DNA from: Cyanosarcina radialis HA8281-LM2
GTDB lineage: Bacteria > Cyanobacteriota > Cyanobacteriia > Cyanobacteriales > CCAP-1448
Reading direction: 5' to 3'
DNA: 64,000 nt
Assembly (NCBI GenBank): GCA_019359615.1
Contig: JAHHHA010000007.1
Location: 62,001-126,000 of the forward strand
How positions within the stretch are numbered: position 1 is the first letter of the stretch; each line of letters opens with the position of its first letter. Of the stretch, positions 1-64,000 are shown piece by piece. The translations under genes and the position numbers were made by a program. The notes below the pieces were generated by a model. That model made no database searches and was not told where the DNA came from. It worked only from the letters and a program-made list of their open reading frames with translations.

Positions 1-323
1 TACTTTCTTTGCTTGAAGTATTCCGACGCTTGCTGAAAGTGAGTTTGAGCTTTGGTAGGGGTAGATGGCTGGCTCTGGGTAGGAGTAGATGGCTGGCCCT
101 GCGTAGGGGTAGATGGCTGACTCTGGGCAGGGGTAGATGGCTGGCTAGGGGCAGATTGAGCGAGCAAACGGCTATTCTGTAGAGAGCTATTAGTTGCCGA
201 TTGAAGAGTGTTTGGTGTCATTAGCTCCACAGAATTTCTGCTAGTAGCATTGGCGCTAGTCTGGGCTAGGATACCCATGGGCAACACTAATAGAGTCGAA
301 ATTAAAGCCAAAGAACGGTTCAT
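1..323 (-). CDS. Secreted repeat protein, 5' part only
   Basis: Reading leftward from ATG at 323-321 gives a Sec-type signal peptide (MNRSLALISTLLVLPMGILA, then QTSANA) followed by a Ser/Thr/Gln-rich stretch. From about residue 65 there are four 8-residue repeats of the form SQPSTPTQ, encoded by 24-bp direct repeats (about 60-155). The last visible residues (AQTHFQQASEYFKQRK) look like the start of a helical, possibly TPR, domain. The gene runs off the left edge, so the function is not visible. It was identified by direct reading of the minus strand; an A/G-rich stretch lies just upstream of the ATG. Divergent from cobN. Confidence 0.7.
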   Translation of the reverse strand, partial: MNRSLALISTLLVLPMGILAQTSANATSRNSVELMTPNTLQSATNSSLQNSRLLAQSAPSQPSTPAQSQPSTPTQGQPSTPTQSQPSTPTKAQTHFQQASEYFKQRK

Positions 324-356
324 AGCAATGCTTTTCCTATTAACGAAAGGTCAAAT

Positions 357-393
357 CAAGTCAAAAGTCAAAAGTCAAAAGTCAAAAATTGGT
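357..393. repeat. TCAAAAG heptamer tandem repeat
   Basis: About four to five tandem copies of the heptamer TCAAAAG, a short tandemly repeated repetitive sequence typical of cyanobacterial intergenic DNA. The rest of the 324-736 gap shows no convincing gene; I looked for a cobalamin riboswitch (B12 box) ahead of cobN and found none. Confidence 0.8.
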
Positions 394-736
394 TTTCCTC
401 TGACTTTTGGTAACTTGACAATAGCCATCAAAAATTGATGGTATTTTGATGGGCGATCGCACTCCCAATGAAGAAGATAAAGATTTTCTTCACGAGGAGT
501 CATTTGCAGAAACTTCTTGGGATCGATTTGGTAGTAAACTTGTGGTTCTCCCGAACTGCGATCGACGGTTTAGTTGTATGTCGCCTAAGAAGATCTCTGA
601 GCGTGCTGAGAATCTCGATCGGAAGGGCCGATCGCCTGAGAGTTAACAGAACGACATCGCCAGACCCACCTCGACGATCGGAGGTGAAAATTATAGGTTG
701 GGCGTTAACTTTATTATTTTAACTGCTAAATTGCTT

Positions 737-3700
737 ATGCACCGGATCGCTGCCATCCCAGGAGGCTGGAACCCCCAAGGTGAGGGCGTAATTTTTATCG
801 AACAAACACCAGCCCCCATAGCATTTCTGACGGCGGCCGACACCGACATTCAAACTTTATCTGTAGCAGCGTCTCAGTTACCGCCTGACTTTCCAGGTTT
901 ACGAGTTGCCAATTTGTTGCATTTACAGCAGCAACTAACCATTGATACCTACGCTGAAGAAGTTTTAGAACCAGCTAAAGCGATCGTGCTGCGATTGCTA
1001 GGAGGTAGAGCTTACTGGACATACGGGTTAGAAGTAGTTAAAGAAACCGTAGAACGCACTGGTGCTGCTCTCATAGTTTTACCTGGAGACGATCGCCCAG
1101 ATCCAGATCTCATCGGTCACTCCACCATATCTCTAGCAGCAGTCGATCGATTGTGGCGTTACTTCACAGAAGGGGGAGTTGAGAATTTCGTCAACGCCCT
1201 CAAGTCGATCGCTGACACTTCTTTGGGACAAGCATACAATCCGCCCCCACCAAAAGTCGTTCCTCGCGTAGGAGTTTATGAGTGGAGAGAGAGGGAGAGG
1301 GGAAATACGGAGAATAATCTATGCCCCATGCCCCATGCCCCATGCCCCATGCCCCCTGAAAAAGTGGGGATTTTGTTTTATCGCGCTCATTATTTGGCTG
1401 GGAATACCAGGGTAATAGATGCGCTCTGCCAAGCTTTAGCCGAACGACAACTACAACCAGTACCCGTTTTCGTTTCTTCCCTGCGAGAACCTGACGTGCA
1501 AGCAGAACTGTTGGAGTATTTTCAACCGCCAGAGGAAGAGGGCATTGGCTTGTTGCTCAATACCACTAGTTTTTCGGTTGCCAAACTGGAAACAGAAACA
1601 CCCCAAGTAGATTTATGGCAGCAAATAGATGTGCCAGTATTGCAAGTAATTTTGAGCAGCGGTACTAAAGAGCAGTGGCAATCTCAGTTTCAAGGGCTAT
1701 CGCCGCGAGATTTGGCAATGAATGTCGCTTTGCCAGAAGTAGACGGGCGCATAATTAGCCGGGCGGTTTCCTTTAAAGCCGTACAAACTTGGAATTCGCA
1801 GTTAGAAACCGATGTTGTAGTATACGAGCCAGTTAGCGATCGCATTGCCTTTATCGCCGATTTAGCCGCCAACTGGATGAAATTGCAGCAAACGCCGCCT
1901 GAAGAGCGACGCATCGCCCTAATTTTGGCAAATTACCCCAACCGCGACGGACGGCTAGCTAATGGCGTAGGATTAGACACGCCTGCTAGTTGCATAGAGA
2001 TCCTCAAAGCTTTGCAGCAAGCTGGCTACCGAGTTGAGGACATTCCCCAAACAGGCGACGAACTCATCTGGCGCTTAACCGCTGGAGTCACCAACGATCC
2101 AGAAGGACTAGCTTTACGTCCAGTCAAGCAAGAATTATCACTGGAACAATATCAACAGTATTTCTCTGCATTACCATCTAGCGTAGTACAGCAGATCGGC
2201 GATCGCTGGGGAGAGTGCTTTGCGGGAGGGGGAGATGGGGAGAGGGGGAGATGGGGAGACTCTCTGTGCGCTTCCTCTTTCTCAGTTCCAGGGATTCAGT
2301 TAGGCAACATCTTCGTAGGCATTCAGCCAGCGCGGGGTTATGACCTCGATCCGAGTTTGAATTATCACGCTCCAGATTTAGAGCCTACCCATGCTTATTT
2401 AGCTTTTTACCACTGGGTGCGATCGCACTTTGGCGCACAAGCGATCGCCCATATTGGCAAACACGGCAATCTCGAATGGCTGCCAGGAAAAAGCGTCGCT
2501 CTCTCCGATAGCTGTTTTCCCGAAGTCGCACTAGGCCCGCTGCCTCATTTCTACCCGTTTATAGTCAACGACCCCGGTGAAGGTTCGCAAGCCAAAAGGC
2601 GATCGCAAGCCGTCATTATCGATCACCTCACACCCCCGATGACGCGAGCCGAATTATACGGCTCTTTGCAGCATCTAGAAAGTTTAATCGATGAATACTA
2701 CGAAGCCCAAAGTTTAGATCCGACCAGATTGCCCGTAATTAGCGATCGCATTGCCCAGTTAGTTGCACGAGAGAACTTAGATGGCGATTTGGGAGGAGAG
2801 GGGGAGAGCGGAGAGAGCGAAGAGAGCGGAGAGGGCGGAGAATTATTAACTGAACGCTCAAAACTCGGTTCTGCACTCTCCATTGCCAACATTGATGGCT
2901 ATCTCTGCGAGTTGAAAGAGGCACAGATCAGAGATGGTTTGCATATTTTGGGGCAATGTCCTCAAGGGAGACAATTGCGAGATTTAATCGTAGCGATCGC
3001 TCGCCATCCAGGACAAAATCGTTTAGGCCTTACCCGCGCCTTAGCCCAAGATTGGAACTTAGACTTTGACCCTCTAACAGCAGATTTGTCGGCCGTTGTA
3101 GAGGATACGGCGATCGATCTTAAAGATTGCCGCACAATTGGTGACATGGTAGAGGCGATCGAACGATCTGCTGCCGAATTAGTAGAACAACTCATCGAAA
3201 ATAGCCAACACAAATTTGCACAAGAAAACATCTGTGTTCATCTGTGTTCATCTGTGGTTAAAAACTCCAAAATCGGCATTGCCACCCAAAGAGAATTAAA
3301 CTGGATAAGCGATCGCCTGCTCCCCGCACTGCAACAAACCAACCAGGAAATCGTCAATTTGCTGCGGGGATTCGATGGCAGATATATCGATAGTGGTGCT
3401 GCTGGTGCGCCTACCAGAGGTCGCCCGGAAGTTCTACCCACCGGACGCAATTTTTACTCAGTCGATATTCGATCGATTCCCACAGAAACCGCTTGGATTT
3501 TGGGTAAAAAGGCGGCCGAGAGCCTGATCGAACGTTACACCCAAGAACATGGCGAATATCCCCAAACTCTCGGCTTATCCGTTTGGGGAACCTCTACCAT
3601 GCGAACCGGAGGAGACGATTTAGCCGAGGCCCTAGCCTTACTAGGAGTCCAACCCGTTTGGGATCGCCCCTCGCGGCGGGTAATTGACTTTGAAATTTTG

Positions 3701-4693
3701 CCCCTATCGATTTTAGGTCGTCCCCGCGTTGACGTAACGCTGCGGATTTCTGGGTTTTTCCGCGATGCTTTTCCCCACCAAATCGATTTATTCGATCGCG
3801 CTGTCGCCGCCGTAGCTCGATTAGACGAACCTGCCGCCCAAAACCCTCTAGCCGATCGAGTCCGCCAAGAAACAGAGTTTTGGCAAACAGCCGGGTTAAC
3901 CAAACCACAAGCCGAATTGCGATCGCACCACCGCATTTTCGGTTCCAAACCTGGCGCTTACGGTGCCGGATTGCAAGGTTTAATCGAATCTCAAAATTGG
4001 ACGGACGATCGAGATTTAGCTCGCGCCTATATTAATTGGAGTTGCTACGCTTATACATCAGGGGGAGAGGGGGAGAGGGGGAGAGGTAGAGAAATTATCA
4101 GCAATAACTTGTCTGCTATTTCTGCCCCAGAAGCGTTTGAAAAGCGCCTCCAACAGATGCAAATAGTTTTGCACAATCAGGATAATCGCGAACATGACTT
4201 GCTAGATTCTGATGATTATTACCAATTTCAGGGCGGTTTAACAGTTGCAGTTCGCACTCTGACTGGAAAAAATCCTCAAACTTATTTTGGCGATAATTCT
4301 ATTCCCGAAAACCCCAAAATTAGACTACTAAAAGAAGAAATCGATCGCGTCTATCGTTCCCGCGTTGTTAACCCTAAATGGATCGCTGGAGTCATGCGCC
4401 ACGGTTACAAAGGTGCATTTGAAATGGCCGCGACAGTCGATTATTTATTTGCCTACGATGCTACGGCTAATTGCGTCGAAGATTTCATGTATCGGGGGAT
4501 AGCTGAAGCCTACATTTTCAATGCTGACGTGCAAGCATTCATTCAAGCCAAGAACCCTTGGGCATTACGAGATATGGCAGAAAGATTGTTAGAAGCACAT
4601 CAAAGAGGGTTATGGCAAAAAGTTGACAGAGATACGATCGATAAATTAAGAGCGATCGCACATCAAGCCGAAGGTGCGATCGAGGGCCTGTGA
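737..4693 (+). CDS. cobN: Cobaltochelatase subunit CobN
   Basis: Large subunit of the ATP-dependent cobaltochelatase (Mg-chelatase H superfamily), which inserts cobalt into the corrin ring for B12 synthesis. The start MHRIAAIPGGWNPQ (ATG 737) matches the usual N-terminus of cyanobacterial CobN; an upstream TTG at 698 would add 13 unlikely residues. The family signature around IAHIGKHGNLEWLPGKS lies near residue 575. At 1318 residues it is longer than usual because of five low-complexity in-frame inserts built from short tandem repeats. ChlH, the other superfamily member, is excluded by the N-terminus and by the CobN-type core. It converges with the FecE gene downstream; no terminator is obvious in the 100-bp gap, which holds only a G-rich repeat. 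Confidence 0.93.
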   Translation: MHRIAAIPGGWNPQGEGVIFIEQTPAPIAFLTAADTDIQTLSVAASQLPPDFPGLRVANLLHLQQQLTIDTYAEEVLEPAKAIVLRLLGGRAYWTYGLEVVKETVERTGAALIVLPGDDRPDPDLIGHSTISLAAVDRLWRYFTEGGVENFVNALKSIADTSLGQAYNPPPPKVVPRVGVYEWRERERGNTENNLCPMPHAPCPMPPEKVGILFYRAHYLAGNTRVIDALCQALAERQLQPVPVFVSSLREPDVQAELLEYFQPPEEEGIGLLLNTTSFSVAKLETETPQVDLWQQIDVPVLQVILSSGTKEQWQSQFQGLSPRDLAMNVALPEVDGRIISRAVSFKAVQTWNSQLETDVVVYEPVSDRIAFIADLAANWMKLQQTPPEERRIALILANYPNRDGRLANGVGLDTPASCIEILKALQQAGYRVEDIPQTGDELIWRLTAGVTNDPEGLALRPVKQELSLEQYQQYFSALPSSVVQQIGDRWGECFAGGGDGERGRWGDSLCASSFSVPGIQLGNIFVGIQPARGYDLDPSLNYHAPDLEPTHAYLAFYHWVRSHFGAQAIAHIGKHGNLEWLPGKSVALSDSCFPEVALGPLPHFYPFIVNDPGEGSQAKRRSQAVIIDHLTPPMTRAELYGSLQHLESLIDEYYEAQSLDPTRLPVISDRIAQLVARENLDGDLGGEGESGESEESGEGGELLTERSKLGSALSIANIDGYLCELKEAQIRDGLHILGQCPQGRQLRDLIVAIARHPGQNRLGLTRALAQDWNLDFDPLTADLSAVVEDTAIDLKDCRTIGDMVEAIERSAAELVEQLIENSQHKFAQENICVHLCSSVVKNSKIGIATQRELNWISDRLLPALQQTNQEIVNLLRGFDGRYIDSGAAGAPTRGRPEVLPTGRNFYSVDIRSIPTETAWILGKKAAESLIERYTQEHGEYPQTLGLSVWGTSTMRTGGDDLAEALALLGVQPVWDRPSRRVIDFEILPLSILGRPRVDVTLRISGFFRDAFPHQIDLFDRAVAAVARLDEPAAQNPLADRVRQETEFWQTAGLTKPQAELRSHHRIFGSKPGAYGAGLQGLIESQNWTDDRDLARAYINWSCYAYTSGGEGERGRGREIISNNLSAISAPEAFEKRLQQMQIVLHNQDNREHDLLDSDDYYQFQGGLTVAVRTLTGKNPQTYFGDNSIPENPKIRLLKEEIDRVYRSRVVNPKWIAGVMRHGYKGAFEMAATVDYLFAYDATANCVEDFMYRGIAEAYIFNADVQAFIQAKNPWALRDMAERLLEAHQRGLWQKVDRDTIDKLRAIAHQAEGAIEGL
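1281..1358 (+). repeat. In-frame tandem repeat insert 1 in cobN
   Basis: A GAGAGG-rich stretch followed by about five copies of the heptamer CATGCCC. It encodes an out-of-character peptide (residues about 181-207, with CPMPHAPCPMP) between conserved blocks of CobN. Confidence 0.85.
2223..2262 (+). repeat. In-frame tandem repeat insert 2 in cobN
   Basis: GGGGAGA-type heptamer repeat encoding a Gly/Arg/Asp-rich peptide (GGGDGERGRWGD) just before the conserved block PGIQLGNIFVGIQPARGYD. Confidence 0.8.
2788..2841 (+). repeat. In-frame tandem repeat insert 3 in cobN
   Basis: GGAGAG-rich repeat encoding a Gly/Glu/Ser run (GGEGESGESEESGEGGE) inside cobN; frame kept. Confidence 0.8.
3229..3261 (+). 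repeat. In-frame tandem repeat insert 4 in cobN
   Basis: Three copies of the decamer CATCTGTGTT (last copy CATCTGTGGT), encoding CVHLCSSVV inside cobN. It differs in sequence from the G-rich inserts, so at least three repeat families have entered this gene. Confidence 0.75.
4061..4087 (+). repeat. In-frame tandem repeat insert 5 in cobN
   Basis: GGGGGAGA-type repeat encoding GGEGERGRGRE in the C-terminal third of CobN; frame kept. Confidence 0.75.
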
Positions 4694-4796
4694 TGACAGA
4701 TTTATATCGTTTCTCTTTAATTTTGCTACAGATGGCAAGCATCTTTAGGCAGGGGGAGCAGGGGGAGATTTGTAGCAATGATTTAGGTAATCGATA

Positions 4797-5606
4797 TTAC
4801 ACAGATCGTGAGAATGATTTATTTTCCCCCTTGCGTCCTATCGGCACGCACATCGGCGTACCCAAAACTGGATCGCGAACGACGCGACACTCTAGATCGA
4901 ATACCGCTTGGATCGTCTCTTCAGTCATGACTGCATCTGGCGTTCCGGCCGCAAAAATCCGACCGTCTTTGACAGCTACCAAATAATCGGCATAACGGCA
5001 CGCTTGATTTAAGTCGTGCAACACCATCACGATCGTCCGTCCTCGATCGTTTAACTCGTACAACAAATCTAAAACTTCTACCTGGTGCGCTAAATCCAGA
5101 AAAGTCGTCGGCTCGTCTAAAAGTAAAATCTCTGTATCTTGCGCTAGCGCCATCGCAATCCAAGCCCGCTGTCGCTGTCCGCCAGACAAAGTATCGAGCG
5201 ATCGCTCGGACATCTCCTGCAAATGGGTAATCGAGAGCGCCTGCTGGACGATTTTTTCATCTCGTGGCGACCACTGTTGCAACCAGTTTTGATAGGGATA
5301 ACGCCCTTGCGCCACTAAATCTTTGACTGTCAACCCTTCCGGTGCGACTGGAGCTTGGGGTAAAATTCCCAATTGCCTAGCAACTTCTTTGGTAGACATC
5401 TGCAAAATCGAACTGCTGTTGAGATAGACTGCACCGCCACGGGGTTTGAGCAACCTGGCCAGTCCCCGTAATAGGGTCGATTTACCGCAGCCATTGGCAC
5501 CGACTAAAGCCGTAATTTGTCCGCTAGGAATTTCTAAACTCAATTCGCGGATTATAGTCGTGTTATCGTAAGCTAAAGAGAGATTTCGAGCAGATAGTTC
5601 TTTCAT
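4797..5606 (-). CDS. fecE: Ferric siderophore ABC transporter ATPase (FecE-like)
   Basis: ATP-binding subunit that powers import of ferric siderophore across the inner membrane. Walker [10 protein letters not shown] at residues 36-44, signature LSGGQ at 140-144, Walker B LLLDE near 161-165 and an H-loop histidine in VLHDLNQ. Its 269 residues are normal for the FecE/FepC/FhuC family. It is the last gene of a fecC-fecD-fecE operon: its ATG overlaps the upstream permease stop by 4 bp (5603-5606), implying translational coupling. It could also serve cobalamin or heme, but the neighbours favour siderophores. Confidence 0.92.
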
Positions 5607-6652
5607 AAGCTAGATTTTTGCCGATTGCGAATCAATAAGTACAGAAAATAAGGAGCGCCAACAGCCGCCGTCACTACCCCGCAAGGAAGTTCGATCGGGG
5701 CAAACAAAGTTCTTCCTAGCAAATCTGCTAACACCACTATCCCCCCTCCCAACAAGGCCGCAGTCGGAATCAACCCTTGATGGTTGGTTCCTACCAACTG
5801 CCTACCTAAATGAGGGGCGATCAAACCGACAAAGCCAATCGTGCCAGCCGTGGCGACTGCTGCACCTGCTAAGGCTACGCCTACCAATACCTGCAAGCCG
5901 CGCTGCCATTCCACCCGACTGCCCAAACCTCTGGCGATATCGTCCCCCAGGTTCAAAGCATTCAAATGTCTGGAATTTGTGAGCGCCAGCGGGACGAAAA
6001 TAATTAACCACGGCAAGAAGGAGAATACTTGTTCCCAAGTACGTCCGTAGACGCTGCCAGCTAACCAAACCAAAGCGTTACTCACGTCTTCGATTTGCCC
6101 GAAGGTAAGCAGGAAACTGGTGAAAGCACCTGCGATCGCCGATAAACCCACGCCGATTAAAATCAACAGAATGGGCGAACTCCCTTTATTCCAGGCTAGG
6201 GAGTAAATTAACACCGCCATCAAAAACGCACCGACAAAGGCTGAGAGCGGCAAGATGTAAATTGGCACTGACGGAAATAGGACGATAACCGCTACGGCAG
6301 CTAAACTCGCCCCTTCATTGATGCCAATAATACCGGGATCGGCCAAAGGATTGCTGGTTAAACCTTGAAAGATCCCGCCGGAAATTCCAAAGGCGATGCC
6401 GACCATGAAAGCGACTATGGTGCGGGGGAGGCGCAGAGTGTTAATGACGAAAGCATGGTCGGGATTTCCTGTATCCAAATTCAACAGAGTTTTGACGATA
6501 TCGAACGGGGCGATGGGATATTCACCCCGTCCGACATTTAGCACTATAGCTACTAAAATCACCGCGCCCAAACCGAGTAGCACTGGTGGTACGCGGCGAT
6601 CGATCTGGAATGAAATTGACTGCGATCGAACGACTAGCCCATCTAACTTCAT
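5603..6652 (-). CDS. fecD: Ferric siderophore ABC permease (FecD-like)
   Basis: FecCD/BtuC-family inner-membrane permease of 349 residues with many hydrophobic segments. Family motifs are visible: [14 protein letters not shown] near residue 93, [15 protein letters not shown] near 122 and [12 protein letters not shown] near 272, the last belonging to the region that contacts the ATPase. It overlaps fecC upstream and fecE downstream by 4 bp each, so the three genes are one coupled operon. It pairs with the 343-residue permease as a heterodimer (family knowledge). Confidence 0.92.
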
Positions 6653-7680
6653 TTTTTCACCTTTGACTTAGCCAGATAAACAAAAAATGGAGCGCCCACG
6701 AGCGCTGTCATAATCCCTACGGGTAATTCTTGAGGCTTGAGCAACACCCGCGCGGCGATGTCTGCCACTAACAGTAAAATTGCGCCCCCAACGGCGCAAT
6801 AAGGCAAGATCCAACGGTAATCGGTGGGAAGGTAAAATCTCACCATATGGGGAACGACTAAGCCAATAAAGCCAATCGGTCCGGCTACGGCTACCGAACC
6901 TCCTGCGAGTAAAACTACAGCGATCGCAGTGATAATTTTTACCCAAGCCGTCTGTTGACCTAAACCTTTGGCTACATCTTCGCCCAGGCTCATAGTGGTA
7001 ATTTGTTTGCCCAGAGCTAAAGCTGCGATCGCTCCTACCCCGATAAAAGGTAATACTTGCAAAAGAATATCAGTATCGCGCCCCGCCAGCGAGCCAGCCA
7101 ACCAAAATCGAATTTCTTCTAAGGTTTGTTGGCTGACAAGCAAGATAGCGGTGGTAAATGAGGAAATCAGCGCGGTTAGCGCCGCACCAGCTACGGTGAG
7201 ATTCAGCGGGGTAGCACCTCCTCTTCCTAGAGAGCCGAGGAAGTAGACTAAAATTGCCGTCCCTGCTGCACCTAATAAGGCAGCAACGGTTAAAACGCTC
7301 AAGCTAGAACTGCCAAAGAGGAAAATTGTCGCCACCACAGCTAGTGCTGCTCCTGACTCGATGCCTAAAATTCCCGGATCGGCTAGAGGGTTGCGGGTCA
7401 AGCCCTGCATCAAGGCTCCCGACATGGCTAGAGAGGAGCCGACGAGAATCGCCATCAGCGATCGCGGTAATCTTACCGTTTGCACGATTAAATGATTGTA
7501 GGAACCATCAAAAGCGGTGAAAGAGGTCAAAATTTGAGGTAAAGGAATTTCGGCTGCGCCCAACGAAACGCTATACACGAGGCAGATTAGTAAGATTACC
7601 ACCCCGACGATCAAACCAAGCGAGGGTGATAGTTGTAGCTGGTTCGAGCCTCTAGGCGGACTGGCGATCGCTTTTGTCAT
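6649..7680 (-). CDS. fecC: Ferric siderophore ABC permease (FecC-like)
   Basis: FecCD/BtuC-family permease of 343 residues. Motifs [29 protein letters not shown] and GFIGLVVPHMVR occur in family order. It is first in the fecCDE operon, starting at ATG 7680-7678 and overlapping fecD by 4 bp. The closest binding-protein gene upstream (8068-9147) faces the same way across a 387-bp gap and probably feeds this permease, although the four other binding proteins of the island might share it since modules B, C and D carry no permease of their own. Confidence 0.92.
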   Translation of the reverse strand: MTKAIASPPRGSNQLQLSPSLGLIVGVVILLICLVYSVSLGAAEIPLPQILTSFTAFDGSYNHLIVQTVRLPRSLMAILVGSSLAMSGALMQGLTRNPLADPGILGIESGAALAVVATIFLFGSSSLSVLTVAALLGAAGTAILVYFLGSLGRGGATPLNLTVAGAALTALISSFTTAILLVSQQTLEEIRFWLAGSLAGRDTDILLQVLPFIGVGAIAALALGKQITTMSLGEDVAKGLGQQTAWVKIITAIAVVLLAGGSVAVAGPIGFIGLVVPHMVRFYLPTDYRWILPYCAVGGAILLLVADIAARVLLKPQELPVGIMTALVGAPFFVYLAKSKVKK

Positions 7681-8067
7681 CTGGAATGCGTATTTGTAGC
7701 TTTATCGATCGAAAATCTGAAAGTTAATTGCAAACTATTGACAATAATTGTACAGATAAATGACCTTAATATGGCAAGAGGCCAGAGCAATCGGCTTTAG
7801 CTTTGACACACCAGCAATAGTCGTGGGTTGGGTTGACGGCAGGAAGCAGAGCGGTATTTGACGGATTGGATCGAGCATGGAGAAAGGATGCGATCGCAAC
7901 AGCGTCACAATCCATCGCCTGCCAGACTTAGATTGCAACAGTTGAAGACGCATCGATCGGTGTTGCTCTCCTCAAATGTCCCTTAAGTGTCTATTGGATG
8001 AAAATGAATACCAAGACCGGATCGAATATCTTCCCCTGAGCCGCTAGCGATCGCACCCAGGTAACAT
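7681..8067. other. Intergenic region ahead of fecCDE
   Basis: 387 bp without a supportable gene. An A/T-rich stretch at about 7725-7760 (minus strand, 45-80 bp before fecC) is where a promoter or Fur site could lie, but I see no clean 7-1-7 palindrome. The remainder has no homology I recognise. Confidence 0.5.
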
Positions 8068-9147
8068 CTATGAGTTTTTAGGCACGACTTCAAGATATCG
8101 TTTAACAAAAATATCATCTAAGATCCTATTCAATCCCAAAATTCCTCCGGTATGCCATTTAGATGTTTCGACGAAGTAAGCTCGATCGTTTTTGACGGCA
8201 TTGAGTGAAGCTATCAACGGGTTTTGCAGTAAAAAGGATTTTGGTTTTCCCACATAGTCCATAAAAAATAAAATATCTGCATCGTATTTATGTAAAACTT
8301 CAATGCTAACTTGACGTTTATCGTCACTAACTGCAATATTATCAATTAAACCTATGTCGGCAAAAATTTCGTGAGGAGCATCTGAAGTCCCAGGAAGAAA
8401 GAAACTACCAGTGTGGTGTTCGAGTACGGTAACTTCTATTTCTTGTGGCTGACGATTCAATTTTTCTCGTAATTTTGCAATCCGAGCTTGGTATTGTGAA
8501 AGCACTTTCTCTGCTTCTACTTCTTGATTAAGGATTTGACCGAGATAGCGCAAGTATTTCTTTATTGGATTATCTTGGTGTTCTTGTAGTAAAACTGTAG
8601 GGGCGATCGCTGATAGTTGTTGATAAATTTGTTCGTGAAAGAATGTTCCCAAAATCAAATCCGGCTTCAGTTTGAGGATCCTTTCTAAAGAAGGACTATA
8701 GACATCTCCAACCCTTATAATTCCTTCTACTTCATCTGGGATTAATCCAGCTAAATCTTCTTTTTCCTCAAGATGATGGCTGGCCATTCCAATGGGCCGA
8801 ATACCAATAGCTAGTAAAGGATCTACTATCCCGGTAGAATCTAATGCAACGATGCGTTTTGGTTCGACTGGAATACAAACTTCTCCTAAGAGATGCTGAA
8901 CCACTCGACAGTCAGGAGCGCGAGCGATTGATAGATTGGGCTTGTGGATAACCGGACTGTAGCAAGCTGTAGTCAAAAGAAAGGATAAAGTCATTAGTAG
9001 CAATGGCTTTATTACCCGATAAATTCTGAATTCTGCCCTCACCCCCAACCCCTCTCCCAAGCTGGGAGAGGGGAGCCGCAGACTGGATAAATTAAACCTA
9101 GTTTTGCTAACCGGATTTAAAATAATCAGGTATTTTTTCACATTCAT
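8068..9147 (-). CDS. fecB: Siderophore-binding lipoprotein, module A (FecB-like)
   Basis: Periplasmic iron-siderophore binding protein of the FecB/FhuD family, delivering substrate to FecCDE. Lipobox LTTAC (Cys62) follows the hydrophobic core VIKPLLLMTLSFLL; the mature N-terminus carries CRVVQHLLGEVCIP, a two-cysteine signature shared by the binding proteins of all four modules. Residues about 11-42 derive from an inserted palindromic repeat; the paralogue at 16203-17216 reads MDVKKCLMSYGVIKPLLL without it. The insert pushes the signal peptide about 33 residues inward. A GTG inside the repeat (9042-9040), preceded by a purine-rich run, would give a normal-length signal peptide and may be the working start. 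Confidence 0.88.
   Translation of the reverse strand: MNVKKYLIILNPVSKTRFNLSSLRLPSPSLGEGLGVRAEFRIYRVIKPLLLMTLSFLLTTACYSPVIHKPNLSIARAPDCRVVQHLLGEVCIPVEPKRIVALDSTGIVDPLLAIGIRPIGMASHHLEEKEDLAGLIPDEVEGIIRVGDVYSPSLERILKLKPDLILGTFFHEQIYQQLSAIAPTVLLQEHQDNPIKKYLRYLGQILNQEVEAEKVLSQYQARIAKLREKLNRQPQEIEVTVLEHHTGSFFLPGTSDAPHEIFADIGLIDNIAVSDDKRQVSIEVLHKYDADILFFMDYVGKPKSFLLQNPLIASLNAVKNDRAYFVETSKWHTGGILGLNRILDDIFVKRYLEVVPKNS
9035..9077 (-). repeat. Coding palindromic repeat in binding lipoprotein A
   Basis: Dispersed palindrome with core CCCCTCTCCCAAGCTGGG and its complement. On the minus strand it is read as LPSPSLGEGLGVRA inside the signal-peptide region of the binding protein. Related copies lie at 9238-9306, 11851-11919, 13230-13307, 19999-20038 and 36054-36096. 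Confidence 0.88.
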
Positions 9148-9186
9148 CGGGCTAGTTGCCTACAGCATTAAAATCTATGACAATTT

Positions 9187-9211
9187 GTATTACTTACCGA
9201 ATAACTAATAC
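9187..9211. other. Hairpin between receptor A and binding protein A
   Basis: Inverted repeat with 10-bp arms (GTATTACTTA / TAACTAATAC, one mismatch) and a 5-nt loop. It corresponds to the perfect hairpin at 17254-17282 in module B. No T-run follows, so it looks more like an mRNA processing or stability element than a terminator. Confidence 0.55.
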
Positions 9212-9237
9212 CATTTTGAAATGCCTAAGAGGTATCT

Positions 9238-9306
9238 TTCTCCCCTCTGCCAAGCCTGGGAAAGGGGCTGGGCGCTGCCGTGAGCCTGCCAAACGGGGCC
9301 AGGGCA
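9238..9306 (+). repeat. Palindromic repeat, intergenic copy in module A
   Basis: Copy of the long subtype of the dispersed palindrome (contains GGCTGGGCGCTGCCGTGAGC), in the opposite orientation to the copy at 11851-11919. The corresponding gap in module B lacks it, so it inserted after the modules diverged. Confidence 0.8.
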
Positions 9307-9359
9307 ATCAACGCTTGTCTCTCACTATTTTTGCAAAATGGTATAACATCAAACCCAAG

Positions 9360-11999
9360 TTAAAACTCCCAACTAACAGAGCCAATAATGGTAAATGGAT
9401 CTCCTCTATTAACAAAAAGCGTGCCACTGCTGCCAGAACTAACATAGTCGATGTCGAAGAGGTTACGAACGTTAATTGCTGCATTGAACCCATTTCGACG
9501 GTAGTAAATTGCCGCATCAGTTCGCAGGTAATCTCCTAATTGGAATGAGTTTTCTAAATCGGCTTGACGATCGCCCACGTAAAATAAACCTAAGCCAAAT
9601 CCTAGCCCTTGCAAATCCCCTTTCTGGACGGTGTAGGTCGTCCAGAGACTCGCCTGGTGTTGCGGTATGCCTTGAAACCGATTACCAACGATACTTGGTA
9701 TGGAATTATCTTTGGTAACTTCGGTATCTGTGAAGGCATAGGCAGCAATAATATTCCAACCTGGTAAAATTTCACCCGTGACATCTAACTCAATACCGCG
9801 ACTGCGTTGTTCCCCAACTTGCACGCTGAAACCTTGTCTCGCTAGTTCGGCATCTGGATCGGGAGTTAGCACGTTGGTTCTAGTGAGATTATAGGCAGCT
9901 AGAGTCGTTGAAAGTTTACCATCGAGAAAATCGGCTTTGACCCCGACTTCGTATTGAGTTCCCCTAGTGGGCTTAAAGGGTTTATTATCTGGATTGCGCC
10001 CGATCGATGGCCGGAAAGATTGACTATAACTAGCATAAAGCGAAACATTCTGGCTGGGCTGATACACTAAGCCAATTCGAGGACTAAAGGCTCCGTCGTC
10101 TTGAGATGTTCTCTCGCCATCTAGGGGGCCGGTTTCATTAGATAGCCAATCGTAGCGACCCCCGATTAGCATTTTCAGATTGTCAGTAAAGGCAATTTGG
10201 TCTTGCAGGTAAACTCCATAGGCTTGGTTAATTTCAAAAAAGTTGAACGGGCCAGTCGGGATTTCTGGCAGTGGAACGTCATAATTGGGATTGAAAATAT
10301 CTAGAGGGGGCAGATCGACTAGATTGTCATAATCGGCTCGATATACTACTTGGCGATCGAAATCAAAGCCAGCCACAAGCTGATGGGATACCGAACCTGT
10401 GTTAAACTTTCCCACCAGATCGATTCCTCCAAAGTATTTATCTATGGGAAAGTCAAAGGAATAGGCAATGTAATCTGTTAGAAAACGATCTTCTAATAAA
10501 TTTGTATACTCAATAAATTTGCCAGATGAATTAGAAAAAGCTGCTCCAAGATTATGACGCAACTGCCAGCGATCGTTAAATTTGTGATTTAGGGTATAAC
10601 CAAATCTTTGAACTTCATTAACTTGCGATGCAAAGTAGGCAGTATAAACGTTGCTAGGTATTAAGCTACCATTACTGAGGATAGGATCGAAGTAAGGATC
10701 GTCATCGAACCTGCTGTAGTCGTAGTAAATATTGAGGTTAGTGCGATCGCCAAATTTAAACGTCATTGAGGGTGCAATCGAGATTACCCGGTCTTGGATC
10801 GAGCTTGAATCGGTAAAATCCCCTCCACCTCGATAGGCAGCAATTAGGCGATAGAGTACGCTTCCGTCTTCAGTCAACGGCCCTGATAGATCGATGCTGG
10901 GTTGATAAAATCCATAATTACCTACCTCAAATCCTATTTTGTAGTAAGGTTCGCTCAAAGGTTGCCGAGTCGCATAATTAACGACTCCACCCGGTTCTAA
11001 CGAGCCGAACAAAACTGAGGCGGGACCTTTCAGTACCTCTACCCGCTCGATGGTTCCTATTGGGGTAAAAGTCGAACTTGAATCGCTTTCAGTGCGCAAA
11101 CCATTGCGGAGACGAGTGGTGCCAAATCCTCCAAATCCTCGAATAGAAACGTTAGCAGCAAAAGGTGAGTTACTGGAGTCAAATTCAACCACGCCACTGA
11201 CTGTCTCTAGTGCCTCGCGCTCGCTTCGCACCCCACGATCTTCTAATACCTGTCGCGGTACTACCTGAATCGATTGGGGAATATCGCGGATTGGGGTATC
11301 AGTTCGCGTTGCCGTACTCGCATTAGAAGGGTTATATCCTTCATCCCGCTCCCCCGTCACTACAATTTCAATCTGCTGTTCGTCTTCAGGCGTTGGTTTT
11401 TCAGGTTGCGGTTCGCTCTCTGCGGTGGATGTACCTGGCGCGATGCTAAAAATCAACCCTCGCTCTGGAGAATCGTAGAACTGTACTTGTGGCAAAGCTG
11501 CTGCCCCCGTCACTGCGATCCGAATGCTGTTGGCAGTTGCTTGAGTCACAGTCACGTTAGTAATTCCACCAGCGGGGTTATCTTGACGAAACTCTCCTCC
11601 TTGAGGAAGCACGAGTACGGCGTTGGGAATATCGGCAATGTACGTTCTATCTGAAGCCTGAGTTACAGGCTGAAGCACTTTCCCTTGAGTGGTTTGCAGA
11701 ATTATCTCTACACCTTTATCGCTGGGATTGACCGCAACTCCCGTAATTTGTACGACACCCTGTGGGGGAACGGAAGAGGGATTAATTGGTGACTGTAGCA
11801 ATCTTTGAGTTATTGTTACTGGAAGTTCGATTTCGCTTGGTTGGGGAGCAGCCCTCACCCCGTTCGGCAGGCTCACGGCAGCGCCCAGCCTCTCTCCCAA
11901 GCTTGGGAGAGGGGAGCCGGAACCTTTTGCTGGAGTGCCGAGCGAAAAAGCGATCGCACTTGTCAGCACCAAGCTTGGAAACAATTTATCTAACTTCAT
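9360..11999 (-). CDS. AMIN/TonB-dependent siderophore receptor, module A
   Basis: Outer-membrane ferric siderophore receptor (FhuA/FpvA-type), 879 residues: signal peptide (KLFPSLVLTSAIAFSLGTPA), repeat-derived insert (about 27-51), AMIN domain typical of cyanobacterial receptors (about 80-200), plug domain opening with TRTDTPIRDIPQSIQVV (about 230-340, including ERVEVLKGPASVLFG) and a 22-stranded barrel ending in SWEF with the terminal aromatic residue expected for outer-membrane insertion. It sits between its AraC regulator (upstream, 127 bp) and the binding lipoprotein (downstream, 212 bp). The barrel is closely related to that of module B, suggesting similar ligands. The ligand itself cannot be read from sequence. 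Confidence 0.93.
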   Translation of the reverse strand: MKLDKLFPSLVLTSAIAFSLGTPAKGSGSPLPSLGERLGAAVSLPNGVRAAPQPSEIELPVTITQRLLQSPINPSSVPPQGVVQITGVAVNPSDKGVEIILQTTQGKVLQPVTQASDRTYIADIPNAVLVLPQGGEFRQDNPAGGITNVTVTQATANSIRIAVTGAAALPQVQFYDSPERGLIFSIAPGTSTAESEPQPEKPTPEDEQQIEIVVTGERDEGYNPSNASTATRTDTPIRDIPQSIQVVPRQVLEDRGVRSEREALETVSGVVEFDSSNSPFAANVSIRGFGGFGTTRLRNGLRTESDSSSTFTPIGTIERVEVLKGPASVLFGSLEPGGVVNYATRQPLSEPYYKIGFEVGNYGFYQPSIDLSGPLTEDGSVLYRLIAAYRGGGDFTDSSSIQDRVISIAPSMTFKFGDRTNLNIYYDYSRFDDDPYFDPILSNGSLIPSNVYTAYFASQVNEVQRFGYTLNHKFNDRWQLRHNLGAAFSNSSGKFIEYTNLLEDRFLTDYIAYSFDFPIDKYFGGIDLVGKFNTGSVSHQLVAGFDFDRQVVYRADYDNLVDLPPLDIFNPNYDVPLPEIPTGPFNFFEINQAYGVYLQDQIAFTDNLKMLIGGRYDWLSNETGPLDGERTSQDDGAFSPRIGLVYQPSQNVSLYASYSQSFRPSIGRNPDNKPFKPTRGTQYEVGVKADFLDGKLSTTLAAYNLTRTNVLTPDPDAELARQGFSVQVGEQRSRGIELDVTGEILPGWNIIAAYAFTDTEVTKDNSIPSIVGNRFQGIPQHQASLWTTYTVQKGDLQGLGFGLGLFYVGDRQADLENSFQLGDYLRTDAAIYYRRNGFNAAINVRNLFDIDYVSSGSSGTLFVNRGDPFTIIGSVSWEF
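11851..11919 (-). repeat. Coding palindromic repeat in receptor A
   Basis: Long subtype of the dispersed palindrome. Minus-strand translation gives SPLPSLGERLGAAV and SLPNGVRA between the signal peptide and the AMIN domain, in the same orientation and reading frame as the copy in the binding lipoprotein. Confidence 0.88.
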
Positions 12000-12035
12000 C
12001 GCTCTACCTACACTCCCTCACATCACTAGACAGTA

Positions 12036-12052
12036 TTAAGAAAATTTCTTAA
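12036..12052. promoter_or_regulatory. Perfect 8-1-8 palindrome ahead of receptor A
   Basis: TTAAGAAAATTTCTTAA, a perfect inverted repeat 36 bp upstream of the receptor ATG. Its position fits an operator or part of the core promoter. It does not closely match the other Fur-like boxes in this window, so the binding protein is unknown. Confidence 0.5.
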
Positions 12053-12099
12053 CTAAACTGGCAGTGTTATGTATAGTAGGCGATCGCTATTTCTAATTT

Positions 12100-12143
12100 G
12101 AACGCTAGAGGGATTTTTTTTGAACGCTAGAGGGATTTTTGAC
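12100..12143. promoter_or_regulatory. 22-bp-period direct repeat, operator A
   Basis: Two exact copies of GAACGCTAGAGGGATTTTT, starting at 12100 and 12122 (period 22 bp, two helical turns). The second copy contains the stop codon of the AraC gene. AraC-family activators bind such direct repeats; equivalents precede the receptors of modules B, C and D. Confidence 0.72.
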
Positions 12144-13128
12144 GATGCTGAAAGTATTGTTTGGGATTCAAACCGAATTTTTGGCGAAAAGCTGAAGCAA
12201 AGTAACTGCGACTATTAAAACCTACCCTGAATGCCACTTCTTCAACTCTCATGTCTCCTAATGCTAAAAGTTGTCTGGCTTTTTCAAGTCGATAGTCGTG
12301 CAAATATTTAAATGCAGATGTCCCAAAAACTTGCCGAAATCCCCGCTTTAATTTAAAGTCATTCAGTCCTACTTGCCGTGCTAACTCTACCAAACTGGGT
12401 GGATGTTCTAAGTTTTCCAGCAAAATTTTCTTGGCTTGGTAAATTCTGTCAATATCACTTACTTTTCTAACTGGAAAGCTGCGATCGCCTACATCCTGCT
12501 CTTGGAATTGTTGGAAATGAAGGGTCATTAATTCCATTGCCTGACTTTCTAGATACATCCGCTTCATCAAGCCTTGGTAGGGACATTGTAGAATATTACA
12601 TAACACCGCCCACATGGGCTGCGCGATCTCCCCTTGCCAGTAATAGGGCTGTACATTACCACCAATTGCAGCTTGGCGTAGGGAATATGGTATTTGTTCT
12701 AACTCTTGTTCGCCGAAACTTTGAAAAAATTGCTGTGGTTCGATTTTCAAATAAATTCTAGAATACTTCTCTCCGGCTTTCCACCACTCAGTTTCTTTGA
12801 GATCGCAGTTACATTCTAAATAGTATTTGCCTACTGATTCGTCAGTTTCGATAGTTAAACCGTGACGCTGGATTATCACTTTTCCTGAAAGAAAAAAACT
12901 CAACCCACATTGCAAGTCATCGAACTCATCTCTCATCCACACGAGTTCGTCAATAAACTCTACTTCATATATACAAAGAGTTAATCCGCTGCGTAACTCT
13001 GCCGACCGCTCGTAGGTATTACAGATATCTACAATCTTCCCTCGATCGATAGTTTCAAAACCTTTCGATTTATGAGAAGTTTCTTGCCACAGTTCGTCAA
13101 AGTCTGTGTTTGTCATAGTTTTTGCCAT
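12127..13128 (-). CDS. AraC-family regulator, module A (PchR-like)
   Basis: 333 residues. The last 100 form the two helix-turn-helix motifs of the AraC family (SLVELARQVGLNDFKLKRGF, then RVEEVAFRVGFNSRSYFASA and KQY). The N-terminal 220 residues resemble the ligand-sensing part of PchR-type regulators, which sense ferric siderophore and activate a cognate receptor (family knowledge). It lies directly upstream of receptor A in the same direction, its stop codon embedded in the direct repeat that is its likely target. Regulated genes are inferred from position only. Confidence 0.88.
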   Translation of the reverse strand: MAKTMTNTDFDELWQETSHKSKGFETIDRGKIVDICNTYERSAELRSGLTLCIYEVEFIDELVWMRDEFDDLQCGLSFFLSGKVIIQRHGLTIETDESVGKYYLECNCDLKETEWWKAGEKYSRIYLKIEPQQFFQSFGEQELEQIPYSLRQAAIGGNVQPYYWQGEIAQPMWAVLCNILQCPYQGLMKRMYLESQAMELMTLHFQQFQEQDVGDRSFPVRKVSDIDRIYQAKKILLENLEHPPSLVELARQVGLNDFKLKRGFRQVFGTSAFKYLHDYRLEKARQLLALGDMRVEEVAFRVGFNSRSYFASAFRQKFGLNPKQYFQHRQKSL

Positions 13129-13229
13129 AGTTTAACGATAATTTCTATTGTTATTAAATAGCGATCGCGATCGGCACTATAGCCAACTATATAGCAGCGA
13201 TCGAATAAATGAGCTACACCAAGAGACCT

Positions 13230-13307
13230 AACTCCCCTACCCCCCTTCCCTACGAGGGAAGGGGGAAAGCCCCTCTCCTTGTAGGAGAGGGGTTTGGGGA
13301 GAGGTCA
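13230..13307. repeat. Dispersed palindromic repeat between exporter A and AraC A
   Basis: Two nested palindromes (CCCTTCCC / GGGAAGGG, then CCCCTCTCC / GGAGAGGGG) in the 290-bp gap, a relative of the C/T-rich palindromes elsewhere in the island. Confidence 0.75.
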
Positions 13308-13348
13308 AAGCGTACAGCATCAAACCAAGAATTGCTATCTCTTACTTA

Positions 13349-13373
13349 AATGAGAAATACTCTTAATTGTTGC
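13349..13373. promoter_or_regulatory. Fur-like box, module A
   Basis: AATGAGAAATACTCTTAATT and flanking bases, nearly the same as the element right before the module C AraC gene at 28674. It resembles the 7-1-7 Fur consensus TGATAAT-n-ATTATCA. It lies 220 bp before the AraC gene; the inserted repeat at 13230-13307 accounts for part of that distance. Confidence 0.5.
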
Positions 13374-13418
13374 ATTAAATTCACTGCAAGCAAAGCAACT
13401 GCGGCTCGAATCGCGTTC

Positions 13419-15179
13419 CTAAATACCAGACTGCACGCGCCAAAGACTGGCATAGATGCCATCGAGTGCTAGTAACTCCTCATGTTTGCCCTGCTCGACA
13501 ATTTCGCCTTTATCGATGACGTAAATGCGATCGCTATGTCGAATGGTGGAAAGTCGGTGAGCGATCGCTATTGTCGTGCGATTTTGGGTAATCTTACTCA
13601 AGGATTTTTGAATGGCAGCTTCAGTTTCGTTGTCTACCGCCGAAGTGGCTTCATCTAAAATCAAAATTGGCGGATCTTTGAGAATGGCACGAGCGATCGC
13701 AATTCGCTGTCTTTGTCCCCCAGAAAGCTTCTGTCCGCGCTCTCCCACAATGGTTTGATAGCCTTGGGGCAGTTGCTCAATAAACTCATGCGCCTCTGCC
13801 AATTTTGCGGCATGAACGATTTGTTCGCGACTCGCATCAAAGCTGCCATAGGCAATGTTCTCAGCTACCGTACCATGAAACAAAAACACATCTTGACTGA
13901 CCCAACCGATACATTTCCGTAAATCCAACAAATTAAGATCGCGAGTATCAATGCCATCAATCAAAATTCGTCCGCTTTGCACTTCATAAAAGCGCAGCAG
14001 CAGTTTTACCAGCGTACTTTTCCCTGAACCCGTTGCGCCCACAATGCCAATGGTGGCTTCTGCCGGAAGCTGCAAAGAAAGATTGTTGAGAACCGGATTG
14101 CGATCTCTGTAGGCAAACGTAATCTTTTCAAATTGCACGTCTCCTCGAACTGTGGTGAGGGGCAGTCGATGATGACCGGAAGGCATTGCAGTTGGTGTAT
14201 CTAACAATCCCATCACGCGACGAATAGAAGCCATCGCCCGCTGATATTCATCCATGATTTCGCTCAGTTCAGTGAAGGGCCACAACAAATCCTGAACGAT
14301 GAACACCATGAAGCCATAGGTTCCCACACTCAGCCGCCCCTGAAGCACTTCTCTGCCACCCAGGTACAGGGTCAGCACAAACCCCAGTAGAATAAAGAAT
14401 CGAAATACAGGCTGAAAGGCAACGCTAAGGGCGATCGCCCGCCCATTATTGCGCCGATAAACATCACTTTCTTGATACACGCGATCGCTTTCATAAGTTT
14501 CAGCCGTAAAGCTTTTGATAGTAGCAATCCCAGAGAGATTGTTAGAGAGGCGATCGCTAATCAATCCTGCCTGGTCGCGTACCGCATCATAACGGGGAGC
14601 CAAGCGGAACTGAAACGCAAAGGTTCCCCATAAAATGAAGGGAATTGGCAGCATCGCGAACCAGGCAATCCCCGGAGCCAAAAGCACAAAACTGAATCCA
14701 ACGGCGAACACTCGCGTGCAGAAACTGAGTAAATCTTGAGCACCAAAGTTGAGAAAGCGCTCTAGCTGGTTGATGTCGTCATTGAGAATTGAGACCAGAG
14801 TTCCAGTACTGCGATCTTCAAAGTAGGCGAGTTCCAATGCTTGTAAGTGATTGTAGGTATCAACCCGCAGTTCGTGTTGCAGGGTTTGTGCCAGGTTACG
14901 CCAGAGCTTATCGGCTCCATACTGACTGAGGGATTCTAGCCCCCAGGTAGCGATCGTCAGCAGTGATAGCACGAGCAACTGAGTCAGCGGATCTTGAATG
15001 CCCAAGCGGGCAATGAGTGAGGTTTCTCGTTCGACGACCACATCTACCGCAACGCCGATTAAATAAGGCGGTGCCAGGTCAAGTAATGTGCGGCAGATCG
15101 AACAAAGAATGGCTCCCCAGATTTGAAATCGATAGGGTTTGGCATAGCGCAGGAGACGGAGTAAAGGGAGTTGGCGCAT
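13419..15179 (-). CDS. ABC exporter, fused permease and ATPase, module A
   Basis: 586-residue half-size exporter (MsbA/multidrug type): N-terminal transmembrane region (about 1-310) and C-terminal nucleotide-binding domain with Walker A GATGSGKST near 380, signature LSGGQRQR near 486 and Walker B ILILDEATSAVD near 508. It probably acts as a dimer. Its position just upstream of a siderophore AraC-receptor-binding protein module suggests export of a siderophore, its degradation product or an antibiotic; no substrate can be read from sequence. Its first codons overlap the possible upstream extension of the divergent Uma2 gene. Part of the ATPase domain is nearly identical at DNA level to exporter B. 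Confidence 0.9.
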   Translation of the reverse strand: MRQLPLLRLLRYAKPYRFQIWGAILCSICRTLLDLAPPYLIGVAVDVVVERETSLIARLGIQDPLTQLLVLSLLTIATWGLESLSQYGADKLWRNLAQTLQHELRVDTYNHLQALELAYFEDRSTGTLVSILNDDINQLERFLNFGAQDLLSFCTRVFAVGFSFVLLAPGIAWFAMLPIPFILWGTFAFQFRLAPRYDAVRDQAGLISDRLSNNLSGIATIKSFTAETYESDRVYQESDVYRRNNGRAIALSVAFQPVFRFFILLGFVLTLYLGGREVLQGRLSVGTYGFMVFIVQDLLWPFTELSEIMDEYQRAMASIRRVMGLLDTPTAMPSGHHRLPLTTVRGDVQFEKITFAYRDRNPVLNNLSLQLPAEATIGIVGATGSGKSTLVKLLLRFYEVQSGRILIDGIDTRDLNLLDLRKCIGWVSQDVFLFHGTVAENIAYGSFDASREQIVHAAKLAEAHEFIEQLPQGYQTIVGERGQKLSGGQRQRIAIARAILKDPPILILDEATSAVDNETEAAIQKSLSKITQNRTTIAIAHRLSTIRHSDRIYVIDKGEIVEQGKHEELLALDGIYASLWRVQSGI

Positions 15180-15314
15180 TGGAGTGGCAAAATTAACAGT
15201 GGTAAGATTCAGCGGTGCAATGATAGTAATATGCGACGTGATTCAAAAGGGTTGCTAAGCTTTGAAGACGGGCGATCGCTTATACTCAAAGAGTCGTTTC
15301 TGGTGGTAAGTTCC

Positions 15315-16013
15315 GTGGTTTCTCAGCCCCTGTCACATTCCTTACCCAGCACTGCCGACCTGCCCTGCTCGGATGACACCCCTGTGGATAATGAAGACCA
15401 AAATCTACTGCCCAATGTGTTGCTCTTCCTCCTCAAAACCGTTTGGGCTGAGCAGATGGATTGGTTCTTTGGCGTGGATATGGCGGTCTATCACACCACG
15501 GGTGAAGATCCCACTATCCCTGTGGTACCCGATGCCTTTTTGAGTATTGGTGTTGAGCGGCGCAAGGGGGGCAAATCGCGCCTGAGCTATGCGGTGTGGG
15601 AAGAAGCGGGGGTGGTGCCGATTCTCGTCTTGGAGATGGTCTCTCAAACGCTCAGGGGTGAGTACGACGACAAGATGGGTATCTATGCCAAGTTGGGGGT
15701 GCTGTACTACGTGGTGTACAATCCGGAACTTTGGGGGCAGAAGCGTTACAAGAAGCATCAGGCGTTTGAGGTGTATAAGCTGGTGAAGGGTGAGTATAAG
15801 TTACAGCAGGGAGAGCCGTACTGGATGCCTGAAGTGGGATTAGGCATCGGGCGTTGTCAGGTGATGTCAGATAACCAGTTGCAGGAGCAGTTGGCGTGGT
15901 TCGATCGAGGGGGCGATCGCCACCTCAGCGAAGCAGAAGTGGAACGACAACGGGCTGAACGGCTGGCTGAACGGCTGCGAGAATTGGGTGAAGATCCCGA
16001 TCGCCTGCTTTAG
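15315..16013 (+). CDS. Uma2-family putative endonuclease-like protein
   Basis: DUF820/Uma2 family, PD-(D/E)XK nuclease fold, abundant in cyanobacteria and of unproven function. The core VPDAFLSIGVERRKGG ... VVPILVLEMVSQT carries the Asp and the hydrophobic-Glu motif of the fold. The C-terminus is a charged helix (EAEVERQRAERLAERLRELG) typical of this subfamily. I prefer GTG 15315 (VVSQPLSHSLPSTADLPC), as most relatives begin there; the open frame extends upstream to 15171, including an ATG at 15231. It faces against the surrounding minus-strand genes. Confidence 0.85.
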   Translation: MVSQPLSHSLPSTADLPCSDDTPVDNEDQNLLPNVLLFLLKTVWAEQMDWFFGVDMAVYHTTGEDPTIPVVPDAFLSIGVERRKGGKSRLSYAVWEEAGVVPILVLEMVSQTLRGEYDDKMGIYAKLGVLYYVVYNPELWGQKRYKKHQAFEVYKLVKGEYKLQQGEPYWMPEVGLGIGRCQVMSDNQLQEQLAWFDRGGDRHLSEAEVERQRAERLAERLRELGEDPDRLL

Positions 16014-16202
16014 GTTGAGGGGAAAAGCGAGAAGGGCGATCGCTTCATTCATTACCTCTATCGCACTTGCAAGTTCAGCGATCGCCCCTTCTCAATATGC
16101 TCCGTTCGGCTTTACTGTCTCGTAGAGAATCGCCCAGTTCCCACAAACCCCGATCGCACGTTTCCTACAAGATCGGCGATCGTACTATGTTTGAGCACTG
16201 GT

Positions 16203-17216
16203 TTAAGGAGAATTTACTAAGTATTTATAAAGGTCATCAATCACGGCATTAGCAGCAGATGGATCGCTCCATATCCATTTCCAAAAATCGACGAGAAAAA
16301 CCTGATTATTGTGAACAGCTTTTAGCTGTTTCCAAATGGGCTTTTTCTTTAATCTCTGATAAGTCTCCATTTCTCCATAATCATGAGTGTATAGAAGGAA
16401 TAAAAAGTCGCCATCTAGCATATCCAGTCTTTCCTCAGAGATGTGATAAATTCCACCACTGGGCACAACAACATTCTGTGCTGTTGGGCGTTGCAGTCCA
16501 ACTTCATCAAGAATAGAGCCGACAAATGAATTTTTTACCAAAGTATAATTATTGCCAGGAGCGGTACTAGCGACTGAAATTGTGCAATTTCGATAGCGAT
16601 TACCTAATGCTACTTTGAGTTCTTTAATTCTCTGATAGTATTGTTCCCAGGCTTGCTGTGCTACTGCTTCTTTCCCTAGTACCTCAGCTACAAAGTTAAA
16701 TTGGGCTTTCCAGTCGGGCGTATCATCAGGAATCACTACCGTAGGTGCAATTTGAGAAAGTAAAGGATGTAGTGATTTGAGGGATTCCCAAGCCAAAATT
16801 AAATCAGGCTTAAGCAACAAGATTTTCTCCAAATTAGGGTTATCTGGAAGTCCTACTTGCTGGATTCCCTCTATCTTCTCGCCTAAATAGGATTGTTCGC
16901 GCAAATAGTTGCCCTTAAAATCCTCAAGTGTATTAGCATTGCTACCTATAGGTTTAACACCTAGAGTAAGTGCATGACTCAGCAAACCACGGTGTGAAAG
17001 AACAATAACCCGTTTAGGAGAATTGGGAACGCAGGCTTCCCCCATTACGTGTTGAACAACTCGGCAAGGTATTGAGATCCTTGGTGCGTGTTCCGTTGAA
17101 ATATTACTCGGTTGAATCTCCGAACTGTTGCAAAGTGTAACCAAAAAAAAGGATAAAGCTATTAGTAGCAATGGCTTTATTACCCCATAACTCATCAGGC
17201 ATTTTTTTACATCCAT
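16203..17216 (-). CDS. Siderophore-binding lipoprotein, module B (FecB-like)
   Basis: FecB/FhuD-family periplasmic binding protein, about 337 residues. Start MDVKKCLMSYGVIKPLLL at 17216 is chosen by homology with module A, where an upstream frame is closed. Lipobox LVTLC (Cys29) and the signature CRVVQHVMGEACVP are present. It follows receptor B by 75 bp with a strong hairpin between. No permease gene accompanies the module, so it may share FecCDE at 4797-7680. Confidence 0.9.
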   Translation of the reverse strand: MDVKKCLMSYGVIKPLLLIALSFFLVTLCNSSEIQPSNISTEHAPRISIPCRVVQHVMGEACVPNSPKRVIVLSHRGLLSHALTLGVKPIGSNANTLEDFKGNYLREQSYLGEKIEGIQQVGLPDNPNLEKILLLKPDLILAWESLKSLHPLLSQIAPTVVIPDDTPDWKAQFNFVAEVLGKEAVAQQAWEQYYQRIKELKVALGNRYRNCTISVASTAPGNNYTLVKNSFVGSILDEVGLQRPTAQNVVVPSGGIYHISEERLDMLDGDFLFLLYTHDYGEMETYQRLKKKPIWKQLKAVHNNQVFLVDFWKWIWSDPSAANAVIDDLYKYLVNSP

Positions 17217-17253
17217 TAGGCTATTTATCTGTAGCATTAAACTCTATGACAAT

Positions 17254-17282
17254 TTGTGTTAGTTATTCGGTAACTAACACAA
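17254..17282. other. Perfect hairpin between receptor B and binding protein B
   Basis: 12-bp perfect arms (TTGTGTTAGTTA / TAACTAACACAA) around a 5-nt loop. There is no downstream T-run, so it probably sets the relative mRNA level of receptor and binding protein rather than ending transcription. Module A keeps the same stem with one mismatch and with the loop in the opposite orientation. Confidence 0.6.
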
Positions 17283-17290
17283 AGCACAAG

Positions 17291-19847
17291 TTAAAACTCC
17301 CAACTAACAGAGCCAGTAATGGTCAGTGGGTTTCCTCTATTAATAAAGAGTGGGCCACTGCTGACAGAACTAACATAGTCGATGTCGAAGAGGTTGCGAA
17401 CATTGATTGCTGCATTGAACCCATTTCGACGGTAGTAAATTGCAGCATCAGTCCGCAGGTAATCTCCTACTTGGAATGAGTTTTCCAGATCGCCTTGACG
17501 CTCACCAACGTAAAATAACCCTAAGCCAAATCCTAGTCCTTGCAGATCTCCTTTCTGGATTTCATAGGTAGTCCAGAGGCTTGCTTGGTGTTGTGGTATG
17601 TTTTGAAAGCGATTACCAACTGTACTGGGTATGGAATTATCTTTGGTGACTTCTGTATCTGTGAGTGCATAGGAAGCAATGATATTCCAACCAGGTAAGA
17701 TTTCACCCGTAACATCTAACTCAATACCGCGACTTTGTTGTTCCCCAACTTGCACCTGGAAATTTTGTCTCGCTAGATCGGGATCGGGATTGGGAGTTAG
17801 CACATTCGTTTTTGTGAGATGATAGGCCGCTAGAGTCGTTGAAAGTTTACCATCGAGAAAATCAGCCTTGACACCGACTTCGTATTGAGTTCCCCTAGTT
17901 GGCTTAAATGGTTCATTATCTGGATTACGCCCTATCGACGGGCTGAAGGATTGGCTATAGCTAGTATAAAGTGAGACATTTTTGCTGGGTTGATAGACCA
18001 AGCCAATACGGGGACTAAAGGCTCCGTCGTTTTGAGATGTCCGATCGCCATCAACGGGACCAGATTCATCAGATATCCAATCATAGCGACCACCAATCAG
18101 CATTTTCAGATTATCGCTAAAGGAAATTTGATTTTGAAGGTAAACTCCATAGGATTGGTTAATATTAATATCTGTAAACGAACCAGACGGAATTTCTGGC
18201 AGCGAGACATCATAATTTGGATTGAAAATATCTAGTGGGGGTAGGTCAACTGGACTCTCATAATACGCGAAATATTGCACTTGACGATCGAAATCAAAGC
18301 CGACTACAAGCTGATGAGATATTGAGCCAGTCTTAAACTTTCCAACCACATCAATTTGTCCAAAGTATTTATCTACTGGAAAATCGCCTGTAAAGGCAAG
18401 ATAATCTGTAAGGAAACGATCTTCCAATAAATTTGTATATCCAATATCTTTGGTTGGCGCTGTAGAAAAAGTTGCCGAAAGATTGTTACGAAGCTGCCAA
18501 CTATCGTTAAATCTGTGATTTAGGTTATAACCAACTCTATGATTCTCACTAAAAGATGATGAAAAGTAGCTAGCATAAACATCTCTAGGTATTAAGCTAC
18601 CATCGCTGAGAAGAGGTTCAAACCAAAAATTTTCATCGGTTTTACTATACTCATAGTAAACATTTAGATCTGTGCGATCGCCCAGCCTAAATGTAATTGA
18701 GGGTGCAATAGAGATTGCTTGCTCTTGGATAGGAGTTGAATCTTTAAAGTCTCCTCCACTTTGATAGGCAGCAATTAGGCGATACAGGACACTTCCGTCC
18801 TCAGTCAATGGTCCTGATAGATCGATACTAGGTTGATAAAACCCATAATTACCTGCTTCAAATTCTATTCTGTAGTAAGGTTCAGCCAAAGGTTGCCGAG
18901 TCACAAAATTAACAACCCCACCCGGTTCTAATGCTCCAAACAAAACTGAAGCGGGACCTTTCAGCACCTCGACCCGCTCAATCGTTCCAATTGGGGTAAA
19001 ACCTGAACCAGCTTCAGTGCGTAAACCATTTCGGAGACGAGTGAAGGCAGAAAATCCTCGAATGGCAACGTCAGACGAAAGCTCGGTAGGTTTAGTGTCA
19101 TTGTCAATCACACCACTGACAGTCTCTAATGTCTCAAGCTCCCTTCGTACACCACGATCTTCTAGTACCTGTCGTGGTACAACTTGAATCGACTGGGGAA
19201 TATCTCGAATCGGTGTATCTGTCCGCGTTGCCGTACTCGCATTCGGCACCTGGTAACCATCCTGCTGCCGTTCCCCCGTCACCACAATTTCAATTTCCTC
19301 ATCTGGCTCCTCCGATGCTGGGTTGAGACTATAGGTTAATCCTCCCGTCTTCAACGTCACCTTAGTTTTGGGTAGAGCCTCTTTCCCATCCACACTAACG
19401 CGAATATTGCTCGCATCCTGCTGCACCACCTGCACCTTGGCAACATCTGCGGTGGGATTTTCAGCCACAAACGCCTGCTCTTGGGGCAACGCCAGCACTG
19501 CATTGGGAATATCGGCAATCAGACTATTGCCTTCGCTACGAAACTTTGTAGTATCCACCTGGAGCGGTTTGCCCTCAGCGGTTTCTAGCACAATATCCAG
19601 TCCGGTTTCGGTGCGTTCTAGTTTCACACCTGTCACCTGCACCGTTGCGGCTTCGATCTGGACAAGCCAGTCTTTGACCGTAGTTGCTGCTGGGGGTAAA
19701 TCCTTCACTGTGTCTACCTGGGACTGTACTTTGTCATTTCCTTTGCACTGTACTCTCTGCTGGTTCCGCTGCCGTCGCGATCGCCTCCAAACCACCCACC
19801 AGCAAAAGACTCAATACCAAACCGCCCAGGCTATTCAACTCGCTCAT
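17291..19847 (-). pseudogene. AMIN/TonB-dependent siderophore receptor, module B, frameshifted
   Basis: AMIN domain (AATVQVTGVKLERTETG onward), plug (TRTDTPIRDIPQSIQVV, ERVEVLKGPASVLFG) and full barrel ending SWEF are open from 17291 to about 19795. The signal peptide lies in another frame: ATG 19847 opens MSELNSLGGLVLSLLLVGG and LEAIATAAEPAESTVQRK, then stops at TGA 19736-19734. Removing one A from the AAA just before that TGA joins both frames. Without it the long frame can only start at GTG 19795 with an Arg-rich, non-exportable N-terminus. So it is either a recently inactivated or phase-variable receptor, or a sequencing indel. Confidence 0.85.
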
Positions 19848-19923
19848 CTGCCCCACACCACCAGATATTTGAGAAAAAGTATCAAAAGACTATCAGCATC
19901 ACATAGGCAAAGAAAAGCAAAAA

Positions 19924-19965
19924 GAACGCTAGCCAAAATTATTTTTGAACGCCAGATGGTACACC
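19924..19965. promoter_or_regulatory. Direct repeat, operator B
   Basis: Half-sites GAACGCTAGCC (19924) and GAACGCCAGATGG (19947), 23 bp apart with a T-run between, 77 bp upstream of the receptor B start. Same layout as operator A. Confidence 0.62.
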
Positions 19966-19998
19966 CCATTCAGTTAGAGGGCGCATCCCGATTTTGCA

Positions 19999-20104
19999 GC
20001 CCTCACCCTAAATCCCTCTCCCAGAGCGGGAGAGGGACTTTGAATGGTTCGGTTCCCTCCTTTTTAAGGAGGGTTAGGGAGGATCGGAGGGGATTTAAAA
20101 CCCT
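19999..20104. repeat. Two dispersed palindromes between Uma2 and receptor B
   Basis: 19999-20038 is a short copy of the CCCTCTCCC / GGGAGAGGG palindrome family; 20048-20104 is a second type (CCCTCCTTTTTAAGGAGGG core). Together they and the Uma2 gene separate AraC B from its likely operator. Confidence 0.75.
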
Positions 20105-20131
20105 ACCTAGCAAGAGCAAATTTGAGAACGA

Positions 20132-20737
20132 TTACTGAAGCGATCGCAACTGCTCTCGAAATGCCATCACCGCATCAAACTGTTCTTCGGGTTTGACATA
20201 GCTGGCTAACAATTGAATATCGCAATTGGGTAGCAATTCGCTGCTTGAAAGCTGCTCATAGCCATCTTCACGCAAATGATAAATCCGAAACTGTCCCACT
20301 TCCCAAACCCAAACTTCCGTAACCCCCAAGCCACGATAGATGTCCAGCTTATCCACCAGACCACTGGTTAAAACAATCTCGATCGCCAGATCGGGAAATT
20401 CTTTCTTTTGCCCCAAACAATAGCATTCGTCAGGCTCTAGCCCTCGTTGCTTGGCCATTTTCCGAAAGGTCGCCGAACCAATACAGTGATAGCGAATCTG
20501 AAAAGTTTGAAAAAATGCTTCCAATAACATGCGAATTGTACTTTTCAACTCTTCATGCAAAGGGGATGTGGTCATAATTTCCAAACTTCCTTCTAAATAG
20601 CTCAATCGCAACGCCGGAAAATTATCTCCCAGGGTCGCCAGTAGCAATTCATACTGTTGCCAACTCACCCCTTCGAGTAAGAGGCGCTGTTCTGCTGAGG
20701 CTGGTGCGATCGCAGGTGCAGTTAATTGGGAGGTCAT
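20132..20737 (-). CDS. Uma2-family putative endonuclease-like protein
   Basis: 201 residues of the DUF820/Uma2 family (PD-(D/E)XK fold): LRLSYLEGSLEIMTTSPLHE, EPDECYCLGQ and FPDLAIEIVLTSG are the usual blocks, with the Asp/Glu and hydrophobic-Glu pair in place. It begins 22 bp after AraC B and may be co-transcribed with it. It appears inserted between AraC B and receptor B, which are adjacent in modules A and C. Function unproven. Confidence 0.87.
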   Translation of the reverse strand: MTSQLTAPAIAPASAEQRLLLEGVSWQQYELLLATLGDNFPALRLSYLEGSLEIMTTSPLHEELKSTIRMLLEAFFQTFQIRYHCIGSATFRKMAKQRGLEPDECYCLGQKKEFPDLAIEIVLTSGLVDKLDIYRGLGVTEVWVWEVGQFRIYHLREDGYEQLSSSELLPNCDIQLLASYVKPEEQFDAVMAFREQLRSLQ

Positions 20738-20759
20738 GGCTCATCTCCAATGGCTTGCT

Positions 20760-21764
20760 CTACTGTAGCGTGGAATCGATCGACCCCTGCCAAAACCGCT
20801 GCTGATACTGCTTCGGATTCTGCCCAAACTTCCGCCGAAACGCTGCTGCAAAATAGCTGCGATTCCTCAACCCCACTGCCATCATTACCTCTGTCACCTG
20901 CATCGTGCCCCGCTCTAGCATCTGTCGTGCCTGCTCCAAGCGGTAATCTAACAAATAATCAAACACCGTCATCCCAAATTCCTGCTTAAACCCCCGCCTC
21001 AGCGTACTTTCATTCAACTGCGATCGCCGCGCCAATTCCCCCAAACTCAGTGGCTCCTGTACGTGATGCAACACTAGCTCCCGCGCGTAATGCACCCGCT
21101 CTCGCGTTCCCATCGGCAATCCTGGTTCCAGCGATCGCCCCTGCCTCGCCTGCTCCATCCCCACAACAAGCCCCAACACCTCCAACGCCTTCCCTTCTAG
21201 ATACAACCGCTTCTGCAACCCTTGAAACGGGCAACGTACAATCTCCCACAGCACCTGCTCCAGCGGCGGAGTCACCTTTCTCACCCGGGCACAGCGCAGT
21301 TCGTCCTCAGAGCGGAGCCAAGCGGCAAACTCCTGGGGTAGCTGACCCTCCCCATCGGCAAACATCGATCGCAACACGGCTGCGTCTAGCAACAACTCCA
21401 CCTCCAACGACTGCTGCTGCGCCGAATACCATTGGTGTGGGGGATGTACCCCACTGCCCTGGATACAAAACTCACGATCGCCCACCTGGGTCAGCCCATT
21501 ATCATGATGTCCCTGGATGTGGAAATGGAACTCGACCCGATCGTAGACCGCTTCCGGTTCGCGGGTTGAACTCTCGTATAACAGCGGCGCATCAGAAATG
21601 TACAGTTCCATTCCGGCGCGGAGTTGAAGCGATCGCCCTACCCCGCGCCCCGCTTCCCTGGGAAGGCACTCCACTATATCCAATGGATCGTCCGCATCAC
21701 CCTGCATCGTTACACCAATTTGCGATCGAAGCTCCTGCCAATCTGGTTGGGAGAAGGAAGCCAT
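20760..21764 (-). CDS. AraC-family regulator, module B (PchR-like)
   Basis: 334 residues with C-terminal double helix-turn-helix (SLGELARRSQLNESTLRRGF, then VTEVMMAVGLRNRSYFAAAF, QNPKQY). The N-terminal sensing part is PchR-like. It is noticeably more GC-rich than AraC A. The likely target is operator B (19924-19965), now about 800 bp away because of the Uma2 gene and repeats. Start ATG 21764 gives MASFSQPDW. Confidence 0.88.
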   Translation of the reverse strand: MASFSQPDWQELRSQIGVTMQGDADDPLDIVECLPREAGRGVGRSLQLRAGMELYISDAPLLYESSTREPEAVYDRVEFHFHIQGHHDNGLTQVGDREFCIQGSGVHPPHQWYSAQQQSLEVELLLDAAVLRSMFADGEGQLPQEFAAWLRSEDELRCARVRKVTPPLEQVLWEIVRCPFQGLQKRLYLEGKALEVLGLVVGMEQARQGRSLEPGLPMGTRERVHYARELVLHHVQEPLSLGELARRSQLNESTLRRGFKQEFGMTVFDYLLDYRLEQARQMLERGTMQVTEVMMAVGLRNRSYFAAAFRRKFGQNPKQYQQRFWQGSIDSTLQ

Positions 21765-21770
21765 AATACC

Positions 21771-21797
21771 ACTTATCGCGAATAGTTATCATTTAGG
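21771..21797. promoter_or_regulatory. Possible Fur-like box before AraC B
   Basis: On the minus strand AAATGATAACTATTCGCGAT, starting with a good TGATAA half-site, immediately upstream of AraC B; the second half is weak. Confidence 0.35.
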
Positions 21798-21852
21798 CAT
21801 AGCATAGCATCCTTCCCTGGGTAGCACCAAATCTTCTATAACGGGTCTATAG

Positions 21853-23673
21853 CTAAGCTGAAGCTGGCAAGATTTCTCCCGACTGCACCTGCCAGAGCTT
21901 CGCATAGGTTTTATTCTGTGCCAGCAATTGTTCGTGGGTGCCTGACTCCACAAACTGTCCCTGCTCCATGACATAAATACAGTCCGCATGACGAATGGTA
22001 GAAAGTCGGTGAGCGATCGCTATTGTCGTGCGGTTTTGGGTAATCTTGCTGAGGGATCTTTGAATGGCAGCTTCAGTTTCGTTGTCTACGGCTGAAGTGG
22101 CTTCATCTAAAATCAAAATTGGCGGATCTTTGAGAATGGCACGAGCGATCGCAATTCGCTGTCTTTGTCCGCCAGAAAGCTTCTGTCCGCGTTCGCCGAC
22201 GATCGTATCGTACCCTTGGGGTAATTCCAGAATAAACTCGTGAGCTTCGGCTAGTTTTGCTGCCTGGATAACTTCTTCTTCAGTGGCGGCTAAGTCACCA
22301 TAGGCGATATTTTGAGCTACCGTACCGTGAAACAAAAATACATCCTGACTCACCCAACCGATGCAACGTCGCAGTTCTTTGAGTTGTAGTTCTCTAATAT
22401 CGATGCCATCGATGGTAATGCTGCCGCTTTGCACTTCGTAAAACCGCAGCAGGAGTTTAACTAGCGTGCTTTTTCCCGAACCCGTCGCCCCCACAATACC
22501 GATATTTTTCCCCGCCAGAATGTGTAGCGAGAGGTTTGTCAGGACGTTATAACGCGAACCGGAGCCATTTTGCACGTAATCGTTATAGGCAAAGGTGATG
22601 TTATCTATCTGCACTTCACCGCGTGCTACTGTTGTCGGTAAAGCTCGATCGCCCCCAGGAATCGCAATCGGGGTATCGAGCAACCCCATTACCCGGCGGA
22701 TAGAAGCCATAGCCCGCTGATACTCGTCCATAATTTGGCTCAAAGTGGCAAACGGCCACAATAATAGCTGGACGATAAACACCAAGAAACCGTATGTTCC
22801 CACCGTGAGGCGATCGTTTGCTACCGCCACCCCACCAAAAAACAACGTGGCGATAAAACCGATAACCACCATGAAGCGAATCAGGGGAAAAAAGGCAGCA
22901 GAAAGAGCGATCGCTTTTTTGTTACTACGCCTATAGGCATCGCTTTCATCTAGGACGCGACTGCGTTCGTAGTCTTCGGTAGTAAAGCTTTTAATCGTCG
23001 CAATCCCCGAAAGATTGTTGGCTAGACGGCTGCTAATGAATCCAGCTTTTTCGCGGACATCCGTATAGCGGGGAGCGAGCAGCTTTTGGAAAGCAAACGA
23101 ACCCCACAAAATGAGGGGAATCGGCAGAATGGCAAAAGGAGCGACACTAGGGGCGACGAGAATAAACGAGGTTCCCACAGCTAAAACTACGGTGAAGAAT
23201 TGTAGGATTTCCGCCGCTCCAGAATTGAGAAACCGCTCTAATTGATTGATATCATCGTTCAAAATTGAGAGCAACTCTCCAGTCGATCGCTCTTCAAAAT
23301 AGCTCAGTTCTAGTTGTTGCAAGTGGGTATAAGTGTCGAGGCGCAATTCGTGCTGGATGGTTTGAGCTAAGTTGCGCCAGAGGCGATCGTAGATAAATTC
23401 AAATAGCGATTCTAAACTCCAAACTAATAAAGTTAATAGCGATAGTATTGCTAGTTGTCCGACGATATCGGTGATTCCCGCTCTAGCGATTAAAGAATTC
23501 TCTTTTTCAACCACCACATCTACTGCGACCCCAATTAAATAAGACGGCGCGAGATCGAAGATTTGGTTGAGTATGGTGCAGGCTACAGCACTCCAGACTT
23601 GAGGGCGGTAGTTTTTAGCGTAGCCCAATAACCGTAGCAGTGGATGCTTTTTAGAAACTCGTAAAGATGACAT
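21853..23673 (-). CDS. ABC exporter, fused permease and ATPase, module B
   Basis: 606-residue half-size exporter with N-terminal transmembrane region and C-terminal ATPase (Walker A GATGSGKST, signature LSGGQRQR, Walker B ILILDEATSAVD). Paralogue of the exporter at 13419-15179 with the same place at the head of a siderophore module. About 200 bp of the ATPase domain (21998-22200) is almost the same DNA as 13540-13745 while the flanks differ more, pointing to gene conversion. Substrate unknown; siderophore-related export is inferred from context. Confidence 0.9.
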   Translation of the reverse strand: MSSLRVSKKHPLLRLLGYAKNYRPQVWSAVACTILNQIFDLAPSYLIGVAVDVVVEKENSLIARAGITDIVGQLAILSLLTLLVWSLESLFEFIYDRLWRNLAQTIQHELRLDTYTHLQQLELSYFEERSTGELLSILNDDINQLERFLNSGAAEILQFFTVVLAVGTSFILVAPSVAPFAILPIPLILWGSFAFQKLLAPRYTDVREKAGFISSRLANNLSGIATIKSFTTEDYERSRVLDESDAYRRSNKKAIALSAAFFPLIRFMVVIGFIATLFFGGVAVANDRLTVGTYGFLVFIVQLLLWPFATLSQIMDEYQRAMASIRRVMGLLDTPIAIPGGDRALPTTVARGEVQIDNITFAYNDYVQNGSGSRYNVLTNLSLHILAGKNIGIVGATGSGKSTLVKLLLRFYEVQSGSITIDGIDIRELQLKELRRCIGWVSQDVFLFHGTVAQNIAYGDLAATEEEVIQAAKLAEAHEFILELPQGYDTIVGERGQKLSGGQRQRIAIARAILKDPPILILDEATSAVDNETEAAIQRSLSKITQNRTTIAIAHRLSTIRHADCIYVMEQGQFVESGTHEQLLAQNKTYAKLWQVQSGEILPASA

Positions 23674-23773
23674 GATAAATACTCAATGCAGAAACCATAT
23701 TACACGAAATTTGGTTAGGGAAACTCGATCGGTCCTTAAAAGAACTTCTAGCATCTCTCGCCCAAGCCTTAGT

Positions 23774-23800
23774 TTAAGTTGGGTTTCACTACGTTCAACT
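23774..23800. repeat. Copy of GTTGGGTTTCACT palindromic repeat
   Basis: GTTGGGTTTCACTACGTTCA, a degenerate copy of the dispersed element also found at 42427-42474 and 55430-55476. Confidence 0.65.
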
Positions 23801-23812
23801 ACAAATTTCATT

Positions 23813-23986
23813 CTGCCTCAATTAACTCGACGGTTGGGAGAATTACCGCAGGAGGTCAGGAGGTGCGATCGCGAGTCGAATCCCTCTCGTTATAATAATT
23901 AATTGGAAAATTTGGGAGAAGCGTTACTGGATTTTACCAACATAACCGCTCTGGATGCTTGGTTGGTACAGGTGAGCAAGCGCTAG
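23813..23986 (+). pseudogene. Remnant of an Rpn/DUF4351-type gene (3' end)
   Basis: Matches the last 55 or so codons of the genes at 28829-29490 and 30537-31394 (LTRRLGELPQEV ... LENLGEALLDFT ... LDAWL) but is broken by a small insertion (GTCAGGAG) and a stop, and lacks everything upstream. It shows that the same gene family once stood next to module B too. The rest of the 23674-24013 gap holds nothing else I can support. Confidence 0.8.
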
Positions 23987-24013
23987 TCAATATTCACAGA
24001 CGTTGAATGTTTA

Positions 24014-25015
24014 TTAGTTTTCCCAATATTCATGAGATTGAGGGGGACTAAGGAGATATTTTTCGAGATCGTCTAAGATTTTATTAGCTCCCAATATGCC
24101 TACTGTATACCAATTTTCTTGACTGACAACATAAGCTCGATTGTTTTTGACGGCTTTAAGGCTACTAAACATAGGATTTTGTAAATAAAAGCTTGACGAT
24201 CTTTCCGCAACATTAACAATAAATAGGATATCGGCATCATACTCATCGATCGATTCCAGGCTGAACCTCGCATATTCTCCCTGAGACGAGGACTTATAAC
24301 GCAGCCCCAGATCGTTGAAAATACTAGTAATTATAGAATGTCTTTTATTACCAATCGTCCAAATAACGTTGCGATCGCAAAAAAGTACGGAAATCTCCAT
24401 CTGCTGTAACTGACTTCCTAAGCGTTTCTTCAATTCTTCAATTCGTTTTTGATATTGACTTAACAGTTCTTCTGCTCTTGTTTTTTGCCCCAGTAATGTG
24501 GCGATGTATCGAAGATTTTCCTTAAAAAATGCTTGGTTAGCTGGTACATTAGACGGAATAGGTACTGAGACGGTGGGTGTGATCGCTGATAGTAAGTTAT
24601 GTAGATGAGCGTCGCAGCAGAATAAAATCAAGTCAGGTTTGAGCATTAAAATTTTTTCAAGTGAAGGTTGATATTCATTGCCAACATTCTTAGCGCCTAA
24701 AACCCGATCGAAAGAGACACTAAAAAGGCTTTCTTTTCCTTTTTGCGTAATGCGAGAGCTAGTAAAACCAATGGGCTTGATACCGAGAGCGATTAAGGGA
24801 TCGAGTGTGACTAAAGGAGATAATGTCACAATCCGCTGTGGTTTGAGCGGAACGCAGGTTTCGCCGAATTCGTGCTGAATGACTCGACACTCAACACCAG
24901 GGTTCAAGGAGAGATGAGGTTTTTGGAGGCCAGGTCGATCGCAAGCAGTAATTAAGAGTAAGCAAAAAGCCACGAGTAAAAATGGCTTCATTAGGCGGTA
25001 GGATCGTTTTCTCAT
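24014..25015 (-). CDS. Siderophore-binding lipoprotein, module C (FecB-like)
   Basis: FecB/FhuD family, 333 residues. Signal peptide RLMKPFLLVAFCLLLITAC with lipobox LITAC, then CRVIQHEFGETCVP and the Rossmann-like binding fold with KPDLILF. It follows receptor C by only 36 bp, so the two are surely co-transcribed. The ligand is unknown, but a receptor barrel different from modules A and B suggests a different siderophore. Confidence 0.9.
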   Translation of the reverse strand: MRKRSYRLMKPFLLVAFCLLLITACDRPGLQKPHLSLNPGVECRVIQHEFGETCVPLKPQRIVTLSPLVTLDPLIALGIKPIGFTSSRITQKGKESLFSVSFDRVLGAKNVGNEYQPSLEKILMLKPDLILFCCDAHLHNLLSAITPTVSVPIPSNVPANQAFFKENLRYIATLLGQKTRAEELLSQYQKRIEELKKRLGSQLQQMEISVLFCDRNVIWTIGNKRHSIITSIFNDLGLRYKSSSQGEYARFSLESIDEYDADILFIVNVAERSSSFYLQNPMFSSLKAVKNNRAYVVSQENWYTVGILGANKILDDLEKYLLSPPQSHEYWEN

Positions 25016-25051
25016 CGTTTTTATTCAGGGCAAAGCCCAAGCTGGAATCAA

Positions 25052-27562
25052 TTAAAATTCCCAGGCAAGAGTTCCCTGCACGGTAAATGGATCTCCCAAA
25101 AATACTCTGTTCCTACCACTAGCTGAAACAAAATACTCGACATCAAACAAATTTTTGAAATTGAGGGCGGCTCGGAAGTTATTTCGTTTATAAAATAGGG
25201 CAGCATCCGTGCGAACGTAGCTGGGTAACTCAAATGAGTTATCAAGATCGCCTTGGTTTTCTCCAGCGTAGAAGACTCCTAAACCAAAGCCCAGACCTCG
25301 TAAGTTGCCAGATTGGATTTCATAGGTCGTCCATAAATTGAATGAGCTTGTGGGCACATTAGCCAATCGATTGCCAACTGGGAAGTTATTATCTTCAGTG
25401 ATTTTGGCATCAATTAATGAGAAGCCAGCAAAAATGTTCCATCCAGGTAAAATTTCGCCAGATAAATCTAGCTCGACTCCTCGGCTGCGTTGCTCGCCCA
25501 CCTGAATAGAACGTAAATCATTATTTGGATCGGAGGTGACAACATTAGAACGGGTTAAATCGAACAAAGCCAGAGTCGCTGAAAGTCTGTCGGTTAGATC
25601 TGCTTTCACTCCAACCTCAAACTGCGTGCCTCGCTCTGGCTTGAATTGATTGGTAATATCAGACGCTCTGCCTTGTGCTGGGGAGAACGAGCGGCTATAA
25701 CTCGCATAGAGTGAAATCGGTTTAATGGGTTGGTAAACAATCCCCAGCCGTGGACTAAACGCTTGTTCGTTCTGAGACGCGCTTGGGAAAAAGGGGACAA
25801 AAGCAGCTTTTTGCTCATAGATATCAAACCGTCCACCGAGCAGCACTTTAAGATTTTCTGCCAAAGTGATTTGGTCTTGCAGATACAACCCTAAGCCCTG
25901 AGTTAAGAATCTTGCCTCTTGATCGGGTATGGGGTCTGATAAATCTGCTAAACTAATTGCTCCGTAGACCGGGTTAAACACATCGATTGCAGGCAGAAGT
26001 CCTTCAAGACCATCAGTATAGCGAAGGTCTTCTCTATATAGGTTAAACCCTGCTACGAGTTGATGTTGAATGCTGCCAGTCGAAAACTTGCCCACAACAT
26101 AGTTGTCAAGTTGATAGCTGTCAAGAAAATTATCAGATTTGATATAGAGCCTGGGCTGTTCGCGTTTATTGGCTAAAAAATCCAGCGGTATGGTGACTTC
26201 AACATTTTCTTTATAAAACACGGTTCCCAGGCTACTGCGAAATTGCCAGTTTTCGCTAAATCGATGTTCGAGATTGTAGCCGATTCGATAGAGGTCGATG
26301 TCATTATCGTTTTCTAATGAAGGCTCGCCTCGAAAACGGTTTCTAGGAACTTTACCGTTAGGGTTTGGGAGTACGCTTCCTTCTGCTGGCAGTCCATAAT
26401 CTACTTTGGTGCCAGTAATTTTTTGGTACTCAGAATTCAACGTTAGCGTTGTTCGTTCGCCAATTTGCCAGGTTAAACTGGGGGCAACAAAGTAAGTTTG
26501 TCGATCAAAAAAGTCAATAAAGCTGCCAGTAGTATTAGCACTGGCATTCAAACGATACAAAACGGTTTTGCGATCGTCGAGCGGTCCAGATAGATCGATC
26601 GAACCCCGATAGACATCGAAACTGCCAACAGTAGCCTCAATTTCATAAAAAGGGTCTTGTAGGGGTTTTTTAATGACTACATTAGCCGATCCGCCTGGAG
26701 TGCCCAACCCAAAGAGAACGGAAGCAGGACCTTTGAGAACTTCAACACGCTCGATATTATCAGTGACAGTGTAGCTATAGTCAGCCCCCAGGGTATCCGT
26801 TGCTCCATTTCTCAGGATTTCCAGTTCAAATCCTCGGCTGTTGAAATAATTAGAAGTTTGGCGAGGCGATCTAAACGATCCGGATACCCCTGGTGCATTT
26901 TCTAAAATTTCTCGTAGACGGGTTGCACCCTGCTCTCTAATCACCTGTTGGGGGATAACTTGAATTGATTGGGGAATATCGCGCAAAGGTGTATCGGTTC
27001 TCGTCCCTACACTAGTATTAGGAACCCGATAGCCTTGTTCTTGCTCCCCCGTCACCACAATTTCCACTGGCGTTTCGGCTTCGCTACCGGGTGCTACGCT
27101 CAATACCAAACCTCGATCGCTCGCCACCACTTCTGTCGTTGGCGCAATTCTCTCCCCCACGATCCTAATTTGCACTGTTGAAGCATTCAACTGATTCGCC
27201 GTTACTTCTGTAATGTTAATTGCGGGCTTCTCGGCTCGAAACGATGGTCCTTCCGGTAAGTTCAATACGGCATTGGGAATCTCAGCTATTAGCGCGTTTC
27301 CTTCTACTCGCGTCGTCGCTTGTACCTTTCTGCCATCGGCGGTGTCTAGCTCTACTTGCAGCCGATTTTCCACTGGTACTAGCCTAATTGCAGTAATTTG
27401 AGCCGTTGCTGCTTCTATCTGTGCCGTCCATTCTTTGACGGTGGTTGCCGCTGCTGGCAAATCCGTCACTGGTTCGGTGGCTCCAGCACTGACGGACATC
27501 AACACCGACAGCACGCTGACCGGAAAGCCCCAATGCTGCCATCCTCCCACTCCCGTACCCAT
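25052..27562 (-). CDS. AMIN/TonB-dependent siderophore receptor, module C
   Basis: 836 residues from ATG 27562 (MGTGVGGWQHWGFPVSVLSV, a good signal peptide ending SAGA); the open frame extends 15 codons further but those are not secretory. AMIN domain about residues 20-170, plug with TRTDTPLRDIPQSIQV and ERVEVLKGPASVLFG, barrel ending LAWEF. The AMIN domain and plug entrance are nearly identical to receptor D at both DNA and protein level, whereas the barrel differs strongly. It sits between AraC C and binding lipoprotein C. Confidence 0.92.
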   Translation of the reverse strand: MGTGVGGWQHWGFPVSVLSVLMSVSAGATEPVTDLPAAATTVKEWTAQIEAATAQITAIRLVPVENRLQVELDTADGRKVQATTRVEGNALIAEIPNAVLNLPEGPSFRAEKPAINITEVTANQLNASTVQIRIVGERIAPTTEVVASDRGLVLSVAPGSEAETPVEIVVTGEQEQGYRVPNTSVGTRTDTPLRDIPQSIQVIPQQVIREQGATRLREILENAPGVSGSFRSPRQTSNYFNSRGFELEILRNGATDTLGADYSYTVTDNIERVEVLKGPASVLFGLGTPGGSANVVIKKPLQDPFYEIEATVGSFDVYRGSIDLSGPLDDRKTVLYRLNASANTTGSFIDFFDRQTYFVAPSLTWQIGERTTLTLNSEYQKITGTKVDYGLPAEGSVLPNPNGKVPRNRFRGEPSLENDNDIDLYRIGYNLEHRFSENWQFRSSLGTVFYKENVEVTIPLDFLANKREQPRLYIKSDNFLDSYQLDNYVVGKFSTGSIQHQLVAGFNLYREDLRYTDGLEGLLPAIDVFNPVYGAISLADLSDPIPDQEARFLTQGLGLYLQDQITLAENLKVLLGGRFDIYEQKAAFVPFFPSASQNEQAFSPRLGIVYQPIKPISLYASYSRSFSPAQGRASDITNQFKPERGTQFEVGVKADLTDRLSATLALFDLTRSNVVTSDPNNDLRSIQVGEQRSRGVELDLSGEILPGWNIFAGFSLIDAKITEDNNFPVGNRLANVPTSSFNLWTTYEIQSGNLRGLGFGLGVFYAGENQGDLDNSFELPSYVRTDAALFYKRNNFRAALNFKNLFDVEYFVSASGRNRVFLGDPFTVQGTLAWEF

Positions 27563-27634
27563 CCCGTCACACCTTATTTGAAAATCTCTCTCAAGAAATA
27601 CCAGCATGAGAAGGTCGAGTGCAAGAGGCTTTGG

Positions 27635-27676
27635 GGGGTCTAGCCGGACTTTTTTTGAGGGCTAGAAGGACTTTTT
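27635..27676. promoter_or_regulatory. 22-bp-period direct repeat, operator C
   Basis: CTAGCCGGACTTTTT (27640) and CTAGAAGGACTTTTT (27662), exactly 22 bp apart, about 76 bp upstream of the receptor C start. As in module A, the stop codon of the AraC gene lies inside the second half-site. Confidence 0.7.
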
Positions 27677-28660
27677 CAGGTTGACTTTGAGATAATCCTT
27701 GGGATTGGCTCCAAATTTTTTCCGAAACGCCGCCGCAAAGTACCGACGATCGCGAAAGCCCACCCGTTGCATTACCTCTCCTACCTTCATCTCTCCCGTC
27801 ATCAATAACTGCTGCGCCTGCTCCATTCGATAGTCATGTAGATAGCCAAACACGGGCTTGCCAAACACTTGCCGAAACCCCTGCTTCAGCGCCTTCTCAT
27901 TCAACCCTGCCTGCCTCGCTAATGCTATCAATGAGGGCGGTTGCTCCAAATTCCGCAGTAAGATGGCACGCGCTTGATGAATTCGATCGATCTCATCCGA
28001 TTTGAGTCGAGTCAGCGATCGCGGTCCGTGTTGCACTTCCCGTTCCTGCTCTAAGATCAGCGTTGCCAGTTCTAGGGCTTTACACTCCAAATACATCCGC
28101 TTCATCATGCCACCATAGGGACATCGAACGATCTGCCATAACACTCCCTGCATGGTAGGAGACAGCCCCCCGACGCGAGCATAACTAATGTGAGTCGATG
28201 TGCCGATTAAATGCTGCCATTCTAGCGGTAATGTACTTCGATCGCCGACAAAGTTCGTCAGCACCTCTGGCAACATCATCACTGTCACCTCCAAAATGGG
28301 AAACTGACCGGAGCAGGTGAATATTTGCGTAGGATACGAACCACTGCCATACAGCACATACTCTAAATTGCCCACCTCGGAAAAACGATCTTGATGATCC
28401 CCAGAGAGATGGCAGTGAAACTCTATCGAACTATCTTCGCCTTCCGACCATATCTGTTTAACGCGATCGCGCGTTTGAAAGTCATCAATTCGGATCGTCA
28501 ATCCCTCGCGCAAGATAATCTCTCGCCTATACCCCTGAGCCAGCCAAGTCGGTTGCGGCATCAGCACATCGCCACGATCCTCCGGATCGGGATACTCAAG
28601 CAAATGCGATACTTCTTCCTCCCACCCAGCATAGTCGCGCTCCGATACCAAAATGGTCAT
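27662..28660 (-). CDS. AraC-family regulator, module C (PchR-like)
   Basis: 332 residues, C-terminal AraC double helix-turn-helix (SLIALARQAGLNEKALKQGF, then VGEVMQRVGFRDRRYFAAAF, ANPKDY) and a PchR-like N-terminal sensor region. Its stop codon overlaps the direct repeat ahead of receptor C. A Fur-like box sits 14-37 bp upstream of the start, so it is probably iron-repressed as well as acting on its own receptor. Confidence 0.88.
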   Translation of the reverse strand: MTILVSERDYAGWEEEVSHLLEYPDPEDRGDVLMPQPTWLAQGYRREIILREGLTIRIDDFQTRDRVKQIWSEGEDSSIEFHCHLSGDHQDRFSEVGNLEYVLYGSGSYPTQIFTCSGQFPILEVTVMMLPEVLTNFVGDRSTLPLEWQHLIGTSTHISYARVGGLSPTMQGVLWQIVRCPYGGMMKRMYLECKALELATLILEQEREVQHGPRSLTRLKSDEIDRIHQARAILLRNLEQPPSLIALARQAGLNEKALKQGFRQVFGKPVFGYLHDYRMEQAQQLLMTGEMKVGEVMQRVGFRDRRYFAAAFRKKFGANPKDYLKVNLKKSF

Positions 28661-28673
28661 GATGAAGATACCT

Positions 28674-28697
28674 AATGAGAAATATTCTTAATTATTG
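28674..28697. promoter_or_regulatory. Fur-like box before AraC C
   Basis: TAATGAGAAATATTCTTAAT followed by TATTGC. The 15-mer TGAGAAA-T-ATTCTTA fits the 7-1-7 Fur pattern and closely matches elements at 13349 and 45141. Confidence 0.55.
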
Positions 28698-28828
28698 CTT
28701 TTTAGAGCATATCATAGGTTCCATTTATATCCGACCTCGATCGGCTATTGGTGAGGCTACTTGGGAAGCCTGCCGTGGGACAGCCGGGACGGCTATCCCA
28801 CAAGTTATTGAAGATTACTATAAGTGCG

Positions 28829-29490
28829 ATAAAAAACTCTATGAAAGGGTATTTGCCGAATCTTACTTATACTTCTACCGTAACCGGGAGCGATTCAGTA
28901 ACTTCCAAATAGTCATCATCTATCCGTCGCGCGATCTCGAACAAACAGATATTGTTCCTTACTTGAGTCAACTTAACAGTCCACAGGTAACTCGCGTATA
29001 TTTAGATGAGTTGGGAGACATTCGCTCTTTACCCGTGTGGGTGGCATTGATAGTGTTAACTACAATAGATGAGGCACAAACTACCCAGGAAGCCAGACAT
29101 TTGCTGGCAAGGAATCAACGGGAAGTTCCTCAAGCACAAAATCGCGCCATAATGGAGCTAATCACCACGATAATGTTGTACAAGTTTGAGGATAAGAGTC
29201 AACGGGAGGTAGAAGAAATGCTAGGAATTACACTTCAAGAAACCAGAGTTTATCGGGAAATTTTAGCAGAAGGAGAACAAAGAGGCGAACAAAGAGGACG
29301 AGAACAAGGAGAAAAATCGCTTGTTCTGCGTCTATTAACTCGACGGTTGGGAGAATTACCGCAGGAGGTGCGTCAACGGGTCGAATCCCTCTCATTAGAA
29401 CAGTTAGAAAATCTGGGAGAAGCGTTGCTAGATTTTACCAGTATGACCGATCTGGATGCTTGGTTGGCACGGTTGGGCGATCGCCAGTAA
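28829..29490 (+). pseudogene. Rpn/DUF4351-type protein, 5'-truncated copy 1
   Basis: From LYERVFAESYLYFYR to the C-terminal DUF4351 tail (LENLGEALLDFTSMTDLDAWL) it matches the intact gene at 30537-31394, but the first 75 residues, with the nuclease-like core, are missing. The open frame continues upstream to ATG 28675 through unrelated sequence, and that ATG lies inside the Fur-like box of AraC C, so it is unlikely to be a real start. The family is the PD-(D/E)XK transposase-like/Rpn group, linked to recombination. Confidence 0.75.
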
Positions 29491-29614
29491 GTATTCAGGG
29501 CAATTGAAGATTTATCGGCTTTTTATGTTAGTTTTGTGAGGTTGGGTTTCTCTCGATCTCAGCTATTTGGAGTGGCGATCGCCTGGTAACCAACCTTCGA
29601 TCGCTCTCAAGATA

Positions 29615-29998
29615 TTAAGCTGACATCGAAGATGGTATTTTTGCTAACGAAACCAAACCCTTATCTTCAAAATCTATCTCTAGATGATATCCTTTCATCA
29701 TTGCAGTTCCCAATAAAGGCTTATTACCAGAGGCTAAAATTGGCACTAATTTTTCTACATTATCCCAAATAATTGTGGCTAAATGTATAGATAATAAGAC
29801 TTGGCTACCGTCAGCTAATGTTGCAGGTGTATCGGCACTTGGAGGAAGATTCATGGCATTAACTGCTTGTGGTGGTAAAGTGAGATAGCCGTTGAATCCA
29901 GTATCGATGACAAAATTCAATGAAAAGTCTGGTCGATCGGGCAAGCGAAAAATTACTGGAACTGTCGCCTTACTATCGATTAACCGTCCCTCAATCAT
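29615..29998 (-). CDS. Retropepsin-like (clan AA) aspartic protease-like protein
   Basis: 127 residues with the single-lobe aspartic protease motif VIDTGFNGYL (Asp-Thr-Gly near residue 32) and the late hydrophobic block LLGTAMMKGYHLEIDF typical of the family. Small proteins of this type are common in cyanobacteria and pair with a small upstream gene. Its ATG overlaps the stop of that gene by 4 bp (29995-29998), so they are translationally coupled. Substrate unknown. A duplicate of its 3' end lies at about 31515-31535. Confidence 0.82.
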   Translation of the reverse strand: MIEGRLIDSKATVPVIFRLPDRPDFSLNFVIDTGFNGYLTLPPQAVNAMNLPPSADTPATLADGSQVLLSIHLATIIWDNVEKLVPILASGNKPLLGTAMMKGYHLEIDFEDKGLVSLAKIPSSMSA

Positions 29999-30267
29999 TC
30001 GGTTATACGCTCCATAGTTCCACCAAAGCTAAAGGCCGCATTATAACCTATTCGCATCATCAATAATCTGGCGTTGGGATTCTTTTGCTTTAACTCTAAT
30101 ATTGAGTTCGCGCCACTTTCATCAATTGCATACTCGCCAGTCTCAGCATCAATGACAATCATCTTGCCAAGATTATCTCCCTGCTCGACCTCTTGGCGAA
30201 TTCCCCGATCGTAAAATTGCTTAGCTCTTTGGGCTACTTCTTCTACAGTCCAAAAAATTGCCTGCAT
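29995..30267 (-). CDS. Small partner of the aspartic protease-like gene
   Basis: 90-residue soluble protein (TVEEVAQRAKQFYDRGIRQE ... GKMIVIDAETGEYAID ... LLMMRIGYNAAFSFGG). The pattern is that of a conserved cyanobacterial family found next to retropepsin-like genes. The arrangement is like a toxin-antitoxin pair, but there is no DNA-binding motif that I recognise, so I give no function. Confidence 0.75.
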   Translation of the reverse strand: MQAIFWTVEEVAQRAKQFYDRGIRQEVEQGDNLGKMIVIDAETGEYAIDESGANSILELKQKNPNARLLMMRIGYNAAFSFGGTMERITE

Positions 30268-30351
30268 AATCGCACTTGCCTCTGGCTTTTGAAATATTAT
30301 AGCTAAATCCCACTTAATTTATCTAGGTGCAATCTTCCGGTCAAACCTGAT

Positions 30352-30420
30352 ATGGGTCGAGATTCAATATTTTATAAACTATTTCAACAATCGCCGAGTT
30401 GACTATTTGAATTTATGGAT
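30352..30420 (+). pseudogene. Fragment of an Rpn-type gene (5' end)
   Basis: MGRDSIFYKLFQQSPS, stop, LFEFM matches the first 22 codons of the gene at 30537 (MRRDSIFYKLFQQSPNLLFEL) with a nonsense change. A tiny leftover of a further copy, 117 bp before the intact gene. Confidence 0.75.
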
Positions 30421-30536
30421 CGACACAAAGCCTCTGCACCAAAAGATTACACGATCGCAAAATCAGCGATCGCGCTTCTCGTTACGTCACTTAACGTCTA
30501 AAATTGGCAAGGTGTAATCCTCAATCCTCACCTTCC

Positions 30537-31394
30537 ATGCGTCGAGATTCGATTTTTTATAAACTCTTTCAACAATCGCCCAATCTCCTATTTGAACTCT
30601 TAGCCAATCCCCCAGGCAATGCTGATGAATACAGATTTGACTCGGTAGCTGTCAAAGAACCCAAATTTGAAATTGATGGGGTATTTTTGCCGCCCGAAAG
30701 CGAAAATCCTGGGGTCGTCTATTTCTGTGAAGTGCAATTCCAGAAAGATGAAAGACTCTATGAAAGGGTATTTGCCGAATCTTACCTATACTTCTACCGT
30801 CATCGGCATCGATTCAGTAACTTCCAAATCGTCATCATCTACCCGTCGCGCGATCTCGAACAAACCAATATCCTTCCTTATTTGACTCAACTTAGCAGTC
30901 CACAGGTAACTCGCTTATATTTAGATGAGTTAGGAGACATTCGCTCGTTACCCGTGTGGGTAGCATTGATGGTGTTAACGACAATAGATGAGGCACAAAC
31001 TACCCAGGAAGCCAAGCATTTGCTGACGAGGAATCAACAGGAAATTCCTCCAGCACAAAATCGCGCCATAATAGAACTAATTACCACCATCATGGTGTAT
31101 AAGTTTGAGGATAAGAGTCAACGAGAGGTCGAGGAAATGTTAGGCATTACACTGCAAGAAACCAGAGTTTATCGGGAAATTTTGGCAGAAGGAGTACAAA
31201 GAGGATTACAGAGAGAAAAATCACTTATCCTTCGTCAATTAACTCGACGGGTGGGAGAATTATCGCCGGAGGTGCGTCAACGGGTTGAATCCCTCTCGTT
31301 AGAACAGTTGGAAAATTTGGGAGAAGCGTTGCTGGATTTTACCAACATGAGCGACCTAGATGCTTGGTTGGCAGGGTTGAGCGATCGCCAGTAA
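30537..31394 (+). CDS. Rpn/DUF4351-type PD-(D/E)XK family protein, intact copy
   Basis: 285 residues from ATG 30537 (MRRDSIFYKLFQQSP); an upstream TTG at 30504 is less likely. The core KFEIDGVFLPPESENPGVVYFCEVQFQKD supplies the Asp, Glu-x-Gln nuclease motif of the Rpn/transposase-like PD-(D/E)XK group, followed by YLYFYR and a DUF4351 tail (LTRRVGELSPEVRQRVESLS). Family members are recombination-promoting nucleases or phage-defence effectors in other bacteria; the role here is not known. It is the only complete member of the local array. Confidence 0.85.
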   Translation: MRRDSIFYKLFQQSPNLLFELLANPPGNADEYRFDSVAVKEPKFEIDGVFLPPESENPGVVYFCEVQFQKDERLYERVFAESYLYFYRHRHRFSNFQIVIIYPSRDLEQTNILPYLTQLSSPQVTRLYLDELGDIRSLPVWVALMVLTTIDEAQTTQEAKHLLTRNQQEIPPAQNRAIIELITTIMVYKFEDKSQREVEEMLGITLQETRVYREILAEGVQRGLQREKSLILRQLTRRVGELSPEVRQRVESLSLEQLENLGEALLDFTNMSDLDAWLAGLSDRQ

Positions 31395-31549
31395 GTATTC
31401 AGGGTAATTAAAGATTTATCGGCTTTTTATGTTAGTTTTGTGAGGTTGGGTTTCTCTCGATCTCAGCTATTTGGAGTGGCGATCGCCTGGTAACAAACCT
31501 TCGATCGCTCTCAAGATATTAAGCTGACATCGAAGATCGTAAAATTGCT
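31395..31549. repeat. Duplicated segment with junction of two deletions
   Basis: 31395-31534 repeats 29491-29634 almost base for base, including the 3' end of the aspartic-protease gene. It is followed by GATCGTAAAATTGCT (31535-31549), equal to 30207-30221 inside the 90-residue gene, and then at 31550 by sequence equal to 30804 onward. This order matches a duplicated block that lost two internal pieces. Confidence 0.85.
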
Positions 31550-32164
31550 CGGCATCGATTCAGTAACTTCCAAATCGTCATCATCTACCCGTCGCGCGAT
31601 CTCGAACAAACCAATATCCTTCCTTATTTGACTCAACTTAGCAGTCCACAGGTAACTCGCTTATATTTAGATGAGTTAGGAGACATTCGCTCTTTACCCG
31701 TGTGGGTAGCATTGATGGTGTTAACGACAATAGATGAGGCACAAACTACCCAGGAAGCTAAGCATTTGCTGACGAGGAATCAACAGGAAGTTCCTCCAGC
31801 ACAAAATCGCGCCATAATAGAACTAATTACCACCATCATGGTGTATAAGTTTGAGGATAAGAGTCAACGAGAGGTCGAGGAAATGCTAGGAATTACACTG
31901 CAAGAAACCAGAGTTTATCGGGAAATTTTGGCAGAAGGAGAAAAAAGAGGCGAACAAAGAGGCGAACAAAGAGGACGAGAACAAGGAGAAAAATCGCTTG
32001 TTCTGCGTCTATTAACTCGACAGGTAGGGGAATTACCGCCAGAGGTGCGTCAACGGGTCGAATCCCTTTCGTTAGAACAATTGGAAAATCTGGGAGAAGC
32101 GTTACTAGATTTTACCAGTATGACCGATCTGGATGCTTGGTTGGCACGGTTGGGCGATCGCTAG
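31550..32164 (+). pseudogene. Rpn/DUF4351-type protein, 5'-truncated copy 3
   Basis: Begins abruptly at sequence equal to 30804 (HRFSNFQIVIIYPSRD) and runs to an intact C-terminus LDAWLARLGDR. It lacks the N-terminal 85-90 residues with the nuclease motif. The first in-frame start (TTG 31628) is internal to the family's conserved region. It carries an extra EKRGEQRGEQRGREQGEKS charged stretch made of direct repeats. Confidence 0.8.
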
Positions 32165-32245
32165 GAATTTATCCAGGTGCGATCGAAATGTCGATACAAG
32201 GCAACAAGTAAAACGACCTGAAAGGAATGTAATATAACTAAAAAA

Positions 32246-33202
32246 CTAATTTAGTGTGTTAACAAGATACTTAAATAAATCATCAATAATTCTATTCATA
32301 GCCAAAATATCTCCAGTATGCCAATGCGACCCAACCAGATAAACGCGACCGTTTTGAACGGACTTAAGTTGTTGCCATAAAGGTCTTTTTGCGATGGCTT
32401 CTAAAACTTTCTTCGCACCGTTTTTTCCTCCTCGCGTTAAGAAGAAAAGAACATCACCATCAATATCCGATAAGCTTTCTTCCGAAACGTATTGCAATAC
32501 GTAATAACCATCTCCCCTCTGCAATGGGGGACGTTGTAATCCAGTATCATTTATCGCAGCCCCAGCAGGGCTTTTTGTTCCGTAAGCATAAGCATATCCA
32601 GGAAATACACCAGCAATAGATACCTGAATTTGAGGAGCGCGACCCTTCAGTGCTTGTTTGAGTTTTTCCACCCGTTGCCAATAGTTTTCTAACAAGCGAT
32701 CGCCAGCCTCTTTTCTACCTAGCAATATAGACAATTCTGTTAACTCTTCCTGCCAAGACAAATCGCGTCCTAAAATGACTGTGGGAGCGATCGCAGAAAG
32801 TAGCTTATAGCTATCTTGCGACCAAGGGTCTGCCAAAATGAGATCGGGTTTCGCTCGCAAAATCTTTTCTAAACTTGGTTGAGCCATGTCTCCCAGCAAT
32901 TCAACTCCATCCACTCTATCTCGCAGATATTCAGGAAAAGCCTCTGTGGTATCGTACGCCGTTGCAATTGGTTTAATACCTAGTGCTAGTGCATTAGCAA
33001 AAGCGTACGGAGGTATTGTTACAACTCGTTGAGGATGGAGAGGGATACAAGTCTCTCCCATAGGATGTTGAGCCTTGCGGCATTTTTCTATTGGCTGTTT
33101 CGAGATCGTAGCAAGGGAATCGATATTTTTACCACAAGCCGAAACAAGTGTAAACGTCAAAACTGCTGTTAATAGGAAACCGATAAAGGGACGTAAAAAC
33201 AT
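32246..33202 (-). CDS. Siderophore-binding lipoprotein, module D (FecB-like)
   Basis: FecB/FhuD family, 318 residues from ATG 33202 (MFLRPFIGFLLTAVLTFTLV, lipobox LVSAC). The shared signature CRKAQHPMGETCIP follows. It lies 67 bp after receptor D. No adjacent permease in module D; the nearest are 4797-7680 and 37519-40720. Confidence 0.9.
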   Translation of the reverse strand: MFLRPFIGFLLTAVLTFTLVSACGKNIDSLATISKQPIEKCRKAQHPMGETCIPLHPQRVVTIPPYAFANALALGIKPIATAYDTTEAFPEYLRDRVDGVELLGDMAQPSLEKILRAKPDLILADPWSQDSYKLLSAIAPTVILGRDLSWQEELTELSILLGRKEAGDRLLENYWQRVEKLKQALKGRAPQIQVSIAGVFPGYAYAYGTKSPAGAAINDTGLQRPPLQRGDGYYVLQYVSEESLSDIDGDVLFFLTRGGKNGAKKVLEAIAKRPLWQQLKSVQNGRVYLVGSHWHTGDILAMNRIIDDLFKYLVNTLN

Positions 33203-33269
33203 TAACAAATGCCCACAAGCAAAATAATTACGGCTTGCTACTTAGATGTTTGCTAATAGAAGCCGCGAG

Positions 33270-35909
33270 TTAAAACTGCCAACTGATAGAGCCAGTGATG
33301 GTAAAAGGAATATCTCTTTGAGCAGAAAATGCGCCGAAAGCGGACAAAACATAGTCGTTATCAAATAGGTTACGGATATTAATTGCTGCATTTAAACCAT
33401 CTCTACGATAATAAAGCGCTGCATCAGTACGTAAGTAACCGTCTACTTGAAATGAGTTTGCCAAGTCCCCTTGCCTCTCGCCTACATAAAACAGTCCTAG
33501 TCCAAAACCCAAACCTTTAAGATTGCCCGATTGAATTTCATAGGTTGTCCAAAGGCTCGCTTGATTCTCTGGTACATTGTTCAATCGATTGCCAACTGGA
33601 ATAACGTTATCTTCGGTAACTTTTGCATTAGTGTAAGCATAAGATGCAATGATTTTCCAGCCGGGTAAAATCTCGCCTGCAATATCTAACTCGATCCCGC
33701 GACTGCGTTGCTTCCCTGTCTGAATGAAAAACTCAGGGTTAACGGGATCTTCCGTTGTTACATTTGTCTTGGTAATTTGATATCCAGCTAAGGTTGTCGA
33801 AAGTTTTCCATCGAGAAAGTCAGCTTTAACACCCACTTCATATTGGGTTCCCCTCGTCGGCTTAAACGCTCTCCCATCGGGGTTGAATCCTGTAGTCTGG
33901 ACAAAAGAGCGACTATAGCTGGCATAAAGCGAAACTGTGTCGCTGGGCTGATAGACTAAGCCAATACGAGGACTGAAAGCTCCGTTATTCTGAACGGGAT
34001 CGTCAGTTGTGTTGCCGAATGGTCCAAAATCAGCGATTTCATTTTCATAGGACACCCAATCATAGCGACCACCCACCAGCAGCTTAAATCGATCGCCAAG
34101 GGCAATCCGATCTTGAAGGTAGACCCCGTAAGATTGAATCGAGGTCTTGTACTTTGAATCCGGAACAGTGCCGGGACTGGAAAAATCGTAGTTTGGGTTA
34201 AGAATATCTAGATCGGGGATATCAGGATTCTTAAGAGTAGTGGCATTTTCAACATAGCGGTTGACATCAAAGCCTACTAAGAGTTGATGTGAAATCGATC
34301 CTGTCTTAAACTCTCCAAGCAAGTCGATCGAGCCAAAATAGTTGTCTTTTGTATAGTCATAGTCTAAAGATTCTATCTGAATAAAACGATCGTCTACTAC
34401 TCCTATAGCATAACCTCGCTCGTCTCTGTGATCGCCAAGAGATATGGCCAGATTATTACGAAGTTGTAAGTTGTCACTAAACTTATGAGTTAGCGTGTAG
34501 CCAAATCTTTGATTTGTGATATCGAACAAGTTCAAATTAGGATAGCCAAGATAAAAATCCCTTGGTGCCAGACTGCCATCGCTGAGAATCACAGTATCAG
34601 TCTGAATATCATCTGCAAAGAAGTTAGTGTACTCATAATACAGATTGAGCTTTGTTCTATCCCCCAAGTTGAAAGTAATTGAGGGTGCGATCGTGGTTAG
34701 TTTTTGGTCAACAAACGGTTGAATACTATTGGAACCTTGATATGCAGCAACGAAGCGGTAAAGCACAGTTTTATCGGCAGTCAACGGACCTGATAGATCG
34801 ATGCTGGGCTGGTAAAATCCATAGTTTCCTGCCTCAAACGCAATTTGGTAATAAGGTTCGCTGAGGGGTTGTTTGGTGACTGTGTTGATAATCCCACCTG
34901 GTTCTACGGCTCCGAACAGAACTGAGGCGGGGCCTTTAAGAACTTCCACTCGCTCGACTGTCCCAATTGGGACTATGCCAAAGAAATCAACATCGCGAGA
35001 ACCGTTTCGGAAAGTTACACTACCACCTCCTACAAACCCTTGATCGAATCCTCTGATGATTCTAGATCCGGCAGGAGAACCATAGTTGTTTCCTTGGTTA
35101 ACCACACCACTGACGGTTTCCACTGCCTCAGTCACACTTCTGACATTGCGATCGCGCAATACTTCCTGCGGCACCACTTGAATTGATTGGGGAATATCGC
35201 GCAAAGGTGTATCGCTTCTCGTCCCTACACTGGTATTAGGAACCCGATAGCCTTCTTCTCGCTCCCCCGTCACCACAATTTCCACTGGCGTTTCGGCTTC
35301 GCTACCGGGTGCTACGCTCAATACCAAACCTCGATCGCTCGCCACCACTTCTGTCGTTGGCGCAATTCTCTCCCCCACGATCCTAATTTGCACTGTTGAA
35401 GCATTCAACTGATTCGCCGTTACTTCTGTAATGTTAATTGCGGGCTTCTCGGCTCGAAACGATGGTCCTTCCGGTAAGTTCAATACGGCATTGGGAATCT
35501 CAGCTATTAGCGCGTTTCCTTCTACTCGCGTCGTCGCTTGTACCTTTCTGCCATCAGCGGTGTCTAGCTCTACTTGCAGCCGATTTTCCACTGGTACTAG
35601 CCTAATTGCAGTAATTTGAGCCGTTGCTGCTTCTATCTGTGCCGTCCACTCTTTGACGGTGGTTGCCGCTGCTGGCAAATCCGTTGCTGGTTCGGTGGGT
35701 GCGGGTGGCTGTACCAATAATTGAGCATCAGTTGCAGGAAGTTCGATATCGCTCAGTTGAGGAATATCTGTTTGATTCCTGGCTGTCAGTTCTTGCTGGA
35801 TATTTTCTGGTTTGGTTTCAGCCCCAGCGGGTAGCGGTGCCAATACTACCAAAGCTACCATCCATAGCCACCAATTCCAGCATCCCAAAGCCAGTAACGA
35901 GTTTGGCAT
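33270..35909 (-). CDS. AMIN/TonB-dependent siderophore receptor, module D
   Basis: 879 residues from ATG 35909 (a GTG lies one codon upstream; a TAGGAG ribosome site precedes them). Signal peptide CWNWWLWMVALVVLAPLPAGA, AMIN domain (about 80-225), plug (TRSDTPLRDIPQSIQVV, ERVEVLKGPASVLFG) and barrel ending SWQF. The AMIN region is nearly identical to receptor C, but plug and barrel are closer to receptors A and B, so the gene is a mosaic. It sits between AraC D and binding lipoprotein D. Confidence 0.92.
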   Translation of the reverse strand: MPNSLLALGCWNWWLWMVALVVLAPLPAGAETKPENIQQELTARNQTDIPQLSDIELPATDAQLLVQPPAPTEPATDLPAAATTVKEWTAQIEAATAQITAIRLVPVENRLQVELDTADGRKVQATTRVEGNALIAEIPNAVLNLPEGPSFRAEKPAINITEVTANQLNASTVQIRIVGERIAPTTEVVASDRGLVLSVAPGSEAETPVEIVVTGEREEGYRVPNTSVGTRSDTPLRDIPQSIQVVPQEVLRDRNVRSVTEAVETVSGVVNQGNNYGSPAGSRIIRGFDQGFVGGGSVTFRNGSRDVDFFGIVPIGTVERVEVLKGPASVLFGAVEPGGIINTVTKQPLSEPYYQIAFEAGNYGFYQPSIDLSGPLTADKTVLYRFVAAYQGSNSIQPFVDQKLTTIAPSITFNLGDRTKLNLYYEYTNFFADDIQTDTVILSDGSLAPRDFYLGYPNLNLFDITNQRFGYTLTHKFSDNLQLRNNLAISLGDHRDERGYAIGVVDDRFIQIESLDYDYTKDNYFGSIDLLGEFKTGSISHQLLVGFDVNRYVENATTLKNPDIPDLDILNPNYDFSSPGTVPDSKYKTSIQSYGVYLQDRIALGDRFKLLVGGRYDWVSYENEIADFGPFGNTTDDPVQNNGAFSPRIGLVYQPSDTVSLYASYSRSFVQTTGFNPDGRAFKPTRGTQYEVGVKADFLDGKLSTTLAGYQITKTNVTTEDPVNPEFFIQTGKQRSRGIELDIAGEILPGWKIIASYAYTNAKVTEDNVIPVGNRLNNVPENQASLWTTYEIQSGNLKGLGFGLGLFYVGERQGDLANSFQVDGYLRTDAALYYRRDGLNAAINIRNLFDNDYVLSAFGAFSAQRDIPFTITGSISWQF

Positions 35910-35924
35910 CACTCCTACACCTAT

Positions 35925-35939
35925 AGATAAAGATTCTCA
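35925..35939. promoter_or_regulatory. Fur-like box before receptor D
   Basis: Minus strand TGAGAAT-C-TTTATCT, a 7-1-7 arrangement, only 15 bp upstream of the receptor D start. A second weaker match (TTGAGAAAATTATCAA) lies at 36199-36214. Confidence 0.45.
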
Positions 35940-35985
35940 AATACCTCAGTAAAGTTAGGTTACGAGGTTGACCGAGATTTCGTCT

Positions 35986-36028
35986 ATCTGTAGAGGTGCA
36001 TTTTTTTGTCACTTGAGCGGCTTGTTAC
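35986..36028. promoter_or_regulatory. Degenerate 22-bp-period direct repeat, operator D
   Basis: TAGAGGTGCATTTTTTT (35991) and TTGAGCGG (36013), 22 bp apart with the T-run between, 79 bp before receptor D. Weaker than operators A-C but at the same position and phase. Confidence 0.5.
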
Positions 36029-36364
36029 CAAATTTGCTTAGCAAAAGTTGTTTGCCCTCACCCCCAACCCCTCTCCCAGGCTTGGGAGAGGGGAGAAAGA
36101 TATTAGCCAAATGGGATTACAGACATTCTAAGCTGCATGACGATCGCGGCGATCGCGATTTTCAGCGCCCGTTGCCGACAGCATCGCTAGCACTAAAATT
36201 GAGAAAATTATCAACAATCTTATAGGATCGTCTTCTAGGTGCGATCGCCCGTGCTATTCTGTATCGATCGTCTTCTGCGATCGCCAGTCAAGAATCACAG
36301 ACGACTCCCCAATCCAAAATCCAAAATCCAAAATCGGATGCTCCCCTTGTGTCTAGATAGATTT
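36029..36364. other. Intergenic repeats between AraC D and receptor D
   Basis: 36054-36096 is a short-subtype copy of the C/T-rich palindrome (same family as the coding copies in module A). 36312-36336 holds a TCCAAAA heptamer repeat. ATCGTCTTCT occurs twice (about 36227 and 36269). No gene seen. Confidence 0.7.
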
Positions 36365-37399
36365 TCATGACATTATTTTTTTCCCCAATTGCAATTCCTT
36401 CGGTGAAATTCCAAATCTTTGTTTAAAAGCTTTAGCAAAATAACCTAAATGTGAGTATCCGACGGCGTTTGCCACTTCTGCAACTTGCATTTTGCTTCCA
36501 GCTAACATGACTTTTGCCTGTTCCATCCGGTAGTCGTGTAAATAGCCGAATACCGTAGTTCCAAACACCTCTCGAAAACAATAGCGTAATTTGCGATCGC
36601 CTAAACCAACTAGTTGCGCTAACTCGAACAGCGATGGCGGATTTTCAGCACGATTAATGATAATATCTCTGGCATGGTAAGCTTTTTCTATATCTATAGG
36701 TCGTAAATTAGCGACTGCCCGAATCGCTCGTTCTCGATGTAAAAACTGATTTAATTGTAACGCTAATAATTCTAAAACTCGACTTTCTAAATACATCCGT
36801 TTCATCATTCCTTGAAACGGTGGTTTGAGTATTTGCTGCAACACCGCAAACATCGCTGGCGTAACTTCTCCCACTGGATAATGAAATCTGGTTGGATAAC
36901 TTTCATCGATTAATGTCTGCAATGGAGTTGGTAATAATTCAAAACCTCGGACGAAAGTTTTAAAAACATTAATATCGATACTAATAGTCAAGTCTAAATT
37001 GTGTTCTCCACCTAAAGAATGATGAATCTCATCTACATTCGGCAAATAGAATAAGTAATTTTCGCCAACTCGTTCGACATAATCATCGGGAATTTCTTTA
37101 ATTCCTGGAGTTAGCGTTCGCAAATTGCCAGAAATATGAAATTTAGATATCAATGGATAGGGAAAACCGTGAATGCTCCAATGTTTTAAATCCTGATGCT
37201 GGATTGCATCTCCTATTCCTAGTATCAATCCCGGACGCAGTTCGACTTCGTAAGATAGCTCGGTATAAAAATTATTTTCTAATTGCCAAATTTCATCAAA
37301 ACCATCATGATTTAATAGTCGCCGACCATTGTTTTTGATACTTTCTTCTTGTAATTGACCGAATTCATCTTCAGTGAGTATATGCATCGCCATCACCAT
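36365..37399 (-). CDS. AraC-family regulator, module D (PchR-like)
   Basis: 344 residues, C-terminal AraC double helix-turn-helix (SLFELAQLVGLGDRKLRYCF, then VAEVANAVGYSHLGYFAKAF, SPKE). The N-terminal part is the most divergent of the four regulators. Three possible ATGs (37399, 37393, 37387) lie close together. It is 450 bp from receptor D because of inserted repeats. A Fur-like element lies 28-53 bp upstream. Confidence 0.87.
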   Translation of the reverse strand: MVMAMHILTEDEFGQLQEESIKNNGRRLLNHDGFDEIWQLENNFYTELSYEVELRPGLILGIGDAIQHQDLKHWSIHGFPYPLISKFHISGNLRTLTPGIKEIPDDYVERVGENYLFYLPNVDEIHHSLGGEHNLDLTISIDINVFKTFVRGFELLPTPLQTLIDESYPTRFHYPVGEVTPAMFAVLQQILKPPFQGMMKRMYLESRVLELLALQLNQFLHRERAIRAVANLRPIDIEKAYHARDIIINRAENPPSLFELAQLVGLGDRKLRYCFREVFGTTVFGYLHDYRMEQAKVMLAGSKMQVAEVANAVGYSHLGYFAKAFKQRFGISPKELQLGKKIMS

Positions 37400-37426
37400 C
37401 GCTGGAGTTAGTATACTACTATATTA

Positions 37427-37452
37427 AATGAGAGTTTTTAGCAATAATTATC
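37427..37452. promoter_or_regulatory. Possible Fur-like box before AraC D
   Basis: AATGAGAGTTTTTAGCAATA followed by ATTATC, related to the elements at 13349 and 28674 but with a poorer palindrome. Confidence 0.4.
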
Positions 37453-37518
37453 CGATCGAGTCCCGGTTAGGGCGATCGGTTGTTAGTTGGCAGGCGATCG
37501 AACCATCAATAGTTGTAA

Positions 37519-38328
37519 CTAGCAACTTGCGTTAATAGCAGATAGCGGGCAGATTTGCAGCCCAACCGGAGTTTCTAAAGTCACCACATCCAAGCCAAAT
37601 ACTTCTGCGAAATTAGCTGGAGTGAGAACCTCAGCCGTTGTACCCACAGCCCACAGATGCCCTCGATCCAACAGAGCGAGCCGAGAGCTATATCTAGCTG
37701 CTAAGTTGATTTCATGCAAAACGGTAATTAATGTCAGTTTTTGTTCTTGGTTTAGGTGTTTCAGCAATTCTAATAGTTCTAGTTGATAGCGCAGATCTAG
37801 ATAAGTTGTAGGTTCGTCTAACAACAAAATTCGGGCATCTTGGGCTAAAGCTAAAGCCAAGAAAGCTCGCTGTCTCTCACCTCCAGAGAGTTGCTGGACT
37901 GGGCGATCGCATTTATCTAGCATTTGAACTTGCTTCAGCGCGGCTTCTACTTTAGCATTTCCGGCTCGATCGAGTTCCCACTGCCACCAGGCTTGATGGG
38001 GGCTTCTGCCCAAACTCGCTAGCTGGCGAACTGTCAGCCCCGCTGGAATCGTCTGTTGTTGCGGTAGCATTGCCAGCTTTTGGGCTACTACTTTTGTCGG
38101 TTGAGAGTGAATTTCTCGGCCGTCAAGCAAGATCGTACCTATCTGAGGCGAAAGCAGACGCGCCATCAGTTTCAACAAGGTTGATTTGCCAGAACCATTA
38201 GGGCCGATAATGCTCAGCCATTCTCCAGGGGCTACTACTAGATTAATTGATGCTAAGGCAGTAATTGAGCCATAAGCGATGGTGAGGTTTCTGACTTCTA
38301 ATTGAGTAGCGATCGCGGATACCCCCAT
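37519..38328 (-). CDS. Ferric siderophore ABC transporter ATPase (FecE-like), second set
   Basis: 269 residues. Walker A GPNGSGKST at 42-50, signature LSGGERQR at 147-154, Walker B ILLLDEP at 167-173, H-loop VLHEINLAARY. It is the ATPase expected for the permease at 39722-40720, from which it is separated by two Uma2 genes, one on the opposite strand; its transcription must now start within or beyond the minus-strand Uma2 gene that ends 6 bp before it. Confidence 0.92.
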   Translation of the reverse strand: MGVSAIATQLEVRNLTIAYGSITALASINLVVAPGEWLSIIGPNGSGKSTLLKLMARLLSPQIGTILLDGREIHSQPTKVVAQKLAMLPQQQTIPAGLTVRQLASLGRSPHQAWWQWELDRAGNAKVEAALKQVQMLDKCDRPVQQLSGGERQRAFLALALAQDARILLLDEPTTYLDLRYQLELLELLKHLNQEQKLTLITVLHEINLAARYSSRLALLDRGHLWAVGTTAEVLTPANFAEVFGLDVVTLETPVGLQICPLSAINASC

Positions 38329-38334
38329 GTACGT

Positions 38335-38946
38335 TTATTGTTCGAGAAGATAACGGTTAAACGATCGCACTGCCTCTCCTAAATCTGTTTCAGCCATTAA
38401 CACATGACGCTCAAACACAGCTAAATCAAGAGCCATCAATCCTGGTAATCGGCTCTGCTCGATTCGTTCGTACCCCCGCTCCCCCAAGTGATATAGTTCT
38501 AACACTCCGTCTTCCCAGAACCAGACCTCTGGCACCCCAATTGCCTGATAACGCTTGAGCTTGGCTATGTTCCCGCTGGTAAAAACTACCTCAACCGACA
38601 AATCGGGTACTGCTTTCTCCCCACCAATGCAATAAGATTGGTCAGGCTGTGCTGATGCCACCCCTTCTTTTTCCTGGTCTGCCGAGCCAACCCCTAAAAA
38701 CAAAATCCCCTGATGGGCTAGAAACAGCGTCAACAAAACCCCCATCGCATGAGAAAACTTTTCATGGGATCTACCTGGCATAAGAATCTCGATCGTGCCC
38801 TCAAAGTAAAATAGCTTGATTCCTGGTGAGGCCTCGCAACCCCGCTGAATCAACTTGAAATGCTCCCATCCACCCTGAATCGAGAGCAGGCGATCTTTTG
38901 GGCAGTCCTCTGAAGCTTGTGAAAATTTGTTGAGGGTAACAGTCAT
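38335..38946 (-). CDS. Uma2-family putative endonuclease-like protein
   Basis: 203 residues of the DUF820/Uma2 family: IKLFYFEGTIEILMPGRSHE, QPDQSYCIGGEKAVPDLSVEVVFTSG and VPEVWFWEDG are the conserved blocks. It ends 6 bp before the FecE-like ATPase and would be co-transcribed with it. It is one of four Uma2 genes in the iron island; its function is unproven. Confidence 0.87.
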   Translation of the reverse strand: MTVTLNKFSQASEDCPKDRLLSIQGGWEHFKLIQRGCEASPGIKLFYFEGTIEILMPGRSHEKFSHAMGVLLTLFLAHQGILFLGVGSADQEKEGVASAQPDQSYCIGGEKAVPDLSVEVVFTSGNIAKLKRYQAIGVPEVWFWEDGVLELYHLGERGYERIEQSRLPGLMALDLAVFERHVLMAETDLGEAVRSFNRYLLEQ

Positions 38947-39138
38947 AACGCGATCGCTCCAGCGTTCAGATATTCGATCGGCACCGTCCCAATTATAAAT
39001 AATCGTGCGGTATGTCGCATTCAGTGGCCGGGCGGTTCTCGATATCGATCTTTTTTACGATCGACTTTAGCGATCGCCGATCGCCGAATATTATTGCTAT
39101 AATTGAAGGCAAAAAAACAGTTAGAGGTGGTTGTGAAA

Positions 39139-39696
39139 ATGACAATTTCAACCCCAAAAATAACTTTGGATAATTTTTTACAACTCGCGCATATCGATGA
39201 ATCCCCAGCTTGGGAATATATTAACGGAGAGATATTTCAAAAAAACATGGGGGGAGGCAAACACAGTCTTTTACAGAAACGCTTAGTGCGAGCGATCGAT
39301 TCCACCAATAGTAATTACGAAGCTTTTCCAGAATTACGCTGTTCGTTTGAAAATCGTTCCATAGTTCCAGATGTGGCAATTGTAGCCAACGATCGATTAC
39401 CAGTCGATGAAAATGGTGAGATTATTAGCACGGGAATTAATTTTGCCCCCGATTGGGTAATTGAAATACTTTCACCAGACCAAAGCCAAACTAAGGTAAC
39501 TGGCAATATTTTACATTGTTTGAGAAATGGTTGCTTGTTAGGTTGGTTAATCGATCCTAGCGAGCGTTCTATTATTGTTTATCAACCCAATTATTTGCCA
39601 AATATTTTAATGAGAAGTGACGTTTTACCTGTTTTACCCGATATTAATTTAACGCTTGATGCTGACGATATTTTTGCTTGGTTAAAAATTCGATAA
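39139..39696 (+). CDS. Uma2-family putative endonuclease-like protein
   Basis: 185 residues from ATG 39139 (MTISTPKITLDNFLQLAHID), preceded by AGAGG; TTG 39103 and GTG 39133 are alternatives. Conserved PELRCSFENRSIVPDVAIV and DWVIEILSPDQS show the PD-(D/E)XK-like core. It is on the plus strand, between the permease and ATPase genes of the second transporter, and converges with the permease (26 bp between stops). Confidence 0.87.
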   Translation: MTISTPKITLDNFLQLAHIDESPAWEYINGEIFQKNMGGGKHSLLQKRLVRAIDSTNSNYEAFPELRCSFENRSIVPDVAIVANDRLPVDENGEIISTGINFAPDWVIEILSPDQSQTKVTGNILHCLRNGCLLGWLIDPSERSIIVYQPNYLPNILMRSDVLPVLPDINLTLDADDIFAWLKIR

Positions 39697-39721
39697 ATTG
39701 GCAGGCGGTTACTTTTGACTT

Positions 39722-40720
39722 TCAAGACAGATCGGAACGACGGTAAAGTAAAGTCCCAAAAACAGGCGCGCCAATAATTGAAGTTACCACCCCAACTGGT
39801 AATTCGATCGCTCCCAAACGGGCAATTAAATCGGCAATTATCATTAATAAGGCTCCGGTTACGGCTGAGAGGGGTAAAACTAAGTTTTGCTCTGTTCCTA
39901 CTAGCAAGCGCACGATGTGGGGCACGACTAAGCCGACGAAACCAATCAAACCGCTGAGGCTAACTGCTCCAGCGGCGAGGAAAGTAGCAATGCCGCCAAT
40001 TAATAAACGCGATCGCTGCAAGGAAACGCCCAAACCTACAGCTAATTCATCACCTAAACCTAACAAATTTAACGGACGCGCTACCAAACATCCAGCAATT
40101 AAACCGAGTGAAATATACGCTCCAACTACCTTAACTTCTATCCAGCTTTTGCCGTTGAGACTGCCGATTAACCAATTGAGTGCCACTTGGATGCGATCGT
40201 CAGAAAATAGTAACAAGATCGAGCTAATCGCTCCCAACAAAGAGCTAATTGCTACTCCTCCTAAAATTAGGCGTTGAATAGAAATTCCTAATGGGGTGCG
40301 GGCTAAAGTGTAAACTACCAAGGCGGTCAAAATTGCTCCCATCCAAGCAGCTAAAGGAACCAAAGTGACAAACCACCCTAAAGTGAGCAAAGTCACAGCA
40401 GCTAAGCCAGCACCCGCAGAAATTCCTAATAAAAATGGATCGGCCAATCCATTGCGCAACATTCCTTGCAATAAGGCTCCTGACATTCCTAAAGCCGCTC
40501 CTACTAACGCCGCCGCGAGGGTGCGAGGTAGACGTAAATCCCACAAAATTGTTTGATTAATCGGATCGCCTCGATGTAGGATTGCTAACCCTATTTCTTG
40601 AAGAGTTAACGGAACCGCACCAAAAGCCAGAGAAGCTGCGATCGCTACTGTTAAACTTCCTCCTAAAATTACAGTTGCTAGCAGAAAGCGGTTTTTTGAT
40701 TTGCCAATCCCTAGTTGCAA
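39722..40720 (-). CDS. Ferric siderophore ABC permease (FecCD family), second set
   Basis: 332 residues from TTG 40720 (reads QLGIGKSKNRFLLATVILG), chosen because AAGGA lies at proper distance and the start falls just after the binding-protein stop at 40725; the frame is open further to 40783. Motifs LRLPRTLAAALVG, NGLADPFLLGISAGA and GFVGLVVPHIVR are those of BtuC/FecCD permeases. Only one permease gene is present, so it would act as a homodimer like BtuC. It could serve cobalamin or heme rather than a siderophore. Confidence 0.9.
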   Translation of the reverse strand: MQLGIGKSKNRFLLATVILGGSLTVAIAASLAFGAVPLTLQEIGLAILHRGDPINQTILWDLRLPRTLAAALVGAALGMSGALLQGMLRNGLADPFLLGISAGAGLAAVTLLTLGWFVTLVPLAAWMGAILTALVVYTLARTPLGISIQRLILGGVAISSLLGAISSILLLFSDDRIQVALNWLIGSLNGKSWIEVKVVGAYISLGLIAGCLVARPLNLLGLGDELAVGLGVSLQRSRLLIGGIATFLAAGAVSLSGLIGFVGLVVPHIVRLLVGTEQNLVLPLSAVTGALLMIIADLIARLGAIELPVGVVTSIIGAPVFGTLLYRRSDLS

Positions 40721-40724
40721 TTTT

Positions 40725-41636
40725 CTATTCCTTGCCAGATGAAATTTGTTTGAGTTTGACGCTAGCCTGTTCGATCGCTCCAATACTTCCAGGGTTGACT
40801 AATCCGTAGTATTCAAACTCGTAAACTCGATTGGATTTAACGGCTTTTAGTTGATTCCAAAACGGCTGAGACTTAAATTTATCTAAAATTTTATCTCCAG
40901 TATCGACTACAATTAACACTTCTGGATCTGCTTGCAGGATTTTCTCAGGGGACAAAGATATATAGCCTTTCATCGCACTTTTCCCTTGTAAGTCAGCCGC
41001 AATGTTTTTAAAATTGAATTTCTCTAACATATCGCCAGCCCAACTATCTTTATTAGGAGACAAGATCGGCTGAACGCTAACTAGAACTAGTGCAGAAGTT
41101 TTAGAATTAGATTTATTATCTAAAATCAATTTGTATTTATTTAATAGTTTTTCTGGCTTAGCATTCAACGATTTACTCAAACTGTTTGTCAATGCTTCCA
41201 GTTGTTCCCAACTATCAACATCAGATAAAACAAGGGGAATATTTAGCTGTTGGAATTTAGGAGCAGTAGAGTCGTGAAATCCGGCAGCGCCAATTACTAA
41301 ATCTGGTTTGAGGGCGACAATTTTTTCTAGGTTTGGCTGCGATCGCCCTTCGCTGACGCGGGGAATTTTCTCAAATCTGGAATCGCGCTCTAATAATTTA
41401 CTACCCGACATCCCGACTAATTTACTGCTATCCAATCGATCGATAATATCGGCTGACAAAGAAGTTAAAGCGACAATTCTTTGCGCCGATCGACTTTCTA
41501 GACTCGTCGATGGCTGCGGATTGGCTGAGGCTACAGGATTGGAATTGTTAGTATTACTCGCGTCGATCGCGGTACAGCTTGTTAACAGCAGGGCGATCGA
41601 AATTGCCCAGATTTTGACGATAACCGAATTCTTCAT
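40725..41636 (-). CDS. Iron/B12-type binding lipoprotein (FecB-like), second set
   Basis: 303 residues, lipobox LLTSC (KIWAISIALLLTSC), then SAQRIVALTSLSADIIDRLD and KPDLVIGAAG. It lacks the CRxxQHxxGExC signature of the four module proteins, so it belongs to another subgroup, consistent with its own permease immediately downstream. Ligand not determinable; siderophore, heme and cobinamide are possible. Confidence 0.88.
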   Translation of the reverse strand: MKNSVIVKIWAISIALLLTSCTAIDASNTNNSNPVASANPQPSTSLESRSAQRIVALTSLSADIIDRLDSSKLVGMSGSKLLERDSRFEKIPRVSEGRSQPNLEKIVALKPDLVIGAAGFHDSTAPKFQQLNIPLVLSDVDSWEQLEALTNSLSKSLNAKPEKLLNKYKLILDNKSNSKTSALVLVSVQPILSPNKDSWAGDMLEKFNFKNIAADLQGKSAMKGYISLSPEKILQADPEVLIVVDTGDKILDKFKSQPFWNQLKAVKSNRVYEFEYYGLVNPGSIGAIEQASVKLKQISSGKE

Positions 41637-41651
41637 CTTTTCCTCCGATCG

Positions 41652-41680
41652 AGTAGAGCCGTAGCAGTGCCACGTCTCTA
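41652..41680. repeat. Degenerate GTAGAGACGTAGC palindrome
   Basis: GTAGAGCCGTAGCAGTGCCA then CGTCTCTAC, an imperfect copy of the perfect palindrome at 61509-61536. Confidence 0.7.
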
Positions 41681-41696
41681 CATTACCAAAATCGAT

Positions 41697-42395
41697 TCAG
41701 TTCAAACCCGCTAAACTTCCCAACGTCAAGAATAAAGCGGCAAAAATTACCAGCGCCATCCCACCAATAAACAGTTCGTATGGCTTTTCTTGACTCGAAC
41801 CCAGGTAGCGATCGCTCAGTTCTGCTAGTTGTTGGCGGTAATGCTCTCCATAGCGAGCTATCCGATTAAACGGTAAAGCACCCAAGTCCCGTTGAGGTAA
41901 AATCCGTCGCCGTTGATAGGGAACGGTAGAGTCGTTAAAGTTATCCTGATACTCTTGGCTATCGAGCAAGAGATCGATAAACTTTTTCAGCCCTTGAGTT
42001 GCCAGTACCGTGGACCAAGCCAGCTTTTCTCGCTCGTTAAAAACTTCTCGACCGAGAATTCGCTGAATGCAGAGTTGCACGAACCGATAGTTGTTGTTGC
42101 TGTCGTAATTCAGCCGCCGGAACGGATCGGAGGTGGCTAATCCAGCAATAAACTGCTTGACGGTAATTTGCCCGGCTCTGAGTTGAGATTCCAGGCAGGT
42201 TTGACGAGTGCTTTTGAGCATCTGCTGTTCGTGAAAAATCTGGCGATATGCAGCTTTAATTAATTCGTCCATTTCGCTACTAGAGAGCAGATTTTCTGTG
42301 CTGTAAATTCTGGGATGTTCGTCGCCTGGAATTTCATAGCCAGCAACTCGCTGATTTTGACTGGAAAGCGGATAAGTTAATGTGGGTAAAGACAT
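41697..42395 (-). CDS. cpcL: Membrane-anchored phycobilisome rod linker (CpcG2/CpcL-like)
   Basis: 232 residues from ATG 42395 (MSLPTLTYPLSSQNQRVAGYE, the usual CpcG N-terminus). The rod-linker (PBS_linker_poly) domain spans about 20-185 (YRQIFHEQQML ... FRRLNYDSNNNYRFVQLCIQRILGR). Instead of the soluble CpcG tail it ends in a hydrophobic segment (YELFIGGMALVIFAALFLTLG, about 207-229), which is the hallmark of CpcL, the linker that attaches phycobilin rods directly to photosystem I. It is the third gene of the isiA-psaL/isiA operon, about 100 bp after isiA, implying that under iron starvation rods are directed to PSI. Confidence 0.87.
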   Translation of the reverse strand: MSLPTLTYPLSSQNQRVAGYEIPGDEHPRIYSTENLLSSSEMDELIKAAYRQIFHEQQMLKSTRQTCLESQLRAGQITVKQFIAGLATSDPFRRLNYDSNNNYRFVQLCIQRILGREVFNEREKLAWSTVLATQGLKKFIDLLLDSQEYQDNFNDSTVPYQRRRILPQRDLGALPFNRIARYGEHYRQQLAELSDRYLGSSQEKPYELFIGGMALVIFAALFLTLGSLAGLN

Positions 42396-42426
42396 ATCGA
42401 TCGAATCTCCATTGTTAGATTTATCG

Positions 42427-42474
42427 GTAGGTTGGGTTATTGGTAGGTTGGGTTGAACGCAGTGAAACCCAACA
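42427..42474. repeat. GTTGGGTTGAACG..GTGAAACCCAAC palindromic repeat
   Basis: Direct TAGGTTGGGTT twice, then TTGAACGCAGTGAAACCCAA forming a stem with GGTTGGGTT. The same dispersed element occurs at 55430-55476 and, degenerate, at 23774-23800. It sits between isiA and cpcL and could form a hairpin in their mRNA. Confidence 0.7.
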
Positions 42475-42501
42475 AAATCCAAGCGTGGTGAGGGCTGACC
42501 A

Positions 42502-43476
42502 TCATTTTTGCTTTGACGGAGTACCAGTTTTAGCTCGGTAAGCGTGCCAAAGATGTCCGCCAAGTGCCAGCAGACCTAGAAAAATTTGCACGATCGCCAT
42601 CCCATTTCGATCGATGCCGTAAAATTCGTTGGGAAAAACTGTGGTGTTGTAGCTGACGAAAGCCCAAGAGACAAAGGCCATAAACGCCAGCGCCCCCAAA
42701 CTGTAAGACAAAATTGCATCTGCTTGGATTTGCAGCCCAAAGGGGATAGACTGCGGCCTTACCAGAATATGCCAGACCCCACCAGCAACTAACAGGATGC
42801 CGATCCAGATATGTCCGCCGACGACATCTTCTAAATTATTGACGCTTGCCATTCCTAGAGGATTCCAACCCTTGTCGGTCAGTCCGACTAAGTAGCCAAA
42901 AATCTCTGCTGGGTTGAGGTTGGGGGCAGTAATAAGTCGTACTTTTTGCACCGCCGGATCGTAAATGCCACCGAATTTCGTCGCCTTCAGCACCAGCGCA
43001 AAAGCGCCCAATCCGAGAAAAATTAGGTGGTGTCCTAAAATCAAGCTTAGTTGTTTGGGATCGTTCCATTCGTAGTGGAATTTTGCTGCCTGTCCCGTAC
43101 TATCTTTCAAATTTGCAGGCCCTTTGAAGACGTGAAAAAGTCCCCCAGCCGCTAATACCGCCGATGCTGCCAGATGCAAGATCCCGATGACAAAATAGGG
43201 ATAGGTATTAGCAATCGCGCCTCCATCTCCTACTCCCCAACCGAGGGCGGCTAAGTGCGGTAGAAGGGTAAAGCCCTGTTCTGCTATTGGCAGATCGGCA
43301 CGATAGCGATCGACTTCAGCGATCGTGGTTGCTCCTGCCCAAAACATAATTAAACCTGCATGGGCTAGATGAGCGCCTAACAGTTGACCGGAAAAGTTAA
43401 CTAACTTAGCATTACCGATCGACCAGGTATTTCCAGTACCCGATGCCCAAGTTCGTTCTGTAGAAATCGAAACCAT
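42502..43476 (-). CDS. isiA: Iron-stress chlorophyll-binding protein (IsiA/CP43'-like)
   Basis: 324 residues from ATG 43476, chosen because AAGAGGT lies 5 bases upstream; the open frame starts further up at 43545. IsiA/Pcb family: six transmembrane helices with conserved histidine blocks ([70 protein letters not shown]) that bind chlorophyll a. IsiA forms an antenna ring around PSI and dissipates energy when iron is low (family knowledge). It follows the IsiA-PsaL fusion in one operon. Confidence 0.93.
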   Translation of the reverse strand: MVSISTERTWASGTGNTWSIGNAKLVNFSGQLLGAHLAHAGLIMFWAGATTIAEVDRYRADLPIAEQGFTLLPHLAALGWGVGDGGAIANTYPYFVIGILHLAASAVLAAGGLFHVFKGPANLKDSTGQAAKFHYEWNDPKQLSLILGHHLIFLGLGAFALVLKATKFGGIYDPAVQKVRLITAPNLNPAEIFGYLVGLTDKGWNPLGMASVNNLEDVVGGHIWIGILLVAGGVWHILVRPQSIPFGLQIQADAILSYSLGALAFMAFVSWAFVSYNTTVFPNEFYGIDRNGMAIVQIFLGLLALGGHLWHAYRAKTGTPSKQK

Positions 43477-43557
43477 TTCAACCTCTTGATATTTAATATG
43501 AAGAAAACATCTGCGTTCTGGTAGCGCAGATGTTGTTTGGCTCAACTTTTGGCAACG

Positions 43558-45030
43558 CTACGACAGTCGGCTGAAACCATCTAGCAGGAAGTAGGCGAAG
43601 ATCGCACCCCCAATCGCTCCAACGAGCAAACTGAGCGAGAATTTCTGCCAAGCTGCGACTGTTTGCAACGATGCTGGCATGGTTGACGGGTTGGCAATCT
43701 GCCCGCTGGTGGTTGTTAATGCCCGTTTTCCCGATGGTGCGAAGGAAACGCTGCCATATAAAAAGAGTCCTGTAGTCATAATCGCAATCAGTCCCAGACC
43801 AGAGAGTAAGCCAGCTAAATTAGCCATCTCTGTCTGCCGCCAAGGACCTAAAAGCGTGAAGGGACCGATAATCCAGTAGCCGTGGGCCATGCCAATTTCT
43901 AGACCCCGACGTTGAGGCGACAGATTGAGGCGATAGATGGGGAGATTTTTCAAGAAACTGAGGCTCAAATCGGAAGCATTGAGCGGTGTTGCCAGATTTC
44001 CTTGAAACACCTCTTCCATCGGCTTGACCAGCCCATCCTGCTTTAAGTCCACGCCAGCAGCTTTAGCCCGCGCCCGCCAAGCGTGCCAAAGATGCCCGAC
44101 TAAAAACATAAATCCTAACGTGACATGGGAAGTTGCCAGCCATCCCCGCAATGACAGGGTATTATCTGGGTTGACCAAGATTCTGACGGGGCCGTAAAAG
44201 ACTTCGGGATAAACAGTGTCGTTCGCAAAAACAAAATAGGCGGCCAGGATGCCCATATAGGCGATCGCTCCTAAGCTGTAAGCTAGATAAGCTTCTCCCG
44301 ACCAAACTAAAGCTTTTTGCGCCCACGGTAGGGGTTTCGTGGCGGCGTGCCACAACCCGCCGACGATGCAGAGCGAACCGACCCACATATGTCCGCCGAC
44401 TACATCTTCTAGGTTGTTGACGCTGGCCAGTCCTTCAGATCCCGACAAACCGAACAGATAGCCAAAAATTCGCCCTGGATCTAAGGTGGGTTCGGTGACG
44501 AACCGCACGCTGCCCGCATGAGGATCGTACAATCCACCCCAAAACATGGCGTGCCAAACCAGCAGCCAAGCCCCTATCCCCAAAAGCGTTAGGTGAATGC
44601 CCAGAATGGTGGAGATTTTATCGCGATCGTTCCACTCGTAGCCAAAAAAACCAGTCCAGGTGCGATCTTCTGGTAACACCTGCTGGCCTTGGAAGACGTG
44701 GAAAAGTCCCCCGGCTCCCAAGACGGCTGATGAAATCAGATGTAACCCCCCCACCACGAAGTAGGGATAGGTATCGACGACGACTCCGCCATTTCCCACC
44801 CCTAAGCCCAGAGTTGCCAAATGGGGAAGCAAAATTAACCCCTGTTGGTACATTGGCTGTTGCGGGTCGAAGCGGCCGATTTCAAATAAGGTCATCGCTC
44901 CTGCCCAAAAGACAATTAGACCAGCATGGGCAATATGAGCGCCTAACAGTCTGCCTGAGAGGTCGGTTAACCTGGCATTTCCAGTCCACCAGTTATACTC
45001 TCTATTGAGATTGCTGTACGTTTGCTGCAT
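43558..45030 (-). CDS. IsiA-PsaL fusion chlorophyll-binding protein
   Basis: 490 residues. Residues 1-340 are a CP43'/IsiA antenna ([44 protein letters not shown]). Residues about 363-490 are a PsaL domain ([34 protein letters not shown], then two membrane helices). PsaL is the PSI subunit at the trimer interface, so the fusion should dock an antenna at the PSI edge and occupy the PsaL site. Such fusions are known from some cyanobacteria with several isiA genes. RBS GAAAGG precedes ATG 45030. First gene of the operon with isiA and cpcL, under paired Fur-like boxes. Confidence 0.93.
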
Positions 45031-45105
45031 AATCCTTTCTACTGTTCGGGTTTGAATTGCGGTCTGTCTGCATTTTTCTAGGACTCGATCTCGTCCGAAT
45101 TTTAT

Positions 45106-45155
45106 TGAAGATTATTCTCAATTGCTGCTCGAAATCCAATTTAGAATATTTCTCA
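45106..45155 (-). promoter_or_regulatory. Paired Fur-like boxes before isiA-psaL
   Basis: Two 15-mers of 7-1-7 form: TGAAGAT-T-ATTCTCA (45106-45120) and TTAGAAT-A-TTTCTCA (45141-45155), centres 35 bp apart, 76 bp or more upstream of the IsiA-PsaL start. The same pair, with the same spacing to within one base, occurs before the cupin/isiB genes at 47989-48037. Expected role: iron-dependent repression by FurA. Confidence 0.65.
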
Positions 45156-45234
45156 ATAAGTCGAGATTAAGTTTTGTTACGGAAATTGTCACTCCAACCG
45201 CTAGCAAGCGAATAAACCGATCTTCTAAATAAGT

Positions 45235-45349
45235 CAGGACTTACGCAGCCACAAGATTGATGGTGGTTGCGGTGCTAACGGCAGCGTTTTAGCGTAGCCA
45301 TGCCGCAAGCTATACACACCCTACATTTATAGGTTTTGCGTAAGTCCTG
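45235..45349. mobile_element. 115-bp MITE with 13-bp terminal inverted repeats
   Basis: Perfect terminal inverted repeats CAGGACTTACGCA (45235) and TGCGTAAGTCCTG (ends 45349), flanked by an intact 5-bp target duplication TAAGT (45230-45234 and 45350-45354). No coding capacity. Its interior is related to the repeat at 48110-48205. Nothing else is visible in the 45156-45467 gap. Confidence 0.85.
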
Positions 45350-45467
45350 TAAGTGAATGAGAGAAAGCCATCTTAAGCATTCTGCTTATTGCAAATATTT
45401 TTCTATAAACTTTTCAGATCGTCTATTTGAAGGCTAGTGGCGTGGAGCGTTATAGGCAACCGCCAAT

Positions 45468-46223
45468 CTACAGTTTCGACCACTCATCAGGCAACACGTT
45501 GGCGATCGGCTTGAAGCCACCTTTGCCATCTGGGGTCAGCACATAAGCCATCCCTTGAGGTTCGGGATAAATACCAGTTGCCGCCTCAAAAATATCGTCA
45601 TGCCCCACTATGACGGTATTTTGACCGCTCTGCGGCACTGCTGTTAGCAACGGCATTACTCTAGTCTTCATCTCCTTCACTTGGGCATCGGTGTATTCCT
45701 CAAAGGGCAAGAAGTTGAGATTTGAATTCTTCTTATGCCTGCCAAAGGCCAAATCTGCGGTTTTCCAAGCTCGACAGTAATCGCTAGCAATCACCTCGCC
45801 CACCGGAATTTTTTTGGCGGTGAATGCTGCGCCAATGTCTTTCGCCTGCTTAATTCCGACATCGCTCAGCTTCCGCTGAGTCTCGCAATCGTTAAGTTTT
45901 ATCTTTGGATTGGCCTGGTCGGCGTAATCCTTGTCAGTTTGAGCGTGACGGAAATAAATGATATGTCCCCCTTTCTTTAGCTCGCTCAGGAGTTCCGGCC
46001 CGCTCAGGATATCCTTAAACTCGGCATTTGCTTTTTCACCAGAGCTATATTCTTCACCCTCGCCGCCTTCACCGCCTTCACTAGGAGATTGAGCCACAGG
46101 TAAATTTTGCGGACTGGGACTGGTTGCGTCTCCACTAGATGGAGTTTCGCTACCGCAGGCTGACAGCGTAGCCACAAGCCCTAGTGACAAAAATAATTTC
46201 ACGGTTTTGGACATTTGATTCAC
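45468..46223 (-). CDS. Histidine-phosphatase-family lipoprotein
   Basis: 251 residues: lipoprotein signal (LFLSLGLVATLSAC, lipobox LSAC), a Ser/Pro/Gly/Glu linker, then a phosphoglycerate-mutase-like domain with the catalytic FRHAQT block (about residue 92), second His in VIVGHDD and a C-rich DYCRAW region. The usual RHG is RHA here, a known variant in this superfamily. GTG 46223 is preferred over ATG 46214 because GGTGGAG stands at correct distance only from the GTG. Periplasmic; substrate unknown. It stands between the two isi transcription units in the same direction. Confidence 0.85.
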   Translation of the reverse strand: MNQMSKTVKLFLSLGLVATLSACGSETPSSGDATSPSPQNLPVAQSPSEGGEGGEGEEYSSGEKANAEFKDILSGPELLSELKKGGHIIYFRHAQTDKDYADQANPKIKLNDCETQRKLSDVGIKQAKDIGAAFTAKKIPVGEVIASDYCRAWKTADLAFGRHKKNSNLNFLPFEEYTDAQVKEMKTRVMPLLTAVPQSGQNTVIVGHDDIFEAATGIYPEPQGMAYVLTPDGKGGFKPIANVLPDEWSKL

Positions 46224-46262
46224 AGGTACTCCACCTCAAATTTTCTAGATCGGACTATAAAC

Positions 46263-47045
46263 TTAACGAGCGCCGAACGACTCGCTGCCAAGCTGCGTTT
46301 GATATGATGCTTCCTCACAGGAGCGATCGCTATTCTGGGAAATCGATCGCCAGAAACAGCAGATTTCGTCTGCCACCTGTGGCGAGTAGAAGTAATGGAA
46401 GAAATATCGTCCACCCGGACAGACCCACAGCCTGGAATTGGTACTCTCGCCGAAATACTCTTCCCAACCGCGAAGTTGCAGTGGGTCTACGATCGCGTCA
46501 TCTACGCTGCCGCAGGCCAACAACGGTAAGGAAACTGGAATGGGTGGCAAACTCACCTGTTGGTAAAGGCTATGGGGAGACAACGAGCAGTCGAGATCTT
46601 TTTCCAAAATTTTCACCAAGGCTTTGGTCGTGGCTAGATCGGAGTAGCCAAACAACATATCTACCATCCGCGTCAAGATCGCTTGGCGGCTACAAGGTAG
46701 GAGTTGACGTTGAGCGTAATATAAGGCTTGCCAATCGACGGCAGGATGAACCCCAACCGACAGCAACACTAGCGATCGCACTCGTTCGGGATGTCGCTGG
46801 GCGTACATCAAACCCAGCAGCCCGCTAACGCCGTGACCGACGAGATGAATCGGGCCCTCGCACTGTTTTAAATAGTCGTGGAGCAAAACCAGTGCCACTT
46901 CCAGGGAACAGGGTTCATCTGGGGTCAGGTTGTATTCCCAGTGGGCGATCGTCGTTTGCTCCGACAGCGATTGCACCAAGGGGCGATCGAACGCTGCCAA
47001 ATGTTGACTGGCACTCAAATACAAGACTTCTGGTAAATCTGACAC
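46263..47045 (-). CDS. isiC: Alpha/beta hydrolase, IsiC-like
   Basis: 260 residues from GTG 47045 (VSDLPEVLYLSASQHLAAFD), 2 bp after the flavodoxin stop; the frame is open a little further upstream inside isiB. Fold: HLVGHGVSGLLGLMYAQRHPERV is the nucleophile elbow, with later acid and histidine candidates (GSVDDAIVDP, FHYFYSPQ). The elbow reads GHGVSG where active hydrolases have GHSxGG, so the nucleophilic serine seems absent. Position after isiB is that of isiC in other cyanobacteria; the biochemical role is unknown. Confidence 0.78.
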   Translation of the reverse strand: MSDLPEVLYLSASQHLAAFDRPLVQSLSEQTTIAHWEYNLTPDEPCSLEVALVLLHDYLKQCEGPIHLVGHGVSGLLGLMYAQRHPERVRSLVLLSVGVHPAVDWQALYYAQRQLLPCSRQAILTRMVDMLFGYSDLATTKALVKILEKDLDCSLSPHSLYQQVSLPPIPVSLPLLACGSVDDAIVDPLQLRGWEEYFGESTNSRLWVCPGGRYFFHYFYSPQVADEICCFWRSISQNSDRSCEEASYQTQLGSESFGAR

Positions 47046-47047
47046 GA

Positions 47048-47563
47048 TTACACACCTAGCGCCTGTTTCAGTTCGGCTACCCAAGCTTTGATGCGCTGGC
47101 CTGTCAGTTCAGATTGATTGAGTTCGTCGATCGCTAAACCGACGAATTTGCCATTTCTCACCGCTTGCGACTCGTTAAATTCATAACCCTCAGTCGAGCA
47201 GTAACCAACCGTCGTTCCACCCAGAGAAGAAATTTTTTCTTCGAGAATGCCGATCGCATCTTGAAAGTTATCGGCATAGCCGTATTGGTCGCCTGCGCCA
47301 AAGTAGGCTACTTTCTTCCCCTTGAAGTTAATCTTGTCTAGATCGTCTTCGTAGAAAGCTTCCCAGTCGCTCTGCAATTGGCCGATGTCCCAGGTGGGAC
47401 AGCCAATGATGAGGCAGTCGTATTTTTCTAAATCGCTGACCTCCACGCTGGAAATATCGTACAGATCGACCATGCTATCGCCACCAAACTCTTTTTGAAT
47501 CTGTTCGGCAATATCTTGAGTGGTTCCGGTTTGAGTGCCAAAAAACAAGCCAATCTTAGACAT
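47048..47563 (-). CDS. isiB: Flavodoxin (IsiB)
   Basis: 171-residue long-chain flavodoxin. FMN phosphate loop GTQTGTTQ near residue 9, aromatic stacking positions in PTWDIGQLQSDW (Trp) and YFGAGDQYGYADNFQDA (Tyr). It replaces ferredoxin as PSI electron acceptor when iron is scarce. Co-transcribed with the IsiC-like gene (2-bp spacing). The upstream cupin fragment and paired Fur-like boxes at 47989-48037 suggest an iron-repressed promoter. Confidence 0.95.
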   Translation of the reverse strand: MSKIGLFFGTQTGTTQDIAEQIQKEFGGDSMVDLYDISSVEVSDLEKYDCLIIGCPTWDIGQLQSDWEAFYEDDLDKINFKGKKVAYFGAGDQYGYADNFQDAIGILEEKISSLGGTTVGYCSTEGYEFNESQAVRNGKFVGLAIDELNQSELTGQRIKAWVAELKQALGV

Positions 47564-47631
47564 TCGATCGCTCCTTACTTAATGTTTAAAACGTCATCAT
47601 CCAGGCTGAATCGTCAAGACCTAGAGCCGAT

Positions 47632-47895
47632 TCACACCGAGTTATTAGGAAAGTGAGGCTGGAGTGAAGTGCAGACTGTATGGGGCATCCGAGCCGGAAT
47701 CAACACCAATCGCCCTAGTGCTAAAGGCACGATTTCCTCGTTTAATGTCAGACTGCCTTCCCCAGCGATCGCCGCGTTCGCGTAGCGTCTCCGCAGGAGA
47801 ATCGTTACATCTTGGGGGTCGCAAAGTTCTACCAATCTGGCATCTGCTCCTAAAGCGATCGAGTTGTGCTGCATCACCCTTGCCCCTATTGACAT
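47632..47895 (-). CDS. Small cupin-like protein with embedded repeat
   Basis: 87 residues. The second half (GEGSLTLNEEIVPLALGRLVLIPARMPHTV) is a cupin beta-barrel strand pattern with the C-terminal PxxxPH motif. Residues about 33-46 (LLRRRYANAAIAG) come from a dispersed repeat (TCTCCTGCGGAGACGCTACG and onward) inserted in frame. The usual first metal-binding histidine motif is not visible, so this may be a shortened or inactive cupin. It is first behind the second pair of Fur-like boxes. Confidence 0.6.
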   Translation of the reverse strand: MSIGARVMQHNSIALGADARLVELCDPQDVTILLRRRYANAAIAGEGSLTLNEEIVPLALGRLVLIPARMPHTVCTSLQPHFPNNSV

Positions 47896-47988
47896 CAGCC
47901 TGAAAATTTATTGAGACTAACTCTTAGTAAAAGAGAACAGAGAACGAGACTTGGTATAAACTGTCATTGCTCCCTGTCCCCTACTTGT

Positions 47989-48037
47989 TGAAGGTTATTC
48001 TCAATTAAGTCTGAAATATAGCTTAGAATAGTTCTCA
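47989..48037 (-). promoter_or_regulatory. Paired Fur-like boxes before cupin/isiB
   Basis: TGAAGGT-T-ATTCTCA (47989-48003) and TTAGAAT-A-GTTCTCA (48023-48037), centres 34 bp apart. Both boxes and the TTAAGTTTT(A/G)TTAC beyond them match the isiA-psaL upstream region, so the two promoters are homologous. Confidence 0.65.
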
Positions 48038-48109
48038 ATACCCTTACGTTAAGTTTTATTACAATAGTTGCTGCTCTATCCCTAGAAGAGCAAACGCGAT
48101 CGGGGTCGT

Positions 48110-48205
48110 CAGTAGGGTGCGTATAGCCTGCGGCATGGCTAAGTGCAAAGCACAGGCTATGCGCCAACGCCAACGCTAAAGCACTGCCGTTAGCACCGCC
48201 ACAGT
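48110..48205 (-). repeat. Dispersed repeat related to the MITE interior
   Basis: Minus strand reads GGTGCTAACGGCAGTGCTTT, AGCGTTGGCG and TAGCCATGCCGCAGGCTATA, matching the interior of the 45235-45349 MITE in inverted orientation but longer and without its terminal repeats. Confidence 0.7.
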
Positions 48206-48209
48206 GAGG

Positions 48210-50786
48210 TTAAAAAACCAGTTTTAACCCAGCAGAAAAAGTAATACCTGGTTGCAGAAATAAATCTAAATTGGGATTATCGTTGCTAAGTCCGCGCACG
48301 TCGCCGCGCTGCCAATACTTCTGGTTAAAAAGGTTGAAGATGCCCAAATTCACTGACAGATTGGGATTGATGTTGTAATAACCGATTAAATCTATTGTAA
48401 AGTAGCTATCTGGTACGAAAGGATTGGGTAATTCTTGAGTTTCAGGCAGTCGCGGACTGGCAGCATAAGTAGCAAATAACTCCGTTCCCCAAATGTTTTT
48501 GGGGTGACGATAGCGCAAACCAGCAACTAATCTAAATGGATCGATCGAAGCTAGAGGGCGATCGCTTTCTAAATCGTCTCCCACAGCATAGCTCGTACTA
48601 GCTAATAAGCTAAAACCAGAACCTAAATCTAATTCTCCTTTCGCTTCCAATCCGTAGATCCGAACATCGCCGCGATTGACGGTTTGAAAAGTCCCTACAG
48701 CCAGTCCAGGAGTGAGAATTACCCTGCCAAAGGTGTCAATAAAGTTGTTGTAGGTGTTGTAAAAACCGCTAAAGCTAAAATTTAAATCAGAGAAATTACC
48801 CCGCAATCCTAACTCAAAATTATTGCTAGTTTCAGCTTTTAAATCGGGATTGGGTATGACTTGATAAAGTCCAGGATTAGTAAAACCGGGGTTAATATCT
48901 TCGGGGGTAGGAGAGCGAAAGCCGCGAGCGTATTGAGCGAAAGCAGTAAGTTCTGGCGAGAGTTCTAAAACTAAACCCAATCGCGGCGATATGGCAGAAT
49001 CAGAAAATTCTGCGGTGGGAAAGTTACGAGAACTAGCCCGAAAAATATCATCTGGATCTGGAGTTAGTTGGTAGCGATCGTATCGAATTCCTGGAATGAT
49101 GGTAAGTTTGCCCAAAGCGATCTCATCTTGCAAGTAAATTCCAAATCGAAAATTATCAGTATCGGCAATATCCTTAACTGGAAAAGTATCCGGGCCGACT
49201 GTTGGGACTCTCTCCCCCGTAATCAGATTTTCTTGAAAGCCATCTCGCAATCTAGAAGTTCTAGTATTAGAAATTTCTGTGCCGTATACCAATCGATGAG
49301 CTATACTGCCAGTTTTAAAGTTACTTTCTAATTGCAGTTCTCCTCCGAAAATGTTTTGCTGATACAGGGAGTTTCTAAACCTGCGGCGGTTGGCTTCTCC
49401 GATTTCAACTGGTGGGGTAGCGCGGCGAAATTCGTTAGAAGTTTCCGTACTTTCGGCACTTTGGTAATAGATTTGAGCGCGGAGGTATTGAAAAAATAGA
49501 GAACTATCGGGACGATCGTATTCGTAACTGAGGCTGTAGCGATCGCGTTTAATCGAGTCACTAGCTTCTAAGCTATCCGTTCTGGCAACTGGAAAAGGCG
49601 CACCTACAAATACTAATCCCCGCGAACTCAACACGTCAGTATCGATATCGCGATCGAGAAACTCTCCAGTCAATTTAAGTTGGTTGAATTCGTCAAAATT
49701 ATAAACTAGCTTGGCCAGAAAATTATTCGATCTGCCGCTTTGGGGATTAGGTTCGCGATCGCTATTAATCTGATTTTCGTAATAGTCGCGCCGAGTATAG
49801 ATCAGTAATCCTTCTAGCTGTCCGGATCTACCAGCTAAGGTTGCAGTTTCAGAGAAACCCCGATTCACGCCATCGTAACCTACCTTGAGGTTAACCGCAA
49901 AATCATCTCCAGTTGCCGATAAGAAATCGGCAGGATCTTTAGAAATAAAAGTGACGACACCACCAATAGCATCGCTACCGTATAGAGTTGAAGCCGAACC
50001 TCTAATAATCTCTACTTTTTTAAAGATTTCTGGATCGATATAATCTCTACCTAATTGGGTACTGCCAAATTCAAACGATTCGGGCAGGCGAACTCCATCG
50101 ACTTGAATTAAAACGCGATTGCCATCAATTCCCCGAATATTAAAGTCTTGAAAACCATAACGATTGGGCGATCGACTGGCAGATATTCCAGGTTCGTAGC
50201 GAATTAAATCATCTAAATCTCGCACGAGGTTTCGGTCGATATCGTCAGCATCGATCGCCGTTACTGTCACCGGAGATCGTTCTAGAGTTCGAGGCGTGCG
50301 AGTGCCAGTAACGATAATTTCTATTTCTTCTTCAACAGCTACATTCAAAACTAAATTGCTCGCACTTTGACTGACTTCAACTGTTGGCAAAGATGAAACT
50401 CCCGTCACTCTGACTTGAATTCGATCGCTAGCAACTTGAGTCACAGCGATCGCGTTAATTTCTGCCACTGGGCGATCGACGCGAAAATCATCAGTAAGAG
50501 AGGCATTTGGGATGTCAGCAATTAAGGTATTGCCTTCGCGAGCAGTCGATACTTGTAGCTGGCGATCGCCAGCAGTTTCTAATACTAATTCCAACCCCTT
50601 AGCCGTCCGCTCCCATCGGATATTAGTTACTTTAACCACCTCGATTGATGGTTGTGCTTGCACCAGGGGGACTGACTGCGACTCGATTTCAGTAGTTTGA
50701 TTCAGTTCGGCTCGAACTGGGAGAACGAGTAAGAAGCAAAAACTTGCTGCAATACTCAAGTAATAAATACTAGGAGAATTTTTCAT
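48210..50786 (-). CDS. TonB-dependent receptor, heme/hemoglobin type, with AMIN domain
   Basis: 858 residues: signal peptide (YYLSIAASFCFLLVLPVRA), AMIN domain (about 48-150), TonB box/plug (TVTAIDADDIDRNLVRDLDD, KKVEIIRGSASTLYGSDAIG) and a barrel ending LKLVF. The barrel has YARGFRSPTPEDINPGFTNP and VIPNPDLKAETS, the FRAP...NPDL block of heme and transferrin-type receptors, though no histidine stands between the two motifs, so heme remains a likely rather than proven ligand. It follows the Crp gene by 15 bp and belongs to a three-gene operon. Confidence 0.88.
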   Translation of the reverse strand: MKNSPSIYYLSIAASFCFLLVLPVRAELNQTTEIESQSVPLVQAQPSIEVVKVTNIRWERTAKGLELVLETAGDRQLQVSTAREGNTLIADIPNASLTDDFRVDRPVAEINAIAVTQVASDRIQVRVTGVSSLPTVEVSQSASNLVLNVAVEEEIEIIVTGTRTPRTLERSPVTVTAIDADDIDRNLVRDLDDLIRYEPGISASRSPNRYGFQDFNIRGIDGNRVLIQVDGVRLPESFEFGSTQLGRDYIDPEIFKKVEIIRGSASTLYGSDAIGGVVTFISKDPADFLSATGDDFAVNLKVGYDGVNRGFSETATLAGRSGQLEGLLIYTRRDYYENQINSDREPNPQSGRSNNFLAKLVYNFDEFNQLKLTGEFLDRDIDTDVLSSRGLVFVGAPFPVARTDSLEASDSIKRDRYSLSYEYDRPDSSLFFQYLRAQIYYQSAESTETSNEFRRATPPVEIGEANRRRFRNSLYQQNIFGGELQLESNFKTGSIAHRLVYGTEISNTRTSRLRDGFQENLITGERVPTVGPDTFPVKDIADTDNFRFGIYLQDEIALGKLTIIPGIRYDRYQLTPDPDDIFRASSRNFPTAEFSDSAISPRLGLVLELSPELTAFAQYARGFRSPTPEDINPGFTNPGLYQVIPNPDLKAETSNNFELGLRGNFSDLNFSFSGFYNTYNNFIDTFGRVILTPGLAVGTFQTVNRGDVRIYGLEAKGELDLGSGFSLLASTSYAVGDDLESDRPLASIDPFRLVAGLRYRHPKNIWGTELFATYAASPRLPETQELPNPFVPDSYFTIDLIGYYNINPNLSVNLGIFNLFNQKYWQRGDVRGLSNDNPNLDLFLQPGITFSAGLKLVF

Positions 50787-50801
50787 GACAATTTTGTCAG
50801 A

Positions 50802-51389
50802 TTAAATACACAGTAGCTTATAGAGATCTGCTCCTAATAAAATGAAGCGTTCTGGCGACCAACTAACTATTCCCATGCGTTGAAATTTGCCCATCAATCT
50901 AGTTACTGTTACTCTACTGCTGCCTATTGCTTCGGCTAAAACTTGATGGGTCAAACGCAATTTAATTACTTTTCCCTCCTCAGTTTCGCCACCAAATTTG
51001 TCAGCAAACCAGAACAAAAATTGCAGCAATCTTTGTTCTACTGAGATGCAGTGCATTATCGTCAGCAGTTCTTCCGTTTGCTGAACGTGTGAGAGCAAAA
51101 CTTCGCGATCGATCTGACTGTTACTCGGCAAAGCGTAGGCTTTAACCTCAGTCATCGACTCGATTTGGTAAGGCCTGATGTGAGATAGCGATCGACCGAC
51201 TATCTCGCCCGCTCCCCAGAAGCCCAAAGCGATCGCATTTCCTTCTCGATCCCAAGTCGAAGTTCGTACTACCCCAGTGTCGATCTGCCAGAGTATATCT
51301 CGATCTACCGACATTAACTCCCGACATCTAAAGGTATGGAGTGCTGAATTAGGAAGATAAGTTGGTTGCCGAAATTTGAGGCTCATCAT
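50802..51389 (-). CDS. Crp/Fnr-family transcriptional regulator
   Basis: 195 residues from ATG 51389; this start overlaps the upstream gene's stop by 4 bp (ATGA), while the frame is open to 51455. N-terminal cyclic-nucleotide-binding-like beta region (WQIDTGVVRTSTWDREGNAI ALGFWGAGEIVG), long dimer helix and C-terminal helix-turn-helix (LTHQVLAEAIGSSRVTVTRL). It contains no Fnr-type N-terminal Cys cluster, so it is not an Fe-S oxygen sensor. Probably controls the downstream heme-type receptor. Confidence 0.85.
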   Translation of the reverse strand: MMSLKFRQPTYLPNSALHTFRCRELMSVDRDILWQIDTGVVRTSTWDREGNAIALGFWGAGEIVGRSLSHIRPYQIESMTEVKAYALPSNSQIDREVLLSHVQQTEELLTIMHCISVEQRLLQFLFWFADKFGGETEEGKVIKLRLTHQVLAEAIGSSRVTVTRLMGKFQRMGIVSWSPERFILLGADLYKLLCI

Positions 51390-51697
51390 AGAACAGATTT
51401 TTTCGATGGTTGGCAACAAGGAGGACGGCAAGTAGCAGGTTCGTAATCCAAACAATCGATCGCCTCTTCTGTTAAGGCTCTACACGGATGAACCGTACAT
51501 TTGAGACGATAATCTCCCGTGTAAAAAACACAGCGGCTACAGGGAATTTGATGCAACCGTTTGAGATAGGTAAATCCTTCTCGCATGGTCGAGCAAAGCG
51601 AACCTAGCAAACCGAATAAAACCAGCCAGATCGAAACAGCCAAAATCGGTGCAGCTACAGGCTGATAAATCTGAAGCAAAATCATGTGGTTTAACAT
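51386..51697 (-). CDS. Small Cys-rich membrane protein
   Basis: 103 residues: one N-terminal membrane helix (PVAAPILAVSIWLVLFGLLG), then a Cys-rich domain (IPCSRCVFYTGDYRLKCTVH, PCRALTEEAIDCLDYEPATC) with eight cysteines that could hold a metal or Fe-S cluster. I recognise it as a conserved cyanobacterial protein without assigned function. It overlaps the Crp gene by 4 bp and heads the operon with Crp and the heme-type receptor, hinting at a role in iron or heme handling or in signalling to Crp. Confidence 0.78.
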   Translation of the reverse strand: MLNHMILLQIYQPVAAPILAVSIWLVLFGLLGSLCSTMREGFTYLKRLHQIPCSRCVFYTGDYRLKCTVHPCRALTEEAIDCLDYEPATCRPPCCQPSKKSVL

Positions 51698-51884
51698 GAA
51701 CTTGAATTTATTTACTAACTAAAATCATCAATTTTCAGTCTGACTTCTTGTGGAATAGGCATCTTGCCATTAGTATCAACTTAAGGCTAAAGACGTTGTT
51801 GAAACTCGATCTTCAGCGCCAACCGCCAGGGGTTCAAAACCCCTGACGGATGAAGGTTTTGACCGTTAATTTGACACTAAACTT

Positions 51885-52397
51885 TCAGATTCCAAACTGA
51901 GTTTTCAGGAGATTTACCCAAGCTTTGACGCGGCTATCGGTGAGATTAGATTGATTGTCTTCGTCGATCGCTAACCCCACAAATTTGCCATTTTTCAAAG
52001 CTTTAGACTCATTAAATTCATAACCATCTCTCGGCCAGTGCCCCACTGTAGTACCGCCCAGCGACGAAATTTTCTCTTCTAAAATTCCGATCGCATCCTG
52101 AAAATTGTCTGAGTAGCCAACCTGATCTCCAGCCCCGAAATAGGCTACCTTTTTGCCTTGAAAATTAATCTCGTCTAATTCTTCGTAGAAGCCTTCCCAA
52201 TCTGCTTGTAATTCGCCGATATTCCAGGTAGGACAGCCAATAATGATGCAGTCATAACCTTCAAAATCATCGGTACTCGCATTAGAGATGTCGTTTAGAT
52301 CGACAACGCTGCTACCGCCGAGTTCTTTCTGAATCAACTCGGCTACAGTTTGGGTATTTCCAGTTTGAGTCCCAAAAAACAGACCAATCTTTGCCAT
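51885..52397 (-). CDS. Flavodoxin, second copy
   Basis: 170-residue long-chain flavodoxin with FMN loop GTQTGNTQ, PTWNIGELQADW and YFGAGDQVGYSDNFQDA, closely related to the 47048-47563 protein. It follows a 58-residue zinc-ribbon gene by 46 bp; both lie behind a Fur-like box at 52722. Having two flavodoxins suggests differential expression or different electron donors and acceptors under iron stress. Confidence 0.94.
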   Translation of the reverse strand: MAKIGLFFGTQTGNTQTVAELIQKELGGSSVVDLNDISNASTDDFEGYDCIIIGCPTWNIGELQADWEGFYEELDEINFQGKKVAYFGAGDQVGYSDNFQDAIGILEEKISSLGGTTVGHWPRDGYEFNESKALKNGKFVGLAIDEDNQSNLTDSRVKAWVNLLKTQFGI

Positions 52398-52443
52398 ATA
52401 TCGCTCTTTAAATTTGACATGAGATTTTAGTCGTGTCTCCTTC

Positions 52444-52620
52444 TCAAGTTTTCGACTTCAAATCCAACGGAATATAAAGCCAGACTTTACCCTGACAGAT
52501 TGGATCGGCATCTGTCGCCCAAATCGGCATTTCTTGTCTACAGTTGGGGCAAAACCAGTAAACTCCAGCACTGCGGATGTGACGGAGCAACTGTCGGCCG
52601 CAACAAGGACAGCTATTCAT
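52444..52620 (-). CDS. 58-residue zinc-ribbon protein
   Basis: Read directly from ATG 52620 to TGA 52446-52444. Begins MNSCPCCGRQLLRHIRSAGV and continues YWFCPNCRQEMPIW; cysteines at 4, 7, 24 and 27 form two CxxC knuckles of a zinc ribbon. Small proteins of this look are common in cyanobacteria, without known function. It is upstream of flavodoxin 2, same strand, 46 bp apart, likely co-transcribed. Confidence 0.8.
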   Translation of the reverse strand: MNSCPCCGRQLLRHIRSAGVYWFCPNCRQEMPIWATDADPICQGKVWLYIPLDLKSKT

Positions 52621-52721
52621 ACTTATCCCAAACCGATCGCGCCTTTGAGGACGATCGAATAGGTTAGCGATCGCGCAGAATGTCCTCTCGCCATCAAAGC
52701 ATAGCTCAACTCAGAAGTTAT

Positions 52722-52736
52722 TGCAAATTATTTTCA
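52722..52736. promoter_or_regulatory. Fur-like box before zinc ribbon/flavodoxin 2
   Basis: TGCAAAT-T-ATTTTCA, 7-1-7 form, about 100 bp upstream of the zinc-ribbon start. In the rest of 52621-52946 (divergent with psaD) I see only a possible TTGACA at 52880 without a properly spaced -10. Confidence 0.5.
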
Positions 52737-52946
52737 ATAAATTTTCAATGGTGTAACTAAAGCCTTGGGAAATGCTCCCATCTTGAAGCTCAAGGAAGCT
52801 CCTACAGAATAGATATCTATTTTTGCTACAAGCTGGAGCGATCGAGATCTAGGCATATTCCTAACAACTGTTACAGTTCTTGACAAACTGGTAAGGTGTG
52901 CATCCGGTCAATGATAGGATGCCCTCAAACCTCAAATGAGAAAATT

Positions 52947-53372
52947 ATGGCAGAAGAACTTACTGGACAAATACCGAAATTCGGTGGCAGCACTGGTGGT
53001 TTGCTCACTAAGGCTGAGGTCGAAGAAAAATACGCCATCACTTGGAGCAGTCCCAAAGAGCAAGTGTTTGAAATGCCAATGGGTGGTGCAGCCGTGATGC
53101 ACCAAGGCGACAACATCCTATACCTGGCTCGCAAAGAATACTGCATCGCTTTTGGCGGTCAACAACTGCGTTCCAAGTTCAAAATTAACAACTATAAGAT
53201 TTACCGCGTTTTTCCGAATGGTGATGTGGAATACCTGCATCCCAAAGATGGCGTGTTCCCAGAAAAAGTCAATGCTGGTCGCGAAGCCGTAGGCAAGGTA
53301 GACCGCAACATTGGCAGCAACCCCGAACCTTCCAAATTGAAGTTTAGCGGTAGGTCTACTTACGACGCTTAG
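52947..53372 (+). CDS. psaD: Photosystem I subunit II (PsaD)
   Basis: 141 residues from ATG 52947 ([20 protein letters not shown]), the canonical start; the frame is open 17 codons upstream. PsaD is the stromal subunit that docks ferredoxin or flavodoxin on PSI. Conserved [37 protein letters not shown] and [15 protein letters not shown] are all intact. A stem-loop terminator follows at 53402. It lies next to the flavodoxin genes whose products it binds. Confidence 0.97.
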
Positions 53373-53401
53373 TTTCTAGAGCGGATCGTTCGATCGAATG
53401 G

Positions 53402-53430
53402 GGCGGGCTATGTCCGCCCTATTTGTTTTG
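53402..53430 (+). terminator. Rho-independent terminator after psaD
   Basis: GGGCGG-loop-CCGCCC stem followed by TATTTGTTTT, 30 bp downstream of the psaD stop. Confidence 0.75.
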
Positions 53431-53541
53431 GGTTATAGAGTAGCGATCGCTACTCTTGAGGTTCGAGCGGGCAAGATACGATAAAGGGAAATAAGATCTT
53501 ATCCGCAACTGGATTCGATCGACAGCATTCCTTGGAGGACG

Positions 53542-54888
53542 ATGGCACTGACAGAAAAACAACCTCCTCATCGAGTAGTAATCGTTGGTGGTGGTTTTGG
53601 CGGTCTGTATGCAGCTAAAGCCTTGGGAAACGCTCCCGTGCGAGTAACTCTAATCGACAAGCGCAATTTCCACCTCTTCCAGCCCTTACTCTATCAAGTA
53701 GCCACTGGCAGCCTCTCTCCGGCCGATATTGCTTCCCCCCTGCGCGGCATTTTGAGCCACCACAAAAATACTCAAGTGTTGATGCAAGAAGCGGTAGATA
53801 TCGATCCGCAACAGCAAAAAGTCATCTTTCCCCATGGTGAAGTAGAATACGACACCCTGGTAGTAGCAACTGGAGTCAGCCATCATTACTTTGGCAACGA
53901 TTGCTGGCAACCAATGGCTCCGGGGTTAAAAACGGTAGAAGATGCCCTAGAAGTGCGGCGGCGAATTCTGATGGCATTTGAAGCGGCAGAAAAAGAAATC
54001 GACCCCCAACGGCGGCGGGCTTGGTTGACCTTTGCGATCGTCGGTGGCGGCCCTACAGGGGTAGAAATGGCAGGAGCCATTGCGGAGCTAGCTTTCAATA
54101 CCCTCAAACAAGATTTTCGCCACATCGATACCACAGAAACCCAAATTTTGCTGCTAGAAGGACTCGATCGCGTTTTGTCATCTTATCCCCCAGAACTATC
54201 GACCGAAGCTGCTAGCTCTTTGACCAAATTGGGCGTAACGGTGCGAACTAACACCTTAGTTACCAACATTGAGGACCATGCGATCGAAGTTCGCCAGGGT
54301 TCTCAAGTCGAACGAATTGCCAGTCGGACAATTATCTGGGCGGCCGGAGTCAAAGCTTCTGCCATGGGAGAAATATTAGCCAAACGCACTGGTGTTAAAC
54401 TCGATCGCGTCGGACGGGCGATAGTCGCCCCAGATCTGAGTATTCCCGATTATCCCAACATCTTTGTTATTGGGGATCTGGCCCATTGCGCCGATCCGCA
54501 TGGCAGCCCTCTCCCCGGAATTGCACCTGTGGCCATCCAAGAGGGGCAGTACCTCGCTAAGCTTATCAAACAAAGGTTGCAAGGTAATTCTTTACCGCCC
54601 TTTAAGTATAAAGATGTGGGTAGTTTAGCCGTCATCGGTCAGAATGCTGCCGTAGTCAACCTCGGAACGTTAAAACTGGCAGGACCTATAGCTTGGTTTA
54701 TTTGGGTATTCGCTCACATCTACTACTTGATCGAATTCGATAACAAACTCATCGTGCTGATGCAGTGGGGCTGGAACTATTTCACCCGCAAGCAGGGAGC
54801 TAGATTGATTACGGGTGAAGATTCCCAGATTCAGACAGAAATTAGCGATCGCCAATCGACTAAGGATCGATCGACTGTCGAGGTTTAA
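53542..54888 (+). CDS. ndbA: Type II NAD(P)H dehydrogenase (NDH-2)
   Basis: 448-residue flavoprotein that passes electrons from NAD(P)H to the quinone pool without proton pumping. FAD-binding VVIVGGGFGGLYAAKAL at residues 12-28, second nucleotide fold FAIVGGGPTGVEMAGAIAEL at 163-182, and a C-terminal hydrophobic segment (WFIWVFAHIYYLIEF) for membrane attachment. RBS GGAGGA before ATG 53542. Needs no Fe-S cluster, which suits iron-poor conditions, although no Fur-like site is apparent here. Confidence 0.92.
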   Translation: MALTEKQPPHRVVIVGGGFGGLYAAKALGNAPVRVTLIDKRNFHLFQPLLYQVATGSLSPADIASPLRGILSHHKNTQVLMQEAVDIDPQQQKVIFPHGEVEYDTLVVATGVSHHYFGNDCWQPMAPGLKTVEDALEVRRRILMAFEAAEKEIDPQRRRAWLTFAIVGGGPTGVEMAGAIAELAFNTLKQDFRHIDTTETQILLLEGLDRVLSSYPPELSTEAASSLTKLGVTVRTNTLVTNIEDHAIEVRQGSQVERIASRTIIWAAGVKASAMGEILAKRTGVKLDRVGRAIVAPDLSIPDYPNIFVIGDLAHCADPHGSPLPGIAPVAIQEGQYLAKLIKQRLQGNSLPPFKYKDVGSLAVIGQNAAVVNLGTLKLAGPIAWFIWVFAHIYYLIEFDNKLIVLMQWGWNYFTRKQGARLITGEDSQIQTEISDRQSTKDRSTVEV

Positions 54889-54943
54889 ACTAAAAGAAAT
54901 GCTATAAAAAATAACTTTAAGTGCGATCGCACCTGTAACGCTC

Positions 54944-55336
54944 ATGCTCGACCACAACCAACAGCCAGAAGCGATCGATCCTTTATCCGTGCATACGACT
55001 ACGCGGATTAGACCTTGGGGTACAGTTACAGTTTTAGAAGAAGGTCAACGCTATCGGATCAATCGCATTGAGATCAAGGCAGGATCTCACATCAGCACTC
55101 AAATGCACTATCATCGCAGCGAACACTGGATCGTGGTTTCTGGCACTGCCAAAGTCATTTTTGACGGTCAAGAAACGATCTTGATGGCCAAGCAATCGAC
55201 TTACGTTCCTATGTGTACGCCCCATCGCGTCGAAAATCCTGGCATCATTCCCGTAGTGATGATCGAAGTCCAAAACGGAGAATATTTAGGAGAAGACGAC
55301 ATCATTCGCTTCGGCGAACCAGAGGAAAACGATTGA
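54944..55336 (+). CDS. Cupin protein, phosphomannose isomerase type II C-terminal-like
   Basis: 130-residue single cupin domain: RPWGTVTVLEEGQRYRINRI, KAGSHISTQMHYHRSEHWIVVSGTA and PHRVENPG contain the His/His/Glu/His metal ligands. It matches the C-terminal isomerase domain of ManC-type mannose-1-phosphate guanylyltransferase/phosphomannose isomerase, here free-standing, as usual in cyanobacteria. Predicted mannose-6-phosphate isomerase in sugar-nucleotide supply; not shown. Confidence 0.83.
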   Translation: MLDHNQQPEAIDPLSVHTTTRIRPWGTVTVLEEGQRYRINRIEIKAGSHISTQMHYHRSEHWIVVSGTAKVIFDGQETILMAKQSTYVPMCTPHRVENPGIIPVVMIEVQNGEYLGEDDIIRFGEPEEND

Positions 55337-55429
55337 CAAGAAGACAGTAGCACCCCTCAGTACCATTGCTATTTACAAGTACGAATCTCTTTGCTTGGTT
55401 GGATTAATAGACCTCTTGCATAAGACCGT

Positions 55430-55476
55430 AGGTTGGGTTGAACGGAGTGAAACCCAACACCCCAGCAATGTTGGGT
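55430..55476. repeat. GTTGGGTTGAACG..GTGAAACCCAAC palindromic repeat
   Basis: TAGGTTGGGTTGAACGGAGT followed by GAAACCCAACACC, a stem-loop that could act as a bidirectional terminator between the convergent genes at 55336 and 55484. Same family as 42427-42474. Confidence 0.75.
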
Positions 55477-55483
55477 TTCTACA

Positions 55484-55840
55484 TTAATTATGGCCAATCA
55501 ACCGGATTTGATATGACTCCTCATCTTCAAGTTCTGCTAATCCAGTTAGTACAACTGGAGGGCGATCGGGAAATTTTGCTGTGAGTTGAAGTTCCCCTCC
55601 CATGGCCTTAACGTAACTCCGAAGTGTAGATAGGAGAAGATCGCTGCGCTTTTCCAGCTTGGAAATGCTATCCTGTCGAATTTTCAGTAACTCTGCCATG
55701 CGCTCTTGAGTAAGTTCTCGCGCCTTTCTTAAATCCCGAAGAGTCATTTCTTGGGCGATCAATTCTTGCGCTCGCTCTTCGATTTTCTGTTGACGATCTT
55801 TGGGAAGTTTCTGGATAATTTCATTCAGCTTTTTTGCCAT
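55484..55840 (-). CDS. higA: XRE-family antitoxin (HigA-like)
   Basis: 118 residues with a Xre-type helix-turn-helix (DLRKARELTQERMAELLKIR, QDSISKLEKRSDLLLSTLRS) in the middle and a basic N-terminal helix. It overlaps the toxin gene by 20 bp and follows it, the HigBA order. Expected to neutralise the toxin and repress the pair's promoter (family knowledge). Confidence 0.87.
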   Translation of the reverse strand: MAKKLNEIIQKLPKDRQQKIEERAQELIAQEMTLRDLRKARELTQERMAELLKIRQDSISKLEKRSDLLLSTLRSYVKAMGGELQLTAKFPDRPPVVLTGLAELEDEESYQIRLIGHN

Positions 55841-56207
55841 AATCTTTTTCTTCCTGTTCTTTTAACCGATCGAGATGGAAATCAAATCTTCGGTCGGCTT
55901 TTTCAATAAGTTGCTTGTAAAAGCGTTTTTCGCTAACCCCAGCTTTATTACCAGCTACAAGCAAGATGGCTTGCCGTTCTGGATCGAAAGCAAAGGCTAC
56001 TCGCCACACCCCATCTCCTGCTTTGAAACGAAGCTCCTTCATATTGGCATGACTAGAGCCATTAAGGGTATCGGCGTGAGGTCTGCGTAGAGAAGGTCCA
56101 TAATTTTCCAGCAACTTCGCATAAGCTAAGAGTTCGTTTTGAACTTCTTCAACAAGCTCGTTCAACTCTGGCTCAAATTCGTCATGAATTAAAACATTTC
56201 ATCCCAT
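55821..56207 (-). pseudogene. higB: HigB/Gp49-like toxin, nonsense codon near the start
   Basis: From 56165 down it reads as the DUF891/Gp49 RelE-like mRNA interferase family (LENYGPSLRRPHADTLNGSS, HANMKELRFKAGDGVWRVAF AFD, KRFYKQLIEKAD). Upstream the frame continues NVLIHDEFEPEL, the family's first strand, back to ATG 56207 as M-G-stop-N-V-L-I-H-D. Relatives have Trp at the third position, so TGG has become TGA (56201-56199). If expressed, translation would have to begin at TTG 56165, missing the first strand, and the toxin may be inactive. Confidence 0.75.
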
Positions 56208-56360
56208 AATTTATATTATGGGCGCAAAAGCATATGGAGTCAAGTCCATGTCTCACTCCTCGATCGCTCTTAATTAGGAACTTTCATATGTATATAGAAG
56301 CTTATACGGTAGTGATAGAGATAATAAGTGCCTATAAACTTCTTCTTTGCGATCTCGCAA

Positions 56361-57326
56361 TTAACTAAATTCCCACATCACCGGGTTGTCGTCTAAATAA
56401 TCGGTGACAGAACACCCGATCGCATCAATTTCTTTTAAGTCATCAGCCGATAGTTTGACCTCGATCGCTTTGGCATTTTGCAATACTTGTTCGGCATTTC
56501 GAGCGCCAGCGATCGCATTAGTTTGCGGTTGCGAAATTACCCACGCTAAAGCTAATTGACATAGACTGCACTGATGGCGATCGGCGATCGGACGCAGCCG
56601 TTCTAGAGCTAATTGCGCCCGTCGATAGTTTTCTCCTTTACATAGCTTATTTTTAAAACGGTTGTCATTTGGGTGAAACTGATGATTGGGCGGGTATTTT
56701 CCTGTCAACAATCCTTGAGCCAGAGAAGAGTAAGCCAGGATAGAAATATTATGTTCGATGCAGTAAGGCATGGCATCAGTTTCTACGTGCCGCCAAAACA
56801 GAGAATAAGGAGGTTGCAAGCTATCGATTCGACCGTATTGCGATGCTTCTGCTAGCAGTTTGCCAGAGAAGTTAGAAACTCCAATCGCTCGAATCTTACC
56901 CTGTTGTTTTAAATAATTAAGGGCGCTCATGGTTTCTTCTAAAGGAACGACTTCATTATTAAAAGAACCAGGTGGCCAGTGAATTTGATATAGATCGATG
57001 TAGTCAGTTCTAAGATGAGTTAAAGAGCGATCGCACGCTTCTATTACCTGCTCGTATTTCAAATGATTGGGAAAAACCTTAGTTGCCAAAACCACGCGAT
57101 CGCGCATACCTGAAATTGCTTCTCCCACGATCTTCTCTGAGTGCCCATCGTTGCCGTAAATCTCAGCCGTATCGATCGTCGTCATCCCCGCATCAACTGC
57201 GGCTCTAATGGCTTCAATGCTTTCAGCATCTTCAATTCCCACCCACAAGCGTTTTCCTGCCTGCCAAGTCCCCATGATAATGGGCGAAATTTCAATTCCA
57301 GAAGTACCAAGCGATCGTTTTTTCAT
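56361..57326 (-). CDS. Aldo/keto reductase
   Basis: 321 residues, NADPH-dependent TIM-barrel oxidoreductase. Catalytic tetrad visible: Asp in TIDTAEIYG, Tyr in the same block, Lys in LATKVFP, His in YQIHWPPG; the coenzyme block is near IAGARNAEQV. Resembles the YajO/Tas/L-glyceraldehyde reductase branch. Substrate unknown. A block of decamer repeats lies directly upstream (57330-57378). Confidence 0.9.
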   Translation of the reverse strand: MKKRSLGTSGIEISPIIMGTWQAGKRLWVGIEDAESIEAIRAAVDAGMTTIDTAEIYGNDGHSEKIVGEAISGMRDRVVLATKVFPNHLKYEQVIEACDRSLTHLRTDYIDLYQIHWPPGSFNNEVVPLEETMSALNYLKQQGKIRAIGVSNFSGKLLAEASQYGRIDSLQPPYSLFWRHVETDAMPYCIEHNISILAYSSLAQGLLTGKYPPNHQFHPNDNRFKNKLCKGENYRRAQLALERLRPIADRHQCSLCQLALAWVISQPQTNAIAGARNAEQVLQNAKAIEVKLSADDLKEIDAIGCSVTDYLDDNPVMWEFS

Positions 57327-57329
57327 AGG

Positions 57330-57475
57330 AGTTTAGGAGTTTAGAAGTTCAGAAGTTCAGAAGTTTAGGAGTTTAGAAGTCAGCAATTAAAATTTCTACC
57401 TTGTCCTCCTTGCCTCCTCCTCTACCTCTCTCCCCATCTCCCTCTCTCCCTCTCTCCCCATCTCCCCATCTCCCT
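57330..57475. repeat. Tandem repeats between aldo/keto reductase and helicase
   Basis: 57330-57378: copies of (A/C)GGAGTTTAG and GTTCAGAA units. 57419-57475: CTCTCTCCCCATCTCC heptamer-type repeats running up to the helicase stop. Same families at 60893-60925, 61048-61140 and 62880-63000. Confidence 0.85.
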
Positions 57476-60147
57476 CACGCCTCACCAACCGCCTCGCTCA
57501 CCGGGAAGCGATCGAGTAGTTGAATCGATCGATAGGCATTTTGCCGCAAGGACTCCGATATATTGGGGACGTGGGGAATTTGAGACAGTAAATCCACTGT
57601 CCGGCGCAACATCCGCACGATATCTCCTTCATCTAAATTAGTGTTGGCGCATAAATCTGCCCAGATCGCACCTAAAGCCCATTGCTCCACAATGCCGACC
57701 AGATCGTACTCCAACCAGACGGGCAAGGCGACGTGATGCCGATACTGCAATTGAAATAGTTGCCTTCTGATGCCCCTTAACCCCGCCAAAGCTGTTAAGA
57801 CTTCTTCAGGAGGTTGATAGTTTGTCCAGCTATCAGAACGAGGAGTTTCACTCACTAAAGCGCAAGCACTAGCTGCTAAGTGCTGGGGATCGAGATTATC
57901 TAATTTGCCCGACATCATGGCTAAAGCCAGCCACAATTCGTTATCGCCCCGAATGGCCGCCGCGGCTTTCCCTAAAGCAGTAGGTTGCAGCCCTTGCAAA
58001 CCTCCCATCCGCTGCAAAATTTCGATTAAAACCAGAAATTCCTGCCAGTGACGGGCTAAGTTCTCTTGCAATTCTACTTGTCGATCGCCTATTTCTGCTT
58101 GCAAGGTCTGGCGGCGCTGGTAGCGTTTGAGCAGGGTAGAAGGATTGCCCCACTGCCAAATCGGATGCGATTCTAGTTGTTTTTTGAGAGCATCTACCTG
58201 CTGCGACTGTTCTAAAACTTCTGGCGCGGGCGGTTCGACTGTATAAGGAATCAACGAGGCAATGGCGGCAGTAACCTCCGTACCTTTACGGGAGTAACCG
58301 GGTTTGAGGGGCAGATCGTCTGGCAGTTCTAAACCTGTGGCATCTACAGTTTTGAGTTGTCCGTGCAATCCCACCACATCGCTAGTCGAGACGACATACC
58401 AGCGATTATCTTTACCCAGACATACCAAGTAGGGAAATTGACCGCTGCCAGCCACTTGAGCGACTAACATCGCTGGTAAGGGAGAAGACACAGGCATATG
58501 TTTCCCCTTGAGGTTGACGAGGGTTCCGGCGGGGGCTACAGGTAATATGCGGCCGATTTGGGCGGCTTGGGTAGCTTCTGCTTGATGTTGTAGGGTTTTT
58601 AAAATCTTTTGTTCTACTTTTAGCCGTTCTTGCAGTTTTTCATATTTTTCTAACAGGGCTGGCTCGACAGAGATTAATAAAGCCTCTACTTGAGCCAGTT
58701 CCCTCTCTAAGGCAGCGATCGCATCTTGTTCGGGTTTGAGGTGTAGCGTTGCCAGATATTGACCGAAACTGCGCTCTACTAACTCTTTTGCTTCATCTAA
58801 ACTATGCGTTTGCAACAGGTTCAGCACCATGCCGTAGCTGGGAGTAAACTGACTGACTAAGGGATCGGGTTTAGAGGTGGCGAGATAGGCGGCTTCCCTA
58901 GCCCCTTCAAACCGCGTCTGCACGGTGACTACATGACCGACCGTATCCATACCCCTGCGTCCGGCTCTGCCTGCCATTTGCAGGAATTCTGAAGGAGTGA
59001 GCAATCGATGCCCACGATCGGTACGCTTGGAAAGGCTGGAAATTACCGTCGTTCGGGCTGGCATATTGATCCCAGCGGCTAAGGTTTCGGTGGCAAACAC
59101 CACTTTCACCAATCCCGCCGCAAACAGTTCTTCTACCAAGACTTTCCAAGCAGGCAAGATTCCGGCGTGGTGGGCGGCAATGCCTCGATACAGCGGTTCT
59201 ATCTGTCCGGCCCGTCCGGCTTCGGGAGAGCGCGTGAGAAATTCGTCAATTATTTCCTTGAGTTGGGCGGCTTCTCGATCGTTTACCAGCGTCAAGTCTG
59301 CCATGTCTTCTACCGCTCGATCGCAACCTCGGCGACTGAAAATAAAGTAAATCGCTGGCAGCATATCTCGCTGGGCAAGCTGACCGACTACGTAGTCTAA
59401 ATCTGGACTTTCCGGGCGCGGTTTGCGTTCTCCATCTCGACGCGAACGTTTGCCGCGACGGTCTTCCAATCTGGGACTGATTTTAGTTTGGGTATCGTTA
59501 AGTAGCGGAAAGATACCTTTGGGATTGGCAAAGTAAAATTGCAGCGGTACCGGCCGAAAATCGGAGTAAATTAGTTCGGTGGGGCCGTGAACTTTGGCGA
59601 TCCAGTCAGCTAGTTGCTGGCTGTTAGCTACGGTAGCCGAAAGCGCCAATAATTGAATATCTGGAGGGCAATAGACGATCGATTCTTCCCACACCGTCCC
59701 CCGCTGCCAATCGTTCATGTAGTGGCATTCATCCAAAACTACCGCTTCCACGCCTACCAAGGAAGTACCGACTTCACCAATTGGAGTACCGTAGAGCATA
59801 TTGCGAAAGATTTCCGTCGTCATCACCAAAATTGGGGCTTCGCGGTTAATCGAGACATCTCCGGTAAGCAAACCCACCATTTCGTGTCCGAATTGGGCGC
59901 GGAAATCGCGAAATTTCTGATTGGATAAAGCCTTCAGCGGTGTGGTGTAAAAAACTCTACCATCGCGAGCTAACGCCCGATAAATCGCATATTCACCGAT
60001 TAAAGTTTTCCCAGAACCCGTAGGAGCGCACACCACTACCGAACGACCCGCATTTAAAGCCGCGATCGCCTGTTGTTGGAATTCATCCAACGCAAACGGA
60101 AACAGGGTATGGAGATCTAGTTCTGAAATAGTTAAAGAAACGCTCAC
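57475..60147 (-). CDS. DExH-box RNA helicase (Ski2/Mtr4-like)
   Basis: 890 residues. Motif I APTGSGKT (41-48), motif II DECH (139-142), SAT block ALSATVAN, motif VI QMAGRAGRRGMD near 395-406, followed by a C-terminal extension ending in a DSHCT-like helical domain (VETPRSDSWTNY ... ANTNLDEGDIVRMLRRTVDL). Ski2/Mtr4-type helicases unwind RNA for processing or decay; cyanobacteria and plastids have this relative (ISE2-like). Probably acts on rRNA or mRNA; partner not visible. Confidence 0.9.
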   Translation of the reverse strand: MSVSLTISELDLHTLFPFALDEFQQQAIAALNAGRSVVVCAPTGSGKTLIGEYAIYRALARDGRVFYTTPLKALSNQKFRDFRAQFGHEMVGLLTGDVSINREAPILVMTTEIFRNMLYGTPIGEVGTSLVGVEAVVLDECHYMNDWQRGTVWEESIVYCPPDIQLLALSATVANSQQLADWIAKVHGPTELIYSDFRPVPLQFYFANPKGIFPLLNDTQTKISPRLEDRRGKRSRRDGERKPRPESPDLDYVVGQLAQRDMLPAIYFIFSRRGCDRAVEDMADLTLVNDREAAQLKEIIDEFLTRSPEAGRAGQIEPLYRGIAAHHAGILPAWKVLVEELFAAGLVKVVFATETLAAGINMPARTTVISSLSKRTDRGHRLLTPSEFLQMAGRAGRRGMDTVGHVVTVQTRFEGAREAAYLATSKPDPLVSQFTPSYGMVLNLLQTHSLDEAKELVERSFGQYLATLHLKPEQDAIAALERELAQVEALLISVEPALLEKYEKLQERLKVEQKILKTLQHQAEATQAAQIGRILPVAPAGTLVNLKGKHMPVSSPLPAMLVAQVAGSGQFPYLVCLGKDNRWYVVSTSDVVGLHGQLKTVDATGLELPDDLPLKPGYSRKGTEVTAAIASLIPYTVEPPAPEVLEQSQQVDALKKQLESHPIWQWGNPSTLLKRYQRRQTLQAEIGDRQVELQENLARHWQEFLVLIEILQRMGGLQGLQPTALGKAAAAIRGDNELWLALAMMSGKLDNLDPQHLAASACALVSETPRSDSWTNYQPPEEVLTALAGLRGIRRQLFQLQYRHHVALPVWLEYDLVGIVEQWALGAIWADLCANTNLDEGDIVRMLRRTVDLLSQIPHVPNISESLRQNAYRSIQLLDRFPVSEAVGEA

Positions 60148-60250
60148 GTTAAGAATCTGGCCAAATTGTAGCAGATAGGAATCTACCGCAACAGAAGGTA
60201 ATTATCTCTATCTATATTTTTTGCTCGCTAAATTCCGAATTAACGAACTT

Positions 60251-60892
60251 CTAATTGAGGGCATCCTTCAACACAGTTCGTGCTGCCAATTGATTGCGAG
60301 TCGAAGTCAGAATTTCGGCTTCCCGTTCCAGACGCGCAGCCGTATCTTGCATTTCTAACAAAGCCTGCTGTTCTGAAGCTACACCGTCTAAATTGCTAGC
60401 TACCCAATATGACAACTCCGTCGGTAAAGTCGGCAAATCTTGGGGTAATTCGACATTTTTATCTGCCAACTTCGACCACAAATGGACTACATCTCGCAGC
60501 AGTTGCTCGACATCAGTAGCTAGAGGTCTGAGATCTTTGTCTGTGGGACGATCTTCAATCCATTCCACCAAACCCACCCGATAGGGCTTTTCCCGCACGT
60601 AATCCAAGACGCGGAATCGCTGCTGCCCCAAGGTAAGGATATTCATGCGATCGTCTTCTAGTCGCTGCATCTGAATAATTTCCGCACAGCAGCCTACCGT
60701 AGCAATACTTCCTTGGGCCGGATCGAACCGCAAAACCCCAAAACGGCGATCGCTCTCCAAAATCGTGTTCATCATGATCCGGTAGCGAAACTCAAAAATG
60801 TGCAGAGGCAGAGGTCGCCCCGGAAACAGAACTAATTCTGGCAAAGGAAATAAAGGTAATTCTCTAACAGCAATTGAAGAGGACGATGCCAT
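60251..60892 (-). CDS. LON substrate-binding-domain protein
   Basis: 213 residues of the Lon N-terminal (LON) domain only: LPLFPLPELVLFPGRPLPLH, IFEFRYRIMM and FGVLRFDPAQG start, with a C-terminal coiled helix. It lacks the AAA+ and protease parts of Lon protease, as is standard for a free-standing cyanobacterial family. Function unproven, perhaps substrate recognition for another protease. Separated from the helicase by about 100 bp. Confidence 0.88.
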   Translation of the reverse strand: MASSSSIAVRELPLFPLPELVLFPGRPLPLHIFEFRYRIMMNTILESDRRFGVLRFDPAQGSIATVGCCAEIIQMQRLEDDRMNILTLGQQRFRVLDYVREKPYRVGLVEWIEDRPTDKDLRPLATDVEQLLRDVVHLWSKLADKNVELPQDLPTLPTELSYWVASNLDGVASEQQALLEMQDTAARLEREAEILTSTRNQLAARTVLKDALN

Positions 60893-60925
60893 AGTTCAGA
60901 AGTTCAGAAGTTCAGGAGTTCAGAA
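60893..60925. repeat. GTTCAGAA tandem repeat
   Basis: TTCAGAAGTTCAGAAGTTCA and onward, at the start of the LON-domain gene. A second block lies at 61048-61140, where GTTCAGGAG and CTCCTGAAC arms form an inverted repeat. The intervening sequence has no gene. Confidence 0.8.
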
Positions 60926-61155
60926 TGTAGAGACGCGAAATCTCGCATCCTTACAGAAATTTAGTTGTAGAGGCTAGTTTAGCCAAAAACTCTAGCTACA
61001 CAGTAATTTAATCCTAAATCAAACCCGTCCTGCCACGCCATTAATCTCAGCAAAGTTCGGAAGTTCAGGAGTACCTTTCTCTGCGAGAAGCTATCGGCTA
61101 CCGGAAGGCTTCGCCTCATTCTGAACTCCTGAACTCCTACACTCCTGTATTCTTG

Positions 61156-61473
61156 CTAGAGCTTCACTTCAATATCTACCCCAGCAGGTAAATCTAGCTT
61201 CATCAAAGCGTCGATCGTTTTAGAAGAAGGCTGATAGATGTCGATCAAACGGCGGTGGGTGCGAGTTTCAAAGTGTTCGCGCGAGTCTTTATCGACGTGA
61301 GGAGAACGCAAAACGCAGTAGATTTTCCGCCTGGTTGGTAAAGGAATCGGACCGATGGCTGTAGCTTGAGTCCGATTGGCTGTATCGACGATCTTTTCGC
61401 AAGATGTATCGAGCAAACGGCGATCGAAGGCTTGAAGGCGAATGCGAATTTTTTGCTGCTGAAGGGTTGCCAT
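61156..61473 (-). CDS. rpsJ: Ribosomal protein S10
   Basis: 105 residues, 30S subunit protein and NusB partner. Full-length with [40 protein letters not shown] and [20 protein letters not shown]-like blocks. It follows tuf in the str-operon order typical of cyanobacteria (fusA-tuf-rpsJ). Confidence 0.96.
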
Positions 61474-61508
61474 TTTTTAATTGTCTAGGTTCGGTTGGAA
61501 AAAATTTT

Positions 61509-61536
61509 GTAGAGACGTAGCATGCTACGTCTCTAC
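61509..61536. terminator. Perfect 28-bp palindrome between tuf and rpsJ
   Basis: 14-bp arms GTAGAGACGTAGCA / TGCTACGTCTCTAC with no loop bases to spare. On the minus strand it is followed by AAAATTTTTT, so it could act as a partial terminator that lowers rpsJ expression relative to tuf. It also belongs to a dispersed repeat family (degenerate copy 41652-41680). Confidence 0.6.
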
Positions 61537-61542
61537 ATTTGT

Positions 61543-62772
61543 TTATTTGAGGATCTTAGAAACTACACCAGCGCCTATAGTCCGACCGCCTTCGCGAATG
61601 GCAAAGCGCATTCCTTGTTCGATCGCGATTGCGTTGATCAGTTCTACCGTCATCTTGACGCGATCTCCTGGCATCACCATTTCGGCGTTACTGCCATCAT
61701 CGGCGGTAAACGCTTTAATCGAGCCAGTCACGTCGGTCGTCCGCACGTAGAACTGAGGGCGATAGCCTGCGAAGAATGGAGTCTTGCGACCGCCTTCTTT
61801 TTCAGTTAAGACGTAGACCTCAGATTCAAACTGAGTGTGAGGAGTAATCGAACCGGGCTTGGCAATTACCATGCCCCGCTCGATATCTTTCTTTTCTACC
61901 CCCCGCAGCAGCACGCCGAGGTTATCGCCAGCCATCCCTTCTTCTAGTTCCTTCTGGAACATTTCTACGCCAGTAACGACCACGTTGCGAGTCGCTCTGA
62001 TGCCCACCAGTTCGACGTTTTCGCCTTTCTTGACTTTGCCGCGCTCTACCCGACCAGTAGCAACCGTACCGCGTCCGGTAATCGAGAATACGTCTTCAAC
62101 TGCCATCAAAAATGGTTTGTCGATATCCCGTTCTGGAGTGGGGACGTAAGCATCAACGGCATCCATCAGTTCGTAGATTTTATCTACCCACTCATTTTCA
62201 CCGCGTTGAGTTTTTGCGTTTGCGGTCATCGCTTCCATTGCCAGCAGAGCCGAGCCAGCCACGATGGGGATATCATCTCCGGGGAAATCGTAGGAACTCA
62301 GGAGTTCGCGTACTTCTAGTTCTACCAGTTCTAGTAGTTCGTCGTCGTCCACCATGTCTTTCTTGTTCAAAAAGACCACTAGGTTAGGAACACCCACCTG
62401 CCTAGCTAGCAGAATATGTTCTCGCGTTTGGGGCATCGGGCCGTCAGCCGCCGACACCACCAAAATGCCTCCATCCATCTGGGCTGCACCCGTGATCATG
62501 TTCTTCACGTAGTCAGCGTGTCCGGGACAATCGACGTGGGCGTAGTGCCGTTTTTCGGTTTCGTACTCGACGTGGGCTGTATTGATGGTAATCCCCCTAG
62601 CCTTTTCTTCTGGGGCAGCATCAATTTCGTCGTACTTTTTGACCTTAGCCTTCCCGCCAGCTGCCAGCGTCATGGTGATGGCAGCGGTAAGGGTGGTTTT
62701 GCCGTGGTCTACGTGACCGATTGTACCGATGTTGACGTGGGGTTTATTCCGTTCAAACTTTGCGCGTGCCAT
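61543..62772 (-). CDS. tuf: Elongation factor Tu
   Basis: 409 residues. GTPase motifs GHVDHGKTT (P-loop, 19-27), RGIT (switch I, Thr), DCPGH (G3), NKKD (G4) and SAL (G5) are intact; domains 2 and 3 complete to VVSKILK. Carries the short insert ([20 protein letters not shown]) seen in cyanobacterial and plastid EF-Tu. Second in the visible str operon. Confidence 0.98.
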
Positions 62773-62879
62773 GAGATATATTTTCTAGTTTTGAGCGAGT
62801 GAATGTTGAATTGGTGAGAGGGAGCTTAATAAATTACCTTTTAATTTTACAGATAACTTTTAAGCAAAACCCACTTTTT

Positions 62880-63000
62880 TAGAAGTGAGGAGTGTGGAGT
62901 GTTTTAGGAAGTGTTGAGTGTTGAGTGTGGAGTGTTGAGTGAAAAACGCTCCTCTGCTCCCCTGCTCCCTCTCTCCCCATCTCCCCATCTCCCCCATCTC
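62880..63000. repeat. Tandem repeats between fusA and tuf
   Basis: GTGTGGAGTGTT-type repeats (62885-62941) and CCCCATCTCC repeats (62960-63000) reaching the fusA stop. No gene or terminator seen in the 230-bp gap. Confidence 0.85.
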
Positions 63001-63002
63001 CT

Positions 63003-64000
63003 TTAGCCGTTACCTTTGTTCTTGGCGATAATGGCTTCAGCTACGTTGCGGGGTACTTCTTCATAGTGACTGAACTCCATGGAGAAGATTCCTCGTCCTT
63101 GGGTATTCGATCGGATATCCGTAGCATATCCAAACATCTCTGACAAAGGTACCTTAGAGGCCACTTTGGCAATTCCCTGTTCCGAACCCATACCTTCAAC
63201 TTGACCGCGACGGGAGTTGAGGTCGCCAATTACATCTCCTAAGAAATTCTCAGGAACTTCTACCTCAACTTTCATCATTGGCTCTAATAGCACTGGCGAA
63301 GCTTTCATCACTGCTGATTTAATCGCCATCGAGCCAGCGATCTTAAAGGCCATTTCCGAAGAGTCTACTTCGTGGTAAGACCCATCTACTAATGTCACTT
63401 TCAGATCGATCATGGGATATCCAGCCAGAATACCGGATTCGCAAGCTTCTTTGATCCCTTGTTCTACTGGCGAGATGTATTCTTTCGGAATCGAACCGCC
63501 AACGATCTTGGAAACAAATTCTAAGCCGCTAGCTGGTTCTCCCGGTTCGACTTCAATCACGGCATGACCGTACTGACCTTTACCACCTGTTTGACGGATG
63601 TACTTGCCTTCAGCTTTGGTAGGCTTGCGAATAGTTTCGCGGTAAGCCACTTGGGGCGCACCCACGTTAGCTTCCACTTTGTATTCCCGCAACATCCGGT
63701 CTACCAGAATTTCTAGGTGCAACTCTCCCATACCCGCAATCACGGTTTGATTGGTTTCGGCATCGACGCTGACCCTGAAAGTAGGATCTTCTTCCGATAA
63801 AGCTTGGAGGGCTTTGGAAAGTTTCTCCATATCTTGCTTGGTCTTCGGCTCGACTGCCACCGAAATCACTGGTTCTGGGATAAAGAGCGATTCTAGGATC
63901 ACGGGGCTACCTTCTTCACAGATGGTATCTCCGGTGAAGGTATCTTTTAGCCCTAAAGCCGCTCCCAAGTCGCCAGCCCGCAGTTCGTCTACCTCAATGC
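63003..64000 (-). CDS. fusA: Elongation factor G, C-terminal part
   Basis: The gene continues beyond the right edge; 332 residues are visible, reading from [20 protein letters not shown] to [20 protein letters not shown]. These cover the end of domain II and domains III-V ([40 protein letters not shown]). EF-G drives ribosomal translocation and recycling. First of the visible str-operon genes. Confidence 0.97.

Follow-up and report, generated by a model that had tools for sequence, protein, structure and literature searches.

The palindrome read in frame within two iron-uptake genes, those of lipoprotein A and receptor A, of Cyanosarcina radialis HA8281-LM2 is a high-copy repeat, more extensive than the preliminary description stated. 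Its best reading, which we consider likely, is that MITEs inserted at random and that selection retained the in-frame, loop-tolerated copies; the repeats of lipoprotein A and receptor A are probably two survivors, near neutral for function. In the window (the whole stretch of 64,000 nucleotides that was analysed) the peptides described before could be found in both minus-strand ORFs, orientation and frame agreeing between the two (SP(L)PSLGE.LG...VRA), and the receptor A copy was indeed located between the signal peptide and the AMIN domain. The lipoprotein and the receptor of module B both lack the palindrome, and the third copy reported between the two genes is present at 9240-9305, inside a 135-nt element (Table 1). 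Over 66 nt this copy shows 89% complementarity with that of receptor A, therefore its orientation is opposite to both coding copies.

Table 1. Coordinates of the genes and repeat elements in the window.
Feature	Position	Strand	Basis or remark
Lipoprotein A (Peripla_BP_2 binding lipoprotein) ORF	8068..9147	-	insert within signal-peptide region
Decayed MITE (putative) after MNVKKYL(I)	9022..9124	-	alignment of the DNA to the paralogues lipB (window) and lipC (C39)
Palindrome module of the lipA MITE, read as SPSLGEGLGVRA	9035..9078	-	ORF translation and repeat count
In-frame GTG codon inside the repeat, residue 36	9040..9042	-	putative alternative lipoprotein A start (MRAEFRIYRVIKPLLL...)
Intact 135-nt MITE between the lipoprotein A and receptor A genes	9209..9343	+	TIRs TACCATTTTG/CAAAATGGTA
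Receptor A (AMIN, plug and TonB-dependent barrel)	9360..11999	-	ORF and domain matches
Compact palindrome with nested GCTGCCGTGAGCCTGCCGAACGG segment, read as SGSPLPSLGERLGAAVSLPNGVRA, approx. residues 27-50	11851..11921	-	between signal peptide and AMIN domain
MITE end sequences for recognising a source transposase: TACCAAATCCGG or TACCATTTTG			

The 23-nt half-palindrome gave 208 matches in the 6.5-Mb genome (102 + 106, at most 2 mismatches) and the reversed pattern none, while 177 core palindromes were counted in 2.42 Mb of the genome as compared with 3 for the same sequence reversed; thus chance can be excluded. Ten plasmid records share part of the element, covering at most 40% of the query. 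No match to the element was obtained among phage records, and the Rfam scan of window positions 8000-12200 gave nothing above the gathering score.

Full-length copies have the structure of MITEs. The ends of the main family are TACCAAATCCGGTT...AACCGGATTTGGTA, those of a sister family TACCATTTTG...CAAAATGGTA, and 34 TIR pairs, some of them spurious or of other content, lie 60-220 nt apart, the commonest inner length being 112-114 nt. Among 28 stricter pairs (one of which overlaps another) the 3-bp flanks were identical in 16 and not identical in 12, and a TNA flank was present in 24 on the left and 19 on the right, the background frequency of TNA being 6.5%. The palindrome was inside 20 of these pairs and missing from 8; the 20 palindrome-holding pairs have identical flanks in 11 cases, and TNA in 16 (left) and 14 (right). 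Both features by which a MITE is recognised, i.e. terminal inverted repeats around a short unit and a target-site duplication (3 bp, mostly TNA), were therefore observed, and the fold of a full-length copy spans its whole length (-65.4 kcal/mol, z -6.27). The 135-nt MITE is flanked by exact TAA/TAA (9206-9208 and 9344-9346), its palindrome cargo is the same as that of the lipoprotein A MITE and its ends are different; the intergenic region of module B holds no insert of this type. Transposition would be the mechanism by which these copies were spread.

In lipoprotein A the alignment with lipB and lipC showed that 103 nt replace 4, a net gain of 99 nt or 33 residues, and that the site is empty in both paralogues. 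In this gene 126 nt stand ahead of TATCGGG. The insert has kept a remnant of the left TIR (TTTTAAATCCGGTT) and lost the right one, and the TTA at its right edge occurs at the same position in lipB and lipC. The stretch upstream of the palindrome (AAATCCGGTTAGCAAAAC...) also matches elsewhere in the genome and corresponds to the MITE left end. Judged from its sequence, the mobile unit in lipoprotein A is more than the palindrome alone, namely a decayed MITE.

The place of this insert raises the question of the start codon. If lipoprotein A were translated from the GTG inside the repeat, the MITE would have moved the start codon, the SPSLGEGL peptide would be 5' untranslated and receptor A would hold the only true coding insertion of the window. 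The GTG (9042-9040) is in frame approx. 8 nt downstream of a GAGG purine tract and a start there would leave a signal peptide of normal length, MRAEFRIYRVIKPLLLMTLSFLLTTAC; in work on GTAG/CGTC REPs, too, many of the REPs at N-termini are for such a reason held to be possibly extragenic (PMC3733652). However, the upstream ATG and the MNVKK/MDVKK beginning are kept in paralogues C and B, the purine tract forms part of the stem, on its 3' arm, of a hairpin predicted at -35.8 kcal/mol (z -2.25), and the net insertion of 99 nt is divisible by 3, which is needless for an untranslated leader, though it would occur by chance in one case out of three. An internal start is a serious possibility, yet we find it rather unlikely. 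It is also conceivable, though doubtful, that the repeats supply portable start sites (purine tract and GTG), possibly so in lipoprotein A.

In receptor A an internal start is unlikely, since the insert is preceded by the signal peptide, which was assigned by inspection and homology, and followed by the AMIN domain. The homologues of Calothrix PCC 7103 and Nostoc sp. LPT, these two genera being the nearest named relatives found, do not contain the repeat, and the Calothrix sequence at the insert site is SIGTSARAD-IEVPVT. With a mean pLDDT of 43.8, the AlphaFold model of receptor A was too poor for use. No TIRs were seen around this copy, which is a bare palindrome, and several NRPS copies are also without TIRs; for such bare palindromes REP-type mobility or gene conversion is therefore possible.

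This leads to the alternative that a RAYT (Y1/HUH) transposase mobilised the palindromes as REP elements and that the MITE ends are incidental. Besides the bare palindromes, the palindrome part alone is widespread, 102 of the 195 genomes of the order compared matching part of the element, and five Y1_Tnp domains (PF01797) are encoded in the genome, one locus (L175) having weak TIR-like matches with 3 mismatches nearby. The palindrome core was, however, absent from the fetched flanks (up to 1.5 kb) of all five Y1_Tnp loci, the matches at L175 were judged too weak, and full-length copies carry TIRs and TNA duplications, so that this origin was rejected as unlikely. The GTAG/CGTC REPs of Opitutus terrae and others are described, in a part of the same source, as palindromes within ORFs of unrelated proteins, many of them coding for 20-30 residues (PMC3733652). 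Unlike in those, inspection revealed no GTAG or CGTC tag at the palindrome end, and a linked RAYT gene was not found either, judged by the fetched flanks of the five Y1_Tnp loci.

The search for an autonomous partner with matching ends, which covered three transposase families genome-wide, gave no convincing candidate. An IS5-type source was not recovered, PF13340 having no match and PF01609 having 4, the fetched flanks of which showed only TIR-like matches with 4 mismatches. The TNA target presumably points to the IS1031 group of IS5 for these MITEs; the TNA pattern is present and a related transposase was not found in the PF01609 and PF13340 searches. When TIR pairs with a spacing of 500-2600 nt were sought in 2.42 Mb, 51 weak pairs were obtained, 5 of them with identical 3-bp flanks. 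Three ORFs, one from each of three of these five pairs, were scanned and contained no transposase (a short-chain dehydrogenase, a methyltransferase and a weak HNH endonuclease match); of the remaining two pairs, both on C43, one has no ORF of at least 100 aa and the other overlaps an NRPS ORF.

The absence of any other coding copy would have spoken against the preliminary description. This is not what was found, since 30 of the 177 palindromes in 2.42 Mb are in frame inside 21 ORFs (290-2771 aa) and have DNA of coding potential on either side, coding status being judged by hexamer potential and homology. A Pfam match was obtained in 19 of the 21 ORFs, which include CoaBC, a NIR_SIR-Fer2 protein, an OKR decarboxylase, and PKS and NRPS proteins. 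By the same test 1938 of 4000 random positions were coding, thus palindromes are depleted in coding DNA. Cross-species empty sites were examined for receptor A and CoaBC; in the latter the insert, an additional loop of approx. 18 residues, is shared by none of the 23 relatives aligned and falls in an alignment gap against the solved CoaBC 6tgv. In this sequence comparison the sites of lipoprotein A, receptor A and CoaBC are all found empty in relatives or paralogues, and the inserted peptides would be made as part of the predicted proteins.

A 46-kb NRPS/PKS region holds 13 palindromes, 12 of them in frame. In the adenylation-domain loop before YTSGSTG two copies have one orientation, and a MITE copy in another protein has the other orientation; two adenylation domains that belong to different proteins (C21:62.0 and 70.6 kb) have the repeat at one and the same loop, and so does a pair of PKS acyltransferase domains (C21:44.4 and 49.4 kb). 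It is conceivable, and in our opinion doubtful, that NRPS/PKS genes tolerate palindromes so freely that the repeats, situated in loops of paralogous modules, act as homologous handles and drive module exchange.

The palindrome is, by inspection, open in five of the six frames, and two copies in the same frame are thus weak evidence alone. The in-frame copies use all five open frames, with a moderate bias to PLPSLGEG, and the three phases are represented by 22, 4 and 4 of the 30. With two paralogous duplicates dropped and the palindrome types pooled, the PLPSLGEG-type phase was found in 20/28 (p = 8e-4 vs 40%). When the peptides of the in-frame copies plus lipA and recA were classed by reading, leaving out two paralogous duplicates, two unclassable copies and the SPLLQGEG-type palindromes, the exact orientation and frame of lipA and recA occurred in 9/19 (p = 0.007), or in 7/17 (p = 0.04) without these two; both nulls (1/5 and 40%) assume that the five open frames are equally likely. 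Such over-representation would fit an inserted peptide with a selected function, e.g. a flexible linker or an export or protease tag. Against it, the inserts occur at unrelated places of unrelated proteins, in either orientation and in every open frame, and relatives manage without them in both genes compared (receptor A and CoaBC), and we hold a selected function to be improbable. That the frame through the repeat is mere chance, any copy near a gene looking translated because five of six frames are open, is most improbable, since in CoaBC, the NRPS and PKS domains, the OKR decarboxylase and receptor A homologous sequence or a Pfam domain extends to either side of the repeat without a change of frame, and frame-broken candidates are few (8/177); this answers the objection for the internal copies just named, lipoprotein A not being among them.

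According to the model of random MITE insertion, MITEs of both end families would carry the G+C-rich palindrome and insert at TNA with a 3-bp duplication. The insertions would land widely, and genic ones would persist only if their length and frame keep the reading frame open and if the site is a flexible loop, a linker or N-terminal. The ends would erode via further frame-keeping indels, giving a proline/glycine-rich peptide such as SPLPSLGEGLGVRA. Selection would filter the copies in this way, and the bare palindromes without ends would be remnants of the same elements.

Rickettsia is the best-known case of palindromic DNA in frame within proteins, and its palindromic elements (RPEs) are commonly described as using one frame. 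Parts of two reports on RPEs mention N-terminal and internal insertions and several families per genome (PMC10969869, PMC3733652). As in Rickettsia, short palindromic mobile DNA is in frame in unrelated protein genes here; unlike there, TIRs and TNA duplications accompany the full-length copies, and a cyanobacterium is the host, with many copies in NRPS/PKS genes. A single conserved coding frame was not observed, all three phases occurring with one favoured. The likeness to RPEs suggested before thus holds for the many in-frame coding copies, and does not hold in so far as full-length copies are MITEs, the frame is not fixed (five readings) and lipoprotein A may start at the internal GTG. By analogy the element works like an RPE, the likeness being one of behaviour and not sequence-based membership. 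In general features (approx. 117-135 nt, TIRs, target duplication, no transposase gene) it resembles bacterial MITEs including Nezha and MITEb/MITEe of Anabaena PCC 7120. QMITE1 and QMITE2 of Coxiella burnetii, likened here by description, also add in-frame protein segments, in the cases covered by part of that report mainly to hypothetical proteins and as a C-terminal extension (PMC5896051).

A cyanobacterium with dozens of inserts, one of them in the conserved CoaBC, offers a system for testing the tolerance of folded proteins to mobile peptides. The case also cautions that loops of transposon origin are included in the annotation and the protein models of genomes like this one, and it points to a way in which assembly-line enzymes may acquire linkers or exchange modules.

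The G+C-rich palindrome had been described as translated in frame in lipoprotein A (a Peripla_BP_2 binding lipoprotein) and in receptor A (an AMIN domain and a TonB-dependent barrel), and reading of both ORFs bore out this claim together with the peptides. The repeat pattern is real, is not due to chance and extends beyond these two cases. In the strain's own genome GGGAGAGGGGTTGGGGGTGAGGG occurred, with at most two mismatches, 102 times in forward and 106 times in reverse orientation, and the reversed pattern gave no match. The scan for the core palindrome yielded 177 sites in 2,416,778 nt (long stretches of nine large contigs and pieces of five contigs picked for holding copies) versus 3 in the same sequence reversed; 158 of the sites fell in the nine-large-contig subset of 2,287,310 nt, and 24 of those were in frame.

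The idea of an element entering coding sequence called for other coding copies. A site was scored as coding if the frame stayed open through the palindrome and the hexamer potential exceeded 0.08 over 90 nt or more on both sides; 30 of the 177 palindromes passed, in 21 ORFs of the 2.42 Mb. Copies close to an N-terminus necessarily fail this test, and those of lipoprotein A and receptor A are additional to the 30. Pfam matches were obtained in 19 of the 21 ORFs (two ORFs were scanned as two pieces), and included PKS ketosynthase-acyltransferase proteins, NRPS condensation and adenylation domains, enzymes (CoaBC, NIR_SIR with Fer2, Orn/Lys/Arg decarboxylase, hydantoinase A/B, amino oxidase, a chorismate-binding enzyme) as well as UPF0182, MFS, peptidase S9, metallophosphatase and PP2C. 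The large NRPS/PKS cluster at C21:42109-88505 contained 13 palindromes, 12 in frame; tandem-repeat peptides also precede several of its adenylation domains. By the same test 1938 of 4000 random positions (48%) were coding versus 17% of the palindromes, so that on the whole genes hold fewer palindromes than expected. A further class, 8 of the 177, had flanks that are coding on one strand but lacked an open frame; some of these may simply be intergenic.

The 30 coding copies were distributed over the three phases as 22, 4 and 4. After removal of two paralogous duplicates, 20 of 28 were in the PLPSLGEG/SPLLQGEG phase (p = 8e-4 vs 40%). The exact orientation and frame of lipoprotein A and receptor A was found in 9 of 19 coding copies (p = 0.007 vs 1/5), or in 7 of 17 without those two genes (p = 0.04), these counts leaving out two duplicates and two unclassed copies. 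Thus the genome as a whole favours the shared frame moderately, but not as a rule.

The repeated unit is larger than the palindrome. The lipoprotein A protein query matched elsewhere in the genome over approximately residues 8-42, and the DNA search bore out units reaching about 100 nt. Full-length copies of this MITE carry CCAAATCCGGTT at one end and AACCGGATTTG at the other, with TA steps outside. Among the 28 stricter pairs of terminal inverted repeats (TIRs; one pair overlapping another), the flanking triplets were identical in 16 and were TNA in 24 cases on the left and 19 on the right, against a background of 6.5%. The palindrome was held by 20 of the 28, 11 of them with identical triplets. 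End-to-end folding is predicted for the copy at C21:202176 (-65.4 kcal/mol, z -6.27). The third copy described between the two genes is present, not as a bare repeat but as an intact element that has other ends and carries the palindrome in the opposite orientation (see the table). A second MITE backbone, that of other elements with TACCATTTTG ends, bears a different palindrome, GGGGCGCAATGCATTGCGCCCC, between TNA flanks, hence the ends and the palindrome cargo look modular and exchangeable.

Palindrome-bearing element and other repeats located in the window
Feature	Position	Description
Third copy	9209-9343	intact 135-nt element, ends TACCATTTTG/CAAAATGGTA, exact TAA flanks, palindrome opposite in orientation
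CobN-like ORF repeat	1319-1355	CPMPHAPCPMP, in frame
CobN-like ORF repeat	2226-2259	GDGERGRWGD, in frame
CobN-like ORF repeat	3229-3259	in frame
CobN-like ORF repeat	4052-4092	in frame

The insert is the sole interruption in the alignment of lipoprotein A with its module B paralogue and with a paralogue on contig C39 (ATGAATGTGAAAAAATACCTGAT - insert - TATCGGGTAATAAAG), in agreement with the earlier claim that the module B lipoprotein lacks the repeat. Both paralogues have TTA exactly where the insert ends, in keeping with a TNA target. Of the TIRs of the insert the left one is altered and the right one lost; on balance the protein is 33 residues longer (42 codons before TATCGGG vs 9 before the matching place in the C39 paralogue). 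Within the signal peptide the element stands between the positively charged N-terminal residues and the hydrophobic core. Translation of lipoprotein A may instead start within the repeat, at a GTG (residue 36) that follows a purine tract by about 8 nt; a warning that N-terminal REP cases may be extragenic has been given (PMC3733652).

In receptor A the order is signal peptide (called by eye), repeat and AMIN domain (88-174), therefore translation through the repeat seems to be required for export. Both the signal peptide and the post-repeat sequence match Calothrix PCC 7103 (MKLDKLFPSLLLASTFAFSIGTSARADIEVPVT), which has no repeat; Nostoc sp. LPT, whose orthologue is 67% identical, also lacks it. 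TIRs were not seen at the receptor A copy. The receptor has 21 matches in its own genome, some partial and two covering the repeat only. Four repeated modules of binding lipoprotein and TonB-dependent receptor, interspersed with AraC-like regulators and ABC exporters (most named by eye), occupy 8068-36000 (-) of the window.

Besides receptor A, relatives were aligned for CoaBC, which was matched in 29 of the 30 genomes searched, the own one included. The palindrome peptide was found in none of the 23 relatives aligned from fetched loci (five further matching genomes lie outside the alignment), and the insert region comprises 65 residues here versus 44-56 in these relatives; it is also shorter in the solved structure 6tgv. 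In G017, outside the alignment, the match is broken at the insert (residues 11-248 and 276-429). The loop looks permissive, since extra residues of other kinds occur close to it in two fetched loci, L205 and L206; those of L206 (PPVAKGQEGRG) are perhaps a different repeat insertion. Adenylation domains were compared within the fetched part of the own genome, at the loop before YTSGSTG in the nine found by motif. Two of the nine have the palindrome in one orientation, one (contig C43) has a MITE copy in the other orientation with its left end intact beside TGA, one (C50:137184 region) has a different repeat-like peptide, STPPTPLDKGGIQNPKS, and five have none of these repeats. The paired copies on C21 may represent one insertion copied by module duplication.

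The palindrome is one among several repeat classes that appear within proteins here, as the k-mer scan for any high-copy repeat detected 631 runs in 2.42 Mb, 82 of them in frame inside ORFs, including tandem repeats translated as GDGEMGRWGDGEMG or STLNTQHSTLNT. In a CobN-like ORF (named by eye; 698-4693, +) the reading frame runs through several further repeats, high-copy or simple. Tandem repeats have been reported in and near a promoter region (PMC2670836).

No source transposase was found in the own genome on searching for PF01797 (5 places), PF13340 (0) and PF01609 (4), and convincing matching ends were absent at all PF01797 and PF01609 places. The Y1_Tnp (RAYT-like) gene C25:33587-33940 is flanked on either side by weak TIR-like matches, each with 3 mismatches (locus L175, ~1246-1332 and 2376). 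Such ends are not typical of Y1 enzymes.

With at most one mismatch the palindrome core was found in 15 of the 60 genomes searched (own included), 105 times in the own genome and 71 times in G028, and 0 times in the one other same-family genome among the 60. The whole-element query matched at least 102 of 195 genomes of the order, few candidates being scored per genome; most of the matches listed cover the palindrome part only, and among them those of G106, G173 and G089 extend further into the element. In 19 fetched loci of those genomes 8 of 25 palindromes were spanned by an open frame whose coding potential exceeded 0.05, an approximate figure given by the own-genome hexamer model, so coding palindromes are probably not confined to this strain.

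In-frame intragenic palindromes and MITEs are already known as Rickettsia palindromic elements (RPEs), ERIC, QMITEs and intragenic REPs (PMC10969869, PMC3733652, PMC5896051), and cyanobacterial REPs of the GTAG kind have been listed (PMC3733652). In full-text literature judged by title and abstract, most subscription journals lying outside, no report of this element or of in-frame palindromes in cyanobacterial NRPS genes was recognised. The suggested resemblance to RPEs holds for behaviour as read from sequence: with its many in-frame coding copies the element works like one, an analogy and not a claim of family membership. It is quite likely, though tempered by the TIR pairs counted for the target duplication pattern, some of which lack the palindrome, that there is a mobile family of palindrome-bearing MITEs whose remnants sit in frame and look translated in many cyanobacterial proteins.
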